From: Kineococcus endophyticus
GTDB lineage: Bacteria > Actinomycetota > Actinomycetes > Actinomycetales > Kineococcaceae
DNA: 64,000 bases
Reading direction: 5' to 3'
NCBI RefSeq assembly: GCF_040796495.1
Contig: NZ_JBFNQN010000015.1
Span: 62,001 to 126,000 of the forward strand
Part shown: piece after piece, positions 1 through 64,000 of the stretch
Layout: every line of letters starts with the position of its first letter
Position numbering within the stretch: the first letter of the stretch is position 1
Notes under the pieces: generated by a model
Seen by the model: the letters and a program-made list of their open reading frames with translations, nothing else
Database searches by the model: none
Told to the model about the DNA's origin: nothing
Position numbers and translations under genes: made by a program

Positions 1-757
1 CTCCTGCGTCCTCGCGGGCCCGCACCTCGACGTTCCCGCCCTCCGGCGTGTACTTCACGGCGTTGTCGACGAGGTTCACCAGGGCCAGCGCGAGCAGGTC
101 CCCGTCCCCGTCGACGGCCGGCAGCGGCCAGGGCGCCCGCGGCACGTCGAGGTCGAGACGGCGACCGGCCGCCCGGGGTTGTTCTCCCACCACCTCGACG
201 GCCTCCTCCAGGAGCGCCGTGAGGTCCACGCGCCGGAACGTGAGGGGGTTCGTCTGGACGTCGGCGATCTTGCGCAGGTCGGCGGTGAGGCGGCTGAGCC
301 GCAGCACCTGCTCCTCGATGCTGCGCAGGCCCCGGCTGCGCTGGTCCGGGCTCGCGTCCTCGGCCGCGGCGTTCGCCAGCGCCAGGCGGATGGCCGTCAG
401 CGGGTTCTTCAGCTCGTGGTCGAGCCGGCCCAGCAGGAGCTGCCGGTCCCGCGCGGCCCCTGCCGCGACAGCCGCCACGGCCTCCCGCTCGGCACGCCAC
501 CGGTTCCGGCGGACCCGGGCGAGGAGGGCCAGCACGACGGCCGCGACGACGGAGACGAGCACCCCCAGGGTGAGCACCCAGTCCTGGGTCTGCGCCCCGA
601 GGCGCACCTCGACGAACTCGGCACCCCCGCCCAGACGCCCTGCGCGCCAGAGGGTCCAGGCGGCCAAGCCCACCAGCGCCGGCACGACCGCGAGCACGGC
701 GGCGACGACGGCGCGGGTGCTGCCCGGACGTGCGCGGGGCCCGGTCACGTCGCCCAC
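1..757 (-). CDS. Sensor histidine kinase (3' end outside window)
   Basis: Membrane sensor kinase of a two-component system, partner of the response regulator just upstream. Two membrane helices at about residues 16-37 and 60-81 flank a very short extracellular part, so any signal is probably sensed in or near the membrane. A HisKA H-box (LDHELKNPL, phospho-acceptor His114) and an ATPase N-box (LVNLVDNAVKYTPEGG) follow. The frame runs off the left edge, so the G boxes and the stop are not seen. Start: GTG at 757 lies 6 bases after AGAAGG and 1 base past the regulator's stop; GTG 748 is the alternative but is poorly spaced. The ligand is unknown. Confidence 0.85.
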   Translation of the reverse strand, partial: MGDVTGPRARPGSTRAVVAAVLAVVPALVGLAAWTLWRAGRLGGGAEFVEVRLGAQTQDWVLTLGVLVSVVAAVVLALLARVRRNRWRAEREAVAAVAAGAARDRQLLLGRLDHELKNPLTAIRLALANAAAEDASPDQRSRGLRSIEEQVLRLSRLTADLRKIADVQTNPLTFRRVDLTALLEEAVEVVGEQPRAAGRRLDLDVPRAPWPLPAVDGDGDLLALALVNLVDNAVKYTPEGGNVEVRAREDAG

Positions 758-758
758 G

Positions 759-1466
759 TCACGCCTTCTCGACCGGACCGGCGAACCGGTACCCCGACCC
801 CAGCACCGTGGCGATGAGCCGCGGGCTGGCGGAGTCGTCCTCGAGTTCTCGGCGCAGTTCCGCGATCCGGGTGTCGACGGAGCGGGTGCTCGTCTGGAAC
901 GTCCACCCCCACACCGCCTCCAGCAGGCGTTCTCGGGTCATGACCTCGTCGGGGTGGGTCATGAGGTAGGACAGCAACGCCGTCGCGCGCGGCGTCAGGA
1001 CGACCTCGCGGCCGTCCTTCCACACCCGCTGGGAGACGCGGTCCAGCACGACCGACCCCGACCGCAACCGCTGGAACTGCCCGGGCCCGCCCGTCCGGTC
1101 GCCGTCGCGGCGGCGCAGCACCGCCCGGATGCGGGCCGTGAGTTCCTGGGGGTCGAAGGGTTTGTTGAGGTAGTCGTCCGCCCCCTCCTCCAGCGCCATC
1201 GCGCGCTCGCTGGACTCCCCCACCTGCGTCAGCAGGATGACGGGGGTCGAGGACCCCTCCTGCCGCAGGCGGCGCAGCACCGCCCGGCCGTCCATCCTCG
1301 GCATCATGACGTCGAGGACGACGAGGTCCGGGTCCTGCGCCCGGACGCGGTCGAGGGCCTCCTGGCCGTCGTGGGCGACGACCACGTCGAAACCCGCCCG
1401 CGTCAGCAGCGGCGCGAGGTTGTCGGTGATGGCGCTCTCGTCGTCGGCGAGCAGGATGGTCGGCAC
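759..1466 (-). CDS. OmpR/PhoB-family response regulator
   Basis: DNA-binding response regulator, 235 aa, first gene of a two-gene operon with the histidine kinase. The receiver domain occupies residues 1-115, with acidic pair Asp8/Asp9, phospho-acceptor Asp52 (VVLDVMMPRMDG) and Lys102 (LNKPFD). A winged-helix Trans_reg_C domain follows (about 140-232), with the family's SVDTRIAELR recognition helix and the terminal GSGYRF strand. GTG 1466 is preferred to an in-frame upstream ATG because the receiver fold begins immediately (PTILLADDE). No binding site could be assigned, so the regulon is unknown. Confidence 0.92.
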   Translation of the reverse strand: MPTILLADDESAITDNLAPLLTRAGFDVVVAHDGQEALDRVRAQDPDLVVLDVMMPRMDGRAVLRRLRQEGSSTPVILLTQVGESSERAMALEEGADDYLNKPFDPQELTARIRAVLRRRDGDRTGGPGQFQRLRSGSVVLDRVSQRVWKDGREVVLTPRATALLSYLMTHPDEVMTRERLLEAVWGWTFQTSTRSVDTRIAELRRELEDDSASPRLIATVLGSGYRFAGPVEKA

Positions 1467-1604
1467 CCCCCGATGATGCCCGCCCCCCAAGGCCTCCGGC
1501 AGCCCCGGTGCCCCCGCTGTGCCGGAACGGTTGCCGGTGTGTCCGTCCTGTCACAGCCGCCGGTCGCGGCGCCCGCCGTCCGCCGGGGTTCCTAGACTGG
1601 GTGG

Positions 1605-2303
1605 GTGCGTGCCCCCGTGTCCCGTCCGCTCGTCCTCGCGGTGCTGGCGGTCACGGGAGTGGCCCTCGCGGGGTGCTCGTTCCGCGGCGGGGTCAGCGTC
1701 GGGGCACCGGCGACGACGAGCTCGCGTCCTCCGACCTCGGCCGCCTCCAGCCCCACCACGACGAACCCCACGCCCGCACCGTCGACTCCCACCCCCACCG
1801 CGACGACCCCGGTCCCGACGACCCCGATCCCGACGACGCCCGTCCCGACGACGCCCACCCCCAGCGCGCCACCGACCACGGTCGGCGTCTGCACCTCGGC
1901 CCAGCTCGTCGCGGCGCTCGCCCCGGCCGACGCGCCGGCCGGCAGGGGCGCCGCGCTCCTGACGCTGACGAACACCGGTCGCTCGGCGTGCCACCTCAAG
2001 GGGTTCGGCGGCATCTCGCTGAGCCGCAGCGACGGGGCGCCCGTCCTGTCCCGGCAGGTGCGCACCGACGCGGCACCGGCCGGCCTCACCCTGGAACCCG
2101 GTGACGTCGCCCGCTCGTCCCTGTCGTGGTCGACCGTCGCGAACACCGCGGTGGGTGAACCGGCGACGGGGGGTTGCGAGGCCGTCCCGACGTCGTTGCT
2201 CGTCATCCCGCCCGACCAGATCGCCGACCAGGCGGTCCCCTGGTCGGCCGGTCCGGTCTGCGACCAGGGCTCGATCACCCAGACCCCCTACACCAGCGGC
2301 TGA
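1605..2303 (+). CDS. DUF4232-type secreted lipoprotein
   Basis: Putative cell-surface lipoprotein, 232 aa. The N-terminus is a lipoprotein signal with lipobox VALAGC. A Pro/Thr linker follows, encoded by tandem repeats of about 12 bases (around 1790-1870) that read as TPVPTTPIPTT-like units. The C-terminal domain (about 90-230) resembles DUF4232: paired cysteines, the NTGRSACHLKGFGG segment and a conserved end with a disulphide-capable Cys. Function of the family is not established. The TAGACT hexamer at 1593-1598 ends 6 bases before the GTG start, and no Shine-Dalgarno is visible, so the message is probably leaderless. Confidence 0.8.
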   Translation: MRAPVSRPLVLAVLAVTGVALAGCSFRGGVSVGAPATTSSRPPTSAASSPTTTNPTPAPSTPTPTATTPVPTTPIPTTPVPTTPTPSAPPTTVGVCTSAQLVAALAPADAPAGRGAALLTLTNTGRSACHLKGFGGISLSRSDGAPVLSRQVRTDAAPAGLTLEPGDVARSSLSWSTVANTAVGEPATGGCEAVPTSLLVIPPDQIADQAVPWSAGPVCDQGSITQTPYTSG

Positions 2304-2316
2304 GGCGGGACCCGGC

Positions 2317-3195
2317 TCAGGACAGCTCGCCGAGGAACCCGCGCACCCGGTCCGCCACCTCGTCGAGGTGCGACTCCAGGAGGAAGTGCCCCCCGTCGAG
2401 GAGTTCGACCCGGGCCTCGGGCAGGTCGGCGGTGAAGGCACGGGCCCCGTCGGGTCCGAAGATCTCGTCCCGCTCGCCCCAGACCGCCAGGAGCGGGACG
2501 GGGTGGGCACGGAACGCCTCGTGCAGGACGGGGTACAACCGGCGGTTCGACGGGTAGTCCCGGTACAGGGCCAGCTGCACCTCGGGCTGCCCGGGACGGT
2601 TCACCGCGGCGGCGTCGCGGGTCCACGTGTCGGGGTCGACGACGTCGGGTTCGTCGAGCCCGTGGGTGTACTGCCAGCGGATCAGGTCCGCGCTGAACGT
2701 GCTGCGCAGCAACGCCTCGTCCTGCGCGTTGCCGTCGGCCGCCCACCGCCACAGGGGCGCCCAGAACGTGTCGACGAAACCCTCCTCGTAGGCGTTGCCG
2801 TTCTGGGAGACGACGGCGGTGATCCTCGCGGGGTCGCGCAGGAACAGTCGCCAGCCGACGGGGGCGCCGTAGTCCTGGACGTACACGGCGAACCGCTGCA
2901 CCCCGAGCTGGGCCAGGAGCGATTCGACGACGTCGGCGAGGCGGTCGAACGTGTACTCGAACTCCTCGACCGCCGGGGCGTCGGAGTGGCCGAAGCCGAT
3001 GTGGTCCGGGGCGATGACGCGGTAGCGGTCGGCCAGCCGCGGGAGGAGGTGGCGGTACATCGCGGACGAGGCGGGGAAACCGTGCAGGAGGACGACGACG
3101 GGTCCGTCGGCGGGCCCGGCCTCGCGGTAGGCGACGGTCCGGCCGTCGACGGTCGCGGTCCGGTGGTGGGTCCGGGGGAGGTGGGCGGTGGGCAC
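2317..3195 (-). CDS. Alpha/beta hydrolase, haloalkane dehalogenase/epoxide hydrolase-like
   Basis: Probable soluble hydrolase, 292 aa. The oxyanion-hole HGFPAS motif is at residues 39-44. The nucleophile elbow is QDYG with Asp108, so the nucleophile is Asp and not Ser, as in haloalkane dehalogenases and epoxide hydrolases. The catalytic His is in the C-terminal GGHFLLE (His270). These features place it in the Asp-nucleophile branch; the substrate is unknown. GTG 3195 is chosen because GAGGAG lies 5 bases upstream; the open frame extends further but without hydrolase similarity. It is divergent from the CGNR regulator, with a palindrome between them that may control both. Confidence 0.85.
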   Translation of the reverse strand: MPTAHLPRTHHRTATVDGRTVAYREAGPADGPVVVLLHGFPASSAMYRHLLPRLADRYRVIAPDHIGFGHSDAPAVEEFEYTFDRLADVVESLLAQLGVQRFAVYVQDYGAPVGWRLFLRDPARITAVVSQNGNAYEEGFVDTFWAPLWRWAADGNAQDEALLRSTFSADLIRWQYTHGLDEPDVVDPDTWTRDAAAVNRPGQPEVQLALYRDYPSNRRLYPVLHEAFRAHPVPLLAVWGERDEIFGPDGARAFTADLPEARVELLDGGHFLLESHLDEVADRVRGFLGELS

Positions 3196-3267
3196 GGTGG
3201 TCTCCTCACGTCGTTTCTCACGGTTGCGAGTTCGATCGACGTGAGAGTGTCTAGCAGGCCGGTCTAA

Positions 3268-3278
3268 CGGTTGCAACC
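3268..3278. promoter_or_regulatory. Palindrome in hydrolase/CGNR divergent promoter
   Basis: GGTTGCAACC is a perfect 10-bp palindrome at 3269-3278. A related half (CGGTTGCGAG) lies at 3221-3230. On the minus strand it overlaps a TTGCAA that has a TAGACA 17 bases further on, a plausible promoter for the hydrolase. It is a candidate operator for the adjacent CGNR regulator. Confidence 0.4.
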
Positions 3279-3303
3279 ATCTCAAGCGTGATAACTTCGA
3301 GGT

Positions 3304-3888
3304 GTGACCACCCGGGACACCCCCGACGAACCACTGCCCGTGCGCTGGGCCAACACGGTGCGCGCCGAACGCGGCGTGGTGCACGACGAGATCGAGCAGT
3401 CCGACGGCCTACGGCAGTGGCTGCGCAGCAACGGGTTCGAGGTCGCCCGTCGGCCGACAGACCGTGACCTGTCGGCGGCCCGCGCCCTGCGCGACGCCGT
3501 GCGCGTGCTCCTCTCGCACGTCACGGGCGACGACCGACCTGCCACCACGAGCCCGTCCCCGGACGTCCCGGCCGCCGTCGAGGTGCTGGAAGCGCACGGT
3601 CGGCCCACGCCGCCCGACCGGCTCGAACTCGTCGACGGCGAGCTGCGCCTGGCGCACCCCCAGCCCGTCGCCGTGTCGGTCGAGGAGGCGCTCGCGCAGG
3701 TGCGGGCGCAGACCGTCCGCCTCCTCACGGGGGCGGGCGCGGCCGAGCTCCGCGCGTGCCACGGTCCCCGGTGCGTGCTGTTCTTCGTGCGCGACCACCC
3801 CCGTCGCGAGTGGTGCTCGGCGGCGTGCGGCACGCGGGCACGCGCCGCCCGGCACTACCGCCGTCACCGCCCGGGCGGTGCGGGGTGA
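3304..3888 (+). CDS. CGNR zinc-finger (ABATE domain) regulator
   Basis: Protein of 194 aa with the two-part layout of the CGNR family. The N-terminal ABATE-like region (about 1-140) contains WANTVRAERG and ALRDAVRVLL segments. A C-terminal zinc finger has Cys pairs in RACHGPRCVLFF and EWCSAACG, followed by a basic RARAARHYRRHR tail. The family is thought to act as stress- or ligand-responsive DNA-binding regulators. It faces the alpha/beta hydrolase gene and probably controls it. TAACTT at 3292-3297 ends 6 bases before GTG 3304, consistent with leaderless transcription. Confidence 0.85.
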   Translation: MTTRDTPDEPLPVRWANTVRAERGVVHDEIEQSDGLRQWLRSNGFEVARRPTDRDLSAARALRDAVRVLLSHVTGDDRPATTSPSPDVPAAVEVLEAHGRPTPPDRLELVDGELRLAHPQPVAVSVEEALAQVRAQTVRLLTGAGAAELRACHGPRCVLFFVRDHPRREWCSAACGTRARAARHYRRHRPGGAG

Positions 3889-4097
3889 CCGACGTCGTGC
3901 AGGGCCCGCCGCTTCACCGCCTCGCCGAACAGGCTGAGCCCGGCGTTCAGCGTCACCAGGCCGGCGGTGCCGGGAACCACCCAGGCACGTCGCCGCGCCC
4001 GGCGCACGGCGGCGTCGGTGACGACGCACACCCCGGCCCCCACGAGCAGCAGCCCCGAGGGGGCGAGCACCTTCCACGCGGTGAGGTCGTCCACCAC
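3864..4097 (-). CDS. Small two-helix membrane protein
   Basis: Hypothetical 77-aa protein with a hydrophobic helix at about residues 10-28 (VLAPSGLLLVGAGVCVV) and a weaker second one at about 40-57, separated by an Arg-rich turn. The last 25 bases overlap the 3' end of the CGNR gene on the other strand. No family is recognised. Support is limited to codon pattern, helix layout and the gap it fills, so a non-coding frame cannot be ruled out. Confidence 0.5.
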   Translation of the reverse strand: MVDDLTAWKVLAPSGLLLVGAGVCVVTDAAVRRARRRAWVVPGTAGLVTLNAGLSLFGEAVKRRALHDVGHPAPPGR

Positions 4098-4144
4098 CCC
4101 AGCTTCTCAGCGGGGGTTCAACAGCGCGCGGGCACAGTGACCGC

Positions 4145-4621
4145 ATGTTCGACCTCATCGGCGGTCTGCCCGTCCACCCGCTCGTCGTCCACGCCGTCGT
4201 CGTCCTGCTCCCCCTGGCCGTCCTCGGCACCGTCGCGGTGGCCGCACGGCCGGCGTGGCGGGCCCGCTACAGCGGCCTCAACGCGCTCGTCGCCGTCGTC
4301 GGCACGGCCCTGTGCCCCGTCGCCACGAGCAGCGGGGAATCGCTGGAGCACCGGGTGGGCGATCCCGGCCGGCACGCCGAGCTCGGCGACCAGCTCGTCT
4401 GGTTCGCCCTGCCGCTGGCGGTCCTCGCCGTCGTCCTGTGGTGGCTGCAGCGCCGCCGACGGGACGAGGCGGGGCGCCCGCCCGCCGCGGTGACCGTCGT
4501 CGCCGCCCTGTCCGTCGTGGCGGCGCTCGCCACCGCCGTGCAGGTGTACCGCGTCGGCGACTCCGGCGCGCAGGCCGTCTGGAAGGACCAGGTCACCGCG
4601 ACCAGCCAGAAGGCCGGCTGA
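4145..4621 (+). CDS. DUF2231 membrane protein
   Basis: Integral membrane protein of 158 aa with four predicted helices. It begins with the family's typical GLPVHPLVVHAVVVLLPLA segment, with paired histidines at the first helix, and has a His/Glu-containing loop (SSGESLEHRV) between helices 2 and 3. DUF2231 proteins are often found with haem or metal proteins, but their role is not established. CACAGT at 4133-4138 ends 6 bases before the ATG; no ribosome site is evident. Confidence 0.85.
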   Translation: MFDLIGGLPVHPLVVHAVVVLLPLAVLGTVAVAARPAWRARYSGLNALVAVVGTALCPVATSSGESLEHRVGDPGRHAELGDQLVWFALPLAVLAVVLWWLQRRRRDEAGRPPAAVTVVAALSVVAALATAVQVYRVGDSGAQAVWKDQVTATSQKAG

Positions 4622-4715
4622 CGTCGGCCGGCCTTCCGGGATGCGGTCCCCCGCGGCGCCCCGAGACTGGGACCGTGCCCGGGCACCGTGCCCGGGACCT
4701 GGTGCGGAGGTCGAC

Positions 4716-5069
4716 GTGGCGAACGGTGTGGCGACGGTGTGGGTTCCCGTGGACGACATGGACAGGGCGGTCGCGTTCTACGGCACGACCCTGGGGTTGG
4801 ACGTGAGCATGACCTCGCCGGACTGGAGCGAGGTCGAGGCCGGCGGTCTGACCATCGGGCTGAACGCGCGGGAGGACACCGGGTCGCACGCCGACGGCGG
4901 GGCGGTCATCTCCTTCACACCCGACTCCTCCATCGACGACGAGGTGTCGCGCCTGCGCAGCGAGGGCGTGGAGTTCACGGGCGGGATCAGCGACCACCCG
5001 TGGGGCCGCATCGCCCCGTTCAAGGACAGCGAGGGGAACGACCTGCAGTTCTACGCCCCGCCGGCCTGA
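4716..5069 (+). CDS. VOC-superfamily (glyoxalase-like) protein
   Basis: Single-unit VOC fold of 117 aa (WVPVDDMDRAVAFYGTTLGLD at the N-terminus, ending PFKDSEGNDLQFYAPP). Such proteins are dioxygenases, lyases or antibiotic-binding proteins; the substrate cannot be told. Residue Glu in EGNDLQFY matches a usual metal ligand. GTG 4716 is chosen over upstream starts because GGAGG lies 5 bases before it and the fold begins directly. The 3' end overlaps the convergent DUF385 gene by 19 bases. Confidence 0.85.
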   Translation: MANGVATVWVPVDDMDRAVAFYGTTLGLDVSMTSPDWSEVEAGGLTIGLNAREDTGSHADGGAVISFTPDSSIDDEVSRLRSEGVEFTGGISDHPWGRIAPFKDSEGNDLQFYAPPA

Positions 5070-5467
5070 TCCTGCAGTTCCAGGACCGGGATGCGGCGCG
5101 ACGTCTTCGCCTCGTACCCGGCGAAACCCGGACTGGCCGCGAGGAACCGCGCCCAGGCCGCGTCCCGGTCCTCCCCCTGCAGGTCGACGGCCCGCACCGC
5201 GACCTCGCCCCGGTCGGGGTGCTCGACCACGGTGTCGGGGTGGGCCAGCAGGTTGTGGTACCACGCGGGGTGCTGGTCAGCGCCCGCCGCCGAGGCCGCG
5301 ATGAGCCACCCGTTCTCGGTGGGGATGGCGAACAACGGGGCGACCCGTTCCGTCCCGCTGCGCGCGCCGGTGTGGTGCACCAGGAGCAGGCTCCGCCCGA
5401 AACCCGCCGTCGTCACCGTCCCGCCGTTGGCGCGGAACTCCTCGATCACCTGCTGGTTGAAGTCCAC
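5051..5467 (-). CDS. DUF385 nitroreductase-family deazaflavin (F420)-dependent oxidoreductase
   Basis: A 138-aa cytoplasmic protein with the split-barrel pattern of the actinobacterial F420H2-dependent quinone/nitro-reductase family. It has the LLLVHHTGARSGTERVAPL segment near residues 25-45, AASAAGADQHPAWYHNLLAHPD around 60-80 and a VEHPDRGEVAVRA strand. Known members use reduced deazaflavin F420 to reduce diverse substrates. GTG 5467 is preferred because GAGGAGGAAC lies directly upstream. It points to an F420-making actinobacterium. Confidence 0.85.
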   Translation of the reverse strand: MDFNQQVIEEFRANGGTVTTAGFGRSLLLVHHTGARSGTERVAPLFAIPTENGWLIAASAAGADQHPAWYHNLLAHPDTVVEHPDRGEVAVRAVDLQGEDRDAAWARFLAASPGFAGYEAKTSRRIPVLELQDQAGGA

Positions 5468-5498
5468 CGTTCCTCCTCGCGCGTGCTGTGCTGGGGGC

Positions 5499-5861
5499 AT
5501 GGACTCCCCCGCCCGGTTCAAGGACCTCTGCCTCGACGCCCGTGACCACCAGCGTCTCGCGGACTGGTGGTGCCGCGCCATGGGCTACCGCCGTCACGTC
5601 GGCGCGTCGGGTCCCCGTCCCGACGGCGATCCCGTGCCGATCGTCGCCGTCGACGGGGCCGGCCCGCTGCTGTGGGTGAACCCCGTCCCGGAGGGCAAGG
5701 TCGTCAAGAACCGGCTGCACGTCGACGTCGACGGGGACGTGCCGGCGCTCCTCGCCCTCGGCGCGACCCTCGTCCGGGCGCGGGAGGCGGACCGGCCGTG
5801 GGACGTGCTGGCCGATCCCGAGGGCAACGAGTTCTGCGTGTTCAGTCCCGACGGCGTCTGA
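5499..5861 (+). CDS. VOC-superfamily glyoxalase-like protein
   Basis: 120-aa protein related to the glyoxalase-like domain common in actinobacteria: starts FKDLCLDARDHQRLADWWC, contains PLLWVNPVPEGKVVKNRLHVD and ends DVLADPEGNEFCVFSP. The RLHVD and EGNEF positions carry the usual VOC metal-binding His and Glu. The substrate is unknown. ATG 5499 lies 31 bases from the start of the divergent DUF385 gene; the 3' end overlaps the next small gene by 20 bases. Confidence 0.85.
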   Translation: MDSPARFKDLCLDARDHQRLADWWCRAMGYRRHVGASGPRPDGDPVPIVAVDGAGPLLWVNPVPEGKVVKNRLHVDVDGDVPALLALGATLVRAREADRPWDVLADPEGNEFCVFSPDGV

Positions 5862-6096
5862 GGTTCCAGCCCCGCACCGCGAGGAACGCCCCCGCGACGA
5901 CGGCCCCGTAGGCCCCCGCCCGCAGCCCGGCGTGGTTCAGCACGACGGTCCAGGTGTCGCCCCCGTCGGGGCCGGACGGCCGGTGCGCGGCCGCGACCCC
6001 GTGGAAGGCCACGCCGGCGACCACGAGGACGACGCCGACGACGAGCAGCAGGGCACCGGAGCGCGGGGATCTGAGCACCGCACGATCCAACCGCAC
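5842..6096 (-). CDS. Small membrane protein
   Basis: Hypothetical 84-aa protein with two hydrophobic helices (about 15-35, rich in Val/Leu; about 58-75) joined by a polar loop, and a basic C-terminus (RGWNLRRRRD). No family recognised. It lies 9 bases downstream of the SDR gene on the same strand and may be its operon partner. It overlaps the 3' end of the VOC gene by 20 bases. Confidence 0.55.
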   Translation of the reverse strand: MRLDRAVLRSPRSGALLLVVGVVLVVAGVAFHGVAAAHRPSGPDGGDTWTVVLNHAGLRAGAYGAVVAGAFLAVRGWNLRRRRD

Positions 6097-6105
6097 CCGG
6101 GCACC

Positions 6106-6789
6106 TCAGAAGGTGACGACCCCGCGCACCCGGTGCCCGGTGGCGATGGCCTCACCGCTGACCGCGGCGGCCAGCGGGGAGACGAGGAACGTCACGAGCG
6201 CGGCGATCTGGTCCGGCGAGGACTCCCCCGGAGCCCCCGGACGCACCTGCGACGACGGCTCGTCGACCACCGGTCCGGGGTTGACGGTGTTCACGGTGAC
6301 GCCACTTCCCGCGAGGTCGTCGGCGAGGTTCTTGGCGGCGATGACGAGCGCGGCGTTGCGCACGGCGCCCGTCGTGTTCCCCGTCAGGTAGGCGTTCTGG
6401 CCGCTGATCCCGACGATCCGGCCGTACCCCGCCTCGCGCATGGCCGGTGCGGCGGCGTTCGCCAGGCGCAGGAACCCCAGGGACTTCGCGTCGAACGCCG
6501 TCGCGATCTGCTCGGGGTCGGAGTTCCGGGCCGGGTCGAGGGTCCCGGCCGCCGGGGCCGCGGTGACGACGAGTCCGTCGAGCCGCCCGTGCTCGGCGAG
6601 CACCCGCTCGACCGCGGCCCGCGCCGAGGCGGTGTCGGTGAGGTCGACGGCCACGCCGTCCTCGCCGGGGTTCCGCGAGGCGACCACGACGGTCGCGCCC
6701 TCCTCGCGCAGGCGCTGCACGACAGCACGTCCGATGTAGCCGCGCCCACCGGCGACGAGCACGACACGGGAGTCCAGTCCGAGGTCCAC
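6106..6789 (-). CDS. SDR-fold oxidoreductase with atypical active site
   Basis: 227-aa short-chain dehydrogenase/reductase fold. The nucleotide loop reads GGRGYIG, not the standard TGxxxGIG. The substrate region has the Ser (GISGQN), but the YxxxK catalytic pair is absent: the equivalent stretch is TGAVRNAALVIAAKNLA. Such SDRs are either binding proteins, use another mechanism, or belong to a divergent family. TAGGCT ends 7 bases before GTG 6789 and overlaps the stop codon of the TetR gene, so it may have its own promoter or be read from tetR. No substrate can be assigned. Confidence 0.8.
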   Translation of the reverse strand: MDLGLDSRVVLVAGGRGYIGRAVVQRLREEGATVVVASRNPGEDGVAVDLTDTASARAAVERVLAEHGRLDGLVVTAAPAAGTLDPARNSDPEQIATAFDAKSLGFLRLANAAAPAMREAGYGRIVGISGQNAYLTGNTTGAVRNAALVIAAKNLADDLAGSGVTVNTVNPGPVVDEPSSQVRPGAPGESSPDQIAALVTFLVSPLAAAVSGEAIATGHRVRGVVTF

Positions 6790-6799
6790 GGACGCGAGC

Positions 6800-7393
6800 C
6801 TACGTCGCGACGAGCGCCAGCACGTGGTCCACGACGCCGACCAACGCGTCCCCGCGGACGGCGTCGTCCCCCACCGTGAGGGCGCGGAACAGCAGGGAGC
6901 CCATGAGGACCTCGGTGGCCTGCGCCGGGGTGGTGGTCGCGCGCAGTTCCCCTCGGGCGCGGGCCCGGTGGAAGGCGTCCTCGAGGACGGCGGCGCAGCG
7001 GTCGACGTGGTCGCGCCGGAACCGTTCCGTGACCGCGGGCGCGTCGGCGACCTCGTCGAGGCACCGCTGCAGCACGCGGCGCCGGTCTCCCGACAGCGAC
7101 CGGGCGATGTCCGGCACGAGGGCGTCCAGGTCGCCGCGCAGCGAGCCCGCCGCCGGGGGGCGCAGGTTGGCCGTCAACGTCGCCAGGGCGTCCACGACGA
7201 GGTCCTCGGTGGTGGTCCAGCGGGCGTGGACACCGCGGCGGTCCACCCCGGCCCGCGCAGCCACCCCCCGGGTGCTGAAGCCGGCGACGCCCTTCTCGGC
7301 CAGTTCCTCGACCGCCGCCGCCAGGACGCGCCCGTCGATGCCCGGGTCCCGCGGACGGCCCCGGGCGGGTCGGGTGGTGGGGACCTCGCTCAC
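6800..7393 (-). CDS. TetR/AcrR-family repressor
   Basis: 197-aa regulator. The N-terminal helix-turn-helix (residues about 20-65) has the TetR pattern FSTRGVAARAGVDRRGVHARW; the C-terminal ligand domain contains the only two cysteines, Cys111 and Cys133. It is divergent from ohr, and a 31-bp inverted repeat lies between them, overlapping this gene's own -10 (TAGGAT, 7405-7400, 6 bases before GTG 7393). It very probably represses itself and ohr. Because ohr protects against organic peroxides, a thiol-based sensor is possible but not shown. Confidence 0.88.
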   Translation of the reverse strand: MSEVPTTRPARGRPRDPGIDGRVLAAAVEELAEKGVAGFSTRGVAARAGVDRRGVHARWTTTEDLVVDALATLTANLRPPAAGSLRGDLDALVPDIARSLSGDRRRVLQRCLDEVADAPAVTERFRRDHVDRCAAVLEDAFHRARARGELRATTTPAQATEVLMGSLLFRALTVGDDAVRGDALVGVVDHVLALVAT

Positions 7394-7402
7394 GGGTGCA
7401 TC

Positions 7403-7433
7403 CTATTCGTGCACCAGCCTGGTACACGAATAG
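7403..7433. promoter_or_regulatory. 31-bp operator between tetR and ohr
   Basis: Inverted repeat with 15-bp arms around the central base 7418: left CTATTCGTGCACCAG, right arm complementary at 14 of 15 positions. It covers the tetR -10 region and the space upstream of ohr. Its size and position are typical of a TetR-dimer site. Confidence 0.85.
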
Positions 7434-7445
7434 AAGGGCACCACC

Positions 7446-7874
<429 letters not shown>

Positions 7875-7890
7875 CGACCTGCCGGACGGC

Positions 7891-8751
7891 TCAGAACAGG
7901 TCGCCGAACCCCAACGCCACGAGGTTGTCGTGGGAGGTCCGCAGGGCCTCCCACACAGTCCGGCCGTAGAGCTGGTCCTGCTCGACCAGGAGGTGCTGCG
8001 CGCCGGCCTCGACGGCCGCGGGGACGATCGCGGCGAAGTCGAGGTTGCCCTCCCCGACCTCGGCGAACTGCACCACGTCGTTGAACGCCCGCTGGAAACC
8101 CTCGCGGTCGCCGCGCTGCAGGGCCTCGAACGCCGACGGGTCGATGCGCCCGATCCGGTAGTCCTTGAGGTGGACCATCCGGACCCGGCCGGCGTACTGC
8201 CCGATCACCGCGACGGGGTTGACACCTCCGCGCTGCAACCAGTGCACGTCCAGCTCCAGCCCGACGTCCGGGGCCCGGTCGGCGATCACGTCCAGCATGA
8301 AGCGCCCGTCGAACTTCGTGAACTCGATGTGGTGGTTGTGGTAGTACAGGCGGATCCCGGTCTCCCGCAGCCGCACCGCGATGGCGTTGGAGCGGTCGCA
8401 GAAGTCCAGCACCCGGTCCAGGTCGGTCATCGCCTCGAAGGGCAGCATCCCGATCCGGACCATGTCCGCGCCCAGCCGCTTGCAGTCCGCGACGATCTTC
8501 TCCAGGTCGCCCTCGAGCGCGTCGTTCGGCATGCCGGGGACGCGCGTGAGGTTCGCGGACAGGGCCGCCACCTCGACCCCCAGCTCGTCGCGGGCGCGTT
8601 CCAGCTCCCCGACGTTCTCGTCGGTCATGGGGATCTGCGAGACCTCCACGGACCGGTAGCCGATCTCCCGCACGCGCCGGAACGTCTCGAACGCCCCGAG
8701 CTCGGCCACGCTGTCGCGCAGCATCATCGCCTGCACACCGATGCGCGCCAT
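7891..8751 (-). CDS. Sugar phosphate isomerase/epimerase (AP-endonuclease 2-type TIM barrel)
   Basis: 286-aa TIM-barrel enzyme of the xylose-isomerase-like family that includes inosose dehydratase, hydroxypyruvate isomerase and ketose epimerases. Metal-site residues are seen in LYYHNHHIEF, GLELDVHWLQRGG and the HLKDYR stretch. Exact reaction unknown. Last gene of the leftward operon MFS - isomerase - Gfo/Idh - isomerase; its ATG (8751) shares one base with the Gfo/Idh stop (TGATG), so translation is coupled. The context implies sugar-acid or polyol metabolism. Confidence 0.85.
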   Translation of the reverse strand: MARIGVQAMMLRDSVAELGAFETFRRVREIGYRSVEVSQIPMTDENVGELERARDELGVEVAALSANLTRVPGMPNDALEGDLEKIVADCKRLGADMVRIGMLPFEAMTDLDRVLDFCDRSNAIAVRLRETGIRLYYHNHHIEFTKFDGRFMLDVIADRAPDVGLELDVHWLQRGGVNPVAVIGQYAGRVRMVHLKDYRIGRIDPSAFEALQRGDREGFQRAFNDVVQFAEVGEGNLDFAAIVPAAVEAGAQHLLVEQDQLYGRTVWEALRTSHDNLVALGFGDLF

Positions 8752-9941
8752 CACTCGTCACCCTGCCGCTGCGGGAAGAGCGCCTCGTCCGCGATGCGTT
8801 CGTTGAGCAGCTTCAGGTACAGGGTCTCGTCGAAGTCGAGGCCCACCTCCTGACCGGTCCAGCTGGACAGGTGGACGGCGTTGGCCAGCCGGACACCGAG
8901 CAGCCCCTCGGCACCGGGGGCGATGAGGTCCTCCTCCCCACGCACGGCCGCCGCGAAGTTCGCCAGGACGGCGACGTGCTGCCCGCCCCACTCCGAGGGG
9001 AACTCGACGGTCTCGGTGGTGTAGAGCTCGCTGGGGTCGAACTGCCCACGGAACAACCCGGCGACCTGCTCGGCGCTCATCCCGGCGCTGATCTCGCGCT
9101 CCGGCTCGGCCAGCCGCGTGACGGTGGCCACCTTGCTGCCCTCGACGACGATCTTCCCCGCGTCGCCCTGGATCTCGAGCCGGTCGGTCCCCACCAGGTC
9201 GTGCACGGCGGTGACGAACACCCCCGTCGACCCCTCGCCGAAGTCGGCGAGCACGGTCACCTCGTCCTCGACGGCGATGTCGCGCTGCAACCCGTAGGAG
9301 ACCTTCGCGAACACCGACCGCGGCACGCCGCAGATCCACTGCCACAGGTCGAGCTGGTGGGGGGCCTGGTTGACCAGCACGCCGCCGCCCTCGCCACCCC
9401 AGGTGGCGCGCCAGGCGCTCTGCTCGTAGTACCCCTGCGGACGCCACCACGTCGTGATGATCCAGTTCGAGCGGATGATCCGGCCGATCTCGCCGGCCTC
9501 GACGATCTCCTTGAGGCGCCGGTAGAGGGGGTTGCTGCGCTGGTTGAACATGACGCCGAAGGTCACGTCCGGGTGGGCCGCGGCGACGGCGTTGAGCCGC
9601 TGCACCTGGAGGGAGTGCACCCCGGCCGGCTTCTCGACGAGGACGTGGATCCCCCGCTCGATCGCCTCCACCCCCATCTGGGGGTGCAGGTAGTGCGGGA
9701 CGCAGGTGATGACGGCGTCGACCGTGCCGCTGTCCATCATCGCCAGGTGGTCGGTGAAGAACGGCACGTCGCCGAACTCCGCCGCCGCCCGTTCGGCCTT
9801 CGCCGGGTCCGTGTCCGCGACGGCACCCACCGTCATGCCGGGGACGCGACCGTCGGCGACGAAGCGGGCGTACGTCCCGCCCTGCGTTCCGAGACCGATG
9901 ATGCCGAGACGCACCGGGTCCTGGGTGGTGGAGCTGGTCAT
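8751..9941 (-). CDS. Gfo/Idh/MocA-family oxidoreductase
   Basis: NAD(P)-dependent sugar/inositol dehydrogenase family, 396 aa. Rossmann N-terminus LGIIGLGTQGG (residues about 12-22), Lys-Pro motif HVLVEKPAG (about 98-106) and a C-terminal substrate domain with GVLVNQAPHQLDLWQWICG, which carries the catalytic His of the family. The substrate is unknown. It sits between two TIM-barrel isomerase genes, a pairing common in pathways that oxidise C3 of a sugar before isomerisation. Confidence 0.88.
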   Translation of the reverse strand: MTSSTTQDPVRLGIIGLGTQGGTYARFVADGRVPGMTVGAVADTDPAKAERAAAEFGDVPFFTDHLAMMDSGTVDAVITCVPHYLHPQMGVEAIERGIHVLVEKPAGVHSLQVQRLNAVAAAHPDVTFGVMFNQRSNPLYRRLKEIVEAGEIGRIIRSNWIITTWWRPQGYYEQSAWRATWGGEGGGVLVNQAPHQLDLWQWICGVPRSVFAKVSYGLQRDIAVEDEVTVLADFGEGSTGVFVTAVHDLVGTDRLEIQGDAGKIVVEGSKVATVTRLAEPEREISAGMSAEQVAGLFRGQFDPSELYTTETVEFPSEWGGQHVAVLANFAAAVRGEEDLIAPGAEGLLGVRLANAVHLSSWTGQEVGLDFDETLYLKLLNERIADEALFPQRQGDE

Positions 9942-9965
9942 GGTGTTCCTCTCGTGGGATGTCTC

Positions 9966-10796
9966 TCAGACGAGCGTGACGCCGGCGCGGTCGGTGAGCC
10001 GGCGGAAGGCGCGGGCCGCGCGCCCGAAGGCGCCCGGTCCGGAGAAGCCGCCGAGCTCGTGGGCGTCGGCGAGGTGCGGTTCGAGGGACGCGAACCCGGT
10101 GAACCCGTCGGCGGCCAGGGCGGAGACCGTGGCCTCGACCTGACCGTCCCCTTCCCCGGCGGGCACGACCGAACCGTCGGCGGCCCGGGCGTCCTTGACC
10201 TGCAGGTACTCCAGGTGCGGACGCAGCAGGGCGAACCCCTCGTCGTGCGGGCGCTGCACCCCGACCTGGACGAAGTTCGCCGAGTCCCAGGCCACCTTGA
10301 GGGCGGGCGACCCGACGGACTCGACGAGGTCCAGGACCCGTTCCGGCGTGTCCCCGTAGATGCCCTTCTCGTTCTCGTGCAGCAGGACCACGCCGGTCTC
10401 CTCCGCGACGGCGGCCAGCCTCGCCATCCGCCGCAGCACGTTGTCACGCACCTCGTCGGGCTTCCGCTCCCCCGTGAAGAACGAGAAGATCCGCACGTAC
10501 GGGGTGCCGAGCACGGTCGCGACGTGCGCGATCCGGCGCAACCGGACGACCTCGTCGTCGGGATCGGCCTCGACGGGCACCTTCCCGACGGGCGAGGCCA
10601 CGGCCGAGACCTGCTGACCGCGCAGGCGCAGCACGCGGTCGAGTTCGCCGAGCTGGGCGTCGTCGAGGTCGGCGACGTTGGTCCCCCAGGCGCTGCGCAC
10701 CTCGATGCAGCGGGCCCCGAGGGCCTGCAGCACCGCCACCTGCACGACGGGGTCGGCGTCGACCTCGTCCCCGAAACCCGACAACTGCCAGCTCAC
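9966..10796 (-). CDS. Sugar phosphate isomerase/epimerase (TIM barrel)
   Basis: 276-aa AP-endonuclease-2-type barrel. It begins LSGFGDEVDADPVVQV, carries the metal-site Glu in VVLLHENEKGIYGD and an Asp in LKVAWDSANFVQ, and ends with FASLEPHL. The second paralogue in the operon (7891-8751) is quite divergent. GTG 10796 overlaps the transporter stop by 4 bases (GTGA), so the two are translationally coupled. The exact substrate is unknown; it is too short and lacks the layout of mannonate dehydratase UxuA. Confidence 0.85.
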   Translation of the reverse strand: MSWQLSGFGDEVDADPVVQVAVLQALGARCIEVRSAWGTNVADLDDAQLGELDRVLRLRGQQVSAVASPVGKVPVEADPDDEVVRLRRIAHVATVLGTPYVRIFSFFTGERKPDEVRDNVLRRMARLAAVAEETGVVLLHENEKGIYGDTPERVLDLVESVGSPALKVAWDSANFVQVGVQRPHDEGFALLRPHLEYLQVKDARAADGSVVPAGEGDGQVEATVSALAADGFTGFASLEPHLADAHELGGFSGPGAFGRAARAFRRLTDRAGVTLV

Positions 10797-12250
10797 GGTG
10801 CGACCTCCTGCGTCTGTGCGGCCTTGCGGGCCTCGGTCTCGTCCCGGACCTGTCGGAACAGGGCGTCGCTCAAGGGGTAGCGGGCGAAGACGAGCATCGC
10901 CAGCACGGCGCACACGGCGGGCAGCAGACCCATCGTGGCCTTGATGGCGATGATCGCGCTGTCCGGCTGGACGGGGTTCGGGTTCCCCGACGTGGCGGCG
11001 AGGTACCCGCCGGCGGCCAGCGCCCACGCCCCGAGCGCACCACCGAGGGACTGCGTCACCTTGCGGGTGAACGAGAACAGCGCGTACGTCGCCCCCTCGG
11101 TGCGGCGACCGGTCTTCCACTCGCCGTACTCGACGGTGTCGGCCTCCAGGCCGAACATCACGCTGTTGATGAGGGTGGCGCCCACGCCCTTGACCGCCAG
11201 GGTCAGCAGGACGAACCAGAACATGTCGCCCGGGGCGAAGAACAACCCGACCCCGCCGACGACCGTGAACACCCCGCAGTACTGGAACACCGTCTTCTTG
11301 CCGAACCGGTCGACGATCCGCGGGATGAACGGCCCGACGACGAACACCACCCCGGTGTTCACGAGGGTCATCAACCCGACGAGCGCGATGTCCCCCAGGA
11401 CGTACTGGGCGTAGAACGCGGTGCTGCCGCCGACGGCGGAGACGCCGATGAGGTAGAAGAAGCTCGACGTGCACAGGTAGGCCAGCGGCCGGTTGCTGCG
11501 CAGGGTCGCCACGGTCTCCCGGGCCCCCACCCGCGGCTGGGCCCGCACGACGCGTTCGCGGCAGGCCCAGGCGGTGAAGAGGAACGCCGCGGTCCCGATG
11601 ACGACGAACGCCAGCGTGACCTTGGTGAAGACGCCCTGCACCGCGGCCTGGTAGGCGATGAGGTCGGCGGAGTCCTCGATCGCGGCCTTCTGCTCGCGCA
11701 GCCCGCTGACGAAGTGGCCGATGACGTACGTCAGGACGACGCCGCCCAGCCCGGCCCCGATGACGCGGGCCGAGACGAGGCGCGCCCGTTCGTGGACCGA
11801 CTGCGTCACGGCCGAGGCGAGCGAACCGTAGGGGATGTTGACGAGCGAGTAGACCAGCCCCAGCACCGCGTAGGTGGCGTAGGCGTAGACGAGCTTCATC
11901 CCGTCGTCGAAGCTCGTCGGCACCCGGAAGGTCAGGAAGCTGAGGAACAGCAGCGGAGCCGCGCCGAACATGATGAAGGGCCGGAACTTCCCCCACCGCG
12001 TCATCGTGCTGTCGACCAGGCGGCCGGCGAGCAGGTCGGCCACGGCGTCCCACAGCCGGACGACGAGGAACATCGTCCCCACGGCGGCGGCCGAGATGCC
12101 GGCCACGTCCGTGTAGTAGTAGAGCAGGAACGCCGTGCTGAGGCTGAACGCGAGGTTGCACGCGAAGTCCCCTGCGCCGTACCCGATGACGGTCCGCACG
12201 GGGAGGCGCTCCAGAGACCGCAGTCCCTGCGTCGTCGCAGGTCGAGCCAT
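10793..12250 (-). CDS. GPH-family (glycoside-pentoside-hexuronide) MFS symporter
   Basis: 485-aa, 12-helix inner-membrane cation:sugar symporter. The start is typical of the family: VIGYGAGDFACNLAFSLSTAFLLYYYTD, then LWDAVADLLAGRLVDSTMTRWGKFRPF with the Asp residues of the MelB-type cation site. GPH transporters import glycosides, pentosides and hexuronides, which suits the adjacent glucuronate genes. First gene of a leftward operon of four; TGAGGAGATGAC precedes the ATG. A copy of the cluster's shared operator motif lies about 85 bases upstream, inside the end of gntK. Confidence 0.9.
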   Translation of the reverse strand: MARPATTQGLRSLERLPVRTVIGYGAGDFACNLAFSLSTAFLLYYYTDVAGISAAAVGTMFLVVRLWDAVADLLAGRLVDSTMTRWGKFRPFIMFGAAPLLFLSFLTFRVPTSFDDGMKLVYAYATYAVLGLVYSLVNIPYGSLASAVTQSVHERARLVSARVIGAGLGGVVLTYVIGHFVSGLREQKAAIEDSADLIAYQAAVQGVFTKVTLAFVVIGTAAFLFTAWACRERVVRAQPRVGARETVATLRSNRPLAYLCTSSFFYLIGVSAVGGSTAFYAQYVLGDIALVGLMTLVNTGVVFVVGPFIPRIVDRFGKKTVFQYCGVFTVVGGVGLFFAPGDMFWFVLLTLAVKGVGATLINSVMFGLEADTVEYGEWKTGRRTEGATYALFSFTRKVTQSLGGALGAWALAAGGYLAATSGNPNPVQPDSAIIAIKATMGLLPAVCAVLAMLVFARYPLSDALFRQVRDETEARKAAQTQEVAP

Positions 12251-12330
12251 GTCATCTCCTCAAGGGGTGTGGCCGCCCGGGCCCGGTGGGGCCGGCGGCG
12301 AGGAGACCAGCGTCCGCCGGACGGGCGCGC

Positions 12331-12860
12331 TCACCCAACCACTTGCCACGAGTTGCCAGAACCCGACACCTGACGGGCAACCGCCTCCTCGACGCGGCCG
12401 GCCACCTCGAGGGGCCCGCCGGTGATCGGCACGACGACACCGTCCTCGTCGGCCTCCAGCGGTTCGAGGACGGCGAGCTGGGAGTCGAGCAGCGAGGCCG
12501 GCATGAAGTGCCCCGTGCGGGCGGCGAGACGGGCCGCGAGCTCGTCCCGGGACCCGTCGAGGTGGACGAACCGCACCCGGGCGCCCGCACCGCGCAGGAC
12601 GTCCCGGTAGGACCGCCGCAGCGCCGAGCAGGTGAGCACGCAGTCGCCGCCCTGCGCGTCGATCCAGTCCCGCACGGCGAGCAGCCAGGGCGCGCGGTCG
12701 GCGTCGGAGAGCGGCGTCCCCGCCGTCATCGCGGCGACGTTGGCGGCCGGGTGCCAGTCGTCGGCCTCGCCGAGCGGCCACCCGAGCCGGTCGGCGAGCA
12801 GTCCCGCCACCGTGCTCTTGCCGCACCCGGCGACCCCCATGACGACCAGCGCGGTGGGCC

Positions 12861-12864
<4 letters not shown>
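12331..12864 (-). CDS. gntK: Gluconokinase
   Basis: ATP:D-gluconate 6-phosphotransferase of the shikimate-kinase-like GntK family, 177 aa. P-loop GVAGCGKS at residues 10-17, then GEADDWHPAANVAAMTAGTPLSDADRAPWL and CSALRRSYRDVLR, all hallmark GntK segments. Product: 6-phosphogluconate. GTG 12864 overlaps the LarA-family gene's stop by 4 bases (GTGA), so the two are co-translated. This pairing suggests that the upstream enzyme delivers gluconate. Confidence 0.92.
12336..12355 (-). promoter_or_regulatory. Shared operator motif, site C (upstream of transporter operon)
   Basis: Read leftward from 12355, CAACTCGTGGCAA matches the first 13 positions of the motif at 14314 and 18164; the last third diverges. 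It lies inside the 3' end of gntK and 86 bases before the transporter start. Candidate LacI-family site. Confidence 0.5.
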
Positions 12865-14258
<1,394 letters not shown>

Positions 14259-14313
14259 GGCCCGACTGTGGACGGCGGGGGCGCGGAAGTCGAGGCGGAC
14301 CGGGATCCGGCGG

Positions 14314-14333
14314 CAACTCCCGGCAACCGCTGG
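14314..14333. promoter_or_regulatory. Shared operator motif, site B (larA/uxaC divergent region)
   Basis: CAACTCCCGGCAACCGCTGG: two CAAC-containing half units 10 bases apart. It matches site A at 18164 at 16 of 20 positions and begins exactly 53 bases before the uxaC ATG, as site A does before larE. A TCGGGT hexamer (14355-14360) ends 6 bases before the ATG in both. It also lies 56 bases from the larA start. Confidence 0.7.
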
Positions 14334-14366
14334 TCACCACGCCTCCCCGTCGGGTCGGGTGGCCCC

Positions 14367-15776
14367 ATGACGTCGCTGACGCTGGACCCCGACCGGCTCC
14401 TGCCCCCCGACCCGACCCGGCGCGCCGTGGCGCGGCGGCTGCACGCGGCGGTGGCGGACCTGCCGATCATCTCCCCGCACGGGCACGTGCCCGCGGGGTG
14501 GCTCGCGCACGACACCCCGTTCGCGGACCCGACGTCGCTGCTGCTGACGCCCGACCACTACGCCACGCGCCTCCTGCACTCCCAGGGCGTCGACCTGGCC
14601 CACCTCGGCGTGGGACAGGGCCCCCTGTCGCCGGAGGCCTCCCGCGCGGCGTTCCGGACTCTCTGCGCGCACTGGTCCGTCTACCGCGGGACGCCCGTCC
14701 GGTACTGGCTGCAGGTGCAGTTCGCCGACCTGTTCGGCATCACCGTCCGTCCGTCGGCCGAGACGGCCGACGACATCTACGACCAGATCGCCGCCACCCT
14801 GCAGACACCGCAGTTCCGGCCCCGCGCACTGTTCGAGCGGTTCGGCGTCGAGGTCCTCGCCACCACCGACGACCCGTGCGACGACCTCGCCGACCACGCG
14901 TTCCTGGCCGCCGACCCGACGTTCTCCGGCCGCGTCCTGCCGACGTTCCGCCCGGACCGCTACCTCGAGGTGGGCGTCGACGGCTGGACGACCCACGCCG
15001 ACCGGCTCCAGGAGGTCTCCGGGACCGACACGAGCGAACTCACCGGTTTCCTCGACGCGCTGCGACAGCGGCGGGAGCACTTCCGCGCGCACGGCGCCGT
15101 GTCGGCCGACCACAGCCACGCCGACGTGCGCGCCGAGCGCCTGCCGGCGTCCGAGGCCGTGGAACTCTTCGCGCTGGCGCGCAAGGGGTCCCTGAGCACC
15201 GCCGAGGCGACGGCGTTGCGCCGGCACCTGCTGTGGGAGATGGCCCGCATGTCCTCCGAGGACGGTCTCGTCATGACCCTGCACCCCGGGGTGGCCCGCA
15301 GCCACCACGGACCGACCCAGCGTGCGTTCGGCGCCGACGTGGGCGCCGACATCCCGCTGCCCGGCGACTTCACGCGCGACCTGCGACCGGTGCTGCAGGA
15401 CTTCGGGACCGACCCGGGGTTCCAGCTCGTCCTGTTCACCCTGGACGAGACGACGCTGTCCCGCGAGATCGCACCGCTGGCGGGTTTCTACCCCTCGGTG
15501 TGGGTGGGGGCGCCCTGGTGGTTCCTCGACGCCCCCGACGCGACCGGCCGGCACCGTTCCGCGGTGACGGAGACCGCGGGTTTCAGCAAGACGTCGGGGT
15601 TCATCGACGACACCCGCGCGTTCTGCTCGATCCCCGCCCGCCACGACATGGCGCGTCGCCTCGACGCGGCGTACCTGTCGACGCTCGTCGCGGACGGCCG
15701 CCTCGAGGAGGACGAGGCGCTCGAGACCATCGTCGACATCGTGACCGTCAACCCGCGGAAGGCGTTCCGGCTGTGA
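14367..15776 (+). CDS. uxaC: Glucuronate isomerase
   Basis: Uronate isomerase, 469 aa, normal length for UxaC. It converts D-glucuronate to D-fructuronate (and galacturonate to tagaturonate). The amidohydrolase-like barrel begins with ISPHGHVP (His38, His40 metal ligands); TTDDPCDDLADH, RPDRYLE, FSKTSGFIDDTRAFCSIPARHDMARRLDAAYLS and the terminal VNPRKAF are family hallmarks. No Shine-Dalgarno is evident and the start seems leaderless. It overlaps the next gene by GTGA, forming a uxaC-uxuB operon. Confidence 0.95.
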   Translation: MTSLTLDPDRLLPPDPTRRAVARRLHAAVADLPIISPHGHVPAGWLAHDTPFADPTSLLLTPDHYATRLLHSQGVDLAHLGVGQGPLSPEASRAAFRTLCAHWSVYRGTPVRYWLQVQFADLFGITVRPSAETADDIYDQIAATLQTPQFRPRALFERFGVEVLATTDDPCDDLADHAFLAADPTFSGRVLPTFRPDRYLEVGVDGWTTHADRLQEVSGTDTSELTGFLDALRQRREHFRAHGAVSADHSHADVRAERLPASEAVELFALARKGSLSTAEATALRRHLLWEMARMSSEDGLVMTLHPGVARSHHGPTQRAFGADVGADIPLPGDFTRDLRPVLQDFGTDPGFQLVLFTLDETTLSREIAPLAGFYPSVWVGAPWWFLDAPDATGRHRSAVTETAGFSKTSGFIDDTRAFCSIPARHDMARRLDAAYLSTLVADGRLEEDEALETIVDIVTVNPRKAFRL

Positions 15777-17137
15777 CCACCCCCCTCCGTCGCGAGGTTC
15801 CCGCTCCGCCCGTCCGGATCGTCCACCTGGGCCTCGGGAACTTCCACCGCGCGCACCAGGCCTGGTACACCGCCCGCGCCTCCGACGGCGCGGAGTGGGG
15901 CGTCGCCGCGTTCACGGGCCGGCGTCCGGACGCGGCCGAGAAGCTGAACCGGCAGGACGGGCTCTACACGCTGCTGGTCCGTGGCGCGGACGGCGACCAC
16001 CCCCAGGTCGTCACCTCCATCGCCCGCGCGCACGCGGCCACCGAGCACGAGGAGTTCCTCGACCTGCTGCGCCGCAGCGAGGTCGCGGTCGTGACCCTCA
16101 CCGTGACGGAGGCCGCGTACCTGCTCGGCGCGGACGGCGGGCTCGACGAGCACCGCCCCGAGGTCGTCGCCGACCTCGCCGCGCTGCGCGCCGACGCCAC
16201 CGCCCCCGTGAGCACCGTCCCCGGCCGCCTCGTCGCGGGCCTGGCCGCCCGCCGCGCGGCGGACGCCGGGCCGGTCACCGTCCTGTCCTGCGACAACCTC
16301 GCGCACAACGGGCACGTCACCGGATCCGTCGTGACACGGCTGGCCGAACTCCTCGACCCGGCGCTGGCCGGGTGGATCCGCCGGGACGTGGAGTTCGCGT
16401 CCTCGATGGTCGACCGGATCACCCCGGCCACCACCGACGAGGTCGTCGCGACGGTCGAGGCCCTGACCGGGGTGCACGACGAGTCCCCGGTTCCCACCGA
16501 GCCCTTCTCGGAGTGGGTGGTCTCCGGGGAGTTCCGCGCGGGACGTCCGGACTGGGAGAGCGCGGGCGTCGTGTTCGTCGACGACGTGACCGTGCACGAG
16601 CAGCGCAAGTTGTGGCTGCTCAACGGGTCGCACTCCCTTCTCGCCTACGCCGGCGCGCTGCTCGGCCACCGCACGATCGCCGACGCGGTCGCCGACCCGC
16701 GCTGCCGGGCCTGGGTGGAGACGTTCTGGGACGAGGCGTGCCGTCACCTGCCGATCCCGGCGCAGGACCTCGCGCGGTACCGGGAGGCGCTGCTCGACCG
16801 GTACGCCAACCCCGGCGTCCGGCACCTGCTGGCCCAGATCGCCGCCGGGGGCTCGCTGAAACTGCCGTTGCGGATCGTGCCCGCGCTGCGCGCCGAACGC
16901 GCCGCGGGCCGGTTGCCGGAAGGGTGCGCGACGGCCCTCGCCGCGTGGATCCGGCACCTGCGGGGCGAGAGCACACCCGTCGACGACCCGGCGGCGGACC
17001 GAGCGGTGGCGGCCGCGACGTCCGACGACCCGGTCCGCGCGGTGCTCGACCTGCTGCACCCCGGGCTCGGTGACGACGCGGAACTGGTCGAACTGGTCAG
17101 CTCCCGGCTGGACGTCCTGACGCCCGCGACCGTCTGA
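15773..17137 (+). CDS. uxuB: Mannitol-dehydrogenase-family protein, fructuronate reductase
   Basis: 454-aa NAD-dependent polyol/uronate reductase of the long-chain mannitol dehydrogenase family. N-terminal VHLGLGNFHRAHQA is the nucleotide-binding signature; the active-site K-x4-N-x2-H is seen as KLWLLNGSH (Lys279, Asn284, His287). With uxaC directly upstream (GTGA overlap) the likely reaction is D-fructuronate to D-mannonate. UxaB or a mannitol dehydrogenase is the alternative. Its last 41 bases overlap the convergent lacI-type gene. Confidence 0.88.
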   Translation: MTTPLRREVPAPPVRIVHLGLGNFHRAHQAWYTARASDGAEWGVAAFTGRRPDAAEKLNRQDGLYTLLVRGADGDHPQVVTSIARAHAATEHEEFLDLLRRSEVAVVTLTVTEAAYLLGADGGLDEHRPEVVADLAALRADATAPVSTVPGRLVAGLAARRAADAGPVTVLSCDNLAHNGHVTGSVVTRLAELLDPALAGWIRRDVEFASSMVDRITPATTDEVVATVEALTGVHDESPVPTEPFSEWVVSGEFRAGRPDWESAGVVFVDDVTVHEQRKLWLLNGSHSLLAYAGALLGHRTIADAVADPRCRAWVETFWDEACRHLPIPAQDLARYREALLDRYANPGVRHLLAQIAAGGSLKLPLRIVPALRAERAAGRLPEGCATALAAWIRHLRGESTPVDDPAADRAVAAATSDDPVRAVLDLLHPGLGDDAELVELVSSRLDVLTPATV

Positions 17138-18146
17138 CCCGTCCGCTCGGCGCGCGTCCCGTCGACCCCCGCACGACGAGCCAGGCCGGCAGCAGCACGG
17201 GTTCGCCCGTGCTGCCCTCCCGGGGGCGGCCCGCCGCGAGGTGGGCCACCCCCGCGGACCCCATGTCCACCAGGGGGGCCGCGATCGTCGTCAGCCCGGG
17301 GCGGACGAGGTCGGCGTCGACGATGTTGTCGAACCCGACGACGCTGACGTCCTCGGGGACGCGGCGGCCGGCGGCCGTGACGGCGGTGAGGAAACCGATG
17401 GCCATGAGGTCGTTGTAGGCGATGACGGCCGTCGAGGGGCGTCGGGCCCACGCCTCGGCCGCTGCGGCCCCGCCCCGCAGGGTCGGCAGGTTCGGCCCGA
17501 CGCGGCCGACGCGCAGGTCGAGTTCCACCCCGGCCTCCTGCACCCCGCGCCAGCGGGTCCCGTCGGCGTGGGAGGCCTCCGGGCCGGCGAGGTACGTGAT
17601 CGAGGTGTGGCCGAGTTCGACGAGGTGCTCGGCCGCCTTCTTCACGGCGCGGACGTTGTCGCTGACGACGGACGTCACCGACCGCACCGAGCGGTTCAGC
17701 ACGACGACGGGTTTGCGCTTGGCGACGGCGCGGATCTCCTGGTCGCTCAGCCGCGAGGACGCCAGGACGAACCCGTCGACGGTGGCCTCGAGCCGGGCCA
17801 GCGCCTTGGCCTCGGCGCGTTCGGACTCCTGCGTCTCGACCACGGCGAGCGTGAGGTCGTGCGTCACCGCGGCCCGTTCGGCGCCGCGCACCATGCCGAC
17901 GAAGACGGGGTTGCCGATGTCGGCCACGACGAGGGCGAGGACCCCCGACCCCCGCGAGGACAGCGGCACCTGCATGCGCGAGGACCGGTAGCCGAGCTCG
18001 GCGGCGACCTGGCGGACGTGCTCGGCGGTCCGCCAGCTGACGCGGCCCGGTTTGGTCAGCGCGCGCGAGACGGTGGACGCGGACACGCCCGCGGCGGCGG
18101 CGACGTCGTAGATCGTCACCTGGCCCCCGTCGGCCCCCTCGCTCAT
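17097..18146 (-). CDS. LacI-family transcriptional regulator
   Basis: 349-aa repressor. Helix-turn-helix and hinge at residues 10-60 (VTIYDVAAAAGVSASTVSRAL), then a periplasmic-binding-protein-like effector domain (residues 65-330) with the usual GFDNI segment. It is divergent from larE and probably governs the uronate/nickel-cofactor cluster; the repeated 20-bp motif lies in its own promoter region, where TAGCGT (18158-18153) ends 6 bases before the ATG. The effector is unknown; fructuronate or mannonate would fit. Confidence 0.9.
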   Translation of the reverse strand: MSEGADGGQVTIYDVAAAAGVSASTVSRALTKPGRVSWRTAEHVRQVAAELGYRSSRMQVPLSSRGSGVLALVVADIGNPVFVGMVRGAERAAVTHDLTLAVVETQESERAEAKALARLEATVDGFVLASSRLSDQEIRAVAKRKPVVVLNRSVRSVTSVVSDNVRAVKKAAEHLVELGHTSITYLAGPEASHADGTRWRGVQEAGVELDLRVGRVGPNLPTLRGGAAAAEAWARRPSTAVIAYNDLMAIGFLTAVTAAGRRVPEDVSVVGFDNIVDADLVRPGLTTIAAPLVDMGSAGVAHLAAGRPREGSTGEPVLLPAWLVVRGSTGRAPSGRVRRSRASGRPAGS

Positions 18147-18163
18147 GCCCGGACGCTAGCAAT

Positions 18164-18183
18164 CAACTGCTGGCAACGACTGG
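18164..18183. promoter_or_regulatory. Shared operator motif, site A (lacI/larE divergent region)
   Basis: CAACTGCTGGCAACGACTGG, a direct repeat of two 10-bp units (CAACtgcTGG and CAACgacTGG). It lies 18 bases from the lacI start and exactly 53 bases upstream of the larE ATG. Autoregulation by the LacI protein is likely. Confidence 0.7.
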
Positions 18184-18216
18184 CCCTGGAGGGGGCGGGG
18201 GTGGTCGGGTGGGCCC

Positions 18217-19053
18217 ATGACCCTCGCACCACCCGACACCGCCGTCCCCGCCGCCCTGGCGCGCGCCTTCGAGGACGTGGACCGGCTCGGCGTCGCGTTC
18301 TCCGGCGGCGTCGACTCCGCGGTCGTGCTGGCCGCGGCCGTCCGCACCCTGGGCGCGGCGCGCGTCGTCGCGGTGCTCGGGGTCTCCCCGAGCCTGCCGG
18401 CCACCGAACGCGCTGCGGCGCACCGCGTCGCGGCCGTCGTCGGGGCCGCGCTGGTCGAGGTCGAGACCCACGAGGGCGACAACGCCGCCTACCGCGCCAA
18501 CGGGCCGGACCGCTGCTTCCACTGCAAGGACGAGCTGTTCACCCGCATCGGCGAGGACGTCGTCACCGCGCACGGCCTCGACGCCGTCGCCTACGGCGAG
18601 AACGCCGACGACGCCCGCCGCCCCGACCGTCCGGGCTCGCGGGCCGCGACCGAGCACCGCGTCCTGCGCCCGCTCGCCGACGCCGGCCTCGACAAGGCGG
18701 CCGTCCGCGCGCTGGCCCGGGCGTGGGACCTGCCCTGCGCGGACAAGCCGGCCGCCCCCTGCCTCGCCTCGCGCATCCCCCACCACGAGGAGGTGACCCC
18801 GGAGAAGCTGGCGCAGGTGGAGGCCGCCGAGGCGGCGCTGCGCGACCTGGGCCTCGCGGACCTGCGCGTCCGCCACCACGGCGACATCGCCCGCCTGGAG
18901 GTCCCCGCCGCCGACCTCGTGCGCGTCGCGTCCGAACCGCTCCGGGCGCAGGTGAACGCGGCCGTCCGCCGCGCCGGGTTCCGCTGGGCCGTGCTCGACC
19001 TCGCCGGGATGCAGTCCGGCGCGTTCACGCTGGAGGTGCTCAACCGTGCCTGA
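18217..19053 (+). CDS. larE: LarE, nickel-pincer cofactor sulfur transferase
   Basis: 278-aa PP-loop enzyme that AMP-activates and thiolates the pyridinium dicarboxylate made by LarB. PP-loop SGGVDS is at residues 29-34. Cysteines at 100 and 103 (RCFHCKDE) and 182 (APCLASRIPH) form a C-x2-C plus C set like that of iron-sulfur LarE proteins; some other LarE enzymes instead donate sulfur from a single sacrificial Cys at the third position. First gene of larEBC, driven from the operator region shared with lacI. Overlaps larB by 8 bases. Confidence 0.92.
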   Translation: MTLAPPDTAVPAALARAFEDVDRLGVAFSGGVDSAVVLAAAVRTLGAARVVAVLGVSPSLPATERAAAHRVAAVVGAALVEVETHEGDNAAYRANGPDRCFHCKDELFTRIGEDVVTAHGLDAVAYGENADDARRPDRPGSRAATEHRVLRPLADAGLDKAAVRALARAWDLPCADKPAAPCLASRIPHHEEVTPEKLAQVEAAEAALRDLGLADLRVRHHGDIARLEVPAADLVRVASEPLRAQVNAAVRRAGFRWAVLDLAGMQSGAFTLEVLNRA

Positions 19054-19735
19054 CCTGGTGGGTGATCTTCAGGACATCGCCGAGCTCGACCTCGACCGCA
19101 CCGCCCGCCGCGGGTACCCCGAGGCGGTGTTCTGCGCGGGCAAGACGCCGGAGCAGGTCGGCCGCATCGCCGCGGCCGTCCGCGAGCGCCCCGACGTGAC
19201 GACCCTGTTCACCCGCGCGGACGACCAGCACGCCGCCGCCGTCCTGGCGGCCCTGCCCGACGCCGCGCACGACCCCGACGCGGGTCTGCTGGCCTGGCCA
19301 CCCGCCCCGCCGGACCCGACGGGCGGCCTCGTCGTCGTGCTCGCGGCGGGGACCTCGGACCTGCCCGTGGCGCGCGAGGCCCACCTGACGGCGCGCTACC
19401 TCGGGCGCGAGAGCGAACTCGTCGTCGACGTCGGAGTGGCTGGGCTGCACCGCGTCCTGGCCCGGGTGGACCTGCTGCGCCGGGCCCGCGTGGTCGTGGT
19501 GGCGGCCGGGATGGACGGTGCGCTGCCGAGCGTCGTGGCCGGGCTGACGTCCGCGCCGGTCGTGGGGTTGCCGACGTCGGTGGGCTACGGCGCGGCCTTC
19601 GGCGGGATCGCCGCGCTCCTGACGATGCTCAACGCCTGCGCGCCGGGGGTGAGCGTCGTGAACATCGACAACGGGTACGGCGCAGGGCACCTGGCGGCCC
19701 AGATCGCCGCGCCCCAGGACGGGGTCCCGTCGTGA
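19046..19735 (+). CDS. larB: LarB, nicotinate adenine dinucleotide carboxylase/hydrolase
   Basis: 229-aa enzyme that starts nickel-pincer cofactor synthesis by carboxylating C5 of nicotinic acid adenine dinucleotide and releasing AMP. The C-terminal PurE-like domain is clear: VVVLAAGTSDLPVAREA, VVVAAGMDGALPSVVAGL, GLPTSVGYGAAFGG and NIDNGYGAG. The N-terminus has the family's LDLDRTARRGYPEAVFC segment. GTG 19046 lies within the end of larE; larC follows with a GTGA overlap. Confidence 0.94.
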   Translation: MPDLVGDLQDIAELDLDRTARRGYPEAVFCAGKTPEQVGRIAAAVRERPDVTTLFTRADDQHAAAVLAALPDAAHDPDAGLLAWPPAPPDPTGGLVVVLAAGTSDLPVAREAHLTARYLGRESELVVDVGVAGLHRVLARVDLLRRARVVVVAAGMDGALPSVVAGLTSAPVVGLPTSVGYGAAFGGIAALLTMLNACAPGVSVVNIDNGYGAGHLAAQIAAPQDGVPS

Positions 19736-20940
19736 ACCACGTCTGGATCGACCCCTCCGCGGGGGTTGCCGGGGACATGCTGCTGGGGGCGCTGCTGGAC
19801 GCCGGCGCCGACCTCGCGGCCGTCCGCGCCGCCGTCCACGCCGTCGTGGGAGACGCCGTCTCGGTCCGCACCGAGCGCGTCACGCGGGCGGGACTGGCCG
19901 CGACGAAGGCGCACGTCGAGCTGCACGACGAGGACCCGCCGCACCGGACCTGGACGACGATCCGGCGGATGCTGGACCACGCCGCCGTGCCGGAACCGGT
20001 GCGCCGCAACGCCGTCACGGTGTTCGCCGCGCTCGCCACGGCGGAGGGTGCCGTCCACGGCGTGCCCGCGGACGACGTCCACTTCCACGAGGTCGGCGCG
20101 CTGGACTCCATCGCGGACGTCGTCGGGGTGTGCGCCGCGCTGCACGCCCTCGGCGTGACGTCCGCGAGCGCCGGGACGGTCGCGCTGGGGTCGGGCACGG
20201 TCCGCGCGGCGCACGGGGCGATCCCCGTGCCGGTTCCCGCGGTGGTGGCGCTGTCCCGCGGCCGGCGGGTGCGCGCCGGCGGGGAGGGCGAGCTGACGAC
20301 CCCGACCGGGATGGCCCTCGTGGCCGCGCTGGCCACGACCGACGAGGACCTGCCCGAGCTGACCGTCACGGCCTGGGGTTCGGGGGCGGGCACCCGGGAC
20401 GTGGGGGGCCGCCCGAACGTCACCCGGGTCGTCCTGGGTGAGCGCGCCACACGGGCCGCGAGACCCCTTGCGCACCAGCTGGAGGCGACGGTCGACGACC
20501 TCGACCCGCGGCTGTGGCCGGGGGTCCTCGCCCGGGTCCTGGCAGCGGGCGCGCTCGACGCGTGGCTCGTCCCCGTGGTCGGCAAGAAGGGCCGCCCGGC
20601 GCACGTGCTGACGGTGCTGTCCCCGCCGGAGCGGTCCGACGAGCTCGAGGAGCTGGTGGTCGCGACGACGACGACACTGGGGGTGCGGCGCACGGAGTAC
20701 ACCCGGTTGGTGCTGGAGCGCGGGTGGGTCGAGGTGGGCGTCGAGGGGCACGCGGTGCCCGTGAAGGTCGGGCTGCTGCGGGGCGTGGTGCAGCAGGTCA
20801 TGCCGGAGTTCGAGGACGTGGCGCGCGTCGCCGCCGACCTCGGCTGGCCCGAACGCCGCGTCCTCGCAGCGGCCCACACCGCGGCGGCGGCCGCCGGCTG
20901 GACGGTCGGCGGACCCCCGCCCGGGGACCTCAGACGGTGA
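19732..20940 (+). CDS. larC: LarC, nickel insertase (single unbroken frame)
   Basis: 402-aa CTP-dependent nickel cyclometallase that inserts Ni into the pincer nucleotide. N-terminal WIDPSAGVAGDMLLGALLDAGA, the VHFHEVGALDSIADVVG metal-rich segment and the C-terminal region from about residue 245 are all in one frame; in lactobacilli these are two pieces joined by ribosomal frameshifting. With larB and larE next door the whole cofactor route is encoded. The 3' end overlaps the convergent glycosyltransferase by 11 bases. Confidence 0.94.
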   Translation: MNHVWIDPSAGVAGDMLLGALLDAGADLAAVRAAVHAVVGDAVSVRTERVTRAGLAATKAHVELHDEDPPHRTWTTIRRMLDHAAVPEPVRRNAVTVFAALATAEGAVHGVPADDVHFHEVGALDSIADVVGVCAALHALGVTSASAGTVALGSGTVRAAHGAIPVPVPAVVALSRGRRVRAGGEGELTTPTGMALVAALATTDEDLPELTVTAWGSGAGTRDVGGRPNVTRVVLGERATRAARPLAHQLEATVDDLDPRLWPGVLARVLAAGALDAWLVPVVGKKGRPAHVLTVLSPPERSDELEELVVATTTTLGVRRTEYTRLVLERGWVEVGVEGHAVPVKVGLLRGVVQQVMPEFEDVARVAADLGWPERRVLAAAHTAAAAAGWTVGGPPPGDLRR

Positions 20941-22003
20941 CGCCCACCGGTGCCCCCGCGGCCGCGTACTGCCGCAGCGTCTCGGCGAGGACCTGCGGCC
21001 ACGTCACCTGCGGGTCGGTGTCGACGTTGTGCCGGCGGATGCGTTCACGCCGCTCGGGGTCGGTGGCGAGCACGTGCAGCAGCCGGGCCGCGTCGGCGTC
21101 GTCGGCGGCGAGCAGACCCTCGACGTCGTGGCGGACGAACTCGGTGACGCCGCTGGCGGCCATGGCGACGACGGGGACCCCCGCGCACCGCGCCTCCAGG
21201 GCGGCCAGCCCGAACGACTCCAGCCGCGCGGGGGCGACGTAGGCGTCGGCGGCGGTGAGGACGCGCTGGACCCCCGCCCGGTCCAGCCGGCCCGGCAGCT
21301 CGACCTGGTCCGCGAGCCCGGTCGCCGCCAGCTTGCGCCGGACCGCGGGCAGCAGCCGTCCGTCCCCGACGAGGACGGCCCGCAGCGGGACGTCCGCGGG
21401 CAGCCGGTCGCGCAGGTCGGCCAGGACGCGGACGAGGGCGAGGGGCCGCTTGCGGGCCGCGAAGCGCAGGGCGCTGACGACCGTGAACTCCGGCGCGTCG
21501 ACCCGGTGCGCGTGGCAGTCCCGCCACTCGGTGGGGTCGATGCCGTTGGGCAGCAGGGCGACCGGGACGCCGACGGTGCGGCTCAGCGGGTCGGCGACGG
21601 CCCGGCTCACGGCGCTCCAGCGCACCCCGGACGCCGTCGCGCGACGCAACGCCACGGCCATCGGCCGGGCCGTCCCGTGGGACACCATCGAGTGCACGGT
21701 GACGAGCGCGGGCACGGCGAGCGTGCGGGCCAGGGCGGCGGCGCGCCAGGCCAGCGGCGAGACGACGGAGGAGTGCACGTGGACGACGTCCGCGTCGGCG
21801 AGGTGCCCGGCGAGGCGGTCGCCGCGGCCGAGGCGCACGACGCGCACGTCCCCCACCGGGTCGGCGTCCGGGCCGGCGGGGGTGCGGGTCAGGACGTCCA
21901 CCGCGTGCCCGGCGGCGGCGAGCTGGTCGGCGAGGTCGCGCACGTGCAGCTCGATCCCCCCGAGCACCGGCAGGTAGCTGTCGGTGACGAGCGCGATCCT
22001 CAC
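20930..22003 (-). CDS. GT4-family glycosyltransferase
   Basis: 357-aa cytoplasmic or membrane-associated retaining glycosyltransferase. N-terminal VRIALVTDSYLPVLGGIELHVRDLA is the GT4 acceptor-side start; the donor site has ALRFAARKRPLALV, LVGDGRLLPAVR and the E-x7-E motif in ESFGLAALEARCAGVPVV. Donor and acceptor are unknown. GTG 22003 overlaps the stop of the membrane protein gene by 4 bases, so the two are coupled and may act on the same lipid-linked product. Confidence 0.88.
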   Translation of the reverse strand: MRIALVTDSYLPVLGGIELHVRDLADQLAAAGHAVDVLTRTPAGPDADPVGDVRVVRLGRGDRLAGHLADADVVHVHSSVVSPLAWRAAALARTLAVPALVTVHSMVSHGTARPMAVALRRATASGVRWSAVSRAVADPLSRTVGVPVALLPNGIDPTEWRDCHAHRVDAPEFTVVSALRFAARKRPLALVRVLADLRDRLPADVPLRAVLVGDGRLLPAVRRKLAATGLADQVELPGRLDRAGVQRVLTAADAYVAPARLESFGLAALEARCAGVPVVAMAASGVTEFVRHDVEGLLAADDADAARLLHVLATDPERRERIRRHNVDTDPQVTWPQVLAETLRQYAAAGAPVGVTV

Positions 22004-23076
22004 GCGGTGACCCCCAGGTCGACCCGGGCGCGGCGACGCAGGAGCAGCCAGCCGGCGAGCGCCCCGCCGCCCACGGGGACCTCGAGCAGCACGACGAACG
22101 CGCGGTACAGCAGCACGCCGGTCAGGGCGGCGGCCGGCGAGGCGCCCGCGGCGAGCAGCACGCCGGTCGCGCCGGCCTCGGCGAACCCGCTGCCGCCCGG
22201 GGTGATCGGGACGGTGCTGGCGAGGCGGTCGACGACGAAGGCCGCGACGACGGCGGACAGGGTGGGGACGGCACCCGTCAGGTGCAGGCAGGCCCAGAAG
22301 AGACCGCCCTGCAGCAGGACGTAGGCCAGGACGCCGAAGGTCAGCCGCCGCCACTGCGCGACGACGGTCTGCTGCACGCGGCGCCGCACCCCGAGGAGCT
22401 CGATGCGCCACCGAGCGAGCCGGCGCAGGACGCCCGTCCGCCGCGTCACCGGGGACAGGGCCAGCACTCCTCGCACGAGCACGACCGTCCCCACCCGCGA
22501 CCCCAGGGCCGCGGCCACGAGGACGACGGTCGCGAGGAGAGCGGACACGACACCGGCCCCGGCCAGCACCTGCGGGGGCAACTGCCCCAGCAGGGCCGTC
22601 CCGGCCAGGGCGACCGCGCAGACGACGAGCTTGCCCGCGACGTCGACGACGTTGCTCGTGACGGTGAAGTCGGCGATGCGGCGCATCCCGAAACCCCAGC
22701 GGCGCAACATGGTCGAGTTCAGCCACATCCCCACGGCCCCGCCGGCGGGCAGCGCGTTGGAGACGGCGCTGCCGGACAGGTTCAGCAGCATGGCGCGGGG
22801 GCGCGTCAGCCCGGGCAGCGCGCCGGTGAGCGACCAGGCGTAGGCCCACAGCCCCAGCCACCACAACCCCGCGAGGGCCGCCAGCGCGACCGGGCTCACG
22901 GCGGTGGCGAGCCCGGCGACGTCCGACCACGTCGTCCCGACGAACCGGGGCAGGGCCGTCACCGCGGCGATCCCGGCGGCGAGCGACACGATCCCGACGA
23001 GGGTCCGCCCGCGCAGCAGCCGTGGCAGTCTGCGCCGGTGCCCCGCTCCGGACCCTTCGTCCTCGTGTCCTTCCAC
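22000..23076 (-). CDS. Lysylphosphatidylglycerol-synthase-like (UPF0104) membrane protein
   Basis: Integral membrane protein of about 358 aa with seven or eight helices, resembling the flippase/LPG-synthase transmembrane domain family: NALPAGGAVGMWLNSTMLRRWG, a VDRLASTVPITPGGSGFAEAG motif and YRAFVVLLEVPVGG. Families of this type act in lipid or glycolipid export. The start is uncertain: GTG 23076 gives a basic N-terminus before helix 1 but overlaps the divergent PIG-L gene by 39 bases; GTG 22989 would start inside the helix. Confidence 0.8.
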   Translation of the reverse strand: MEGHEDEGSGAGHRRRLPRLLRGRTLVGIVSLAAGIAAVTALPRFVGTTWSDVAGLATAVSPVALAALAGLWWLGLWAYAWSLTGALPGLTRPRAMLLNLSGSAVSNALPAGGAVGMWLNSTMLRRWGFGMRRIADFTVTSNVVDVAGKLVVCAVALAGTALLGQLPPQVLAGAGVVSALLATVVLVAAALGSRVGTVVLVRGVLALSPVTRRTGVLRRLARWRIELLGVRRRVQQTVVAQWRRLTFGVLAYVLLQGGLFWACLHLTGAVPTLSAVVAAFVVDRLASTVPITPGGSGFAEAGATGVLLAAGASPAAALTGVLLYRAFVVLLEVPVGGGALAGWLLLRRRARVDLGVTA

Positions 23077-23874
23077 GCCCACCCCGACGACGAGGCGCTG
23101 CTCACCGGCGGCACCCTGGCGCGGGCGGCCGCCGAGGGTCACCGCGTCGTCCTCGTCGTGGCGACCGACGGTGAGGCCGGGCTCGCGGCCGACGACCCCG
23201 GGGCCGGGCTGGGTGCGCGGCGCGCCGCCGAGCTGGACCGCTCCGCCGCGGCCCTGGGGGTCGCGCGCGTCGTCCGGCTCGGTCACCGCGACAGCGGCTG
23301 GCCCGAGCCCGCGCCCGGTCCGGGGCGCCCCTTCAGCGAGGTCGGGGTGGAGGAGGTGGCCGCCGAGCTCGCCGTGGTCCTGCGCGCCGAGGGCGCCGAC
23401 GTCCTGACCACCTACGACGCCGCCGGCGGGTACGGCCACCCCGACCACGTCCGCGTCCACCACGTCGGGGCCCGCGCCGCGCAGCTCGCGGGCACGCCCG
23501 TCGTCCTGGAGGCGACGGTCGACCGGACGCTCGTCGAGCGCGGCCTGCGCCTGGCCCAGCTCGTCCCCGGGTTCGTCAGCGACGTCACGGCCGACCGGGC
23601 GCGCGGGGCCTTCACCCCGCGCCGGGCCCTGACCCACCGCGTCGACGTGCGCGCCCACCTCGACGCCAAGCGCGCGGCGCTGCGGGCGCACGCCAGCCAG
23701 ACCGAGACCCGCGGGCCGCGAGGGTGGGTGCGGGGGCTGCGCGGGGTCGGTCTGCTCGCCGCGCTGCCGGGGCCGGTGGGCCGGCTCGTCCTGGGGCGGG
23801 AGTGGTTCGTCGAGAGCGGCCGCGTCCCCGGGGCCGTGCTGTCGGACGACGTCTTCGCGAGCCTGCGCCGCTAG
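23038..23874 (+). CDS. PIG-L/LmbE-family N-deacetylase
   Basis: 278-aa zinc-dependent deacetylase of N-acetylglucosaminyl compounds. Zinc motif AHPDDE is near residue 12-17, and the later zinc His is in GGYGHPDHVRVHHVG. The family includes MshB and Mca of mycothiol metabolism and sugar-lipid deacetylases. Next to a glycosyltransferase and a lipid-type membrane protein, a glycolipid role is at least as likely as a mycothiol role. GTG 23038 is the assumed start. Confidence 0.87.
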   Translation: MPRSGPFVLVSFHAHPDDEALLTGGTLARAAAEGHRVVLVVATDGEAGLAADDPGAGLGARRAAELDRSAAALGVARVVRLGHRDSGWPEPAPGPGRPFSEVGVEEVAAELAVVLRAEGADVLTTYDAAGGYGHPDHVRVHHVGARAAQLAGTPVVLEATVDRTLVERGLRLAQLVPGFVSDVTADRARGAFTPRRALTHRVDVRAHLDAKRAALRAHASQTETRGPRGWVRGLRGVGLLAALPGPVGRLVLGREWFVESGRVPGAVLSDDVFASLRR

Positions 23875-24008
23875 CTGCTGCGGTCCGTGGTCGCCGTCGT
23901 GGTGCACCCCCCGAGGATGGCGCACCGACGGCGGCCGGGACGCCCACTCGCCCGGACTCCCAGGAAGATCGGACGGGTCTTCACGGCGTCTCCCCAGGTG
24001 GGGCCCTC

Positions 24009-25025
24009 TCAGAGCCGGTGCAGCAGCAGGCGGACGTCCTCGGCGCTCGCGTCGGGCGCCAGGTGCAGGACCCCTTCGCGGTGCGCCCAGGACGCCGCGT
24101 GCACGCGCGACGCGCTGCCGGTCTTCCAGCGCACGGCGTCGACGTGGGTGTGCACCGTGCGGACGGAGATGCCGAGGCGTTCGGCGATCTCCGCGTTCGC
24201 CATCCCGGCCGCGACGCACGTCAGGACGTCCAGTTCCCGCCGGGACAGCCCGCAGGGGACCTCTCCCGGCTCGAGCAGGACCTGCAACCGGTCACCGTGC
24301 CCCCCCGGCTCGGGCTGGGCCACCACGCGGTACCAGGTGCCACCGGCGTCCCACCAGGCGTCCAGCCGTCGCCCCGGGACCGTCCGGACGGCACGGAGCG
24401 CGCGGGCCAACCGCGGGTCGCCCAGCACGGCCGGCGCGTCGGCCCCCGGCAGCGGGTGCAGGCCCCGGGCGTCGAGCAGCGCCGCGGCGCCCTGCGCGCC
24501 GTCGTCGACGGCCGCGTTGCGCAACCGCGTGACCACGGCGTTGAGGGCGGGCACGAGCGCTGCCACCCGGGCCTGCTCCGCAGCGCCGAAGCGCGGGCTG
24601 CGCGCGGAGAAGTGGGCGAAGCCGGCCGTCGCGCCGTCGGCGTCGACGAGGTGCACGGACATGCCGTCGACGAAGCCCTCCGGCTCGAGGTGACGGCGGA
24701 AGAAGGTGCGTTCGCGGAAGCGGTTGCCCGTGTCGGTCGACAGCGTGGGCGGGGGCCAGCTGGCGCACAGGTAGTCCAGGTCGGGTTCGTGCATCCAGTC
24801 CTGCGCGACGGCGTCGCCCCACTGGTGGGCGAAGCCCCGGCTGGCGAGGGTGCGGGTGGGCACCTGCGCCGCGGCTCCGGCCGCGACGACCTGGAGGGCC
24901 GACGCGTCGCTGGGGATGAGCCTGGCGAGCAGGCCGAGGGCGTCGGAGCCCACGTCGGCTCCCCCGCCTCCGGCGAGCACGCCGAGTCCGGCCGCGGCCG
25001 CGAGCAGTTCCGTGTCCACACGCAC
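24009..25025 (-). CDS. LuxR-type HTH transcriptional regulator
   Basis: 338-aa regulator with a GAF/PAS-like N-terminal region (about 25-170) and a C-terminal GerE helix-turn-helix (about 260-320: LSRRELDVLTCVAAGMANAEIAERLGISVRTVHTHV). It is divergent from the ABC transporter operon, with 200 bases between them, and is the natural candidate to control it. The signal is unknown. The 134-base gap between its 3' end and the PIG-L gene shows nothing recognisable. Confidence 0.85.
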   Translation of the reverse strand: MRVDTELLAAAAGLGVLAGGGGADVGSDALGLLARLIPSDASALQVVAAGAAAQVPTRTLASRGFAHQWGDAVAQDWMHEPDLDYLCASWPPPTLSTDTGNRFRERTFFRRHLEPEGFVDGMSVHLVDADGATAGFAHFSARSPRFGAAEQARVAALVPALNAVVTRLRNAAVDDGAQGAAALLDARGLHPLPGADAPAVLGDPRLARALRAVRTVPGRRLDAWWDAGGTWYRVVAQPEPGGHGDRLQVLLEPGEVPCGLSRRELDVLTCVAAGMANAEIAERLGISVRTVHTHVDAVRWKTGSASRVHAASWAHREGVLHLAPDASAEDVRLLLHRL

Positions 25026-25225
25026 CTCCCGTTCGACTCCCGTCGGAGACGGTAAGCCCGCCGGGGCCCGCGCTCAAGCACTTCGGCCGGGTTCACCCGT
25101 CGGTACTTGTACGGATCCCGCCTCCCGACGCACCTGGTTCCGTGTCCGGTCACCGGCGCCTCACCGACGACGCCCCGGTCCCCGCACCTCCAGCGCACTC
25201 CCCGACGAACGCCAGGAGACACCCC

Positions 25226-26230
25226 ATGGTCAGTCGCAGAACCCTCCTCCTCGGCGCAGGCCTGTCCGTCGTGGGCGGCACCACCGCCTGCGGGACGATG
25301 TCCGAGCAGCCGGCCTCCGGCGGGACCGCGGGCGCGTCGTCCGGACCGCGGCCGGTGAAGAAGATCCTCTTCGACTACCCCTTCACGTCGCTGCCGATCT
25401 ACGCGGCGCTGACACCGATCATGGTCGACTACGCCAAGACCAAGTCGGTCGGTTTCGAGCTGACGAACGACAACAACGACCTGTCGCAGCAGATCACCAA
25501 CCTCACGACCTACCTGAACTCCGACGTCGACGCGGTCGTCTCCTTCCCCGCCGACCCGGCCAGCCTCGAGGCCATGGCCAAGCAGTACAAGGCGGCCGGC
25601 AAGTACTGGGTCACCTACGGCGGAGACCTGCCGACACAGGACGCGACCCTGCAGTTCTCCTTCGAGGACTCCGGCAAGCAGCTCGCCGACCACGCCGGGA
25701 CGTGGGTCAACGAGACCCTCGGCGGCTCGGCGAAGGTCCTCGTCATCGAGGACCAGACGATCCAGATCGGCCGGGAGCGCACGAAGGGTCTCGTCGAGGG
25801 GCTGAAGGCCACGGCGCCGGGCGCGGAGGTCGTCGTCCAGCAGCAGGGCGTCAGCCCCTCGGAGGGCCTGAGCGTCACGTCGGCGGCGCTGGCCCAGCAC
25901 CCCGACATCGCGGTCGTCCTCACGGCCGTCGGGGACGCGGCGCAGGGCGCGTACCAGGCGCTCGTCACGGCCGGGCGCCCAGAGACCGACGCGAAGACGT
26001 ACGTGGGCGGCCTGGACGCGAACCTGTTCGCGCTGCAGAAGATGAAGGCCGGGACGTTCTTCCGCGCCACCGTGACCGTCGACGGCATCGCCATCGCCCG
26101 GGCCGTGGTCGACATCCCGCTGGCCCTGGGGCAGGGGAAGAAGGACGCGAGCATCGACCTGCCGGTCGCCCTCATCACGATGGACGACCCGGCCGCCGTC
26201 GACGCCCAGATCAAGATCTTCGGCGGCTGA
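25226..26230 (+). CDS. Sugar ABC transporter substrate-binding lipoprotein (Tat-type signal)
   Basis: 334-aa periplasmic-binding-protein-like lipoprotein of the ribose/xylose type. The N-terminus SRRTLLLGAGLSVVGG followed by Cys in TTAC suggests twin-arginine export plus lipid anchoring. The two-lobed domain (about 45-330) has DNNDLSQQITNLTTYL and the GGLDANLFALQKM segment. The substrate is likely a sugar or small carbonyl compound; it cannot be named. CCAGGAG precedes the ATG by 7 bases. First gene of a four-gene operon. The 200 bases upstream (25026-25225) hold no other gene. Confidence 0.9.
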   Translation: MVSRRTLLLGAGLSVVGGTTACGTMSEQPASGGTAGASSGPRPVKKILFDYPFTSLPIYAALTPIMVDYAKTKSVGFELTNDNNDLSQQITNLTTYLNSDVDAVVSFPADPASLEAMAKQYKAAGKYWVTYGGDLPTQDATLQFSFEDSGKQLADHAGTWVNETLGGSAKVLVIEDQTIQIGRERTKGLVEGLKATAPGAEVVVQQQGVSPSEGLSVTSAALAQHPDIAVVLTAVGDAAQGAYQALVTAGRPETDAKTYVGGLDANLFALQKMKAGTFFRATVTVDGIAIARAVVDIPLALGQGKKDASIDLPVALITMDDPAAVDAQIKIFGG

Positions 26231-26231
26231 G

Positions 26232-27734
26232 GTGGGACTCGTCCTGCAGGGCCTCACCAAGAGGTACGGCGCCACGATCGCCCTCGACGGCGTGGACCTC
26301 ACGATCGCGTCCGGAACCGTCCACGGGCTGCTCGGCCACAACGGGGCCGGGAAGTCGACGCTCATCAAGTGCCTCGGCGGGGCCACCGCCCCCACGGCCG
26401 GGACGATGGAACTCGACGGGGAACCCCTCGTGGACCTCACCCCCCGCCGCGCCATCGCCTCCGGGGTGGCGGTGATCTACCAGCACCTCTCGCTCGTGGG
26501 GAACCTGTCCGTGGCCGACAACCTGTTCCTCGGGCAGGAGGTCCGCTCCGGCGGGGTCCTCGTGCACGCCCGGCACCAGCGCGAGGTCGCCGCGGCGACG
26601 CTCGCCGAACTCGGGTCCACGATCTCCCCGCGGACCCTGGTGCGGGACCTGCCGATCGGACAGCGGCAGCTCGTCGAGGTGGCCAAGGCGCTGCAGCGCA
26701 ACGCCAAGCTCCTCGTCCTGGACGAGCCGACCGCCTCCCTGGCCGGGGACGAGGCCGCCCGCCTCGTGGAACTCGTCGAACGGTTGCGGGACCGGGGCCT
26801 CGCGATCCTCTACGTCACGCACCTCCTCGCCGAGGTGACCCGCCTCGCCGACCGCGTGAGCACCCTGCGCGACGGGCGCCAGGTGTTCGAGGCCGACCTC
26901 GCCGGACTCACGACGGCAGACCTCGCCGCCTCGATCAGCGGACGCGGCGCGAGTCGTCCGCCGGCACCGCCCGCTCCCCCGGCGGACCCGCCCGTGGTCC
27001 TGCGGACGCGTGGTCTGCAGGGCCGGGGCATGGGCCCCGTCGACCTGACCCTGCGCGCCGGCGAGGTCGTCGCCCTGTTCGGCCTCGTCGGGTCCGGCCG
27101 GACGCGGATCCTGGAGACGCTGTACCGGGGCGGGACGCAGGAGACCGAGGTCGACGGACGGCGCGTCGACGTCGGCAGCCCGGCGACGTCGTTGCGCGCC
27201 GGGATCTGCCTCGTGCCCGGAGACCGCCGGACGCAGGGGTTGTTCGGGCGGCTCTCGGCGCTGGACAACAGCGTGTTCGGTGTCCTGGGCCGTCTCGGCC
27301 GGGGGCCCTGGCGTTCCCGGCGCGGCGAACGCCGCGCGTTCGGCGAGGTCGCCCGGCACGTCGCCCTGCGCCCGCTCGCCCCCGACCTGCCCGTGGACAG
27401 CTTCTCCGGCGGGAACCAGCAGAAGGTCCTCATCAGCCGTTCGCTGCAGGAGGGCGAGCGGTTGCGCGTGCTGCTGCTCGACGAACCCACCCAGGGGGTC
27501 GACGTCGGCGCCCGCGCCGAGATCTACGACGTCGTCCACGGTCTCGCCGCCCGCGGCGCGGCCGTCCTGTTCGCGACGAACGAGGCCGACGAGGTCCTCG
27601 CGCTCGCGCACCGGTGCCTCGTCGTCCGCGACGGCCGCGTCGTGGAGGAACTGGACGTCCGCGACCTGCAAGCCCGCGACCTCGTCGTCCGGCTGCACGA
27701 CTCCCCCGCCCACCAGGAGAGGAACTCCGCATGA
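26232..27734 (+). CDS. Sugar ABC transporter ATP-binding protein (two ABC domains)
   Basis: 500-aa RbsA/XylG-like ATPase with tandem ABC domains. Domain 1 has Walker A GHNGAGKST (about 36-44), signature LPIGQRQL and Walker B LLVLDEPTASL. Domain 2 has the degenerate Walker A GLVGSGRTR usual for this family, signature SFSGGNQQK and Walker B LLLDEPTQGVD. It energises import through the adjacent permease. GTG lies 1 base after the preceding stop, and the permease ATG overlaps its own stop. Confidence 0.93.
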   Translation: MGLVLQGLTKRYGATIALDGVDLTIASGTVHGLLGHNGAGKSTLIKCLGGATAPTAGTMELDGEPLVDLTPRRAIASGVAVIYQHLSLVGNLSVADNLFLGQEVRSGGVLVHARHQREVAAATLAELGSTISPRTLVRDLPIGQRQLVEVAKALQRNAKLLVLDEPTASLAGDEAARLVELVERLRDRGLAILYVTHLLAEVTRLADRVSTLRDGRQVFEADLAGLTTADLAASISGRGASRPPAPPAPPADPPVVLRTRGLQGRGMGPVDLTLRAGEVVALFGLVGSGRTRILETLYRGGTQETEVDGRRVDVGSPATSLRAGICLVPGDRRTQGLFGRLSALDNSVFGVLGRLGRGPWRSRRGERRAFGEVARHVALRPLAPDLPVDSFSGGNQQKVLISRSLQEGERLRVLLLDEPTQGVDVGARAEIYDVVHGLAARGAAVLFATNEADEVLALAHRCLVVRDGRVVEELDVRDLQARDLVVRLHDSPAHQERNSA

Positions 27735-28768
27735 GCACCACCCTCACCCGCCCGGTGCCCCCGGTGCAGGAGGTCTCCCTGGGCGCCCGCCTGCGGGCCG
27801 GGCTGACCCGCAACCCCCTCCTCGTCCTGCTCGTCGTCATGGTCGCCGCGCTGCAGGTGAGCACGGGCACGGCGCTGGACTGGGGGAACCTGCGCGGTGT
27901 CCTCCTCGACGCCGCGGTGATCGCCGTGGTCGCGGTCCCCGGTGCGGTGCTGGTGATCTGCGGCTACATCGACCTCAGCGTCGGTTCCACCCTCGCCCTC
28001 GGTGGAGTCGTGGCCGGCAAGGTCATGGCCGGCGGCCAGGGGAACCCGGTCGTCGCCGTGGTCCTCGCCGTCGCCGTCGGTGCGTTCGTCGGTCTGGTGA
28101 ACGGCGTGCTGAGCACGTGGTTCGGTTTGTCCTCGTTCATCGTGACCCTCGGCTCGCTGACGGCGGTCCGCGGCGTGGCGCAACTCGTCAGCCCGTTGCC
28201 GGTCAACACCTTCGGCGACACGTTCGGGTTCCTCGGCGTCGGCACGGTCGCGGGGGTCCCGCTCGCGGTGTGGCTGGCGCTCGCCGCCCTCGTCGTCGCG
28301 GGCCTGGTGCTGACGACGACCCCCGTCGGCCGGCACGTGTACGCCATCGGCGTGAACCGCGAGGCCGCGTTCCTGTCCGGGGTGCGCGTGCGCCAGGTCC
28401 CGCTCGTCGTGTTCGTCCTGAGCGGGGCGGCCGCGGCGTTCGCGGGGGTCGTCACGGTGGCCCGGCTGAACAGCGCCCCGGCCGGGCAGCTCGGACTGGG
28501 TTTCGAGCTGCAGGTCCTCACGGCCGTCCTGCTCGGCGGCGTCGCCCTGACGGGCGGGGAGGGCGGGATGTTCGGCGTCGCCCTCGGGGTCCTGTTCCTC
28601 GGCATGCTGCGCAACGGGTTGACCCTGCTCGGGGTCACGACGTTCTGGCAGAGCGTCGCCAGCGGTGTGGCCCTCGTCGCCGCCATCGCCATCGCCAAGG
28701 GCACGCACGTCGTCCGACAACGGCTCGAGGCCCGAGCCGCCCGCACGAGTTCCGGAGGTCCCGCATGA
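27731..28768 (+). CDS. Sugar ABC transporter permease (RbsC-like)
   Basis: 345-aa BPD_transp_2 permease with about ten helices. Characteristic segments: GYIDLSVGSTLALGGVVAG, TLGSLTAVRGVAQLVS, AIGVNREAAFLSGVRV and GGVALTGGEGGMFGVALG. It forms the membrane channel with the double ATPase. It overlaps both neighbours by ATGA, indicating tight co-translation. Confidence 0.93.
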   Translation: MSTTLTRPVPPVQEVSLGARLRAGLTRNPLLVLLVVMVAALQVSTGTALDWGNLRGVLLDAAVIAVVAVPGAVLVICGYIDLSVGSTLALGGVVAGKVMAGGQGNPVVAVVLAVAVGAFVGLVNGVLSTWFGLSSFIVTLGSLTAVRGVAQLVSPLPVNTFGDTFGFLGVGTVAGVPLAVWLALAALVVAGLVLTTTPVGRHVYAIGVNREAAFLSGVRVRQVPLVVFVLSGAAAAFAGVVTVARLNSAPAGQLGLGFELQVLTAVLLGGVALTGGEGGMFGVALGVLFLGMLRNGLTLLGVTTFWQSVASGVALVAAIAIAKGTHVVRQRLEARAARTSSGGPA

Positions 28769-30453
28769 CCGGCACGGCCCACCCCGACACGCTGTTCCTC
28801 GGCGGCCGGATCTGGACGCAGGACCCCGACCGGCCCTGGGCCCAGGCGCTCGCCGCGACCGGCGGGCGGATCACCGCCGTCGGCGACGACGCCGACCTCG
28901 GGGGCACCGCCGGCCCGGCCACGCGGGTCGTCGACCGCGGCGGCCGGTTCGGCGTCCCCGGTCTGGTCGACGGTCACATCCACCTCAACCTCGGCGGGTC
29001 GCAGTCGCGGTGGGAACTGCCCGTCTCCCCCGACGCCGACCTCGACGGCGTGCTCGCCGCGGTGCGGGACTGGGCTCGGGACCTCCCGCAGGACGCCTGG
29101 GTCGTCGGGGGCATCGTCAACAGCGGGGTCCTGGCGGCCGCGGACGCGGACGCGTCCGTCGTCGCGCGCCTCGACGAGGCCGCCGGCGGCCGGCCCGTCC
29201 TCCTGCGCGACGTCTCGATGCACAACCGCTGGGTCAGCACCGCTGCGCTGCAGGCGATGGGCCTGGACCGGACGAGCGCCGACCCCGAGGGTGGCCACCT
29301 CGGCCGGACCCCCGACGGCTCCCTGAGCGGAGTGCTGGAGGAGATGGCCTCCGCTCTGGCCGAGGAGGCCTTCGCGCGGGCCGTGCCCGACCCCGCCGCC
29401 CGCACGCTGGGATCGCTGGAGGAGGCCGTCCGCGTCGCGAACTCCTTCGGGATCACGAGCGTGCAGGACGCGGCCACCACGCCCGCGCCCGTCGAAGCCC
29501 TGAGGACGCTGGAGGACGAGGGAAGGCTGACCCTGCGCGTCGTGACGTCGGCCCCCGTCCGCCCCTTCTTGGAGGCCAGCGTCGTCGGCGACGAACTCGT
29601 CGCGGAACTGCGCCGGCACCGCAGCGAACTCGTCCGGCCCGACTTCGTGAAGGTCGTGCTCGACGGCGTCCCCATGACCCGCACGACGGCACTGCTCGCG
29701 CCCTACCGCTGCCACCACCACCACGACGAACCCGAGTACGGCGAGCTGTACTGGCAGCAGGACGAGCTCGTCGAGCAGGTCGCGCACTGCTACGACCTGG
29801 GGATCGGCGCGAAGTTCCACGCGACCGGTGACGCCTCCGTGCGGGCCGTCCTCGACGCGGTCGAGACCGTGCGGGCCGAACGCGGTCCCGGCCCCCGCTT
29901 CCAGATCGCGCACACCGAGTACGTCGACCCCGCCGACCTCCCCCGGTTCGCAGCGCTCGGCGTCGTCGCCGACGCGTCGCCGTACATCTGGTACCCGGGC
30001 GTCGTGCAGGACGCCGTGGCCGGGGAGATCACCGAGGAACTCCTCGCTGCGAGCTGGCCCGTCCGCGACCTCGTGGAGTCCGGCGCCGTCGTCGCGGCGG
30101 GTTCGGACTGGCCGTGCGTGCTGCCGACGCCCGACCCGTGGACGGGGTTGCAGACCCTCGTGACGCGCCGGAACGTCGACCCCGCGGTCCCCGGGACCCT
30201 GAACCCCGGCCAGGCCGTCGACGTGGCCACCGCCCTCACGGCGTTCACCTCCGCCCCCGCCGAGGCCGCCGGGCTCGGCGAGGAGGCGGGTCGGTTGCGG
30301 CCGGGGTTCTCGGCGGACCTCGCCGTGCTCGACCGGAACCTGTTCGAGGTCCCGGTCGAGGAGATCCACCGGACCGTGGTGCTGCAGACGTGGTTCCGCG
30401 GGGAACTGGCCCACGAGGAGGTGGGCGAGCGGGTTCCTCAGGAGGTGGGCTGA
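28765..30453 (+). CDS. YtcJ-type metal-dependent amidohydrolase
   Basis: 562-aa amidohydrolase of the exoenzyme-regulatory (AepA/YtcJ) group. Metal-binding DGHIHLN (about residues 70-76), a mid-domain FVKVVLDG Lys, HATGDASV and GSDWP are the expected ligands of the TIM-barrel centre. These enzymes hydrolyse unusual amides or N-acyl compounds. Its position at the end of an ABC importer operon (CGGAGG before the ATG, ATGA overlap) implies that it acts on the imported compound. Confidence 0.88.
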   Translation: MTGTAHPDTLFLGGRIWTQDPDRPWAQALAATGGRITAVGDDADLGGTAGPATRVVDRGGRFGVPGLVDGHIHLNLGGSQSRWELPVSPDADLDGVLAAVRDWARDLPQDAWVVGGIVNSGVLAAADADASVVARLDEAAGGRPVLLRDVSMHNRWVSTAALQAMGLDRTSADPEGGHLGRTPDGSLSGVLEEMASALAEEAFARAVPDPAARTLGSLEEAVRVANSFGITSVQDAATTPAPVEALRTLEDEGRLTLRVVTSAPVRPFLEASVVGDELVAELRRHRSELVRPDFVKVVLDGVPMTRTTALLAPYRCHHHHDEPEYGELYWQQDELVEQVAHCYDLGIGAKFHATGDASVRAVLDAVETVRAERGPGPRFQIAHTEYVDPADLPRFAALGVVADASPYIWYPGVVQDAVAGEITEELLAASWPVRDLVESGAVVAAGSDWPCVLPTPDPWTGLQTLVTRRNVDPAVPGTLNPGQAVDVATALTAFTSAPAEAAGLGEEAGRLRPGFSADLAVLDRNLFEVPVEEIHRTVVLQTWFRGELAHEEVGERVPQEVG

Positions 30454-30457
30454 CGCG

Positions 30458-30709
30458 TCAGGCCACCGGGCGCCCGGGTCCGTCGTCTTCCCGCAGGCGG
30501 CGGACCCTGGTCGCGCGGAAGTCGAAGCTGTCTTGCTGCGCCGCCTCGAACTCGAACTCGACCTCCTCGCCGACCTGGAGGTCGCGGTAGCCGGAGCCCT
30601 CGATGCAGCTGAAGTGCACCCAGGCGTCACGACCAGGCGGCAGGTTCGCGCTCCTGATCGCGCCGGTCCCCTTCTCCGCCCGGAACCACTTGACCGTTCC
30701 CTTCACCAT
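30458..30709 (-). CDS. Cold-shock-domain protein with degenerate RNP motifs
   Basis: 83-aa small nucleic-acid-binding protein. It begins GTVKWFRAEKG as in CspA, but RNP1 reads KGTGAIRS where two aromatic residues are normally present, and RNP2 is WVHFS. The loss of stacking residues suggests weaker or altered RNA binding. Ends 4 bases from the stop of the amidohydrolase. ATG 30709 is the first in register with the fold. Confidence 0.88.
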   Translation of the reverse strand: MVKGTVKWFRAEKGTGAIRSANLPPGRDAWVHFSCIEGSGYRDLQVGEEVEFEFEAAQQDSFDFRATRVRRLREDDGPGRPVA

Positions 30710-30807
30710 GTCCGCAGCGTACTCGCACCAGCTAGGTGACTCAGCATAGCCGTTGCGGCACAACGTGTTCAGCTTGCTCGAACGCATCCTGTGCGGTAGG
30801 GTGAGGC

Positions 30808-32237
30808 ATGGCCGCGACGTTCCTCGACGAAGCCCCCGACGGGGTCACCTTCGCCGCGCCGTCCCGCCTGCGCCGCGCGGTGGACACCGCCCACGCCGCG
30901 TTCCTGCTCGGCGTCGCCGCCGCCGTCCACCAGGTCCTGGACTCCGAGCACCCCGACCTGGCCGTCCTGGACGAACGCGGCCTCACCGTCACCGGCCGCG
31001 GCGCCGACCGCCTCCACGCCGCCCTGGACCTGGTCACCGAGGAGTTCGCCCGCCACGAACGCATGCCCTACGACGCCGCCGCCGGCATCATCCACACCGC
31101 CTACCACCAAGGCAGCGACCACCACACCCTGTGGACCGCCGTCGCCGAAGCCCGCATCACCCGCCACCAAGCCCGCACCATCGAGGCCCGCGCCCGCCGC
31201 CTCGCCGGCCGCGTCGCCGTCCTGAGCGAAACCACCCACGCCGACGGCAGCACCTCCCTGAGCGCCGACGAAGGCGAACCCCTCCTGAGCGGCGACGCGC
31301 ACACCCGCGCCCTGCAGCAGTACCTGACCGCCGCCGTCGCCCACGCCGAACACGGCCACACCGGCCGCCGCCTGACCTACCGCCTCGACCAGGTCATCAC
31401 CGGCCTCACCCCCGGCTACCGCGCCGTCGAGGTCACCCAGCCGCGCCCGGCCGCGGGCCTGCACGTCACCGCCCACGACGACACCTTCGGCGACCGCGGT
31501 GGGGACCTCAGCGGTCAGCGCTACGCCCACGTCACCTTCCTCATGCCCCTGGCCGACGCCCTGCGCTTCCAAGCGCACGTCGCCGCCACCGCCGACGCCA
31601 GCGCCGACGACGCCACCGCCCGCGGCGTCACCGACCCCCGCACCCACGGGCAACGACAGTGCGACGTCGTGACCGACCTGCTGCGCGATGCGATGGACCG
31701 CCACGTCCCCGCCCACTCCGACCCGGCCGCGGCTGAAGCCACCACCGACGGTCCCACCCCGGCGCGGCAGGGCCGGACCCACCGCCCCGCCTCCTCCGTC
31801 CAGGTCCACGTCCGCATCGACGCCTCCACCCTCCTGCGCGCCGACGACGACCCCGCCTGGGTCGACGGCGTCGGACCGGTCCCCGCCGCCGTCGCCCGCG
31901 ACCTGGCCGGCGCCGCCGGGGCGCAGTGGCGGGCCCTCACCCTCGCCCCCGGCACCCGCCACGTCCTGGACGTCGCCGCCGACACCTACCGCCCCGGCGC
32001 CGCGCTGCGCCGCTACGTCACCGCGCGGGACGAGACCTGCACCGCCCCGGCTGCCCGGTCCCGGCAGTCGACTGCGACCTCGACCACATCGTCCCCTTCC
32101 CGCAAGGCCCCACCACCGCAGGCAACCTGCGGGCCGTCTGCCGCAGCCACCACCGGTTCAAGACCCAGTACGTGTTCCAAGAACTCCGGCGCCGCCAGGT
32201 CCGCCCACCCGTACCGGACGACCCGCCCCCGTTCTGA
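30808..32237 (+). pseudogene. DUF222/HNH (13E12-repeat) protein, frameshifted before the HNH motif
   Basis: Member of the actinobacterial 13E12-repeat family: DUF222 (about residues 1-400) plus a C-terminal HNH nuclease motif. The frame is intact to about 32048. There, GG at 32049-32050 stands where GGG would be needed to continue CTAPGCPVPAVDCDLDH. The HNH core (DCDLDHIVPFPQGPTTAGNLRAVC, then CRSHHRFKTQ) continues in the next frame to the stop at 32237. Read without correction, the protein loses its HNH domain and ends at 32301. Either a real one-base deletion or a sequence error. TAGGGT lies 5 bases before the ATG. Confidence 0.8.
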
Positions 32238-32254
32238 CGTGCACCGCCGATGGA

Positions 32255-32316
32255 AAGCGTGCTTGACATACGCCGACCACAGGACCATGCTCACACCATG
32301 ACAAGCAAGCTTGACA
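32255..32316. promoter_or_regulatory. Promoter with palindromes before membrane protein/XRE operon
   Basis: TTGACA at 32263-32268 and a weak -10 (CATGCT, 32286-32291) are 17 bases apart, and the -10 ends 6 bases before ATG 32298. AAGCGTGCTT (32255-32264) and CAAGCTTG (32306-32313) are palindromes on either side, each followed by GACA. They are candidate sites for the XRE protein encoded second in the operon. Confidence 0.45.
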
Positions 32317-32714
32317 CTGCCGGTCCGAGCAGGGGTGACCGCGCCAGGGCACGCGCCTACCTCCTGGACTTCACGCCGGCCACGGCCGGCTACGTCGTGT
32401 GCATCGTGGCCGTCGTCCGGTGGGGCGGCCTCGACGGTGACAGCCCCTGGCGGTTCGCGTGGGCCCTCCTGCCCGTCGTCCCTGTCCTGGCCGTCGTCCG
32501 CGCCGTCGTCCGCGGGCTGCGCCGCTCGGACGAGTACGCGCAGCTCCTGCAGGTCCGCGCCCTGGCAGTCGGTTTCGCCGTCGCGATGGTCGGGTGCGTC
32601 GTCGTCGGCATGCTGGCCCTGGCCGGGCTGCACCTGACGCCGGCTCCCTGGTTCGTCGTCGGAGCCGGGATGCTGTCCTGGGCCGTGGCGGCGGCCGTCA
32701 CGGCCCGCCGGTGA
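32298..32714 (+). CDS. Four-helix membrane protein
   Basis: 138-aa hypothetical integral membrane protein with four predicted helices (about 30-50, 60-80, 93-113, 118-135) and a charged loop RGLRRSDEYAQLLQVRALA. It is co-transcribed with a small XRE regulator by a GTGA overlap; membrane-protein plus XRE pairs of this kind are common in bacteria, often with the regulator controlling the pair. Function unknown. ATG 32298 is preferred over 32250 because the promoter lies between them. Confidence 0.75.
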   Translation: MTSKLDTAGPSRGDRARARAYLLDFTPATAGYVVCIVAVVRWGGLDGDSPWRFAWALLPVVPVLAVVRAVVRGLRRSDEYAQLLQVRALAVGFAVAMVGCVVVGMLALAGLHLTPAPWFVVGAGMLSWAVAAAVTARR

Positions 32715-32929
32715 AGAACCGCATCCGGGAACTGCGCGCCGCGCGCGGGTGGACCCAGGCCGCTCTGGCCGACCTCCTCGACGTCTCCCGTCAGACCGTC
32801 AACGCCCTGGAGACGGGCCGGTACGACCCCAGCCTGCCGTTGGCGTTCCGCCTGAGCCGTCTGCTCGGTGAACCCCTTGAGCAGATCTTCGAACCCGACG
32901 AGGAACCCGCGCCCCACAGCTCGCGCTGA
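32711..32929 (+). CDS. Small XRE-family HTH regulator
   Basis: 72-aa protein that is almost only a Cro/CI-type helix-turn-helix: RIRELRAARGWTQAALADLL, then VSRQTVNALETGRYDPSLPLAFRLSRLLGEPLEQIF. GTG overlaps the preceding gene's stop. Probably autoregulates the two-gene operon through the palindromes upstream. Confidence 0.9.
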   Translation: MKNRIRELRAARGWTQAALADLLDVSRQTVNALETGRYDPSLPLAFRLSRLLGEPLEQIFEPDEEPAPHSSR

Positions 32930-32935
32930 TTCTCG

Positions 32936-33235
32936 TCAGGGACGACGTCGTTCCACCCCGCTGTCGTCGATCTCGACGACCCGGTCCGGGCACACGGGTT
33001 CCTCCAGCGCGACCGTGCGTCCGTCCGGGTAGACGACGTCCACGCCCCCCTCGAGGCACCCGGACCCCAGCACGACCATTCCCCCACCGGCATCGACCGT
33101 CGAGTCATCGCCACCCCAGACGACGCGGACGGCCGTCGACGAGTTGTTCTCGAACGACACGTCACCCGCGTCGCCGCACCCCGCCGTGAGCACGACGAAG
33201 GCCACCGTCCCCAGAACCCGCTGAGTCCTCCCCAT
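32936..33235 (-). CDS. Small secreted lipoprotein
   Basis: 99-aa hypothetical lipoprotein with a signal peptide ending in lipobox VLTAGC (Cys about 19), then a short beta-rich domain with two cysteines (SGCLEGG, EPVCPD) that could form a disulphide. ATG 33235 is chosen over the upstream start because it places the basic n-region next to the hydrophobic helix. No family recognised. Confidence 0.65.
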   Translation of the reverse strand: MGRTQRVLGTVAFVVLTAGCGDAGDVSFENNSSTAVRVVWGGDDSTVDAGGGMVVLGSGCLEGGVDVVYPDGRTVALEEPVCPDRVVEIDDSGVERRRP

Positions 33236-33310
33236 GCATCGACTCTGCTCCCGCCAGCCGGTCTCGGACACCGGCGAGACGGGACCTGCACGAGTCGTGC
33301 ACCGCTCCGC

Positions 33311-34951
33311 CTACATCGCGTCCGGCGCCGCGATCCCGAGCAGGTCCAGACCGGTGGCCAGCGTCCGCCGGGCGGCCGCGCACAACGCGAGCCGGCTGGA
33401 CCGCGACGGTTCCTCCGCCCGCAGGACGGGGCACGCCTCGTAGAAACCCGACACCGCGACGGCGAGGTCGTGCAGGTACCCGCACAACCGGTGCGGTTCC
33501 AGCGTGCGGGCCACCTCCAGCACCACACCCGGGAACCGCGTCAGCACGAACGCCACCCGCAGTTCCGCCGGGTGCTCCAGGACCGTGACCGGCCCCGGCA
33601 CGCCGCCGGCCCGGGCCAGCAGGGTCGCGAGCCGGGCGTGGGCGTACTGCAGGTACGGCCCGGTGTCGCCGTCCGTCCCCACCATCCGCCCGAGGTCGAA
33701 CACGTAGTCCCGACCGAGGCCGGAGGACAGGTCGGCGTACTTCACCGCCCCGATGCCCACGTCCCGCGACCCGGCCCGCTGCTCGGCCTCGTCGAGCAGC
33801 ACCCCGAGGGGGACGGTTCCCCCGTCCCGCGTCTTGAAGGGACGCCCGTCGGCGCCCAGGACCGTCCCGAACGCGACGTGCTCGGCCTGCACGGCGTCCG
33901 GCAGCCAGCCGGCCGCCCGCGCCAGGGCGAAGACCTGGTCGAAGTGGAGGCTCTGCCGGGCGTCGACGACGTAGACGAGGCGGTCCGCACCGTCCACGGC
34001 CACCCGGTGCCGCAGCGCGGTCACGTCCGTCGCGTCGTAGCCGAAACCCCCGTCGGACTTGCGCAGGACCATCGGAGGCAGACCGGGCGGGAACGCGCAC
34101 AGCGCGCCCTCGGACACCCGCAGCAGACCGAGCCCGTCGAGGTCGTCCACCGTCCGCTGCAACCGGTCCTGGTAGTGGCTCTCCCCCACCACGTCAGCCG
34201 GCTGCAACCGGACCCCCAGCCGGCCGTAGGTCGCGGAGAACGCCTCGGCCGACACGGTGACGACCCGCTCCCACAGCACCCTCGTCGCGGCGTCACCGCC
34301 CTGCAGGTCCACGACCCGCCGCCGCGCACGGTCCGCGAAACCCGCCTCCTCGTCGAACCTCCGCCGCGCGGCCCGGTACGCCTCGTCGAGGGCGGCGAGG
34401 TCGGGTTCGGCGGGGAACCCGATCTCGTCCAGGTGTTCCAGGAGCATGCCGAACGGCGTCCCCCAGTCGCCGACGTGGTTGCGCCGCAGCACCTCGTGAC
34501 CTGCAAACTCCAGGACGCGGACGAGGGCGTCCCCGATGACGGTCGACCGCAGGTGCCCGACGTGCATCTGCTTGGCCACGTTGGGCGAGGAGTAGTCGAC
34601 GACGATCCGTTGCGGGACAGAAGGTCTGTCGACCCCGAGGTGTGCGTGCGCGGCGTACCCGGTGACGGTCCGGGCCAGGGTCTCCGGCCGCAGGGTCAGG
34701 TTGACGAAACCCGCACCGGCCAGGACGGGCGGCAGGCACAGGTCGGCGACGTCCAGCGCGTCCACCAACCGCTCCCCGAGCGCCCGGGGTGGTTCGCCCA
34801 GCGGCTTGGCCAGACGCAACGGGAGGTTGGTCTGGAAGTGGCCGAACTCGGGCCGGGTGGCTGTCCGGAGTTCGGGGTCGGCGCCCAGACCGAAGGCGGT
34901 CAGGGCGGCGGCGGAGAGCCGGGACGTGAGGGTGTTCTCGATCGTGGGCAC
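33311..34951 (-). CDS. argS: Arginyl-tRNA synthetase
   Basis: Class I aminoacyl-tRNA synthetase, 546 aa, charging tRNA-Arg. N-terminal Add1-like domain (about 1-90), HIGH-type motif HVGHLRS near residue 135, KMSKS-equivalent KTRDG (about 365) and a C-terminal DALR anticodon-binding domain. Whether it is the only argS of the genome cannot be seen. GTG 34951 follows GAGGAG by 5 bases. Upstream lies an arginine-rich leader peptide with alternative hairpins, implying control by arginyl-tRNA charging. Confidence 0.93.
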   Translation of the reverse strand: MPTIENTLTSRLSAAALTAFGLGADPELRTATRPEFGHFQTNLPLRLAKPLGEPPRALGERLVDALDVADLCLPPVLAGAGFVNLTLRPETLARTVTGYAAHAHLGVDRPSVPQRIVVDYSSPNVAKQMHVGHLRSTVIGDALVRVLEFAGHEVLRRNHVGDWGTPFGMLLEHLDEIGFPAEPDLAALDEAYRAARRRFDEEAGFADRARRRVVDLQGGDAATRVLWERVVTVSAEAFSATYGRLGVRLQPADVVGESHYQDRLQRTVDDLDGLGLLRVSEGALCAFPPGLPPMVLRKSDGGFGYDATDVTALRHRVAVDGADRLVYVVDARQSLHFDQVFALARAAGWLPDAVQAEHVAFGTVLGADGRPFKTRDGGTVPLGVLLDEAEQRAGSRDVGIGAVKYADLSSGLGRDYVFDLGRMVGTDGDTGPYLQYAHARLATLLARAGGVPGPVTVLEHPAELRVAFVLTRFPGVVLEVARTLEPHRLCGYLHDLAVAVSGFYEACPVLRAEEPSRSSRLALCAAARRTLATGLDLLGIAAPDAM

Positions 34952-34956
34952 TGCAG

Positions 34957-35000
34957 CTCCTCGGGGTGCGACGGCGGCGTCACCCCTCGGACGAGGGGTG
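34957..35000 (-). promoter_or_regulatory. Mutually exclusive hairpins of an argS attenuator
   Basis: In the argS transcript, strand 1 (35000-34992, CACCCCTCG) pairs perfectly with strand 2 (34989-34981, CGAGGGGTG). Strand 2 with the next bases (GGGGTGACG, 34985-34977) can instead pair with strand 3 (CGTC then ACCCC, 34973-34963), which touches the Shine-Dalgarno GAGGAG (34962-34957). The leader stop codon is 2 bases before strand 1, so ribosome position would decide which forms. Confidence 0.6.
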
Positions 35001-35002
35001 GG

Positions 35003-35050
35003 TCAGGAGACGCGTCGGCGTCGTCGTCGCAGCACCCGGGTCGAGGACAT
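35003..35050 (-). CDS. Arginine-rich leader peptide of argS
   Basis: 15-codon frame MSSTRVLRRRRRRVS: 7 of 15 residues are Arg, six of them consecutive (CGA CGA CGA CGC CGA CGC), with the infrequent codon CGA used four times. The stop is 2 bases before the first attenuator hairpin and 52 bases before the argS start. AACACT (35062-35057) ends 6 bases before the ATG, in the same register as other leaderless starts in the window. The peptide itself probably has no role; its translation rate would report Arg-tRNA supply. Confidence 0.7.
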   Translation of the reverse strand: MSSTRVLRRRRRRVS

Positions 35051-35067
35051 GGGTCCAGTGTTGCACG

Positions 35068-35787
35068 TCAGGCCGGGAACGGGGAGGCCGCGGACATCCC
35101 GAAGTCGGCGAGGAGGTGCGTGCCGTTCACGGCGGCCGTGAGCGGAGACAGGAGCAGAGCGACGAGCCCGGCCACCTGCTCGGGGGTCTGCACCGGGTAG
35201 GAACTGCCGGAGAAACCCTGCGGGAGTTCCAGGTCCGTGCGCGACATCGGCGTGTCCACGACGCTGGGGCACAGGCAGTTCACCCGCACCCCTTCCGGGC
35301 GCAGGTCCACGGCCAGGCTGCGGCCGAGGGCCAGCAGCGCCCCCTTGGACGTGCAGTAGGGCGCCATCCCCGGCGCGCTGGTGAACGAGGAGTCCGACGC
35401 CAGGAGGACCACCGACGGGTCCGCGCCGGCCCGCAGGAGCGGCGCGGCACCCCGCACGGACAGGAAGGCGCCGAGGACGTTGACGTCCTGCACCCGCGCG
35501 AAGTCGGTGGCGGACACCTCCACCGCGGGGGTGCCGACGGGCCCGGAGATCCCGGCGCAGCAGACGAGCCCGTCCACCGCTGCGCCGAACTCGGCCGACA
35601 CCCGGGCGAACGCCGACGCGACCTGCTCCTCCCGGGTCACGTCGGCGTCCACGTCCGCCCCGCGCAGGTCGATCGCGGTCACCCGCGCCCCCGCGTCGCG
35701 CAACACCCCCACGACGGCGGCGCCGATGCCCGACGCCCCGCCGGTCACCACCACGCGGCGACCGGCGAGGCCCAGGTCGAGCGTCAC
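35068..35787 (-). CDS. SDR-family NAD(P)-dependent oxidoreductase
   Basis: 239-aa classical short-chain dehydrogenase: TGGASGIG cofactor loop (about 15-22), CCAGISG, Ser in LLASDSS and catalytic YCTSK. GTG 35787 overlaps the stop of the MoaF-like gene by 4 bases. It is the last gene of the leftward amine/aldehyde operon. The substrate is unknown. Confidence 0.9.
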   Translation of the reverse strand: MTLDLGLAGRRVVVTGGASGIGAAVVGVLRDAGARVTAIDLRGADVDADVTREEQVASAFARVSAEFGAAVDGLVCCAGISGPVGTPAVEVSATDFARVQDVNVLGAFLSVRGAAPLLRAGADPSVVLLASDSSFTSAPGMAPYCTSKGALLALGRSLAVDLRPEGVRVNCLCPSVVDTPMSRTDLELPQGFSGSSYPVQTPEQVAGLVALLLSPLTAAVNGTHLLADFGMSAASPFPA

Positions 35788-36596
35788 GCCCACGCCGACG
35801 GGTCGGGCACGGTGCGGGACAGTTCGGACTCCCGGGCGCCCATCGCGATGGAGTTCGTCGTGCCCTCCTCGGTGTCCAGGCCCCAGATCCGGCCGGTGGA
35901 ACGGCCGCGGTCGAAGTTGATCGCGACGATGCCGTCGCAGGGGACGACCTTCTCCTGCCAGGCGAAGAGGAACACGTTCTCCCGCAACCGCCAGACCCGC
36001 CCGCGGTCGGTGTCGGCGAGGCCCTTCTCCGCCCCGGCGAGGCAGTGCCAGGTGTACGCGCTGTCGGTGAGGTAGAGGTGCTCGTAGGCGTTGTCCGGTC
36101 CGTAGACGTAGAGGACGCGTCGGCCGACGAGCGCGTCGGTGCGCTCGTGCCGGGCGGCTCCACCCGTCGTCGTGCCCGTGCGGACCTCCTCGACGACGCG
36201 GACGGTTCCGACGGGGCCGGGAGGGGCGACGTGGCTGCGGACGACGGTGGCGGCACCCGTGCGTCCGTCGACCACGACGACGTGCGCGATCCCGTCGGGC
36301 CCCGGGGAGGCGGTGTGGACGAGGTGCAGGTCGTCGTCGACGAGCTTCACCGACACCGGGCCCGTGTGGGCCACCAGGTCGCTGCCGGGGCGCTCGTCGA
36401 GCACCGTGGCCTCGCCGTCGGCGCCGATCTCCACCGACACCTGCGCGCCGTCGTCGAGGGTCACCGTGAGGCGGGTGCCCGCCAGGGCGTCGGTGTCGGG
36501 CAGGTCGTAGTCGCCGAACCCGTGCCCGTCCAGGGCGTTGAGGGTGGGCCACTCCGAGGCGGTCAGGTAGTCGGTGGGGGTGTTCACGACGGACAT
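35784..36596 (-). CDS. MoaF-like protein
   Basis: 270-aa protein resembling MoaF, named for the monoamine regulon of enterobacteria, where it sits near amine oxidase genes. The C-terminal half has the lipocalin-like pattern VGRRVLYVYGPDNAYEHLYLTDSAYTWHCLAGAEKGLADTD and the GRIWGLDTEEGTTNS end. Biochemical role not established. A copper amine oxidase lies 8 kb away, which fits the family's usual context. GGAGACCGG precedes the ATG. Confidence 0.75.
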   Translation of the reverse strand: MSVVNTPTDYLTASEWPTLNALDGHGFGDYDLPDTDALAGTRLTVTLDDGAQVSVEIGADGEATVLDERPGSDLVAHTGPVSVKLVDDDLHLVHTASPGPDGIAHVVVVDGRTGAATVVRSHVAPPGPVGTVRVVEEVRTGTTTGGAARHERTDALVGRRVLYVYGPDNAYEHLYLTDSAYTWHCLAGAEKGLADTDRGRVWRLRENVFLFAWQEKVVPCDGIVAINFDRGRSTGRIWGLDTEEGTTNSIAMGARESELSRTVPDPSAWA

Positions 36597-36621
36597 CCGG
36601 TCTCCTGGGGTTTGCGAGCGG

Positions 36622-37392
36622 TCAGAGGAAGGCGAAGGCGCCCGGGTCGACGACGACGGTGCCGCCGTCGACCGGGAGCACGGCGCCGTGGACGTAGGAC
36701 GCCTCACCCGAGAGCAGCCAGGCCACGACGGCGGCCACCTCCGCGGCGTCCGCGGGACGGCGTTGCGGGACGGCGGCGGTGACGCGGGCGTAGGCCTGCC
36801 CCACGTCGAGACCGAGGGGTCCGCCGAACTCGGCCATCTCCTCGTCGCCCATCTCGGTGCGGACCCAGCCGGGGGCGACGCAGTTCACACGCACCCCCTG
36901 CGGACCCAGGTCGACGGCGAGGTTCTGGACGAGCATGTGGAGCGCGGCCTTGGAGGCGCCGTAGGCGAGGTAGTCGGCCGAGGCGCGCAGCCCCGCCACC
37001 GACCCCACGGCGACGACCGCGCCCCGCGAGGACAGCAGGTGGGGCAGGGCCTGGCGGACGAGGAGGTAGGGACCGGTCAGGTTGATGCGCAACGTCTCGT
37101 CCCAGTCCGCCCGGGCCATGGTGGTGAGGGTCCCGGTGCGGGCGACACCGGCGTTGAGGACCAGACCGTCGAGGCGGCCGTGCCGGTCCAGGGTCTGCGC
37201 GACGACGTGGGCCACCCCCTCGTCCGTGGCGGTGTCACCCACGACGACGGTGGCGCCGGTGTCCGCCGCGACGGCGTCGAGGGGTCCGCGGCGCCGCCCG
37301 CAGACGACGACCTGGTCCCCCCGCGCGGCGAGGGTGCGAGCCACGGCGGCGCCGATCCCCGTCCCGCCCCCGGTGACGACGACGACGCTCAC
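36622..37392 (-). CDS. SDR-family NAD(P)-dependent oxidoreductase
   Basis: 256-aa classical SDR: TGGGTGIG near residues 7-14, LNAGVAR, Ser in VGSVAG and catalytic YGASK. GTG 37392 overlaps the stop of the permease gene by 4 bases. Likely an alcohol or ketone dehydrogenase for a product of the imported compound; the substrate is not deducible. Confidence 0.9.
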   Translation of the reverse strand: MSVVVVTGGGTGIGAAVARTLAARGDQVVVCGRRRGPLDAVAADTGATVVVGDTATDEGVAHVVAQTLDRHGRLDGLVLNAGVARTGTLTTMARADWDETLRINLTGPYLLVRQALPHLLSSRGAVVAVGSVAGLRASADYLAYGASKAALHMLVQNLAVDLGPQGVRVNCVAPGWVRTEMGDEEMAEFGGPLGLDVGQAYARVTAAVPQRRPADAAEVAAVVAWLLSGEASYVHGAVLPVDGGTVVVDPGAFAFL

Positions 37393-38804
37393 GACAGTTC
37401 CGTGGTGAAGTCGACGTCGCGCCGGGAGCCGGCGAGGACCCAGCCGAGGACGGCCATGAGCGGGATGCCGAGCAGCAACCAGACGCCGGCCCCGCTGCCG
37501 CCCAGCGTGGAGTAGTTCGCGATCGCCAGGTACAGGACGACGACGAAACCCACGAGCGCCACGGCCGGGGTGACGGTCGTCCGCCACACCCCCTCCCCTC
37601 CGCCGGCCCGGGGCAGGAACCGCAGCATCGCCACGCAGGTCAGCAGGAGGACGACGACGAGCGAGGCCGTCCCGAGGGCCAGGAGCCAGAAGTAGGTGAC
37701 CGCGATGGGGTCGGCCCGAAACAGCTCGAAACCCCCGAGGACGGCGAACTCGGCGACGCCGATGGCGAGCGCCGCGGCCACGGGCGAGCGGGTCCCGGCG
37801 CTGGTCCGCCCGAGGACGGACGGCAGGGCCCCCGCGCGGCCGAGCGCGAACACGTACCGCGTGAAGAGGTTGTGGAACCCGATGAGCATGGCGAAGAAGC
37901 TCGTGACGACCAGCACGTCCATCACGGTCGCGAACCCCGTCCCGACGTACCGGGCGGCGAGGTCGGGGACGAAGGTCCCGGCGGCGAGCTTGTCGCCCGC
38001 CTCCTGCTCGACGACGCCGAACCCCGCGGCCCCGCCCAGGCACCACGTCGTGAAGGCGTAGAAGACGCCGATGAACCCGATGGCCAGGTAGGCCGCACGC
38101 GGGATGGTCCGGCGCGGTTCGCGCGCCTCCTCCGAGAACACGACGGTCGCCTCGAACCCGGTGAAGCAGGAGACGCAGAACAGGAACGCCACGCCCAGCC
38201 CGGGTACGGCCCAGGAGGACGGGGAGAAACCCTGCAGCGAGAACCCGTCGGGTCCGCCGCCCTGGGCGAGGACGACGACGTCCAGCACGACGAACGTCAG
38301 GACCTCCAGCACGAGCAGGACGCCCAGCACCTTCAAGGAGAGGTCCACCCCGCGGGCCGTGAGCGCCGTCACCAGGACGAGCGAGACCAGCAGCAGGACC
38401 TCGCGGGGCACGGCGACGCCGAGCCGGTTCTCGACCAGTTGCGCGGCGAACACCCCGTACTGGCTCCACAACCCGCACTGCAGCGCGACGTAGCACAGGA
38501 CGGTGATCCCGGCGACGGCCGCGCCCGCGCGGGTTCCCAGCCCGCGGGCGACGTACGCGACGAAACCGCCGGCGTTCGTGAGGTGCCGGCTCATCGTGAC
38601 GTACCCGACGCTGAAGACGAGGAAGAGGGCACCGGCCATGAGGAACACCGCGGGGGTCCCCGGACCGACGCTCGCGAAGACGACGGGAGAACCGCCCACG
38701 ATGGCGGCCATCGGGGCGACGGCGGCCACCACGAAGAAGGTGACGCCGAGGACCCCCAGCCGGCCGCGGCGCAGTCCGGTGAAGGCGAGGGTTTCCTGGC
38801 TCAT
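37389..38804 (-). CDS. APC-family amino acid/amine permease
   Basis: 471-aa transporter with 12 helices. The N-terminal LGVTFFVVAAVAPMAAIVGGSPVVFASVG is typical of actinobacterial APC permeases; FCVSCFTGFEATVVFSEEAREPRRTIPRA is the conserved helix-6/7 loop. Substrate probably an amine, amino acid or derivative. AGGACGACC lies before the ATG. It is 32 bases downstream of the amidohydrolase gene, which could be co-transcribed. Confidence 0.9.
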   Translation of the reverse strand: MSQETLAFTGLRRGRLGVLGVTFFVVAAVAPMAAIVGGSPVVFASVGPGTPAVFLMAGALFLVFSVGYVTMSRHLTNAGGFVAYVARGLGTRAGAAVAGITVLCYVALQCGLWSQYGVFAAQLVENRLGVAVPREVLLLVSLVLVTALTARGVDLSLKVLGVLLVLEVLTFVVLDVVVLAQGGGPDGFSLQGFSPSSWAVPGLGVAFLFCVSCFTGFEATVVFSEEAREPRRTIPRAAYLAIGFIGVFYAFTTWCLGGAAGFGVVEQEAGDKLAAGTFVPDLAARYVGTGFATVMDVLVVTSFFAMLIGFHNLFTRYVFALGRAGALPSVLGRTSAGTRSPVAAALAIGVAEFAVLGGFELFRADPIAVTYFWLLALGTASLVVVLLLTCVAMLRFLPRAGGGEGVWRTTVTPAVALVGFVVVLYLAIANYSTLGGSGAGVWLLLGIPLMAVLGWVLAGSRRDVDFTTELS

Positions 38805-38836
38805 GGTCGTCCTGTCGGGGTGAGGGGGTGGGGGGT

Positions 38837-40669
38837 TCAGCACGAGGCGCACACGGACCCGGGATGGGGGTGCTGCTGCCAGGACCCGGCGGGCGCGGCC
38901 CGGTGCGCGACGTCGGCCGCATCGTGGACGACGACGCCGCCCACGACGACGAGGTCGACACCGACCTGCGGGAACTGCTCGAGGGGGAAGGCCGGGCGGC
39001 CCTCGTCGTCGAGGAGGCGTTCGGACAGGACGCAGACGTCGGCGGCGAAACCCGGTGCCAGCCGCCCCTTCCACTGCTCCGCGTGGTCCTGCCAGGCGCC
39101 GGCCGTCGTGAAGGCCCGCAGGGCGTCGAGCAGACCGACCCGTTGCTCGGGGCCGGACACGGCGCCCGACCCGCCCTCGCGCAGGACGGCCGAGACGACG
39201 CCCGCGCGCCAGTCGTAGGACACGTTGGGCGAGTCCGACGACGCCGCCGTCGGCACCTGCGCCTCGAGCGCCGAGGCGAAGGGGACCTGCTGGGCGGCCC
39301 GGGCCTCGCCGACGACGGCCGGCTGGCTGTCGGCGATGAGCGCCCGGATCGCAGGGTTGAAGTTCACGCCGATGCCGTGCTCGGCCATGACGGCGAGCGT
39401 CGCCGGGGAGGTGAAGTCGCCGTGGACGACGTAGTGCCGGGCGGGGTTCGTCCGGCCACCCGCCGTGAACGCGGCGACCACGGCGTCGATCGCCGCGTCG
39501 CCGGTCGCGTGCACCCCGATCTGGTAGCCGGTCTCGTGCACGGTGCGGACCATCTGCGCCAGGTGCGCCACCTTCGCCGCGTCGTCGGCGCCGGTCGTCA
39601 CCAGGCTCCCCCGGCCGCCCCCGACGTACTCCTCGTGCATCCAGGCGGTGCGGCTGGCGATCGGCACCCCGTCGGCGCGGAGCTTGACCCCCCGCACGGC
39701 GAAGCGCCGCGGGTCGACGTCGCGGGCGGGGACGTTCCCCTGCAGCACGTCCAGCACACCGTCCACGTCGACGGGGTAGGTGTCGTCGGGCCGGCTGAGC
39801 AGGGCGGTGACGCGCAGCGGCAGGGTTCCGGCGCGGGCCAGTTCCTCGTAGAGCTCGCGGGCGACGGTGCCGATCCCGGGTTCGGTGACGCTCGTGATGC
39901 CGACGGCGACGACCGCGGCCGCGGCGTCCTCGATGGCCTGCCGCTGCTCGTCCCGGGTGAACGGGGGCACCGTCGCGGTGACGAGCGCCATCGCGGTCTC
40001 CCGCAGGACCCCCGTCGGCCGGCCGGAGGAGTCCAGGACGACCTCGCCACCCGCCGGGACGGGGGTCGAGGCGTCGACGCCCGCCAGGACCAGGGCCGCG
40101 GAGTTCACCCACAGCTGGTGGTTCGACCAGTCGAGCAGGACGACGGGGTTGTCCGGCGAGACGGCGTCGAGGTCGGCCGCCGTCGGGGCCCGGCCCAGCA
40201 GGTCCTCGTTCCAGCCCTTGCCGCGGATCCACCCACCGCGGGGGGCGGTGGCCACGGCGGCGGCGACGGCGGCGACGGCCGCCGGGACGGTCCCGCCCAC
40301 GGCCGCGCCGACGTCGATGGTGCGCGGCGGCATCGCCAGCCCGGTGCGCAGGAGGTGCAGGTGGGAGTCGTTGATCCCGGGCAGCGCAGTGCGGCCGGCG
40401 AGGTCGACGACGTGCGTGCAGGGCCCGGTCCAGGCCACGACGCTCTCGTCGTCCCCGACGTGGACGACGGCCCCGTCCCGGACGGCGAGCGCGGTGGCGG
40501 TCTCGGGTCCGGCCCCGTCGAGGGTGAGGACCTGCCCGCCCCGCAGCACGAGGTCGGCGGGACGCGGGTGGCCGTCCGGATCGATGTCGGCGGCGGCGAG
40601 GGTCACGGCGGCGGCGGCCCCGAGGATGACCTGTCGGCGGGGAGGCGCGGTGGTGTCGAGGGGTTCCAC
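38837..40669 (-). CDS. YtcJ-type amidohydrolase, probably Tat-exported or membrane-associated
   Basis: 610-aa metal-dependent hydrolase with GINDSHLHLL (metal His pair), VRGVKLRADG (bridging Lys), GVHATGDAAI, HYVVHGD and SSDSP. The N-terminus PPRRQVILGAAAAVTLAAA resembles a twin-arginine signal, unlike its paralogue at 28765. GTG 40669 follows GGAGCGAAC; the frame stays open upstream but without homology. The substrate, perhaps an N-acyl amine, is unknown. The 166 bases upstream hold two strong inverted repeats. Confidence 0.85.
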   Translation of the reverse strand: MEPLDTTAPPRRQVILGAAAAVTLAAADIDPDGHPRPADLVLRGGQVLTLDGAGPETATALAVRDGAVVHVGDDESVVAWTGPCTHVVDLAGRTALPGINDSHLHLLRTGLAMPPRTIDVGAAVGGTVPAAVAAVAAAVATAPRGGWIRGKGWNEDLLGRAPTAADLDAVSPDNPVVLLDWSNHQLWVNSAALVLAGVDASTPVPAGGEVVLDSSGRPTGVLRETAMALVTATVPPFTRDEQRQAIEDAAAAVVAVGITSVTEPGIGTVARELYEELARAGTLPLRVTALLSRPDDTYPVDVDGVLDVLQGNVPARDVDPRRFAVRGVKLRADGVPIASRTAWMHEEYVGGGRGSLVTTGADDAAKVAHLAQMVRTVHETGYQIGVHATGDAAIDAVVAAFTAGGRTNPARHYVVHGDFTSPATLAVMAEHGIGVNFNPAIRALIADSQPAVVGEARAAQQVPFASALEAQVPTAASSDSPNVSYDWRAGVVSAVLREGGSGAVSGPEQRVGLLDALRAFTTAGAWQDHAEQWKGRLAPGFAADVCVLSERLLDDEGRPAFPLEQFPQVGVDLVVVGGVVVHDAADVAHRAAPAGSWQQHPHPGSVCASC

Positions 40670-40733
40670 GTTCGCTCCGGAGGGATGAGAGGGGTGGGGC
40701 GCGACGGCCGCGGGATCTCCTTCGACGACGGGC

Positions 40734-40762
40734 CTGCCGGTGCTGGATTCCAGCACCGGCAG
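40734..40762. repeat. 29-bp near-perfect palindrome upstream of amidohydrolase
   Basis: Two perfectly complementary 14-bp arms (CTGCCGGTGCTGGA and its complement) around base 40748. It lies between divergent gene starts, so it is not a gene-end terminator. As DNA it could be an operator; as RNA it would be a very stable hairpin in the amidohydrolase leader. Confidence 0.75.
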
Positions 40763-40773
40763 AGGTCGGGGGG

Positions 40774-40791
40774 ATCCGTAGCCGTACGGAT
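40774..40791. promoter_or_regulatory. Candidate operator of the adjacent TetR gene
   Basis: Inverted repeat ATCCGTA-GCCG-TACGGAT, 7-bp arms, 45 bases upstream of the TetR start. A size and position typical of TetR-family autoregulation. Confidence 0.5.
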
Positions 40792-40835
40792 GCGCCACCC
40801 GCCCCTCAGCTGGGGGTGCTCGGTAGGTTGACCGC

Positions 40836-41414
40836 GTGTCCCGGCGCGAGGAGATCCTGCACGCGAGCGCCCAGGCGATCGCCGACGTCGGCGTGCGGGG
40901 GTTGCGCGTGAGCGACGTCGCCGCCCGCGTGGGCGTCGCGACGAGCCTCATCTACTACCACTTCACCGACCGGGACACCCTCGTCACGGCGGCCTTGGAC
41001 CACGTGACGCGGCAGGCGCTGGCGTTCCGCCGGCGGCCGGGCGCGGAGCCGGCGAGGACGGTCGAGCGGCTGCTCGAGCAGTTCACGGCCGAGTTCGTCG
41101 ACGACCCGGAGGTCGTCGACCACTCCCGGGCGTGGAACGAGCTGCGCGCCAGCGCGGTGCACGAACCCGCGCTGCGGGAGGCCATGGCCGCGGCCAGCCG
41201 GGCCTGGACCGACGACATCGCGGCCGCGGTCCGGGAGGCGCAGGCGGCGGGGAACGTGGCGGCCGACGTCGACGCGGACGGGGTGGCCCTTCAGGTGGCG
41301 GTGTTCATGGAGGGCCTGGACAGCCGGTGGCTCACGGGGGAGCTGACGACGGCCGACGCCGTGAGGGCCCTGCGGGACGTCGCGATCCGGTTGCTCCGCA
41401 CCCCTGGATCCTGA
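40836..41414 (+). CDS. TetR-family regulator (BetI-like)
   Basis: 192-aa regulator. Helix-turn-helix at residues 8-50 (ASAQAIADVGVRGLRVSDVAARVGVATSLIYYHF), and a C-terminal domain with WNELRASAVHEPALREAM as in the BetI/TetR_C_6 group. TAGGTT (40824-40829) ends 6 bases before GTG 40836, suggesting a leaderless message. Likely controls the amine genes on both sides. Confidence 0.88.
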   Translation: MSRREEILHASAQAIADVGVRGLRVSDVAARVGVATSLIYYHFTDRDTLVTAALDHVTRQALAFRRRPGAEPARTVERLLEQFTAEFVDDPEVVDHSRAWNELRASAVHEPALREAMAAASRAWTDDIAAAVREAQAAGNVAADVDADGVALQVAVFMEGLDSRWLTGELTTADAVRALRDVAIRLLRTPGS

Positions 41415-41434
41415 CTGACTTTTCAGTCTAAGAT
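41413..41434 (+). promoter_or_regulatory. Operator and -10 of the kinase-aminotransferase gene
   Basis: GACTGA-CTTT-TCAGTC (41413-41428) is a perfect 6-bp inverted repeat starting in the TetR stop codon. It abuts TAAGAT (41429-41434), which ends 6 bases before GTG 41441. Repressor binding here would block a leaderless promoter. Confidence 0.6.
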
Positions 41435-41440
41435 CGCCGC

Positions 41441-44347
41441 GTGACCGCCGCCGACGCGCCGCTCTTCGACTTCTTCTCCCAGCCCGCGCTGCCCGCACCC
41501 GACGTCCCCGCCGACGAACTGCGGGAGATCGTGGCGCAGGAGTGGGGGTTGCACGTGACGCTGCGTTCCCTGGGCAGCCAGCAGGACCAGAACTTCATGG
41601 CCCACGACGCCGACGGCGAGGCCGTGGGGGTCCTCAAGATCAGCAACCCCGCCTTCGGGGAAGCCGAGATCGACCTGCTCGACCGGGCCGCCGACCTCGT
41701 GGCCGCGGGACGGCCGGACCTGAGGGTGGCGCGCGTCGTGCGCCGCGACGGCGAACCCCTGCGCGGCTGGTTCGACACCTCCCACGGCCGGCTGCACGCC
41801 CGGCTCCTGACCGTCGTCCACGGCCGCACCCTCAACGGCTCACGTCACCTGTCCCCCGCCGTCGTCGAGCGCCTCGGCGTCCTGGCCGCCGCGGTCAGCC
41901 GCACGCTGGAGAGCGTGGAAGACCCTGCGCAGGAACGGGTCCTGCAGTGGGACCTGCAGCACGCCCGGCGGGTCGTGGAGCTCCTGGCCCCGCAGGACCC
42001 CGACGCTGCCGTCCGGGAACGGGTCCTCGCCGAGTCCGCGACCGCGCTCGCCGCCCTCGAACCGCTCGCCGACCGGCTGCCCCGCCAGCTCGGCCACTTC
42101 GACCTCACCGACGACAACGTCGTGGTGCCCCCGGGAGGGGTGCTGCCCGACGGCGTCGTCGACTTCGGCGACGTCCTGCGTTCCTACCGCGTCGCCGAGC
42201 TCGCGGTGACGATCTCCTCGGTCCTGCACCACGCCGGCGCGGAGGTGGAGAGCGTGCTGCCCGCGGTCCGCGCCTTCGACGCCGAGCGCCACCTCACCGA
42301 CGACGAGGTGGAGGCCTTGTGGCCGCTCGTCGTGCTGCGCGGGGCCGTCCTCGTGGTCTCCGGCCGCGACCAGGCCGTCCTGGACCCCGGCAACGCCTAC
42401 GCCCAGGACGGCCTGGACCGCGAGTGGCGCATCTTCGAGAAGGCGACGGAGGTTCCGCTCCCCGTCGTCACGGCGCTGCTGCGGGACGCGCTCGGGCGGT
42501 CGACGCTACGGGAACCCGCCGCCGGCGGTCGGCTCCTGCCCGCGGGTCTGGCCGTGGACGTCCTCGACGCGGGCACCCGCTCCGAGCTCAACGACCTCGG
42601 GGCGTGGCAGGACCCGGGCACGCTCGACCGCGGGGCCGCGCGCCTGCTGGCCGCCGGGTCGGACGTCGTCGTGCTGGCCCACGCGGTTCCCGTGCTGACG
42701 GGTGCGCCGACGTTGAGCCCGGAACCGCCCGCCTCCGTCCCCACCGGCAGCACGCTGTGGCTCGCCCGCGCCCAGCCCCTGCTCGCGCCGTTCCCGGGAG
42801 ACGTGCGGGTCTCGGGTCCCGTCGTGGAACTCCTCGGGGACGAGGCGGTGCTGCGGGTGCGCGGGGCGGAGGCGCTCGCCGGCCCCGTGGCCGCGGGGGC
42901 CGAGTTCGGACGGCTGCCCGCGGGAACCCCCGTGCTCGTGCAGGTCCTGCGCGGCACCGGGGACCTCGACGTCCCGGCGCGCGTGCGGGCGGCGCAGGCT
43001 CCGGGCTGGCTGGCGCAGGTCGCCGATCCGGCCCCGCTGCTCGGGCTCGACCCGGTGGTGCCCGTCGGCGCGCACGAGGTGCTGCGCCGCCGCGAACAGG
43101 TCCTCGCCGAGGTGCAGGAGCACTACTACGCGCAGCCGCCGCAGATCGAACGCGGCTGGCGCGAGCACCTCGCCGACGTGGACGGCCGCGTGTACCTCGA
43201 CATGGTCAACAACGTCACCTCCGTGGGGCACGCGCACCCGCGCGTCGCCGAGGCCGCGGGCCGGCAGCTGCGGTTGCTCAACACGAACTCCCGCTTCCAC
43301 TACGCGGCCGTCGCCGAGTTCGCCGAGAAGATCGCCGCGACGCTGCCCGACGAGCTGGACACGGTGTTCCTCGTGAACTCCGGCTCCGAGGCCGTCGACC
43401 TGGCGCTGCGGATCGTGATGGCCTCCACGGGACGGCGCCACGTCGTGGCGATGCGGGAGGCGTACCACGGGTGGACGTTCGCCAGCGACGCCGTCTCGAC
43501 GTCGGTGGCCGACAACCCGAACGCCCTCGCCACCCGGCCCGACTGGGTCCACACCGTCGACGCCGCGAACTCCTACCGCGGGACGTACCGGGGGCAGGAG
43601 GCCCACCGCTACGCCCCCGAGGCGGTCGCGACGATCCGCGAGCTCGCCGGGCGGGTCGACCTGGCGGGCTTCGTCGCCGAGACGTACTTCGGCAACGCGG
43701 GCGGCGTCGCCCTGCCGCCGGGCTACCTCGAGGCCGTCTACGCCGCGGTGCGGGAGGCGGGCGGGCTGACCGTGGCCGACGAGGTGCAGGTCGGCTACGG
43801 CCGCCTCGGGCACTGGTTCTGGGGTTTCGAGCAGCAGGGGGTCGTGCCGGACGTCGTGGCCGTCGCGAAGTCGGTCGGCAACGGCACCCCCGTCGGTGCG
43901 GTCGTCACGCGCCGCGAGGTCGCCGACCGGTACCGGACGCAGGGCTACTTCTTCTCCTCCACCGGCGGCAGCCCGGTGTCCAGCGTGGTGGGCGCGACCG
44001 TGCTGGACGTCATCCGCGAGGAACGGTTGCAGGAGAACGCCGCGACGGTCGGGACCCACCTGAGGGAACGGCTGCGGGAGCTCGGGACCCGGCACGAGCT
44101 CCTCGGCACGGTCCACGGCGACGGCCTCTACCTCGGCGTCGAGTTCGTCCGGGACCGCACCACCCTGGAGCCGGCCACGGCCGAGACAGCGGCGATCTGC
44201 GACCGGTTGCTGGACCTCGGCGTCGTCATGCAGCCCACGGGCGACCACCTCAACGTCCTGAAGGTGAAACCGCCGCTGTGCGTCGCCCGGGAGTCGGTGG
44301 ACTACTTCGCCGACGCCCTGGACCGGGTGCTCACCGAAGGCTGGTGA
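41441..44347 (+). CDS. Fused aminoglycoside-phosphotransferase-like kinase / class III aminotransferase
   Basis: 968-aa multidomain enzyme. Residues about 20-345: choline/aminoglycoside kinase-like domain with the catalytic loop GHFDLTDDNVVV and DFG (VVDFGDV). Residues about 360-530: beta-rich region at the place where homologues carry an M23-type domain; no HxxxD or HxH metallopeptidase motif is seen. Residues about 545-968: PLP-dependent class III aminotransferase with SGSEAVDLAL, VADEVQVGYGR and PLP Lys810 (VAKSVGNG). Relatives include ethanolamine-phosphate phospho-lyase, so phosphorylation of an amino alcohol followed by PLP chemistry is plausible. The 3' end overlaps the convergent gene by 17 bases. 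Confidence 0.88.
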   Translation: MTAADAPLFDFFSQPALPAPDVPADELREIVAQEWGLHVTLRSLGSQQDQNFMAHDADGEAVGVLKISNPAFGEAEIDLLDRAADLVAAGRPDLRVARVVRRDGEPLRGWFDTSHGRLHARLLTVVHGRTLNGSRHLSPAVVERLGVLAAAVSRTLESVEDPAQERVLQWDLQHARRVVELLAPQDPDAAVRERVLAESATALAALEPLADRLPRQLGHFDLTDDNVVVPPGGVLPDGVVDFGDVLRSYRVAELAVTISSVLHHAGAEVESVLPAVRAFDAERHLTDDEVEALWPLVVLRGAVLVVSGRDQAVLDPGNAYAQDGLDREWRIFEKATEVPLPVVTALLRDALGRSTLREPAAGGRLLPAGLAVDVLDAGTRSELNDLGAWQDPGTLDRGAARLLAAGSDVVVLAHAVPVLTGAPTLSPEPPASVPTGSTLWLARAQPLLAPFPGDVRVSGPVVELLGDEAVLRVRGAEALAGPVAAGAEFGRLPAGTPVLVQVLRGTGDLDVPARVRAAQAPGWLAQVADPAPLLGLDPVVPVGAHEVLRRREQVLAEVQEHYYAQPPQIERGWREHLADVDGRVYLDMVNNVTSVGHAHPRVAEAAGRQLRLLNTNSRFHYAAVAEFAEKIAATLPDELDTVFLVNSGSEAVDLALRIVMASTGRRHVVAMREAYHGWTFASDAVSTSVADNPNALATRPDWVHTVDAANSYRGTYRGQEAHRYAPEAVATIRELAGRVDLAGFVAETYFGNAGGVALPPGYLEAVYAAVREAGGLTVADEVQVGYGRLGHWFWGFEQQGVVPDVVAVAKSVGNGTPVGAVVTRREVADRYRTQGYFFSSTGGSPVSSVVGATVLDVIREERLQENAATVGTHLRERLRELGTRHELLGTVHGDGLYLGVEFVRDRTTLEPATAETAAICDRLLDLGVVMQPTGDHLNVLKVKPPLCVARESVDYFADALDRVLTEGW

Positions 44348-44792
44348 GCAGGGCCGTCACGAGCATGCTGCCCGCCATCCCCAGGCCGCAGACCCGGGGA
44401 CGGCGGGCGGCGGCCACCAGCCACCCGGCCGCCACGAGGACGGCCGGCAGGCCGGTCACCCCGGCGGTCGCGTGCAGGTGGGCCCCGCCGAGGGACGGCG
44501 CGTGGGAGGACGCGGGCAGCCACCACAGCAGCGCGACCGTGGCCATCAGGTCGACCGGCACCGGGCTGGGGACGCCGCTGCGACGGGCGGCCGCCGCCGC
44601 GGCCCAGGCGGCGCCCCAGCCGGCCAGCGTGAGGACCGGGGTGAGCAGGAACGGCACCGCCAGACCGCACGCGGCCAGCAGGCACTGGGCCATCGCCGCG
44701 GTCATGACGGCCGCCGCCGCGCGGGAGGTCCGGAAACCGGCGAGCGCCGCGGCGACCCCGACCAGCCCTGCGGCGAGGTGGAGGTGCGTCAC
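44331..44792 (-). CDS. Small membrane protein downstream of amine oxidase
   Basis: 153-aa protein with four hydrophobic helices and a His-containing loop ([19 protein letters not shown]). GTG 44792 overlaps the amine oxidase stop by 4 bases, so it is co-translated with it. The loop histidines could bind copper, which the oxidase needs; this is only a suggestion. No family recognised. Confidence 0.65.
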
Positions 44793-46693
44793 CCCTCCCG
44801 GTGGCAGTGGGCGCCCGCCGAGGGCGGCACGTCGAGGGTGGGGTTGCGGTCGAAGAACCCGACGGGTTTGAGGACGAACCCCGTGTGGTCGACGGGCATG
44901 ATCGGCCAGTCCTCCGGCCGCGGGACGTGCGTCAGCCCGAACGTGTGCCACACGACGAGGTCGGTGGCCTCGAGGTTGCGGTCCCCCGCGACGTAGGTGG
45001 GCAGACCCGCTCCGCCGTGGTGCTGGTTGACGAAGTCGCCGGCCGAGTAGCGCTGGTCCGGGTCGAAGGCCGTCACCCACAGGTGGTCCGTCGCGAACCC
45101 CGCGCGCCGCTGGATGGAGGAGTCGTCCGCCGCCAGCAGCGTCGGCTGTCCCTCGGGGAACAGCGCGTACGCCACGGGCCGGCCGAGCGCGTTGAGGCGT
45201 CCCGGGTTCGACACGTGCCACACCCGCGCGCGGGCGGGGTCGGCCTGGCGGCGGGCGGCCAGTTCGGTCCGCAGCGGCGTGACCGACGTCGTGAACGCGT
45301 TGCCGCGCGGGTTCTCCGGCCCGACCGGGACGCGCTCGACCTGCACCTCCTCGACCGAGTTCTCGTACCCGTCCACGGCCATGTCGAGGCGGGCGCTGAA
45401 CAGGTGCTGGTGGTAGGGGGCGCCCAGACCCGGCGCGATCTCCGACGAGTAGGGGTACCCCTCCCCGGGGTAGGCGGAGGTGAAGACGACCCCCGTGGCC
45501 TTGGCCTCGAACTCGATGGTCCCGTCGAGGTAGAGGTACCAGTAGAACCCGTAATCGTAGTTCCCGATGGTCGTGAAGAACGACACGACGAGCCGGCGCT
45601 GGCGCCGCACGGTGCTGCTGCCCGCCCACAGGTCGGTGTGCTTGAAGAGGATCCCGGTGTCCTCCTCGTGGATGCAGACGGCGTTCGGCAGGACCCGTGG
45701 GTTCCCGCGCTCGTCCGCGATGGTCGCGTCGAGGTAGGTGATCTCGCCGACGCAGTCGCAGCCCAGCTCAAGGGCGTTGGCGTACCGGCCGACGAGGTAC
45801 TCCCCCGTGTCGAAGTAGTTCTGCCACGAGCGGACCGGGGAGGGGTCGGCGTACGGCACGACCATCTCGGCGATCGAGGCGCGGTGGACGATCGGGCGGT
45901 CGCGGCCCTGGTCCCGGTCGTGGAACGAGACCTGGTGCAGCACCAGACCTTCCCGGGCGTCGAACCCCACCCGGACGGAGAAGTTCTCCCACTGCAGCAG
46001 GTCGCCGTCGAGGGTGAAGCTGGGGCCCTCGGGCTGGGTGATCGAGATCGGCTTCTGCGTCGTGCGGTGCTCGCCGCGCACGGCGGGGTCGTCGAAGTTC
46101 CCCGACACCGACGGCACGGGCACGGCGCCGAGGTCGAGGACCTGGGTCACCTCGCGGGCGATGACGTCGACGTACCCGACGAGCCCGTCCACCGGGTGCG
46201 CCCAGGCGAGGTCGGCGGGGTGCTCCTGGACGAAGGCGAGACCGCGCAGGATGCGGCGGCCGACCTCCTCGGGGTACTCGAAGACGCCGGCCGACAGCGG
46301 GGCGACGCGCACGGTGGCGACGTCGAGGTCGCGGGCGGCCAGCGCGGCGAGCCACCGGCCGTCCGTGGCGAGCAACTGCTCGACGAGCTCGAACTCCTCG
46401 TCGAGCACGGGCAGCTGCCCGTCGACGGCGGCGTCCAGGTCGCTCGAGCGCAGGACCGTCCGCGCCGTCAGGTCGACGAGGACGTCGCGGGCGGCGACGA
46501 CGCGCACGTCGTGCAGCAGGGCGCGGGCCCGGCGCGGTGGCGTCGCGGCGGCGAGTTCCGCCTTCGTCGGTTCGTCGAGCCCCACGTAGGCGAAGCGGGT
46601 GGACTCGCGGACGAGCCCCTTGGCGTCCAGCACCTCACGGACGGCGGCGATCTCGTCGGCGGTCAACGAGGACAACGGGTGGCCGGTGGTCAT
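44789..46693 (-). CDS. tynA: Copper-containing primary-amine oxidase (TPQ enzyme)
   Basis: 634-aa copper amine oxidase that deaminates primary amines to aldehyde, H2O2 and NH3. The topaquinone precursor is Tyr379 in [10 protein letters not shown]; the copper histidines are in [11 protein letters not shown] and the C-terminal [12 protein letters not shown] region. Two small N3/N2-type domains precede the large catalytic domain. Size and Tyr position resemble the Arthrobacter phenylethylamine/histamine oxidases, which lack a signal peptide, as here. AGAGGAG precedes the ATG. Substrate class inferred, exact amine unknown. Confidence 0.93.
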
Positions 46694-46708
46694 GGGGCTC
46701 CTCTGTGA

Positions 46709-46724
46709 GTCTCCGGCGGGAGAC
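46709..46724. promoter_or_regulatory. Inverted repeat before amine oxidase
   Basis: GTCTCC-GGCG-GGAGAC, 6-bp arms, 16 bases before the amine oxidase start. Candidate operator for one of the neighbouring TetR proteins. Confidence 0.4.
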
Positions 46725-46733
46725 GAAAAGAGT

Positions 46734-46753
46734 AGGACGGAGGGAGCCGTCCT
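46734..46753 (-). terminator. Intrinsic terminator of the tetR gene
   Basis: Starting 12 bases after the leftward tetR stop, AGGACGG and CCGTCCT (7-bp arms, 6-base loop) form a hairpin followed on the transcript by ACTCTTTTCG. The U-rich stretch is short but unusual in this GC-rich DNA. Confidence 0.5.
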
Positions 46754-46765
46754 GGGAAGACCCGG

Positions 46766-47356
46766 TCAGCGGGAGATCTGGGCGAGGTGGGCGTCGAGCG
46801 CGGCGCGCTGCTGGTGCGGCGTCAGCAGGGGTTCCTCGGCGACGACGAACGTCTGGGCCCCCATGAGGAAGGCCAGCAGGTGGGCCGCGGCCAGGTCCGC
46901 GTCGACCGTCGGGGGGACGTCCCCCGCGCGACGCGCCTCCTGCAACCAGCCCACGACCTGCGTCCGCCACTCCCGCAGCGCCACGGCGTTGACGCCCGCG
47001 AAACGGTCGTCGGCGACGGTCCGCCCCCAGAACGAGACGACGATGCGCGCCTCCAGCACCCGCGTCTCGTCCAGCGGAAGCACCTCGAGGCAGAACGCCC
47101 GCAGCGCGTCCAGCCCGCGCCGATCACCGATCGCCGCCGCCACCCGGTCGTTCGTCTGGGCGAACACGTACTCGAACGATGCCTGCAGCAGTTCGTCCTT
47201 GCCGGCGAAGTACCGGTTCAGCGCACCGTTGGCGTACCCGGCCTCCGCGGCGATGTCCCGCATCGTCACCGAGTCCAGCCCGTGCCGGGCCACGAGGCGC
47301 CAGGTCACGTGGATGATCTCGCGGCGGCGCGCGGTGTGGTCGACGAGACGGGGCAT
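46766..47356 (-). CDS. TetR-family regulator
   Basis: 196-aa BetI-like repressor: REIIHVTWRLVARHGLDSVTMRDIAAEAGYANGALNRYFAGKDELL at residues about 12-56, then a ligand domain with WGRTVADDRF and a TQVVGWLQEAR helix. It lies between the amine oxidase and the heparinase-like gene; the former is its probable target. No cysteine-rich or redox feature beyond one Cys. Confidence 0.87.
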   Translation of the reverse strand: MPRLVDHTARRREIIHVTWRLVARHGLDSVTMRDIAAEAGYANGALNRYFAGKDELLQASFEYVFAQTNDRVAAAIGDRRGLDALRAFCLEVLPLDETRVLEARIVVSFWGRTVADDRFAGVNAVALREWRTQVVGWLQEARRAGDVPPTVDADLAAAHLLAFLMGAQTFVVAEEPLLTPHQQRAALDAHLAQISR

Positions 47357-47397
47357 GACGCCGGGAACGCTAGCAGCGGGTCTGCCAGGGTGGACGC

Positions 47398-49191
47398 GTG
47401 CTTCCCCGGTCCGGCGCTGCCCTGCCCCCCGGCCGCGTCCCCGCGAGCGAGGTGGACGCCGTGCTCGCGGCGGCCCGGGCGGACAGGGACCTCCCGTGGC
47501 CGCAGACCACCGCGAGCACGTGGGCGCGGGTGCGCCGCGACGGTGACCGCACCGGGCACGAGGCGCTCGTCGCCGCCCTCACCCACCGCACGTCCCGGGC
47601 CGTGCTGGCCGCCCTCGCCGACCCGGACGACCCGGCCCTGCTCGACGTCGTCGCGGACGCGGTCCTGCTGCGCTGCGAGCAGTCGAGCTGGTGCTGGCCC
47701 GCCCACGACGACACGCTCGTGCCCGACCCCGCGCGCCCCGTCCTCGACCTCGGCGCCGGGGAGGTCGCCGGCCAACTGGCCTGGACCGACCACCTCCTCG
47801 GCGACCGCCTCGACGAGCGCTGGCCCGGACTGCGCGCCCGGTTGCGGCTCGAGGTGCGGGTGCGCGTCCTGGACCCGTTCCGGCAGCGGCGGGACTGGCA
47901 CTGGCTCGGACTCGACGGTGACGTCCACAACTGGAACCCCTGGATCCACGGCAACGTCCTCACCGCCGCCCTCGCCCTGACGGAGGGGGACGAGCGGGCC
48001 GAGCTGGTCGCGCTCGCCCTCGAGGGCATCGACCGCTACGTCGCGGCCCTCCCGGCGGACGGTGCCACCGACGAGGGGTTCGACTACTGGTTCAACGGCG
48101 CGTGCCGCGCGATCGAGGCGCTCGACCTCGTCCGGGACTGGACGACGGAGCCACGGTTGCGGGCGACGACGGGTTTCCCCTCCGCCCTGCACCTCGGCGG
48201 GACGTGGCACGCCTCCTTCGCCGACTCCCGGGGCCGCGCCGCCGACGACCTGCCCTGGCACGCCCTGCACGCGGCGGCCCGCGCGGTGGGCGACGTCGAG
48301 GCGCAGGCGCACGCGGCGTTCCTCGCCGCGGAACAGGAACGGGCCGGGCGCCCCCGGGTCGACGTCCGCGTGGGGCTCGGGCGGGTCGTGCGCGAACTGG
48401 CCGACGACGGGTGGTGGGTGGAACGGGAACGGGCCGTCGCTCCCCCGCTGCCGCAGCGGTCGCTGCTGTCGTCGCTGGAGGTCCTCGTCGCCCGGTCGAA
48501 CTCCCTGGGCGTCGCGGTGAAGGGCGGTCACGACGACGAGCACCACAACCACTGCGACGTCGGGTCGCTCGTCGTAGCCCTGCACGGGGTCCCCGTGGTG
48601 GTCGACCCCGGCCGGCCCATCTACACCGCCGCGACGTTCGGACCGGACCGGTACGGGACCTGGACGATGGGCAGCGCCTGGCACTCCGTGCCGCAGCTGG
48701 GCGGGGTCGACCAGGCGCCCGGTCGCAGCAGCGCGGCGCGCGGGTTCACGCTCCGCCTCGCGGAGGACGCCGACGAGGTCGCGATGGACCTCCAGGACGC
48801 CTACCCGGGCAGCGGGGTGCGGTCGTGGCGGCGCACCGTCCGGCTCGACCGGCGCCGGGACGAGGTCCTGCTGAGCGACCGGTGGAGCGGCGCCGCCGCC
48901 GGAACGGCCTCCGCCGTGCACCTCGTCCTCGCCGGTGAGGTCGGGCTGGCGGCGGGGCGCGCGGTCGTCGAGGCGCTCGACGGGGTGGGTGCGCTCGAGC
49001 TGTCCTGGGACCCGTCGTCGGTGGTCAGGGCCGGTCTGGAGGTGCGGGAACTCGACGACCCGATGCTCACCGGGGTGTGGGGTGGGCGGCTGACACGGCT
49101 GCGACTGGAACTGCCACCCGCGCCTGACGGTGCGCTGGACGTCACCTGCAGGCGGTCCACTCCCGGATGCGGAGGGTCCGGCACGCGCTGA
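47398..49191 (+). CDS. Heparinase II/III-family protein
   Basis: 597-aa polysaccharide-lyase-like protein: an alpha-helical N-terminal half (about 1-320) with [18 protein letters not shown] and [19 protein letters not shown], then the heparinase II/III beta domain with [21 protein letters not shown] carrying the family's His/Asp cluster. No signal peptide is visible, so it may act on imported oligosaccharides in the cytoplasm. It could feed uronates to the uxaC pathway, but it is 30 kb away. GTG 47398 follows AGGGTGG. Confidence 0.87.
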
Positions 49192-49201
49192 TGCTGGTGG
49201 C

Positions 49202-50740
49202 GTGACCGAGCAGATGGAAACCACCGCTCCCGGCGCGCCGACGACGAACGACGCGGGCATCCCCGTCGCGAGCGACGAGCACTCCCTGACCCAGGGTCCC
49301 GGCGGCGGGATCCTGCTGCACGACGCGTACCTCATCGAGAAGATGGCGCAGTTCAACCGCGAACGCGTCCCCGAGCGTGTCGTGCACGCCAAGGGCGGCG
49401 GCGCCTTCGGCGAGTTCCGCGTGACGGGCGACGTCTCGGCGTACACCCGCGCCGCTCTCTTCCAGCCGGGCACCACGACGCCCGTGCTCGCGCGCTTCTC
49501 CACCGTGGCCGGTGAGTCCGGGACCCCGGACACCTGGCGCGACCCGCGCGGGTTCTCGCTGAAGTTCTACACGTCCGAGGGGAACTACGACCTCGTCGGC
49601 AACAACACCCCCGTCTTCTTCGTCAAGGACCCGCTGAAGTTCCAGGACTTCATCCGCTCCCAGAAGCGCCGCGCCGACACGCACCTGCGCGACCACGACA
49701 TGCAGTGGGACTTCTGGACCCTCTCCCCCGAGTCCGCGCACCAGGTGACGTGGCTCATGGGTGACCGCGGCATCCCGCGGACGTGGCGGCACATGAACGG
49801 CTACGGCTCGCACACGTTCCAGTGGATCGACGCCGAGGGGAAGCGCACCTGGGTCAAGTACCACTTCACGACCGACCAGGGCGCGGAGTTCTTCACCCAG
49901 GACGAGGCCGACCAGATGGCCTCGATCGACACGGACTACCACATCCGCGACCTGAGCGAGCACATCCGCGACGGGGAGTTCCCCTCGTGGACCCTCTCGG
50001 TCCAGCTCATGCCCGACGAGGACGCCGCCGGGTACCGGTTCAACCCGTTCGACGTCACGAAGGTCTGGCCGCACAGCGACTACCCGCTGCACGAGGTCGG
50101 GAAGCTCACGCTGAACCGGAACCCGGAGAACTACTTCGCGGAGATCGAGCAGGCCGCCTTCGAGCCGTCGAACATGGTGCCGGGCATCGGCGTCAGCCCG
50201 GACAAGATGCTGCTGGGCCGCATGTTCAGCTACGCCGACGCGCACCGCTACCGCATCGGCGCGAACTACGCCCAGCTGCCGGTGAACCACGCGACGTCCC
50301 CCGTCAACAGCTACGCCAAGGACGGGGCCATGCGCTACAGCAACCCCGGTGACCCGGTCTACGCCCCGAACTCCTACGGCGGACCGGCCGCCGACCCCCA
50401 GCGGGCCGGCCACACCGGACGCTGGGACGCGGGCGGCGAGCCCGTCCGCGCCGCCTACGAGCAGCACGCCGAGGACGACGACTGGGGCCAGGCCCGGTCG
50501 CTCCTCAACGACGTGATGGACGAGGACGCGCGCGGCCGCTTCGTCGACAACGTCGTGGGGCACCTGCTCAACGGCGTCAGCGACGCCGTGCTGACGCGCG
50601 CCTTCGCCTACTGGGACGCCGTCGACGGCGAGATCGGCCGGCGGATCCGCGAGGGCGTGTCGGCCAAGCAGGACCTGACGGACCCCAAGGCCGAGGAGCA
50701 GGGGAACTCCGCCCGCAGCTCGGCGCAGCACAAGGCCTGA
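49202..50740 (+). CDS. katA: Haem catalase (small-subunit type)
   Basis: 512-aa monofunctional catalase converting H2O2 to O2 and water. Catalytic His62 ([11 protein letters not shown]) and Asn135 (VGNNTPVFF) have the standard 73-residue spacing; the proximal Tyr is in [14 protein letters not shown] near residue 345. No C-terminal flavodoxin-like domain, so clade 1/3. GTG 49202 is used; ATG 49214 is a close alternative. Ends 9 bases from the convergent TetR gene. It could deal with H2O2 from the amine oxidase. Confidence 0.94.
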
Positions 50741-50749
50741 CGCCGGCGC

Positions 50750-51379
50750 TCAGTCGTCCGCCGGGTCGGGGCGGGTCGTGGACCACGACAGCTCCAGCCC
50801 GGCGAACAACCGGTCCAGCGTCTGCCGGATGGCGTGCCGCGCAGCCGCTTGCAGCGGCGCCCCGAGGTGGTCGACCTCCAGACCCGAGACGACGGACAGG
50901 ACGAGGCGGGCGTCCGTGCGTGGACTCGGCGAGCCGAGGGCTGCGACGGTCGCCTCCACGTGGGCGTGCAGGCTCTGCAACCAGGCGGTGGACGCGCGCT
51001 GCAGGTCGTCACGCCGGGCGGCCGCGGTGAGGAACTCGTACTCGGTGATGAGTTGCCACCGGTGCTCGGTGAGGCCGGTGATGACGAAGTCCGCCACGCG
51101 CGCCGCGACCCGGGAGGTGGTGAGGTCTGCGCCGAAGGTGGCGATGGCCGCCACCACCCGGGCCGTCTCGCGCTGGGTGTGGCGGGAGAAGGCCGCGGTG
51201 ATCAGCGCGTCCTTGTCCTGGAAGTAGTAGGTGGTCGTGCCGAGGGGGACACCGGCCTCGGCTGCGACGACACGCATCGACAGACCCTGGATGCCGTCGC
51301 GGCCGATGACCCGCAGCGCCGCGTCGACGATGTCCGTCCTCCGTTGCGCCCCCTTGCGGCTGGTCCCACCGGTGGTCAC
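50750..51379 (-). CDS. TetR-family regulator
   Basis: 209-aa repressor with helix-turn-helix [47 protein letters not shown] (about 14-58) and a TetR_C-like ligand domain. GTG 51379 overlaps the SDR stop by 4 bases, so it is the second gene of an SDR-tetR operon and probably controls it through the CGTACG repeats upstream of the SDR. Confidence 0.87.
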
Positions 51380-52161
51380 GGGGCCGCCAGAGCTCCCCGC
51401 TCCTCGGCGATGGAGTTCCCGCCGTCGACCACGAGCACCTGACCGGTGACGTAGGACGCCCCCGGCGAGGCGAGGAAGGCCACGAGTGCCGCGACCTCCT
51501 CGGGGCGACCCGGACGGCGCATGGGGGTGGCCCGTCCCATGTCCACCTCGTGCGGTGAGGACGAACTCGTCTCGATCCAGCCCGGGGCGACCGCGTTGCA
51601 CGTGATGCCGCGGTCCGCCAGGTCGACCGCGAGGGACCGGGTCAGCCCGACCGTGGCGGCCTTGGCGGCGTGGTACGCCGCATCCCCGGCGTAGGCCATG
51701 ACGGGGCCCGAGACCGACGACACCGTGACGACCCGCCCGGCCTGTGCGGGCAGGTGGGGCAGGGCGGCGCGCGTGACGAGGAACGTGGTGTCGAGGTTGC
51801 GCGACATCCCGGCCCGCCAGTCCTCCAGGGACGTGGACTCCAGCGCGGTGGGTTCCTCGGACCCCGACACCGAGACCATGCCGGCGTTGTTCACGAGGAC
51901 GTCGAGACGACCGAACGCGTCGACCGCCGTCTGCACCAACGCCTGCGCGGTGTCGGGGTCGGTGAGGTCACCCACGAACCCCTCCGCCGTCGCCCCGTCG
52001 CGGCGCAGCTCGGCCACGCGGTCGTCGATGCGGGAGGTCGTCGCGGCCAGGACGACGGCGAAGTCGCGGGCGAGCAGGCGAGCGCAGGCGAACCCGATCC
52101 CGGTGGGACTGCCGGCGCCCGTGACGAGAGCGACCGGCCGTTCGGAGTGCGTCGAGGTCAT
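51376..52161 (-). CDS. SDR-family oxidoreductase
   Basis: 261-aa classical SDR with [10 protein letters not shown] cofactor loop, NNAGMVS, Ser in VSSVSG and catalytic YHAAK. CAGGAGCGGAC precedes ATG 52161. Actinobacterial relatives are annotated as 3-oxoacyl-ACP reductase or alcohol dehydrogenase; the substrate is not known. Confidence 0.9.
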
Positions 52162-52178
52162 GTCCGCTCCTGTGAAGT

Positions 52179-52192
52179 CGTACGTCCGTACG
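52179..52192. promoter_or_regulatory. CGTACG double site before SDR-tetR operon
   Basis: CGTACG-TC-CGTACG, two self-palindromic hexamers separated by 2 bases, 18 bases upstream of the SDR start. Candidate site of the TetR protein encoded downstream. Confidence 0.5.
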
Positions 52193-52231
52193 GGTTCAGC
52201 ATGGGCTTCCGTCCACCCGGCGCACAAGGGG

Positions 52232-52696
52232 TCAGGCCAGCTCGTGGAACCGGATGCAGACGAACCCCGGCTCGGGACGGGCCACGCCCACGACGACGGT
52301 CCGCGTCAGCCACTCGTGCTGCGGGGCGTCGGTCTGGAACTGCGCCGACGTCCGGTAGTAGAACTCGCTCTCGTCGACGGGGTCACCGGCGTCGACGCGG
52401 GCCTCGACCTCGGGGGTGGAGACCCAGAACCCGCGGTTGCGGATGTCGACGACCGCGCCGTCGTCGGCCTGGAGGAGGTACCGCGCATCGAGTTCGGTGC
52501 CGTTGGCGCGCGTGACGGACCAGTCGCCGCCGTGCGGGAGGACCGTCCCCCGCAGGCGCGGGCCCTCGACGGTGCCGCCGGTGATCGGCGTGAACCAGAC
52601 CTCTTCGCGCTCACCGCGCCCGATGCGCAGGGCGGGGGCGCACGCGACGCGGGCCTCGAAGGCGAAGTGCAGGGACGGTGGCAGCGGTGCAGACAT
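52232..52696 (-). CDS. DUF3237-family protein
   Basis: 154-aa protein resembling DUF3237: [13 protein letters not shown] at the start, [49 protein letters not shown] and the [26 protein letters not shown] end. A beta-barrel of unknown role, sometimes near aromatic degradation genes. GGAGGGTTCCG precedes the ATG. Divergent from the serine hydrolase. Confidence 0.85.
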
Positions 52697-52736
52697 CGGA
52701 ACCCTCCAGGGTCGTCGGCGGACAGGCAGAGTCGTA

Positions 52737-52749
52737 TCAGGAAACCTGA
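52737..52749. promoter_or_regulatory. TCAGG-AAA-CCTGA inverted repeat
   Basis: Perfect 5-bp inverted repeat with a 3-base centre, 41 bases upstream of the DUF3237 start in the region shared with the serine hydrolase gene. Size and A-rich centre resemble TetR-family operators. The regulator is not identified. Confidence 0.45.
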
Positions 52750-52867
52750 CGGATTGGGAGGGCTGCCGGTCTTGTGCCGGGCCACCTCGCCGTGCTGCAC
52801 TCGTACGGTCGTCCCACTCCGGCGTCCCTCCCGGGGCCGCCGTCGACCACCCGCGAGAGGAAGCCCC

Positions 52868-54025
52868 GTGTCCCGGCAGCACCCCGGAGTCCTCGCCGAC
52901 CTCGACCTCTTCAGCGGCGCCCCGCAGATCGACCACTTCGGCCGCATGGCCGAGGTCGTCGGCACCCGGGCCATGGCTGCCTCCTCGCACCCGCGGCCGT
53001 GGCCCGAGGGCGACCGCGTGGACCTGCCCTCGACGTTCTCCTTCGACGGCTCCGAGCCCTCGCTCGAGGAGTTCCTCGACGAGACCGAGACGTCCGCGGT
53101 GCTCGTCCTGCACGAGGGCCGCGTCGTCCACGAGCGGTACTTCCGGACCGGCGGCCCCGACGTGCCGTGGATGTCCATGTCGGTCGCGAAGAGCTTCGTC
53201 GCGACCCTCGTCGGCATCGCCGTCTCCGAGGGTCTGATCCGTGACGTCGAGGACCCGATCAGCGACTACGTGCCCGTCGACCCCGGCTCCGCGTACGACG
53301 GGGTGCCCATCCGCAGCGTGCTGCAGATGTCCTCCGGCGCCGTGTGGAACGAGGACTACAGCGACCCCGAGGCCGACGCCCTGCGTCTGGCCCGGGCCAC
53401 CTCCGGTCAGGGGGGGAACCTCGACACGGTCGTCGCGACGCTGGGCCGTGAGCGCGAACCCGACACGCTGTGCCGGTACAACTCCTGCGACACCCAGGCC
53501 CTCGCCGCCCTCGTCCGGCGGGCGAGCGGCCGGCACCTCGCCGACTACATGCAGGAGAAGCTCTGCGAACCGCTGGGGTTCCAGCACGAGGGCGCCTGGG
53601 TCGTGGACCCGAGCGGTGTCGAGATGGGCTTCGCCGGCGTGAACCTCGTCGCCCGCGACTTCGCCCGGCTCGGCGAGCTGTACCGCAACGGCGGTGAGGT
53701 CGACGGGGTGCAGGTCGTCCCGGCGGAGTGGATCCACGCCGCCACCACCTCGTCGCTGCCGCACCTGGAGGCGGGCAAGGTCGTCGTCGGGGGCGGGACC
53801 ACGCCGGAGGGGTACGGGTACCAGTGGTGGCTGCCGCCGGGCGAGCGCGAGGAGTGGATGGCCGCGGGCGTCTACAACCAGTACGTGTACGTCGACCCGG
53901 CGAACTCCGTGACCGTCGTCAAGCTGTCCGCGAACCGCAGGTACGGCACGGCGGACGCCGAGAGCGCCCACCGCGAGGCCCAGTCCCTGGAACTCCTGCG
54001 CGCGATCGCCCGCAGCTTCGACTGA
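52868..54025 (+). CDS. Serine hydrolase (class C beta-lactamase fold)
   Basis: 385-aa protein with the penicillin-binding SxxK motif SVAK (Ser105) and the YNS (YxN) motif, close in layout to 6-aminohexanoate-dimer hydrolase and carboxylesterase EstB types. No signal peptide is seen, so it acts in the cytoplasm and is unlikely to be a resistance beta-lactamase. GTG 52868 follows GAGAGGA. The natural ester or amide substrate is unknown. Confidence 0.87.
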   Translation: MSRQHPGVLADLDLFSGAPQIDHFGRMAEVVGTRAMAASSHPRPWPEGDRVDLPSTFSFDGSEPSLEEFLDETETSAVLVLHEGRVVHERYFRTGGPDVPWMSMSVAKSFVATLVGIAVSEGLIRDVEDPISDYVPVDPGSAYDGVPIRSVLQMSSGAVWNEDYSDPEADALRLARATSGQGGNLDTVVATLGREREPDTLCRYNSCDTQALAALVRRASGRHLADYMQEKLCEPLGFQHEGAWVVDPSGVEMGFAGVNLVARDFARLGELYRNGGEVDGVQVVPAEWIHAATTSSLPHLEAGKVVVGGGTTPEGYGYQWWLPPGEREEWMAAGVYNQYVYVDPANSVTVVKLSANRRYGTADAESAHREAQSLELLRAIARSFD

Positions 54026-54028
54026 GGT

Positions 54029-54796
54029 TCACCCCTCCTCGCGCAGCCGTCGCGGCGAGCGTCCCGTCACCGCCCGGCAGGTCTTGTTGAAGGCCTGCAG
54101 GTCGGGGATGCCCACCGTGGCGGCGACCGCGCTGACGGACATCGTCGTCCGCGTCAACAGGTGCACGGCGTGCTCGATGCGCCGGCGACGCACGTACCCC
54201 GCGATCGTCTGCCCCGTGGTGCGGGAGAACACGCGCGTGAGGTGGTCGGGCGAGACCCCGACCGTCCGGGCGATCTCCGGGACCGTGACCACGTCGCCCA
54301 GGTGCGCCTCGACGTAGGACATGGTCTCGGCGACGTAGTTCTCCGCCAGACCCGGCGTCCCGGGTTGGGGGCGTACGGCGTCGCGCAGGCGGAGCAGCAC
54401 CATCCACACGTCCGCGCGGGTGCGTTCGGGGAACGCCGCCGCGCTGGCGACGGCCGAGGCCATGAGGTCGGTGAACACCGGCAGGTTCGGACCGGCCGTG
54501 ACGACGAGCGCGCGCGGGCCCGTCGCGTCCAGCACGGGAGCGCGGACGTGGGCGTAGAGGTGTTGCGACGGCCCGCGGTAGCGGTACCGGACGGGGGTCG
54601 CCGGTCGCACCAGGGACAGGCTGCCCGGGGTGATGGGGTGGGTCGTGCCGTCCACCTCGAGGTCGGCCGTGTACTCGTACAGGTGCAGCGACCAGAGGTC
54701 GGGCAGCTCGAACTCGTCCACCGCGCGGTCCCGCCCGTGGACGCTCCGGCCCTGCGCCACGACCTGCGGCGGTCCGGTCAGGTCGACGCCGAGCAT
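54029..54796 (-). CDS. AraC-family transcriptional regulator
   Basis: 255-aa regulator with a cupin-like N-terminal half (about 15-110; SLHLYEYTADLEVDGTTHPITPGSLSLVRP) and C-terminal double helix-turn-helix (about 155-255; VPEIARTVGVSPDHLTRVF and VSAVAATVGIPDLQAFNKTCRAVTGRSPRRLR). It is divergent from the PhyH dioxygenase gene and probably activates it. Confidence 0.9.
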   Translation of the reverse strand: MLGVDLTGPPQVVAQGRSVHGRDRAVDEFELPDLWSLHLYEYTADLEVDGTTHPITPGSLSLVRPATPVRYRYRGPSQHLYAHVRAPVLDATGPRALVVTAGPNLPVFTDLMASAVASAAAFPERTRADVWMVLLRLRDAVRPQPGTPGLAENYVAETMSYVEAHLGDVVTVPEIARTVGVSPDHLTRVFSRTTGQTIAGYVRRRRIEHAVHLLTRTTMSVSAVAATVGIPDLQAFNKTCRAVTGRSPRRLREEG

Positions 54797-54868
54797 GCCG
54801 CTTTCCTACCAGCAGACGTCGGGTCTCCGCCACGACGAGCCCCTCCGGCCGCGCCTAGCGTCGATCCC

Positions 54869-55747
54869 ATGACCGCTCAGGTTGACCGCAAGCACCTCAT
54901 GACGTCCGTGGAGATGGCGCACTTCGTCGCCCACGGCGCGATCGCCTTCGAGGGGGTCGTGCCCGACGAGCTGAACCGCCGGGCGATCGACGTCCTCGAC
55001 GCCGGCATCGACCCCGTGCCGTACGGGACGCCGCTGGACGTCGCGTTCCCCGAGGGCACGTTCGTCCGCGAGCTCATCGACCTGCCCGTCGTGGCCGGCG
55101 CGATCCAGAGCCTCGTCGGGCCCTCGCCGAACATCGACCACCACGCCGTGCACGTGCGTCCCCCGCGCGGTGGCGAGGCGCAGAACATGCACGGCGACGC
55201 GATCCTCGACACCCGCCGCGACGCGTTCGACGCGCAGCTCATGTACTACCCCCGCGAGGTGACGCTCGAGCAGGGTGGAACCCTCAGCGTGCCCGGTACG
55301 CACCTGCGCCGCATCAACCAGACCGGCATCGGCCGGTACCAGAACCTCGCCGGCCAGACGCGCCTCACCTGCCCCGCCGGGACCGTCGTCCTGCTGCACC
55401 ACGGGATCTGGCACGGCGGTCGCCGCAACGACTCCGACGTCCCCCGCTACATGTTCAAGATCCGCTTCAACCCCGCCGTGCGGCAGTTGCGGTTGTGGAA
55501 CACCGACGACATCGACAGCGACGGCGTGCGCCGCGAACTGACGCAGCAGTTCGGCTGGACCAACGCCAACGAGGGCCGCCTGGAACTCGTGAACCGCGCC
55601 AAGCTGTGGCGGACGCTGACCGGTGACGAGAACTTCGACATCGACTACTACCTGACCCGCGAGACCCTGCGCCCGCAGTTCATCGCCCCCGGCGCCACCG
55701 ACGTGCGGCTGGGCTCCAGCCTCGCCGCCGACGGCTGGGGTCGCTGA
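54869..55747 (+). CDS. Phytanoyl-CoA dioxygenase (PhyH) family protein
   Basis: 292-aa Fe(II)/2-oxoglutarate-dependent oxygenase. Iron ligands are seen as HxD in NMHGDA and the distal His in GIWHGGRRN; EQGGTLSVPGTHLRR precedes the latter as usual in PhyH. It hydroxylates an unknown small molecule. TAGCGT (54856-54861) ends 7 bases before the ATG, with no ribosome site, so the message looks leaderless. The 113-aa gene downstream is likely its partner. Confidence 0.85.
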   Translation: MTAQVDRKHLMTSVEMAHFVAHGAIAFEGVVPDELNRRAIDVLDAGIDPVPYGTPLDVAFPEGTFVRELIDLPVVAGAIQSLVGPSPNIDHHAVHVRPPRGGEAQNMHGDAILDTRRDAFDAQLMYYPREVTLEQGGTLSVPGTHLRRINQTGIGRYQNLAGQTRLTCPAGTVVLLHHGIWHGGRRNDSDVPRYMFKIRFNPAVRQLRLWNTDDIDSDGVRRELTQQFGWTNANEGRLELVNRAKLWRTLTGDENFDIDYYLTRETLRPQFIAPGATDVRLGSSLAADGWGR

Positions 55748-55784
55748 GCCCGTCGCCCATCCCCACTCGTTCGAGGAGAACAGC

Positions 55785-56126
55785 GTGACCACGACCACCC
55801 CGCTCGGCAGCGTCGAGCAGTCCTTCGCCGTCCCGTCCACCACCCCCACCGTGCGCCAGCAGGTCATGGTGCTCTACCTGGGCACCTCCGCCCTCGACTC
55901 CGCCGTCATCGGCTGGACGCGGTACGACGGCACCGGCCGTTCCCGCCCGACGATGGGCGACAGCGACGAACCCCCGTACGCCACGGGCCTCGACGCCCTC
56001 CTCGACGGCTGGCGGTTGCTGCAGATGTCGCAGCTCCTCTCGCACGCCGAGGGGCACGAGTACGACACCGCGTACCTGCCGTACGAGTTCCTCTTCGAGA
56101 AGCTCGTGGACTTCGGCGGGGCGTGA
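55785..56126 (+). CDS. Conserved-looking small protein downstream of PhyH gene
   Basis: Unrecognised 113-aa acidic protein: a beta-strand-rich start (VRQQVMVLYLGTSALDSAVIGWTRYD) and an amphipathic helix (GLDALLDGWRLLQMSQLL) before a Tyr-rich end (YDTAYLPYEFLFEKLVDF). The ribosome site GAGGAG 8 bases before GTG and good codon pattern support it as real. Probably in an operon with the dioxygenase. Confidence 0.7.
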   Translation: MTTTTPLGSVEQSFAVPSTTPTVRQQVMVLYLGTSALDSAVIGWTRYDGTGRSRPTMGDSDEPPYATGLDALLDGWRLLQMSQLLSHAEGHEYDTAYLPYEFLFEKLVDFGGA

Positions 56127-56138
56127 GGTCCGGCGTCG

Positions 56139-56705
56139 TCAGCCGAGGCCGTCGAGCAGCCGTTTGCGGACGCGGTCGACGACCCCGCTGACGACGGCGT
56201 CGTCGTCCAGGGCGCGCGCGAGGACCAGCGCGCCCTGGACGGCTGCGACCGCGTCCACCGCCCGCTCCCGCGCGTCCCTCGCCGGAGCCCCCGTCTGCTC
56301 GACCGCGCGGGCGAGCAGTTCCACCCAGTCGGCGAAGTAGGACCGGACTGCCTCGGCGTGCGCCGGCTGGTCCGCCCCGAGGGTCATGACGGCGTAGAGG
56401 CAGACGCGGTGCCGGGACAGGAAGTACTCCTCGGCCGCCCGCATCGTCGCGTCCACCGCCCCCGCCGGGTCGTCGGGGGCGCGCAGCGGAGCGAAGACCT
56501 GCTCGTCGAACCAGGCCCGGACCTCCTCGAGCACGGCCCGCGCCATGTCCTCCTTTCCGTCGGGGAAGAAGTGGTAGAGGCTGCCGCGGCCGATCCCGGT
56601 GTCTTGCTGGATGACCGACAGCGACGCCCCGTCGAACCCTCGCCGCCGGAAGACCCCGGCGAGGGCGCGCACCGCGTCCGCGCGGTCCAGGACGGTGCGG
56701 GCCAT
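56139..56705 (-). CDS. TetR-family regulator
   Basis: 188-aa repressor: FRRRGFDGASLSVIQQDTGIGRGSLYHFFPDGKEDMARAVL at residues about 18-58, then a YfiR-like C-terminal domain. ATG 56705 shares one base with the stop of the DUF1348 gene (TGATG), forming an operon with it. It probably binds the two ACCGANCGGT sites upstream. Confidence 0.88.
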   Translation of the reverse strand: MARTVLDRADAVRALAGVFRRRGFDGASLSVIQQDTGIGRGSLYHFFPDGKEDMARAVLEEVRAWFDEQVFAPLRAPDDPAGAVDATMRAAEEYFLSRHRVCLYAVMTLGADQPAHAEAVRSYFADWVELLARAVEQTGAPARDARERAVDAVAAVQGALVLARALDDDAVVSGVVDRVRKRLLDGLG

Positions 56706-57172
56706 CAGAGCCCGAGCTCGCTCAACCCCGGGTGGTCGGCGGGGCGCGGGCCCGGTGCGTCCCAGTGGAACCTCCGGTCCGCGGCGTCGATCGCGACGTC
56801 GTTGATGCTGGCGTGGCGGTGCGTCATGAGTCCGTCCGCGTCGAAGCGCCAGTTCTCGTTGCCGTACGCACGGAACCACTCCCCCGCCGCGTCGTGGTAC
56901 TCGTACGCGAACCGCACGGCGATGACGTCCCCGGTGAAGGCCCACAACTCCTTGACGAGCCGGTAGTCAAGTTCGGCCTCCCACTTGCCGGTGAGGAACT
57001 GCACGATCGCCGGGCGACCGGTGACGAACTGCGAACGGTTCCGCCACCAGCTGTCCTCGCTGTAGGCGAGCGAGATGCGCTCGGGGTCGCGGGAGTTCCA
57101 CGCGTCCTCGGCGGCACGCACCTTCTGCGTGGCGCTGGCCTCGGTGAACGGCGGGAGCGGGGGGCGGGGCAT
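56705..57172 (-). CDS. DUF1348 (NTF2-like fold) protein
   Basis: 155-aa protein of the nuclear-transport-factor-2-like superfamily, DUF1348: [73 protein letters not shown] and [11 protein letters not shown]. Function unknown; often paired with TetR genes. GAAGGAG precedes the ATG. Confidence 0.88.
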
Positions 57173-57188
57173 CACGGTCTCCTTCGGG

Positions 57189-57227
57189 TCTGTACCGATC
57201 GGTTGTGTCTTGACCGAACGGTACAGA
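57189..57227. promoter_or_regulatory. Tandem TetR operators before DUF1348-tetR operon
   Basis: Palindromes ACCGATCGGT (57194-57203) and ACCGAACGGT (57213-57222) are centred 19 bases apart, nearly two helical turns. The pair is framed by outer inverted arms TCTGTACCG (57189-57197) and CGGTACAGA (57219-57227). Confidence 0.75.
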
Positions 57228-57267
57228 CGAGGTCGATGGCGGTCAAGGCAGCGCATCCCGCCGTCCC

Positions 57268-57297
57268 TTGACACGCAAGTGCGTACTTGCCCATCAT
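57268..57297 (+). promoter_or_regulatory. Promoter with embedded ArsR-type operator
   Basis: TTGACA (57268-57273) and CATCAT (57292-57297) are 18 bases apart. Between them is the inverted repeat GCAAGT-GCGT-ACTTGC (57275-57290), placed so that the ArsR-family protein encoded next would block its own promoter. Confidence 0.7.
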
Positions 57298-57305
57298 GGA
57301 GCGCA

Positions 57306-57584
57306 GTGGACGTCTACCAGGCCTTGGCCGACAGCACCCGTCGTCTGCTGCTCGACGAGCTGTCCCAGCGCGACGAGCAGACCCTGTTCGAACTGTGTTC
57401 ACGACTGGCGGTGCACCACGCCGTCACCTCCACCCGACAGGCGGTGTCCCAGCACCTGGCCGCCCTCGAGTCCGTCGGCCTGGTGCGCAGCGAGCGCCGG
57501 GGGCGCCACAAGTTCCACTCGATCGACACCACACCGCTGGCGGCCATCACGGACCGCTGGCCCCTCCCGGAGGACGTGCGATGA
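57306..57584 (+). CDS. ArsR-family winged-helix regulator
   Basis: 92-aa small regulator: [31 protein letters not shown], then helix-turn-helix [32 protein letters not shown]. It lacks the CxC metal motif, so it is probably not a metal sensor and resembles ArsR proteins paired with VOC genes. GTG 57306 follows GGAG; it overlaps the VOC gene by ATGA. Confidence 0.88.
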
Positions 57585-57970
57585 GGCTCCAGACCGTCAG
57601 CATCTTCGTCGACGACCAGCAGCGCGCCGTGGACTTCTACACCGGCCCGCTCGGTTTCACCGTCGCCGCCGACGTCCCCCTGGGTGAGCACCGCTGGCTC
57701 ACCGTCGTCGACCCCCAGAAGCCGGACGGGACCCAGCTCTGCCTGGAGCCCAAGGCCCACCCCGCCGTGCCCCCGTTCACGTCAGCCCTGGCTGCCGACG
57801 GCATCCCCTACCTCGTCCTGGGGGTCGACGACGTCGCGGCGGAGCACGAACGACTCCAGGCCGCCGGCGTCGTCTTCACGCAGCCGCCGCTGGAGATGGG
57901 ACCGGTCATCACCGCCGTGCTCGACGACACCGTCGGCAACCTGGTGCAGCTGGCGCAGTTCACGGGGTGA
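57581..57970 (+). CDS. VOC-superfamily protein paired with ArsR regulator
   Basis: 129-aa glyoxalase-fold protein: VSIFVDDQQRAVDFYTGPLGFTV at the N-terminus and AVLDDTVGNLVQLAQF at the end. It carries the ArsR-VOC arrangement common in actinobacteria. GGAGGACGTGCG precedes ATG 57581. Substrate unknown. Confidence 0.87.
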   Translation: MRLQTVSIFVDDQQRAVDFYTGPLGFTVAADVPLGEHRWLTVVDPQKPDGTQLCLEPKAHPAVPPFTSALAADGIPYLVLGVDDVAAEHERLQAAGVVFTQPPLEMGPVITAVLDDTVGNLVQLAQFTG

Positions 57971-57972
57971 GC

Positions 57973-58344
57973 TCAGATGCCCAGCATCCTCCGCAGCACC
58001 AGGTCGTGCACGTACCGCGCCTTGTCGTCCCCGCGGAAGTCGACTTCGTAGACGCGCCCGCCCGCCGTGATGGCGATGCTCGACGACGATGCGAACTTGC
58101 CGAACATGCTCTTGTCCGACACGTAGGACACCGCGGTCACCTTGCCGTAAGGCACCGAGGTGAGAGCCACCTTCTTCCCCACGAACGAGTTGTCCTGCAC
58201 GATCACCCGCAGCGACGTCACACCGATGAAGCCGGTTCCCGCACCGATCGCGTCGAAGACCGCGTAGACCTCCTCCCCCGGCAGGAGACCCTGCTGGATC
58301 TTGTCCAACTGCTCCTGCTTGTCGAAAGCGACCTGGAACGGCAT
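57973..58344 (-). CDS. Bacterial PH-domain-like protein
   Basis: 123-aa protein with a pleckstrin-homology-like (bPH) pattern: LLPGEEVYAVFDAIGAGTGFIGVTSLRVIVQDN, KKVALTSVPYGKVTAVSYVSDKS, and IAITAGGRVYEVDFRGDDKARYVHDLVLRRM. Such domains bind lipids or proteins; the role is not known. GAGGAGGTCGC precedes ATG 58344, which is preferred to upstream starts lying within the region of the tRNA fragment. Confidence 0.8.
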   Translation of the reverse strand: MPFQVAFDKQEQLDKIQQGLLPGEEVYAVFDAIGAGTGFIGVTSLRVIVQDNSFVGKKVALTSVPYGKVTAVSYVSDKSMFGKFASSSSIAITAGGRVYEVDFRGDDKARYVHDLVLRRMLGI

Positions 58345-58485
58345 GCGACCTCCTCGAGCGGGCTTGCACCGAGCGTCGCACAAGACATCGGTACTGAGGA
58401 GCGGAACGTTGCAGCTTCCTCGCCCCCGCGGAGCCACCGGCGTGAACGCCGATCCAGAGCGAGCCACCTTCCGGCGCGACGAGAA

Positions 58486-58528
58486 GGTGGGCCCCCAGGG
58501 GATCGAACCCTGAACCCGCGGATTAAAA
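58486..58528 (-). tRNA. 3' fragment of tRNA-Lys (UUU): probable attachment site
   Basis: Read leftward, the sequence runs TTTTAATCCGCGGGTTC, then T-arm CAGGG-TTCGATC-CCCTG, acceptor strand GGGGCCC, discriminator A and CC. This is exactly the 3' half of a tRNA-Lys from the anticodon loop. No D-arm or 5' acceptor strand precedes it, so it is not a gene. Fragments of this shape mark one end of integrative elements that use a tRNA 3' end. It lies in the 328-base gene-free stretch 58345-58672. Confidence 0.75.
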
Positions 58529-58610
58529 GACCCTGGGGGCTCGTCCATCTGGTTCGATCCTGTTGTGTGCCAACCGGATCGAGGGCTCAACGTGGCCAAC
58601 CCGTACTGCG

Positions 58611-58653
58611 GCGTCCAGTGGCGTCCAGCCGGTCCGTTAGCCGGAAGTTAGCC
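58611..58653. repeat. Short direct repeats next to the tRNA fragment
   Basis: GCGTCCAG occurs at 58611 and 58621 (period 10), GTTAGCC at 58636 and 58647 (period 11). Helically phased repeats just inside an element end are typical of recombinase arm sites, but they could be chance. Nothing else is recognised in the rest of the 58345-58672 stretch. Confidence 0.4.
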
Positions 58654-58672
58654 ACGCCATGAGGAGTCCAAC

Positions 58673-59467
58673 TCACCGGTAGACGGCCAAGAGGTCGACC
58701 ATGAGGGCCGGGCCCGACAGGTACTCGTCTTCCTTGCCCTCGGCGGGAGCCTGCCGCTCCATGCGGCGCCGGTCCTCCCGAGACAGGAGCTTCATGCCCG
58801 GGAAGGTGAGGAACGGCTTCCATTGACCCTCCCTGATGATGCGCGAGACCTTGCCGACGATGCGGGCTCGTCCTTCAAGATCTCCAAGCTGGAACTGCTC
58901 ATCGACCTGCGCCGCGATCTTCCAGTCGGTGTCGTCGTCCTCCCCGACGACCACGAGGTTGGCGCCTACTCCGCTGATGAGACTGGCGGCCGCGCTCATG
59001 GCGTCGGCGCTCGGCAGGCCTTCGGTGGACAACCCGAGGTCATGCGCCGCGGGAAGGACGCTTCGCATCATGTCGAGAGCCCCCAGGGCCTCACCGGACT
59101 TGGCGAGCATCTGGATGATGTGAGGGACGTAGAGGTCGCACTCCCACGACACCATGGCTCCCAGGCCGATGCCATCGAAGTCGCTGTCCGGCTCGAAAAC
59201 CTCAACCCAACCGAGTTCCTCGGCGTCCATCGCTGCAGCCTTCAACAAACGATCGAAGCGTGCTCCATCGGTGTCGGACAGCGTCTGCGACCGCTCCTCT
59301 TCTCGACCCTTCTCGCCGTTGACCTTGACGATCTTGGCGTCCACCTCTCCTCCTCCACTACCGGAGTGCAGTGAGCGGCTGGTGGACTCGGTGCGGTGCC
59401 CCCCCTCCATTGCGCTGATGTACTGGGACAGGGCGACGGTGTCGAGGTACAGGAAGCGACGCAGCAT
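58673..59467 (-). CDS. DUF6414-like protein
   Basis: 264-aa protein that begins RFLYLDTVALSQYISAMEGG, as in DUF6414 proteins, which are found in phage- and defence-like accessory contexts. A Ser/Gly-rich low-complexity part (about 25-45) and a KGREEERSQTLSDTDGARFDRLL helix follow, and the C-terminal half has FQLGDLEGRARIVGKVSRIIREGQW. Function unknown. TACGTT (59479-59474) ends 6 bases before the ATG, so it looks leaderless. First gene inside the putative element. Confidence 0.65.
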   Translation of the reverse strand: MLRRFLYLDTVALSQYISAMEGGHRTESTSRSLHSGSGGGEVDAKIVKVNGEKGREEERSQTLSDTDGARFDRLLKAAAMDAEELGWVEVFEPDSDFDGIGLGAMVSWECDLYVPHIIQMLAKSGEALGALDMMRSVLPAAHDLGLSTEGLPSADAMSAAASLISGVGANLVVVGEDDDTDWKIAAQVDEQFQLGDLEGRARIVGKVSRIIREGQWKPFLTFPGMKLLSREDRRRMERQAPAEGKEDEYLSGPALMVDLLAVYR

Positions 59468-59518
59468 GTTCGGAACGTACTCCGCGCCTCGGACACGACG
59501 GACTACGCGAGCCCTACT

Positions 59519-59926
59519 TCACGCCGACAAGCGTCCCGCCAAGGCGCGGACTCGCGTGTCGATGTCGTCGCGGACGAGCCGCATCCGCTCCATGCCCTCG
59601 ATCCCGCGCAGGGACGGCTCGTCGGTCTCCCAGACCTCGACGGGGGTGTCGTCGATGGGCTCGACCTTCGCCTCGCCGCCGAGCACGACAACCAGGTCGG
59701 CCGCGCGGACGAGGTCGTCGGTCAACTGCTTCGGGCGCTCGGCGCTGATGTCCACGCCGGCTTCGGCCAGGCTCTCGACCGAGAGGGCGTTGAGCTTGTC
59801 GCCGGCCTTGGTGCCAGCCGAGTCGACGGTGACGGCGTCCCCGGCGGCCTGACGCATGAGGCCGGCGGCCATCTGCGACTTGCCGCCGTTCTTCACGCAC
59901 ACGAAGAGGATGTTGGGCTTGGGCAC
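59519..59926 (-). CDS. arsC: Arsenate reductase, LMW-phosphatase/mycothiol type
   Basis: 135-aa protein of the low-molecular-weight phosphatase fold used by actinobacterial arsenate-mycothiol transferases. Catalytic Cys10 lies in ILFVCVKNGGKSQMAAG; the usual C-x5-R arginine is Lys16. It would form an arsenate-mycothiol adduct, released as arsenite and exported by Acr3. GTG 59926 is chosen because CAGGAG lies upstream. Last gene of the leftward arsR-arsN-arsC operon. Confidence 0.83.
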   Translation of the reverse strand: MPKPNILFVCVKNGGKSQMAAGLMRQAAGDAVTVDSAGTKAGDKLNALSVESLAEAGVDISAERPKQLTDDLVRAADLVVVLGGEAKVEPIDDTPVEVWETDEPSLRGIEGMERMRLVRDDIDTRVRALAGRLSA

Positions 59927-59975
59927 GACGATCTCCTGGGAAAGTGACGGATTCGGGAGCAAGACGGCGCAGAGG

Positions 59976-60542
59976 TCAGCGAACTGACGAGGCTGCGGTA
60001 CCCGCGACGGGGCTGCGGCGCTCGATGAGGACGGTGTCGCGCCACCGGCCAGCGAGCGGGCCGTAGGTCATGAGGGCGATGCGCTCCCGGCGACCGACCT
60101 CGCGGAAGCCGGTTGCTCGGTGCAGGGCCACGCTGGCGAGGTTCTCGGGGAACAGGGAGGACTGGATGGTCCAGATGCCGCTGTCCTCGGTGGAGGTGAC
60201 CAGCTCGTCGAGCAGTCGCCGCCCGACGCCGCGCCCGCGAGCGCCGGAGGCGATGTAGATGGAGTGCTCGACGACTCCGGCGTAGACCGGGCGGGGCGAG
60301 GTGGGCGTGACTGCAGCCCAACCGAGCAGGGCGCCGCTCCCGTCACGGGCGATGAGTCGGTGGTCGGGGTGCTTGCTGGTGTCGAATGCGGTCCAGGTGG
60401 CTGGCGGGTCGGCCTCGAAGGTCGCGTGGCCGGTGGCGATGCCCGCGGCGTAGACGGTGCGCACCTCGGGCCAGTCCAGCTCGGTGAGCGGGAAGACGGC
60501 GATGTCGTGCGGGCCGTAGGGCTGCGGCGGCGGTGTGGTCAT
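59976..60542 (-). CDS. arsN: GNAT acetyltransferase, ArsN/phosphinothricin-acetyltransferase type
   Basis: 188-aa acetyl-CoA-dependent N-acetyltransferase: VRTVYAAGIATGHATFEADPP, HSIYIASGARGRGVGRRLLDEL (CoA-binding R/Q-x-x-G-x-G/A), and the LFPENLASVALHRATGFREVG end. This matches the PAT family, whose ArsN1 branch in ars operons detoxifies arsinothricin, an organoarsenical antibiotic. Location between arsR and arsC supports that branch; a plain phosphinothricin acetyltransferase is the alternative. Confidence 0.8.
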   Translation of the reverse strand: MTTPPPQPYGPHDIAVFPLTELDWPEVRTVYAAGIATGHATFEADPPATWTAFDTSKHPDHRLIARDGSGALLGWAAVTPTSPRPVYAGVVEHSIYIASGARGRGVGRRLLDELVTSTEDSGIWTIQSSLFPENLASVALHRATGFREVGRRERIALMTYGPLAGRWRDTVLIERRSPVAGTAASSVR

Positions 60543-60550
60543 GGTGGTGG

Positions 60551-60946
60551 TCAGTAGGTGGAGGCGCTGGTGCGGCCGGACGGTGCGGTCAGGACGGCCG
60601 CGACAGCGTTCATCGCTTCGGTGACCAGGGTGTAGTAGGCCCAGACGCCCCTCTTCTCACGGGTGAGCAGACCCGCGTCGACCAGGACCTTCAAGTGGTG
60701 CGAGACGGTGGGCTGGCTCAGGCCCAGCGGCTCGGTGAGGTCGCAGACGCAGGCTTCGCCGCCTTCGTGGGAGGCGACCAGGGACAGCAGGCGCAGGCGA
60801 GCGGGGTCCGCGAGCGCCTTCATGGTGCGCGCAAGGGTGGTGGCGGCCTCGGCGGTGAGGGGTTCGCGGGCCAGCGGGGCGCAGCAGGCGGCGGAGTCCG
60901 CGCCGGGGCGGGTGTCGTCGCGCGTCGTCAGGGTGAGCGTGGCCAT
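60551..60946 (-). CDS. arsR: ArsR arsenite-responsive repressor
   Basis: 131-aa winged-helix repressor. CVC motif ACVCDL (Cys66, Cys68) lies in the first helix of the helix-turn-helix, the As(III) site of E. coli-type ArsR; an extra Cys pair (Cys21, Cys22; AACCAPL) sits in the N-terminal extension. Recognition region LSQPTVSHHLKVLVDAGLL. ATG 60946 gives this extension. Divergent from acr3, with ATCGAT-containing sites between them. Confidence 0.92.
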   Translation of the reverse strand: MATLTLTTRDDTRPGADSAACCAPLAREPLTAEAATTLARTMKALADPARLRLLSLVASHEGGEACVCDLTEPLGLSQPTVSHHLKVLVDAGLLTREKRGVWAYYTLVTEAMNAVAAVLTAPSGRTSASTY

Positions 60947-60975
60947 GGCTCCATGGTGCCGCAGACATCGAAGGC

Positions 60976-61033
60976 TGTCGATATTGACAGGCATCGATAT
61001 CTGGTGTCAGGGTCGCATCGATGTCGATCGATG
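60976..61033. promoter_or_regulatory. ars divergent promoter and ArsR operator candidates
   Basis: TCGATAT at 60978 and ATCGATAT at 60993 flank TTGACA (60984-60989), a rightward -35 for acr3. A second inverted repeat, CATCGA...TCGATG (61016-61033), lies just before the acr3 ribosome site AAGGGA. ATCGAT-type repeats fit ArsR binding. Confidence 0.6.
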
Positions 61034-61046
61034 AAGGGATTTGCTC

Positions 61047-62171
61047 GTGAGCGACGTTGTCGCGGAAGGACCCCGGGCCAGCGCCGATGCCCCAGTCCTG
61101 GCCCGGCTCTCGGTGCTGGACCGCTTCCTGCCGGTGTGGATCATCGCGGCCATGGCCGTCGGGCTGCTGCTGGGCCGACTCGTCCCCGGCCTCGACGACG
61201 CCCTCAGCGCGGTGGAGGTCGGCTCGGTCAGCTTGCCCATCGCCGTGGGCCTGCTGCTGATGATGTACCCGGTGCTGGCCAAGGTCCGGTACTCCGAGAC
61301 AGGGCGCATCGCCGCCGACCGCCGGCTCATGGTCAGCTCCCTGGTCCTGAACTGGCTCATCGGCCCCGCGCTGATGTTCGCCCTCGCCTGGCTGCTGCTG
61401 CCGGACCAGCCGGAGTACCGCACCGGCCTGGTCATCGTCGGTCTGGCCCGCTGCATCGCCATGGTGCTCATCTGGAACGACCTGTCCTGCGGTGACCGCG
61501 AAGCCGCCGCCGTCCTGGTCGCCATCAACTCCGTCTTCCAGATCCTGGCCTTCGCCGCCCTCGGGTGGTTCTACCTGCAGGTCCTGCCCGGCTGGCTGGG
61601 CCTGCCAACGACCAGCGCGGACTTCTCCGTCGGCGCGATCGTCGTCTCGGTACTGGTTTTCCTGGGCATCCCCCTGGTCGCCGGCTTCCTGACCCGCACG
61701 CTGGGCGAGCGGGCCAGGGGACGCGCCTGGTACGAAGACCGCTTCCTGCCCAAGATTGGCCCGGTCGCGCTGTACGGGCTGCTGTTCACCATCGTGATGC
61801 TCTTCGCCCTGCAGGGGGACGCGATCACCTCACGGCCCGGCGACGTCGCCCGCATCGCCCTACCACTGCTGGCCTACTTCACGATCATGTTCGCGGGCTC
61901 CTTCGTGCTCGGTCGCGCGATCGGCCTGAGCTACGCCAAGACGTCGACGCTGTCCTTCACCGCCACCGGCAACAACTTCGAGTTGGCCATCGCGGTGGCC
62001 ATCGGCACGTTCGGCGTGACCTCCGGGCAGGCCTTGGCCGGGGTCGTCGGTCCGCTGATCGAGGTGCCCGTCCTCGTCGCGCTGGTCTACGTGGCGCTGT
62101 GGGCCGGGCGCCACTTCTTCCCCGGCGACCCCACGGTGCCCGCGAGCGCCGCTGTCTCGTCCCGCCGTTGA
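61047..62171 (+). CDS. acr3: Acr3-family arsenite efflux transporter
   Basis: 374-aa inner-membrane As(III) exporter with ten helices. The conserved Cys136 sits in GLARCIAMVLIWNDLSCGD, and the Glu of NNFELAIAVAIGTFG lies in the ninth helix region; both are functional in Acr3 proteins. GTG 61047 follows AAGGGA by 7 bases and is preferred over TTG 61041. First gene of the rightward ars operon. Confidence 0.94.
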   Translation: MSDVVAEGPRASADAPVLARLSVLDRFLPVWIIAAMAVGLLLGRLVPGLDDALSAVEVGSVSLPIAVGLLLMMYPVLAKVRYSETGRIAADRRLMVSSLVLNWLIGPALMFALAWLLLPDQPEYRTGLVIVGLARCIAMVLIWNDLSCGDREAAAVLVAINSVFQILAFAALGWFYLQVLPGWLGLPTTSADFSVGAIVVSVLVFLGIPLVAGFLTRTLGERARGRAWYEDRFLPKIGPVALYGLLFTIVMLFALQGDAITSRPGDVARIALPLLAYFTIMFAGSFVLGRAIGLSYAKTSTLSFTATGNNFELAIAVAIGTFGVTSGQALAGVVGPLIEVPVLVALVYVALWAGRHFFPGDPTVPASAAVSSRR

Positions 62172-62197
62172 ACCTCCCCACCCGAAGGAGAGCAGCC

Positions 62198-63622
62198 ATG
62201 TCCACTCCTACCGTCACTGTCGACCGCAGTGACCTGCCGGTCGTCGTGATCGGTGCCGGGCCGGTCGGCCTAGCCGCTGCGGCGCACCTGTTGGAACGTG
62301 GCCTCGACCCGCTGGTGCTGGAAGCCGGTGACGACGTCGGGTCCGCGGTGCGGGCCTGGTCGCACGTCCGGCTCTTCTCCCCGTGGCGGTACAACCTCGA
62401 CGCCGCGGCGGTGCGCCTGCTGGAACCGACCGGCTGGACGAGCCCGAAGCCGACGGGATTGCCGACCGGCGGTGACCTCGTCGTGCAGTACCTCGCCCCC
62501 TTGGCGGCCGTCCCCACGCTGGCACCGCGCATCCGGACCGGCGAGCGCATCATCGCCGTCAGTCGTGTCGGGATGGACAAGACGCACAACCACGAGCGCA
62601 GCGATCGACCGTTCCTCGTCCGGACGCAGGGTTCGGACGGCACGGTCGTCGACTACCAGGCGCGGGCGGTCATCGACGCCTCCGGGACCTGGAACCAGCC
62701 GAACCCCTTGGGCGCCGCTGGGCTGCCCGCGATCGGGGAAGCGGAGGCCGGTGAACACCTGAGCGGTCCTCTGCCCGATGTCCTCGGCGCGGACCGGGCA
62801 CGCTTCGCCGGTCGCCGGGTGCTGGTCGTCGGAGCTGGGCACTCCGCGACGAACACGCTGTTGGACCTCGTCGCCCTGGCCGAGCAGGAGCCCGGCACCG
62901 TCATCACCTGGGCCGTCCGTGGCGCGTCGGTGGCCCGCACGTTCGGTGGCGGGGACCGCGACGGTCTTCCCGCCCGCGGCGCTCTGGGCTCACGGCTGCG
63001 GACCGCCGTGCAGGCCGGCCGCATCGAGCTGCTGACCGAGGTGACGATCACCGCCCTGGAGACGTCCGGTGACGCGGTAGCTGTCGCTACTTCGTCACCG
63101 ACCGGGGACCGTCGGCTGTCCGTGGACGTCGTGGTGGCCGCGACCGGTTTCCGGCCCGACCTGGCGATGCTGCGCGAGCTGCGTCTGGACCTGGACCCCG
63201 GCGTCGAAGCCCCCCGCCGCTTGGCCCCGCTCATTGACCCGGAGTTCCACTCCTGCGGGACCGTCCCGGCGCACGGCGCGGACGTGCTGGCCCACCCGGA
63301 CACGGGCTTCTTCATCGTCGGGATGAAGTCCTACGGACGTGCGCCGACCTTCCTGCTGGCCACCGGCTACGAGCAGGTGCGCTCGATCGCCGCTGCCCTG
63401 GCTGGGGACGCCGCTGCTGCCGCCGACGTGCAGCTCGACCTGCCGGAGACGGGGGTGTGCTCCTCGGCACCGCCGGTGGTCTCGGCTGACGGCTCCCTGG
63501 ACATCGACGAGTCCGCGAGCGCCGGGTGCTGCGCCGGGCCGGCGGGTGCGGAGCCGGTCTCCATCGGGTTCCCCACCGGCTCGGCTCACGGGCGTGCCGG
63601 CGAGCGCGAGGCCCGCGTCTGA
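62198..63622 (+). CDS. arsO: ArsO-like flavin monooxygenase with Cys-containing tail
   Basis: 474-aa FAD/NAD(P)H-binding oxidoreductase: GAGPVGLAAAAHLLERG (FAD Rossmann motif, about 17-33), GAGHSATNTLLDL (NADPH Rossmann motif) and ATGFRP. It belongs to the flavoprotein monooxygenase group called ArsO in ars operons, whose reaction on arsenicals is not settled. The C-terminal 60 residues add Cys421, Cys444 and Cys445 in GVCSS and AGCCAGP, possibly an arsenic-binding tail. GAAGGAG precedes the ATG. Confidence 0.85.
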   Translation: MSTPTVTVDRSDLPVVVIGAGPVGLAAAAHLLERGLDPLVLEAGDDVGSAVRAWSHVRLFSPWRYNLDAAAVRLLEPTGWTSPKPTGLPTGGDLVVQYLAPLAAVPTLAPRIRTGERIIAVSRVGMDKTHNHERSDRPFLVRTQGSDGTVVDYQARAVIDASGTWNQPNPLGAAGLPAIGEAEAGEHLSGPLPDVLGADRARFAGRRVLVVGAGHSATNTLLDLVALAEQEPGTVITWAVRGASVARTFGGGDRDGLPARGALGSRLRTAVQAGRIELLTEVTITALETSGDAVAVATSSPTGDRRLSVDVVVAATGFRPDLAMLRELRLDLDPGVEAPRRLAPLIDPEFHSCGTVPAHGADVLAHPDTGFFIVGMKSYGRAPTFLLATGYEQVRSIAAALAGDAAAAADVQLDLPETGVCSSAPPVVSADGSLDIDESASAGCCAGPAGAEPVSIGFPTGSAHGRAGEREARV

Positions 63623-63624
63623 CG

Positions 63625-64000
63625 ATGTCGCGACGTCGCCGGTCATCCCCGCCGATGACACCGATGGCGGGCGTGCCGGTCGTCGAGGCGCAGGTGCAGC
63701 CGCGGCTCCGGCTGGCTCTGGCCACGCTGTGCGTGACCGAGATCGTGTCCTGGGGGGTGACGTACTACGCCTTCCCCGTGCTGCTGTCGGCCATCACCGC
63801 GGACACGGGCTGGTCGGCCAGCGCGGCCAGCGCGGCCTTCTCCCTGGGGCTCCTCGTCTCGGCGGTCGCTGGGATACCGGTCGGGAGGTGGCTCGACCGG
63901 TTCGGGCCGCGGAAGGTGATGACGGTCGGATCGGTGTTGGCCGTCATCGCCATGATCGCCGTGGCCAGCGCGACGTCCCTGCTGACGTTCGCGCTGGCGT
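63625..64000 (+). CDS. MFS transporter of ars operon (5' part only)
   Basis: At least 125 residues, cut by the right edge. After a basic start (MSRRRRSSPP), helices begin with LRLALATLCVTEIVSWGVTYYAFPVLLSAI; the MFS loop 2-3 signature is GRWLDRFGPRKVM. Starts 2 bases after the arsO stop. MFS proteins in ars operons export arsenicals or related compounds; the exact substrate is unknown. ATG 63655 is an alternative start. Confidence 0.75.
   Translation, partial: MSRRRRSSPPMTPMAGVPVVEAQVQPRLRLALATLCVTEIVSWGVTYYAFPVLLSAITADTGWSASAASAAFSLGLLVSAVAGIPVGRWLDRFGPRKVMTVGSVLAVIAMIAVASATSLLTFALA

Follow-up and report, generated by a model that had tools for sequence, protein, structure and literature searches.

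Within a 64-kb stretch of Kineococcus endophyticus DNA (the window), positions 33311–34951 of the minus strand carry a gene, argS2, whose 546-aa product matches the argS equivalog model. The best solved relatives of this product are 6ao8 and 4oby, which we take to be the Neisseria and E. coli enzymes, and its HVGHLRST motif and PFKTRxGGTV stretch could be aligned with them. By sequence, argS2 is assigned as a second, auxiliary arginyl-tRNA synthetase (ArgRS) gene of the E. coli/Neisseria type, not the housekeeping argS. The canonical argS, about 30% identical to argS2, lies on another contig of the same genome, where it adjoins a tRNA-Arg(CCG) gene and, by eye, a lysA-like frame. A spare argS copy was found in 5 of the 11 Kineococcus genomes searched. 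No shared gene neighbourhood was evident, since among ten flanking proteins in four genera no Pfam family was common between genera (a GC3 rule, rather than annotation, defined the genes of the flanks and of the window). Plasmid carriage was considered and rejected, as the 28 matching plasmid records were all below 60% identity.

Upstream of argS2, a 15-codon frame followed by TGA runs on the minus strand from an ATG at 35050 to position 35003 (ATG TCC TCG ACC CGG GTG CTG CGA CGA CGA CGC CGA CGC GTC TCC TGA), with MSSTRVLRRRRRRVS as its product. It contains six successive Arg codons at 35029–35012 (CGA CGA CGA CGC CGA CGC, 4 of the 6 being CGA), all read by tRNA-Arg ACG (ICG), and its TGA is separated by 2 bases from an inverted repeat; for these elements the original prediction was correct in both coordinates and letters. 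It also described a perfect 9-bp hairpin. Although 9 nt of each arm are complementary, nine pairs would leave a loop of only 2 nt, and the realistic stem is taken to be of 8 bp with a GUCC loop (35000–34981, minus strand, as are all elements of this leader region). It consists of a 5' arm, strand 1 (CACCCCTC, 34993–35000), which is retained in a second Kineococcus genome (G003), and a 3' arm, strand 2 (GAGGGGTG, 34981–34988). As had been predicted, GGGGTG of the 3' arm is able to pair with CACCCC (34968–34963), which adjoins the Shine-Dalgarno (SD) sequence GAGGAG (34957–34962) of argS2; the start codon is the GTG at 34951. CACCCC belongs to a pre-SD segment, strand 3 (CGTCGCACCCC, 34963–34973; CGTCGTACCCC in G003), whose partner in the folds is either strand 2 or leader codons. 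In the minimum-energy structure the partner is strand 0 (GGGTGCTGCGACG, 35025–35037), a segment of the leader itself, so that the 3' arm would not be the sole closing structure.

A −10-like hexamer, AACACT (35057–35062), is located 6 nt before the leader ATG and is preceded by TGC, a possible extended −10. This position would probably give a leaderless mRNA for the leader peptide. The hexamer is a poor −10 match, and a sigma-70 promoter scan of 34800–35300 gave no consensus match.

Runs of six or more Arg codons occur 31 times over the six frames of the 64-kb window, and perfect 8-bp hairpins have 23 start positions there; taken singly, the Arg run and the hairpin are unremarkable and prove little. 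The fold energy of the leader region had a z score of −2.64, with 3 of 200 shuffles equally good. An intrinsic terminator scan of 34800–35300, covering only terminators with a U-tract, detected none. Identity with a known RNA family was rejected, as neither the window nor five related loci gave a gathering-score match to a T-box, riboswitch or other Rfam family. Elsewhere in the window, at 38501–38597 (plus strand), ARAGORN reported a tRNA-Gly (ccc) inside a permease frame of the opposite strand; the Rfam tRNA search found none there, and the call is probably a false positive.

Arginine leaders in related actinobacteria

A scan of GTDB genomes gave 433 relatives, the best 80 of which were made into loci. 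At the G003 locus (L005), the leader and the spacer are each 88% identical to those of the window and the first 300 nt of argS are 79% identical, whereas the 100 nt upstream, with 59% identity (shuffled mean 55%, maximum 64%), are unrelated. An Arg-rich mini-ORF is present upstream of all five Kineococcus argS2 copies, either of a short type (MSSTRVLRRRRRRVS, VNSTRVLRRRRRRVR) or of a longer type (e.g. MSSTRADRRDALAASRRRAGRRRLGL). Leaders were also found in 1) Kribbella (MSISLKPVHARRVRFSLRRRRTV, also MTRRRQTA and, as the shortest, MRRRRTA), 2) a group formed by some Nocardioides only (MVTKSALRRRGMGL), 3) Kineosporia (MSQPRASRRSVPAVPGTSRRRALRRRPGR), 4) the MAG locus L034 (MSRPRAPRRTAMVADRRPALRRLRRPVR), and 5) a further genus, g77 (such as MTSSHAYPTASPDVLFGALRRRRSRDRLR).

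Leaders were scored by a rule that demands an ORF of 6–45 codons with at least three Arg in six, the hexamer [TC]ANNNT 6–7 nt before the start, and a location within 400 nt. Of the 64 loci in the leader lineages 56 satisfied it, against 2 of 200 control rows (the 200 include one duplicate, L138 = L053) and 106 of 5280 shuffles. This contrast is descriptive, because the grouping of lineages followed the inspection of their leaders and a leader in one member prompted the search of g77. The failures in the leader lineages were the window itself, whose hexamer begins with A, and 7 of 30 g77 loci. The distance of the hexamer from the start would be that of a leaderless transcript. Among the controls, the rule was passed by none of 20 other Nocardioides loci and by 1 of 56 from Propionibacteriaceae and similar MAGs. 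Like control of the housekeeping argS was ruled out, with 1 of 19 canonical loci passing, which is the shuffle rate, as was a leader common to all argS of the E. coli/Neisseria type, with none in the Streptomyces-like family f27 (0/23) or in the other families (0/82). Judged from these alignments and scans, conservation of the leader exceeds chance, and a conserved arginine leader before an auxiliary ArgRS gene is well supported. The original prediction had placed an arginine leader-peptide attenuator before argS; the leader has held up in relatives, but the gene behind it is the auxiliary copy.

It could be argued that the mini-ORF merely feeds ribosomes to argS2 by re-initiation, or that it is non-regulatory with an Arg run arising by chance. 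Such runs are common in the GC-rich window, and the available text of one study proposes that leader ORFs near genes raise expression through re-initiation (PMC4833913). However, the Arg run is retained across lineages with differing peptides and is found in only 2 of the 200 controls, and the listed leader-to-argS2 distances, at least 41 nt, are far from the 10–11 bp peak given in that text; we therefore regard this explanation as unlikely. Outside the Arg run, no purifying selection on the peptide was detected in Kribbella, g77 or the Nocardioides group, where third-position differences were fewer than those at first and second positions, and three Kineococcus leaders gave a weak synonymous signal (20 third-position differences vs 9 and 9).

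In an ArgRS tree of 106 sequences, from which near-copies chosen by hand were left out, leader presence needs two changes. One clade (24 rows, support 86) comprises Kribbella, the Nocardioides group, Kineococcus, Kineosporia and the MAG; the other (20 rows, support 99, three of them unscorable for the leader) is that of g77, whose leaders apparently represent a second origin. Each of the 27 genomes with a leader that were tested has two argS genes (own genome; 11/11; 15/15), and only one was above the cut-off in 7 of 7 Propionibacteriaceae tested and in each of two g77 genomes without a spare copy. The converse fails, because 16 of 51 genomes have two or three argS and yet no leader by the rule (in G622 the second extra copy was outside the scan).

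Two minor features of these loci were noted. Locus L039, titled Streptomyces sp. SID13031, has an argS2 and a leader that group with Kribbella, and may come from a mislabelled genome. In L005, a tandem repeat of GACCCA-type hexamers is seen by eye at about 1290–1350, some 150–200 nt past the argS2 stop.

Predicted RNA structures and the output of the leader

The leader was modelled with a ribosome footprint of about 30 nt, the A site on the first three CGA codons being the stalled state. Opening the argS2 initiation site is predicted to cost 10.0 kcal/mol with the ribosome stalled, 15.2 with the ribosome at the leader end and 12.4 without a ribosome. This agrees in direction with the original prediction that stalling opens the ribosome site and a ribosome at the stop codon closes it, but the effect is marginal. 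The stall-vs-stop difference of 5.2 kcal/mol (3.2 and 4.9 with two other footprints) was matched by 9 of 200 shuffled spacers, and that of the G003 orthologue L005, 2.7 kcal/mol (1.7 with both other footprints), by 25 of 200. When the ribosome is modelled at the stop, the pre-SD side is paired to strand 2. The minimum-energy fold keeps the hairpin and joins the pre-SD segment to the 5' half of the leader; according to the model, it is mainly this pairing that closes the free RNA. Support for the switch is modest, and for Kineococcus a translational output via masking of the SD is plausible.

The opening of the site hardly varied with ribosome position in two other Kineococcus loci, L006 and L008, and in most Kribbella loci (g77, Nocardioides, Kineosporia and L007 were outside the modelling), and the short Kribbella leaders L024 and L026 gave predicted effects of 1–2 kcal/mol with the expected sign. 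The Kribbella leaders have a hairpin that stops immediately upstream of the SD and whose 5' arm is made of the last Arg codons. Its arms pair more strongly in their native than in permuted combinations (mean −15.9 vs −13.9 kcal/mol, p 0.0005, 17 loci, uncorrected for relatedness), and compensatory changes are seen in L024, L026/L031 and L036/L037. In g77, RNAalifold of 23 sequences gave an invariant 9-bp hairpin after the leader, with double changes in 2 of 33 pairs; as the stem is invariant, it shows little covariation. In the start-proximal hairpin of g77, a single pair is doubly changed, in two sequences. Comparison of relatives, proposed with the original prediction, thus found conserved leaders and, in Kribbella, compensatory changes, but little covariation in g77 and architectures that differ between genera. 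The divergence thus seems to lie in the RNA output, the sensor being common to the genera. As a separate observation, L301 and L305 of g77 have an in-frame insertion in the leader, which brings additional Arg codons and what looks by eye like a small hairpin.

The Kribbella arrangement raises the question of whether ribosome-mediated attenuation acts there, at least, through a transcriptional output, with stalling blocking an intrinsic or Rho-dependent terminator. The location of control codons in a hairpin arm just upstream of the SD, with compensatory changes, would suit such an output, as would the T-rich sequence that follows the stem of L026 and L031, and the Streptomyces trpS and leuS candidates are classical attenuators in the available text of a 2005 survey of Actinobacteria (PMC1262725). 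Against this, the window region has no terminator-like site and several Kribbella sequences, e.g. L027, are missing the T tract. We consider a transcriptional output possible but doubtful.

Codon partition between leader and gene, and the proposed mechanism

The anticodon ACG is read as ICG (inosine), which decodes CGA, CGC and CGT. Own-genome tRNA-Arg genes have the anticodons ACG, CCG, CCT and TCT, one each, among 47 tRNA matches; these three codons thus depend on one tRNA, its ACG gene being single among the four. The ICG-read codons make up most of the Arg codons of the leaders: 6 of 7 in the window, 43 of 45 in Kineococcus, 83 of 90 in Kribbella, 31 of 32 in the Nocardioides group, 9 of 10 in Kineosporia, 7 of 11 in MAG L034, and 118 of 163 in g77 (the other 45 being CGG; the count includes one wrong ORF, in L305). 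The opposite is true of the gene body. Only 8 of the 52 Arg codons of the window argS2 are ICG-read, compared with 718 of 1328 in the other window genes (p = 1.9e-8), which is the second lowest share among 42 genes; CGG is used instead (41 of 52). In the canonical argS of the same genome, 37 of 50 Arg codons are ICG-read.

ICG-read codons are also rarer in argS2 than in the flanking genes in Kribbella (57/649 vs 1523/3403, p = 2e-78), the four loci of the Nocardioides group (50/151 vs 396/668), Kineosporia (9/48 vs 118/247) and g77 (377/1688 vs 664/1571). No avoidance was found in MAG L034 despite its leader (32/58 vs 70/127), in the argS of Propionibacteriaceae (1175/2078 vs 4501/7930, 57% vs 57%) or in 29 other non-leader argS (62% vs 54%), and avoidance was mild in non-leader Nocardioides (54% vs 65%; median −0.13, 10 of 17 below −0.1). 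Codon choice is shifted most for Arg in the window, Kribbella and g77, but not in Propionibacteriaceae; g77 also shifts toward G-ending codons for Val, Pro and Leu.

Per locus, the share was more than 0.1 below that of the flanks in 29 of 32 clade-1 and 23 of 24 g77 leader loci, compared with 28 of 98 non-leader loci (p = 1.4e-12 for clade 1 and 1e-9 for clade 2, relatedness ignored). Six duplicates (L006, L247, L248, L249, L138 and L144) were removed for this test, which left out eleven loci with fewer than 20 Arg codons in the gene or flanks, including leader loci L246, L250 and L255; three g77 loci having an Arg-rich tail but no rule-passing start (L285, L289 and L300) were set apart, 2 of the 3 being below −0.1. 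Strong avoidance occurs in eight non-leader loci and none in three leader loci (L007, L034 and L294). As there are only two independent phylogenetic pairs, the link between leader and codon bias cannot reach phylogeny-corrected significance, and the other p values ignore relatedness.

The CGG bias of argS2 might instead reflect foreign origin or weak expression, the leader sensing arginine and the gene body being unadapted. This would account for the non-leader loci with strong bias and the mildly biased non-leader Nocardioides, and is favoured also by the leader without bias in MAG L034, by a sample of two origins, and by the move of g77 to G-ending codons in other amino acids. It accords less well with a shift that is greatest for Arg and absent from Propionibacteriaceae as a group, and we give it limited credence. 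The partition fits a sensor of one isoacceptor whose target remains translatable.

A different signal is conceivable, in which the ribosome is stalled by the nascent peptide or by antibiotics and not by uncharged tRNA. The +X+ motif causes stalling with macrolides, and the very short Kribbella leaders (MRRRRTA, MTRRRQTA) would be in keeping with such stalling, but the downstream gene encodes ArgRS, not macrolide resistance, and no role would be left for a synonymous codon choice that differs between the leader (ICG-read) and the gene (CGG). This seems to us very improbable.

The ORF, the hairpin, their conservation, the two-copy context and the codon partition are observed features of the locus. 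We propose, as the rather probable reading, that the element is a ribosome-mediated, arginine-specific attenuator of the auxiliary ArgRS which senses tRNA-Arg(ICG), the expression response being a prediction. A promoter directly before the leader ATG would probably make a leaderless mRNA with the sensor in its first codons. Given ample Arg-tRNA(ICG), the ribosome would reach the stop codon and mask strand 1; the leader 5' half and/or strand 2 would then pair with the pre-SD segment, and argS2 would be poorly translated. When Arg-tRNA(ICG) is scarce, the ribosome would stall on the CGA/CGC run and mask the leader segment that sequesters the pre-SD region, hairpin 1:2 would stay intact, and argS2 would be translated. 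With a body written mainly in CGG, read by the CCG tRNA, the enzyme could still be made while the ICG isoacceptor is uncharged. Promoter position, stalling, switch direction and physiological signal are what we infer.

In E. coli, a leader peptide with cognate codons controls pheST; that system shares this principle with the one proposed here, but serves a housekeeping enzyme, is terminator-based and concerns Phe. Vecchione and Sello have reportedly described ribosome-mediated attenuation of Streptomyces coelicolor TrpRS1. TrpRS1 is likewise a second synthetase copy in an actinobacterium, said to be controlled by charging of its cognate tRNA, and differs in that its amino acid is Trp, whereas here there is no known inhibitor, the Arg leader would probably be translated from a leaderless mRNA, and leader and gene divide the Arg codons between isoacceptors. 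In the available text of a review of synthetase duplications (PMC9437257), TrpRS1 is an inducible auxiliary indolmycin-resistant synthetase; that text names TrpRS1 and indolmycin, and 'ArgRS' is absent from it.

The available text of the 2005 survey (PMC1262725) names the pheST attenuator and lists candidate attenuators for Actinobacteria trp operons, leuS and trpS; for the arginine operons of Actinobacteria it reports that conserved upstream RNA structures are absent. Its Streptomyces trpS2 and leuS candidates likewise combine an actinobacterial synthetase with a cognate leader peptide but, unlike the Arg leader, concern Trp and Leu and are classical, with terminators. The translational T-boxes it describes for actinobacterial ileS resemble the present locus in the proposed sequestration of the SD of a synthetase gene; they sense tRNA directly, with no leader peptide, whereas the locus here has no Rfam match. 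Arginine-specific leader control of an actinobacterial synthetase was not found among the open-licence PMC papers listed by full-text searches, and the term 'arginyl-tRNA synthetase' was absent from the matches listed for a resistant ArgRS.

What is new here, and absent from the original prediction, is the isoacceptor split, with CGA/CGC/CGT in the leaders and CGG in the argS2 body. Selective-charging theory (Elf et al. 2003, as given in the available text of PMC1183508) predicts that control codons are those read by the isoacceptor which starvation affects most. The pattern of leader and body codons matches this theory, which that text describes for E. coli leaders, while here an ICG leader and a CGG body belong to an auxiliary synthetase. 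The codon split would provide a direct and inexpensive way of testing selective charging in an organism other than E. coli, and it hints at a natural threat to Arg-tRNA charging. If the attenuator is real, it is another inducible spare synthetase in the phylum after TrpRS1, suggesting that spare synthetases are stress-responsive backups. A wider and more speculative possibility, which we advance tentatively, is an isoacceptor-split emergency system: the leader would be devoted to sensing lost Arg-tRNA(ICG) function, and recoding of the auxiliary ArgRS gene to CGG would allow its expression while that tRNA lacks its amino acid, is inhibited or has been destroyed. The system would have arisen at least two times in actinobacteria on leaderless ORFs, as a defence against a toxin attacking tRNA-Arg, an inhibitor of ArgRS or an analogue of arginine.

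Codon usage of two further kinds may be recorded. Loci L066 (Microlunatus parietis), L061, L068 and L257 carry E. coli/Neisseria-type argS with strong ICG avoidance and no detected leader. In the window, the gene at 15964–16497 (minus strand) is the only one of the 42 with an ICG share below that of argS2 (0.125 of 24 Arg codons).
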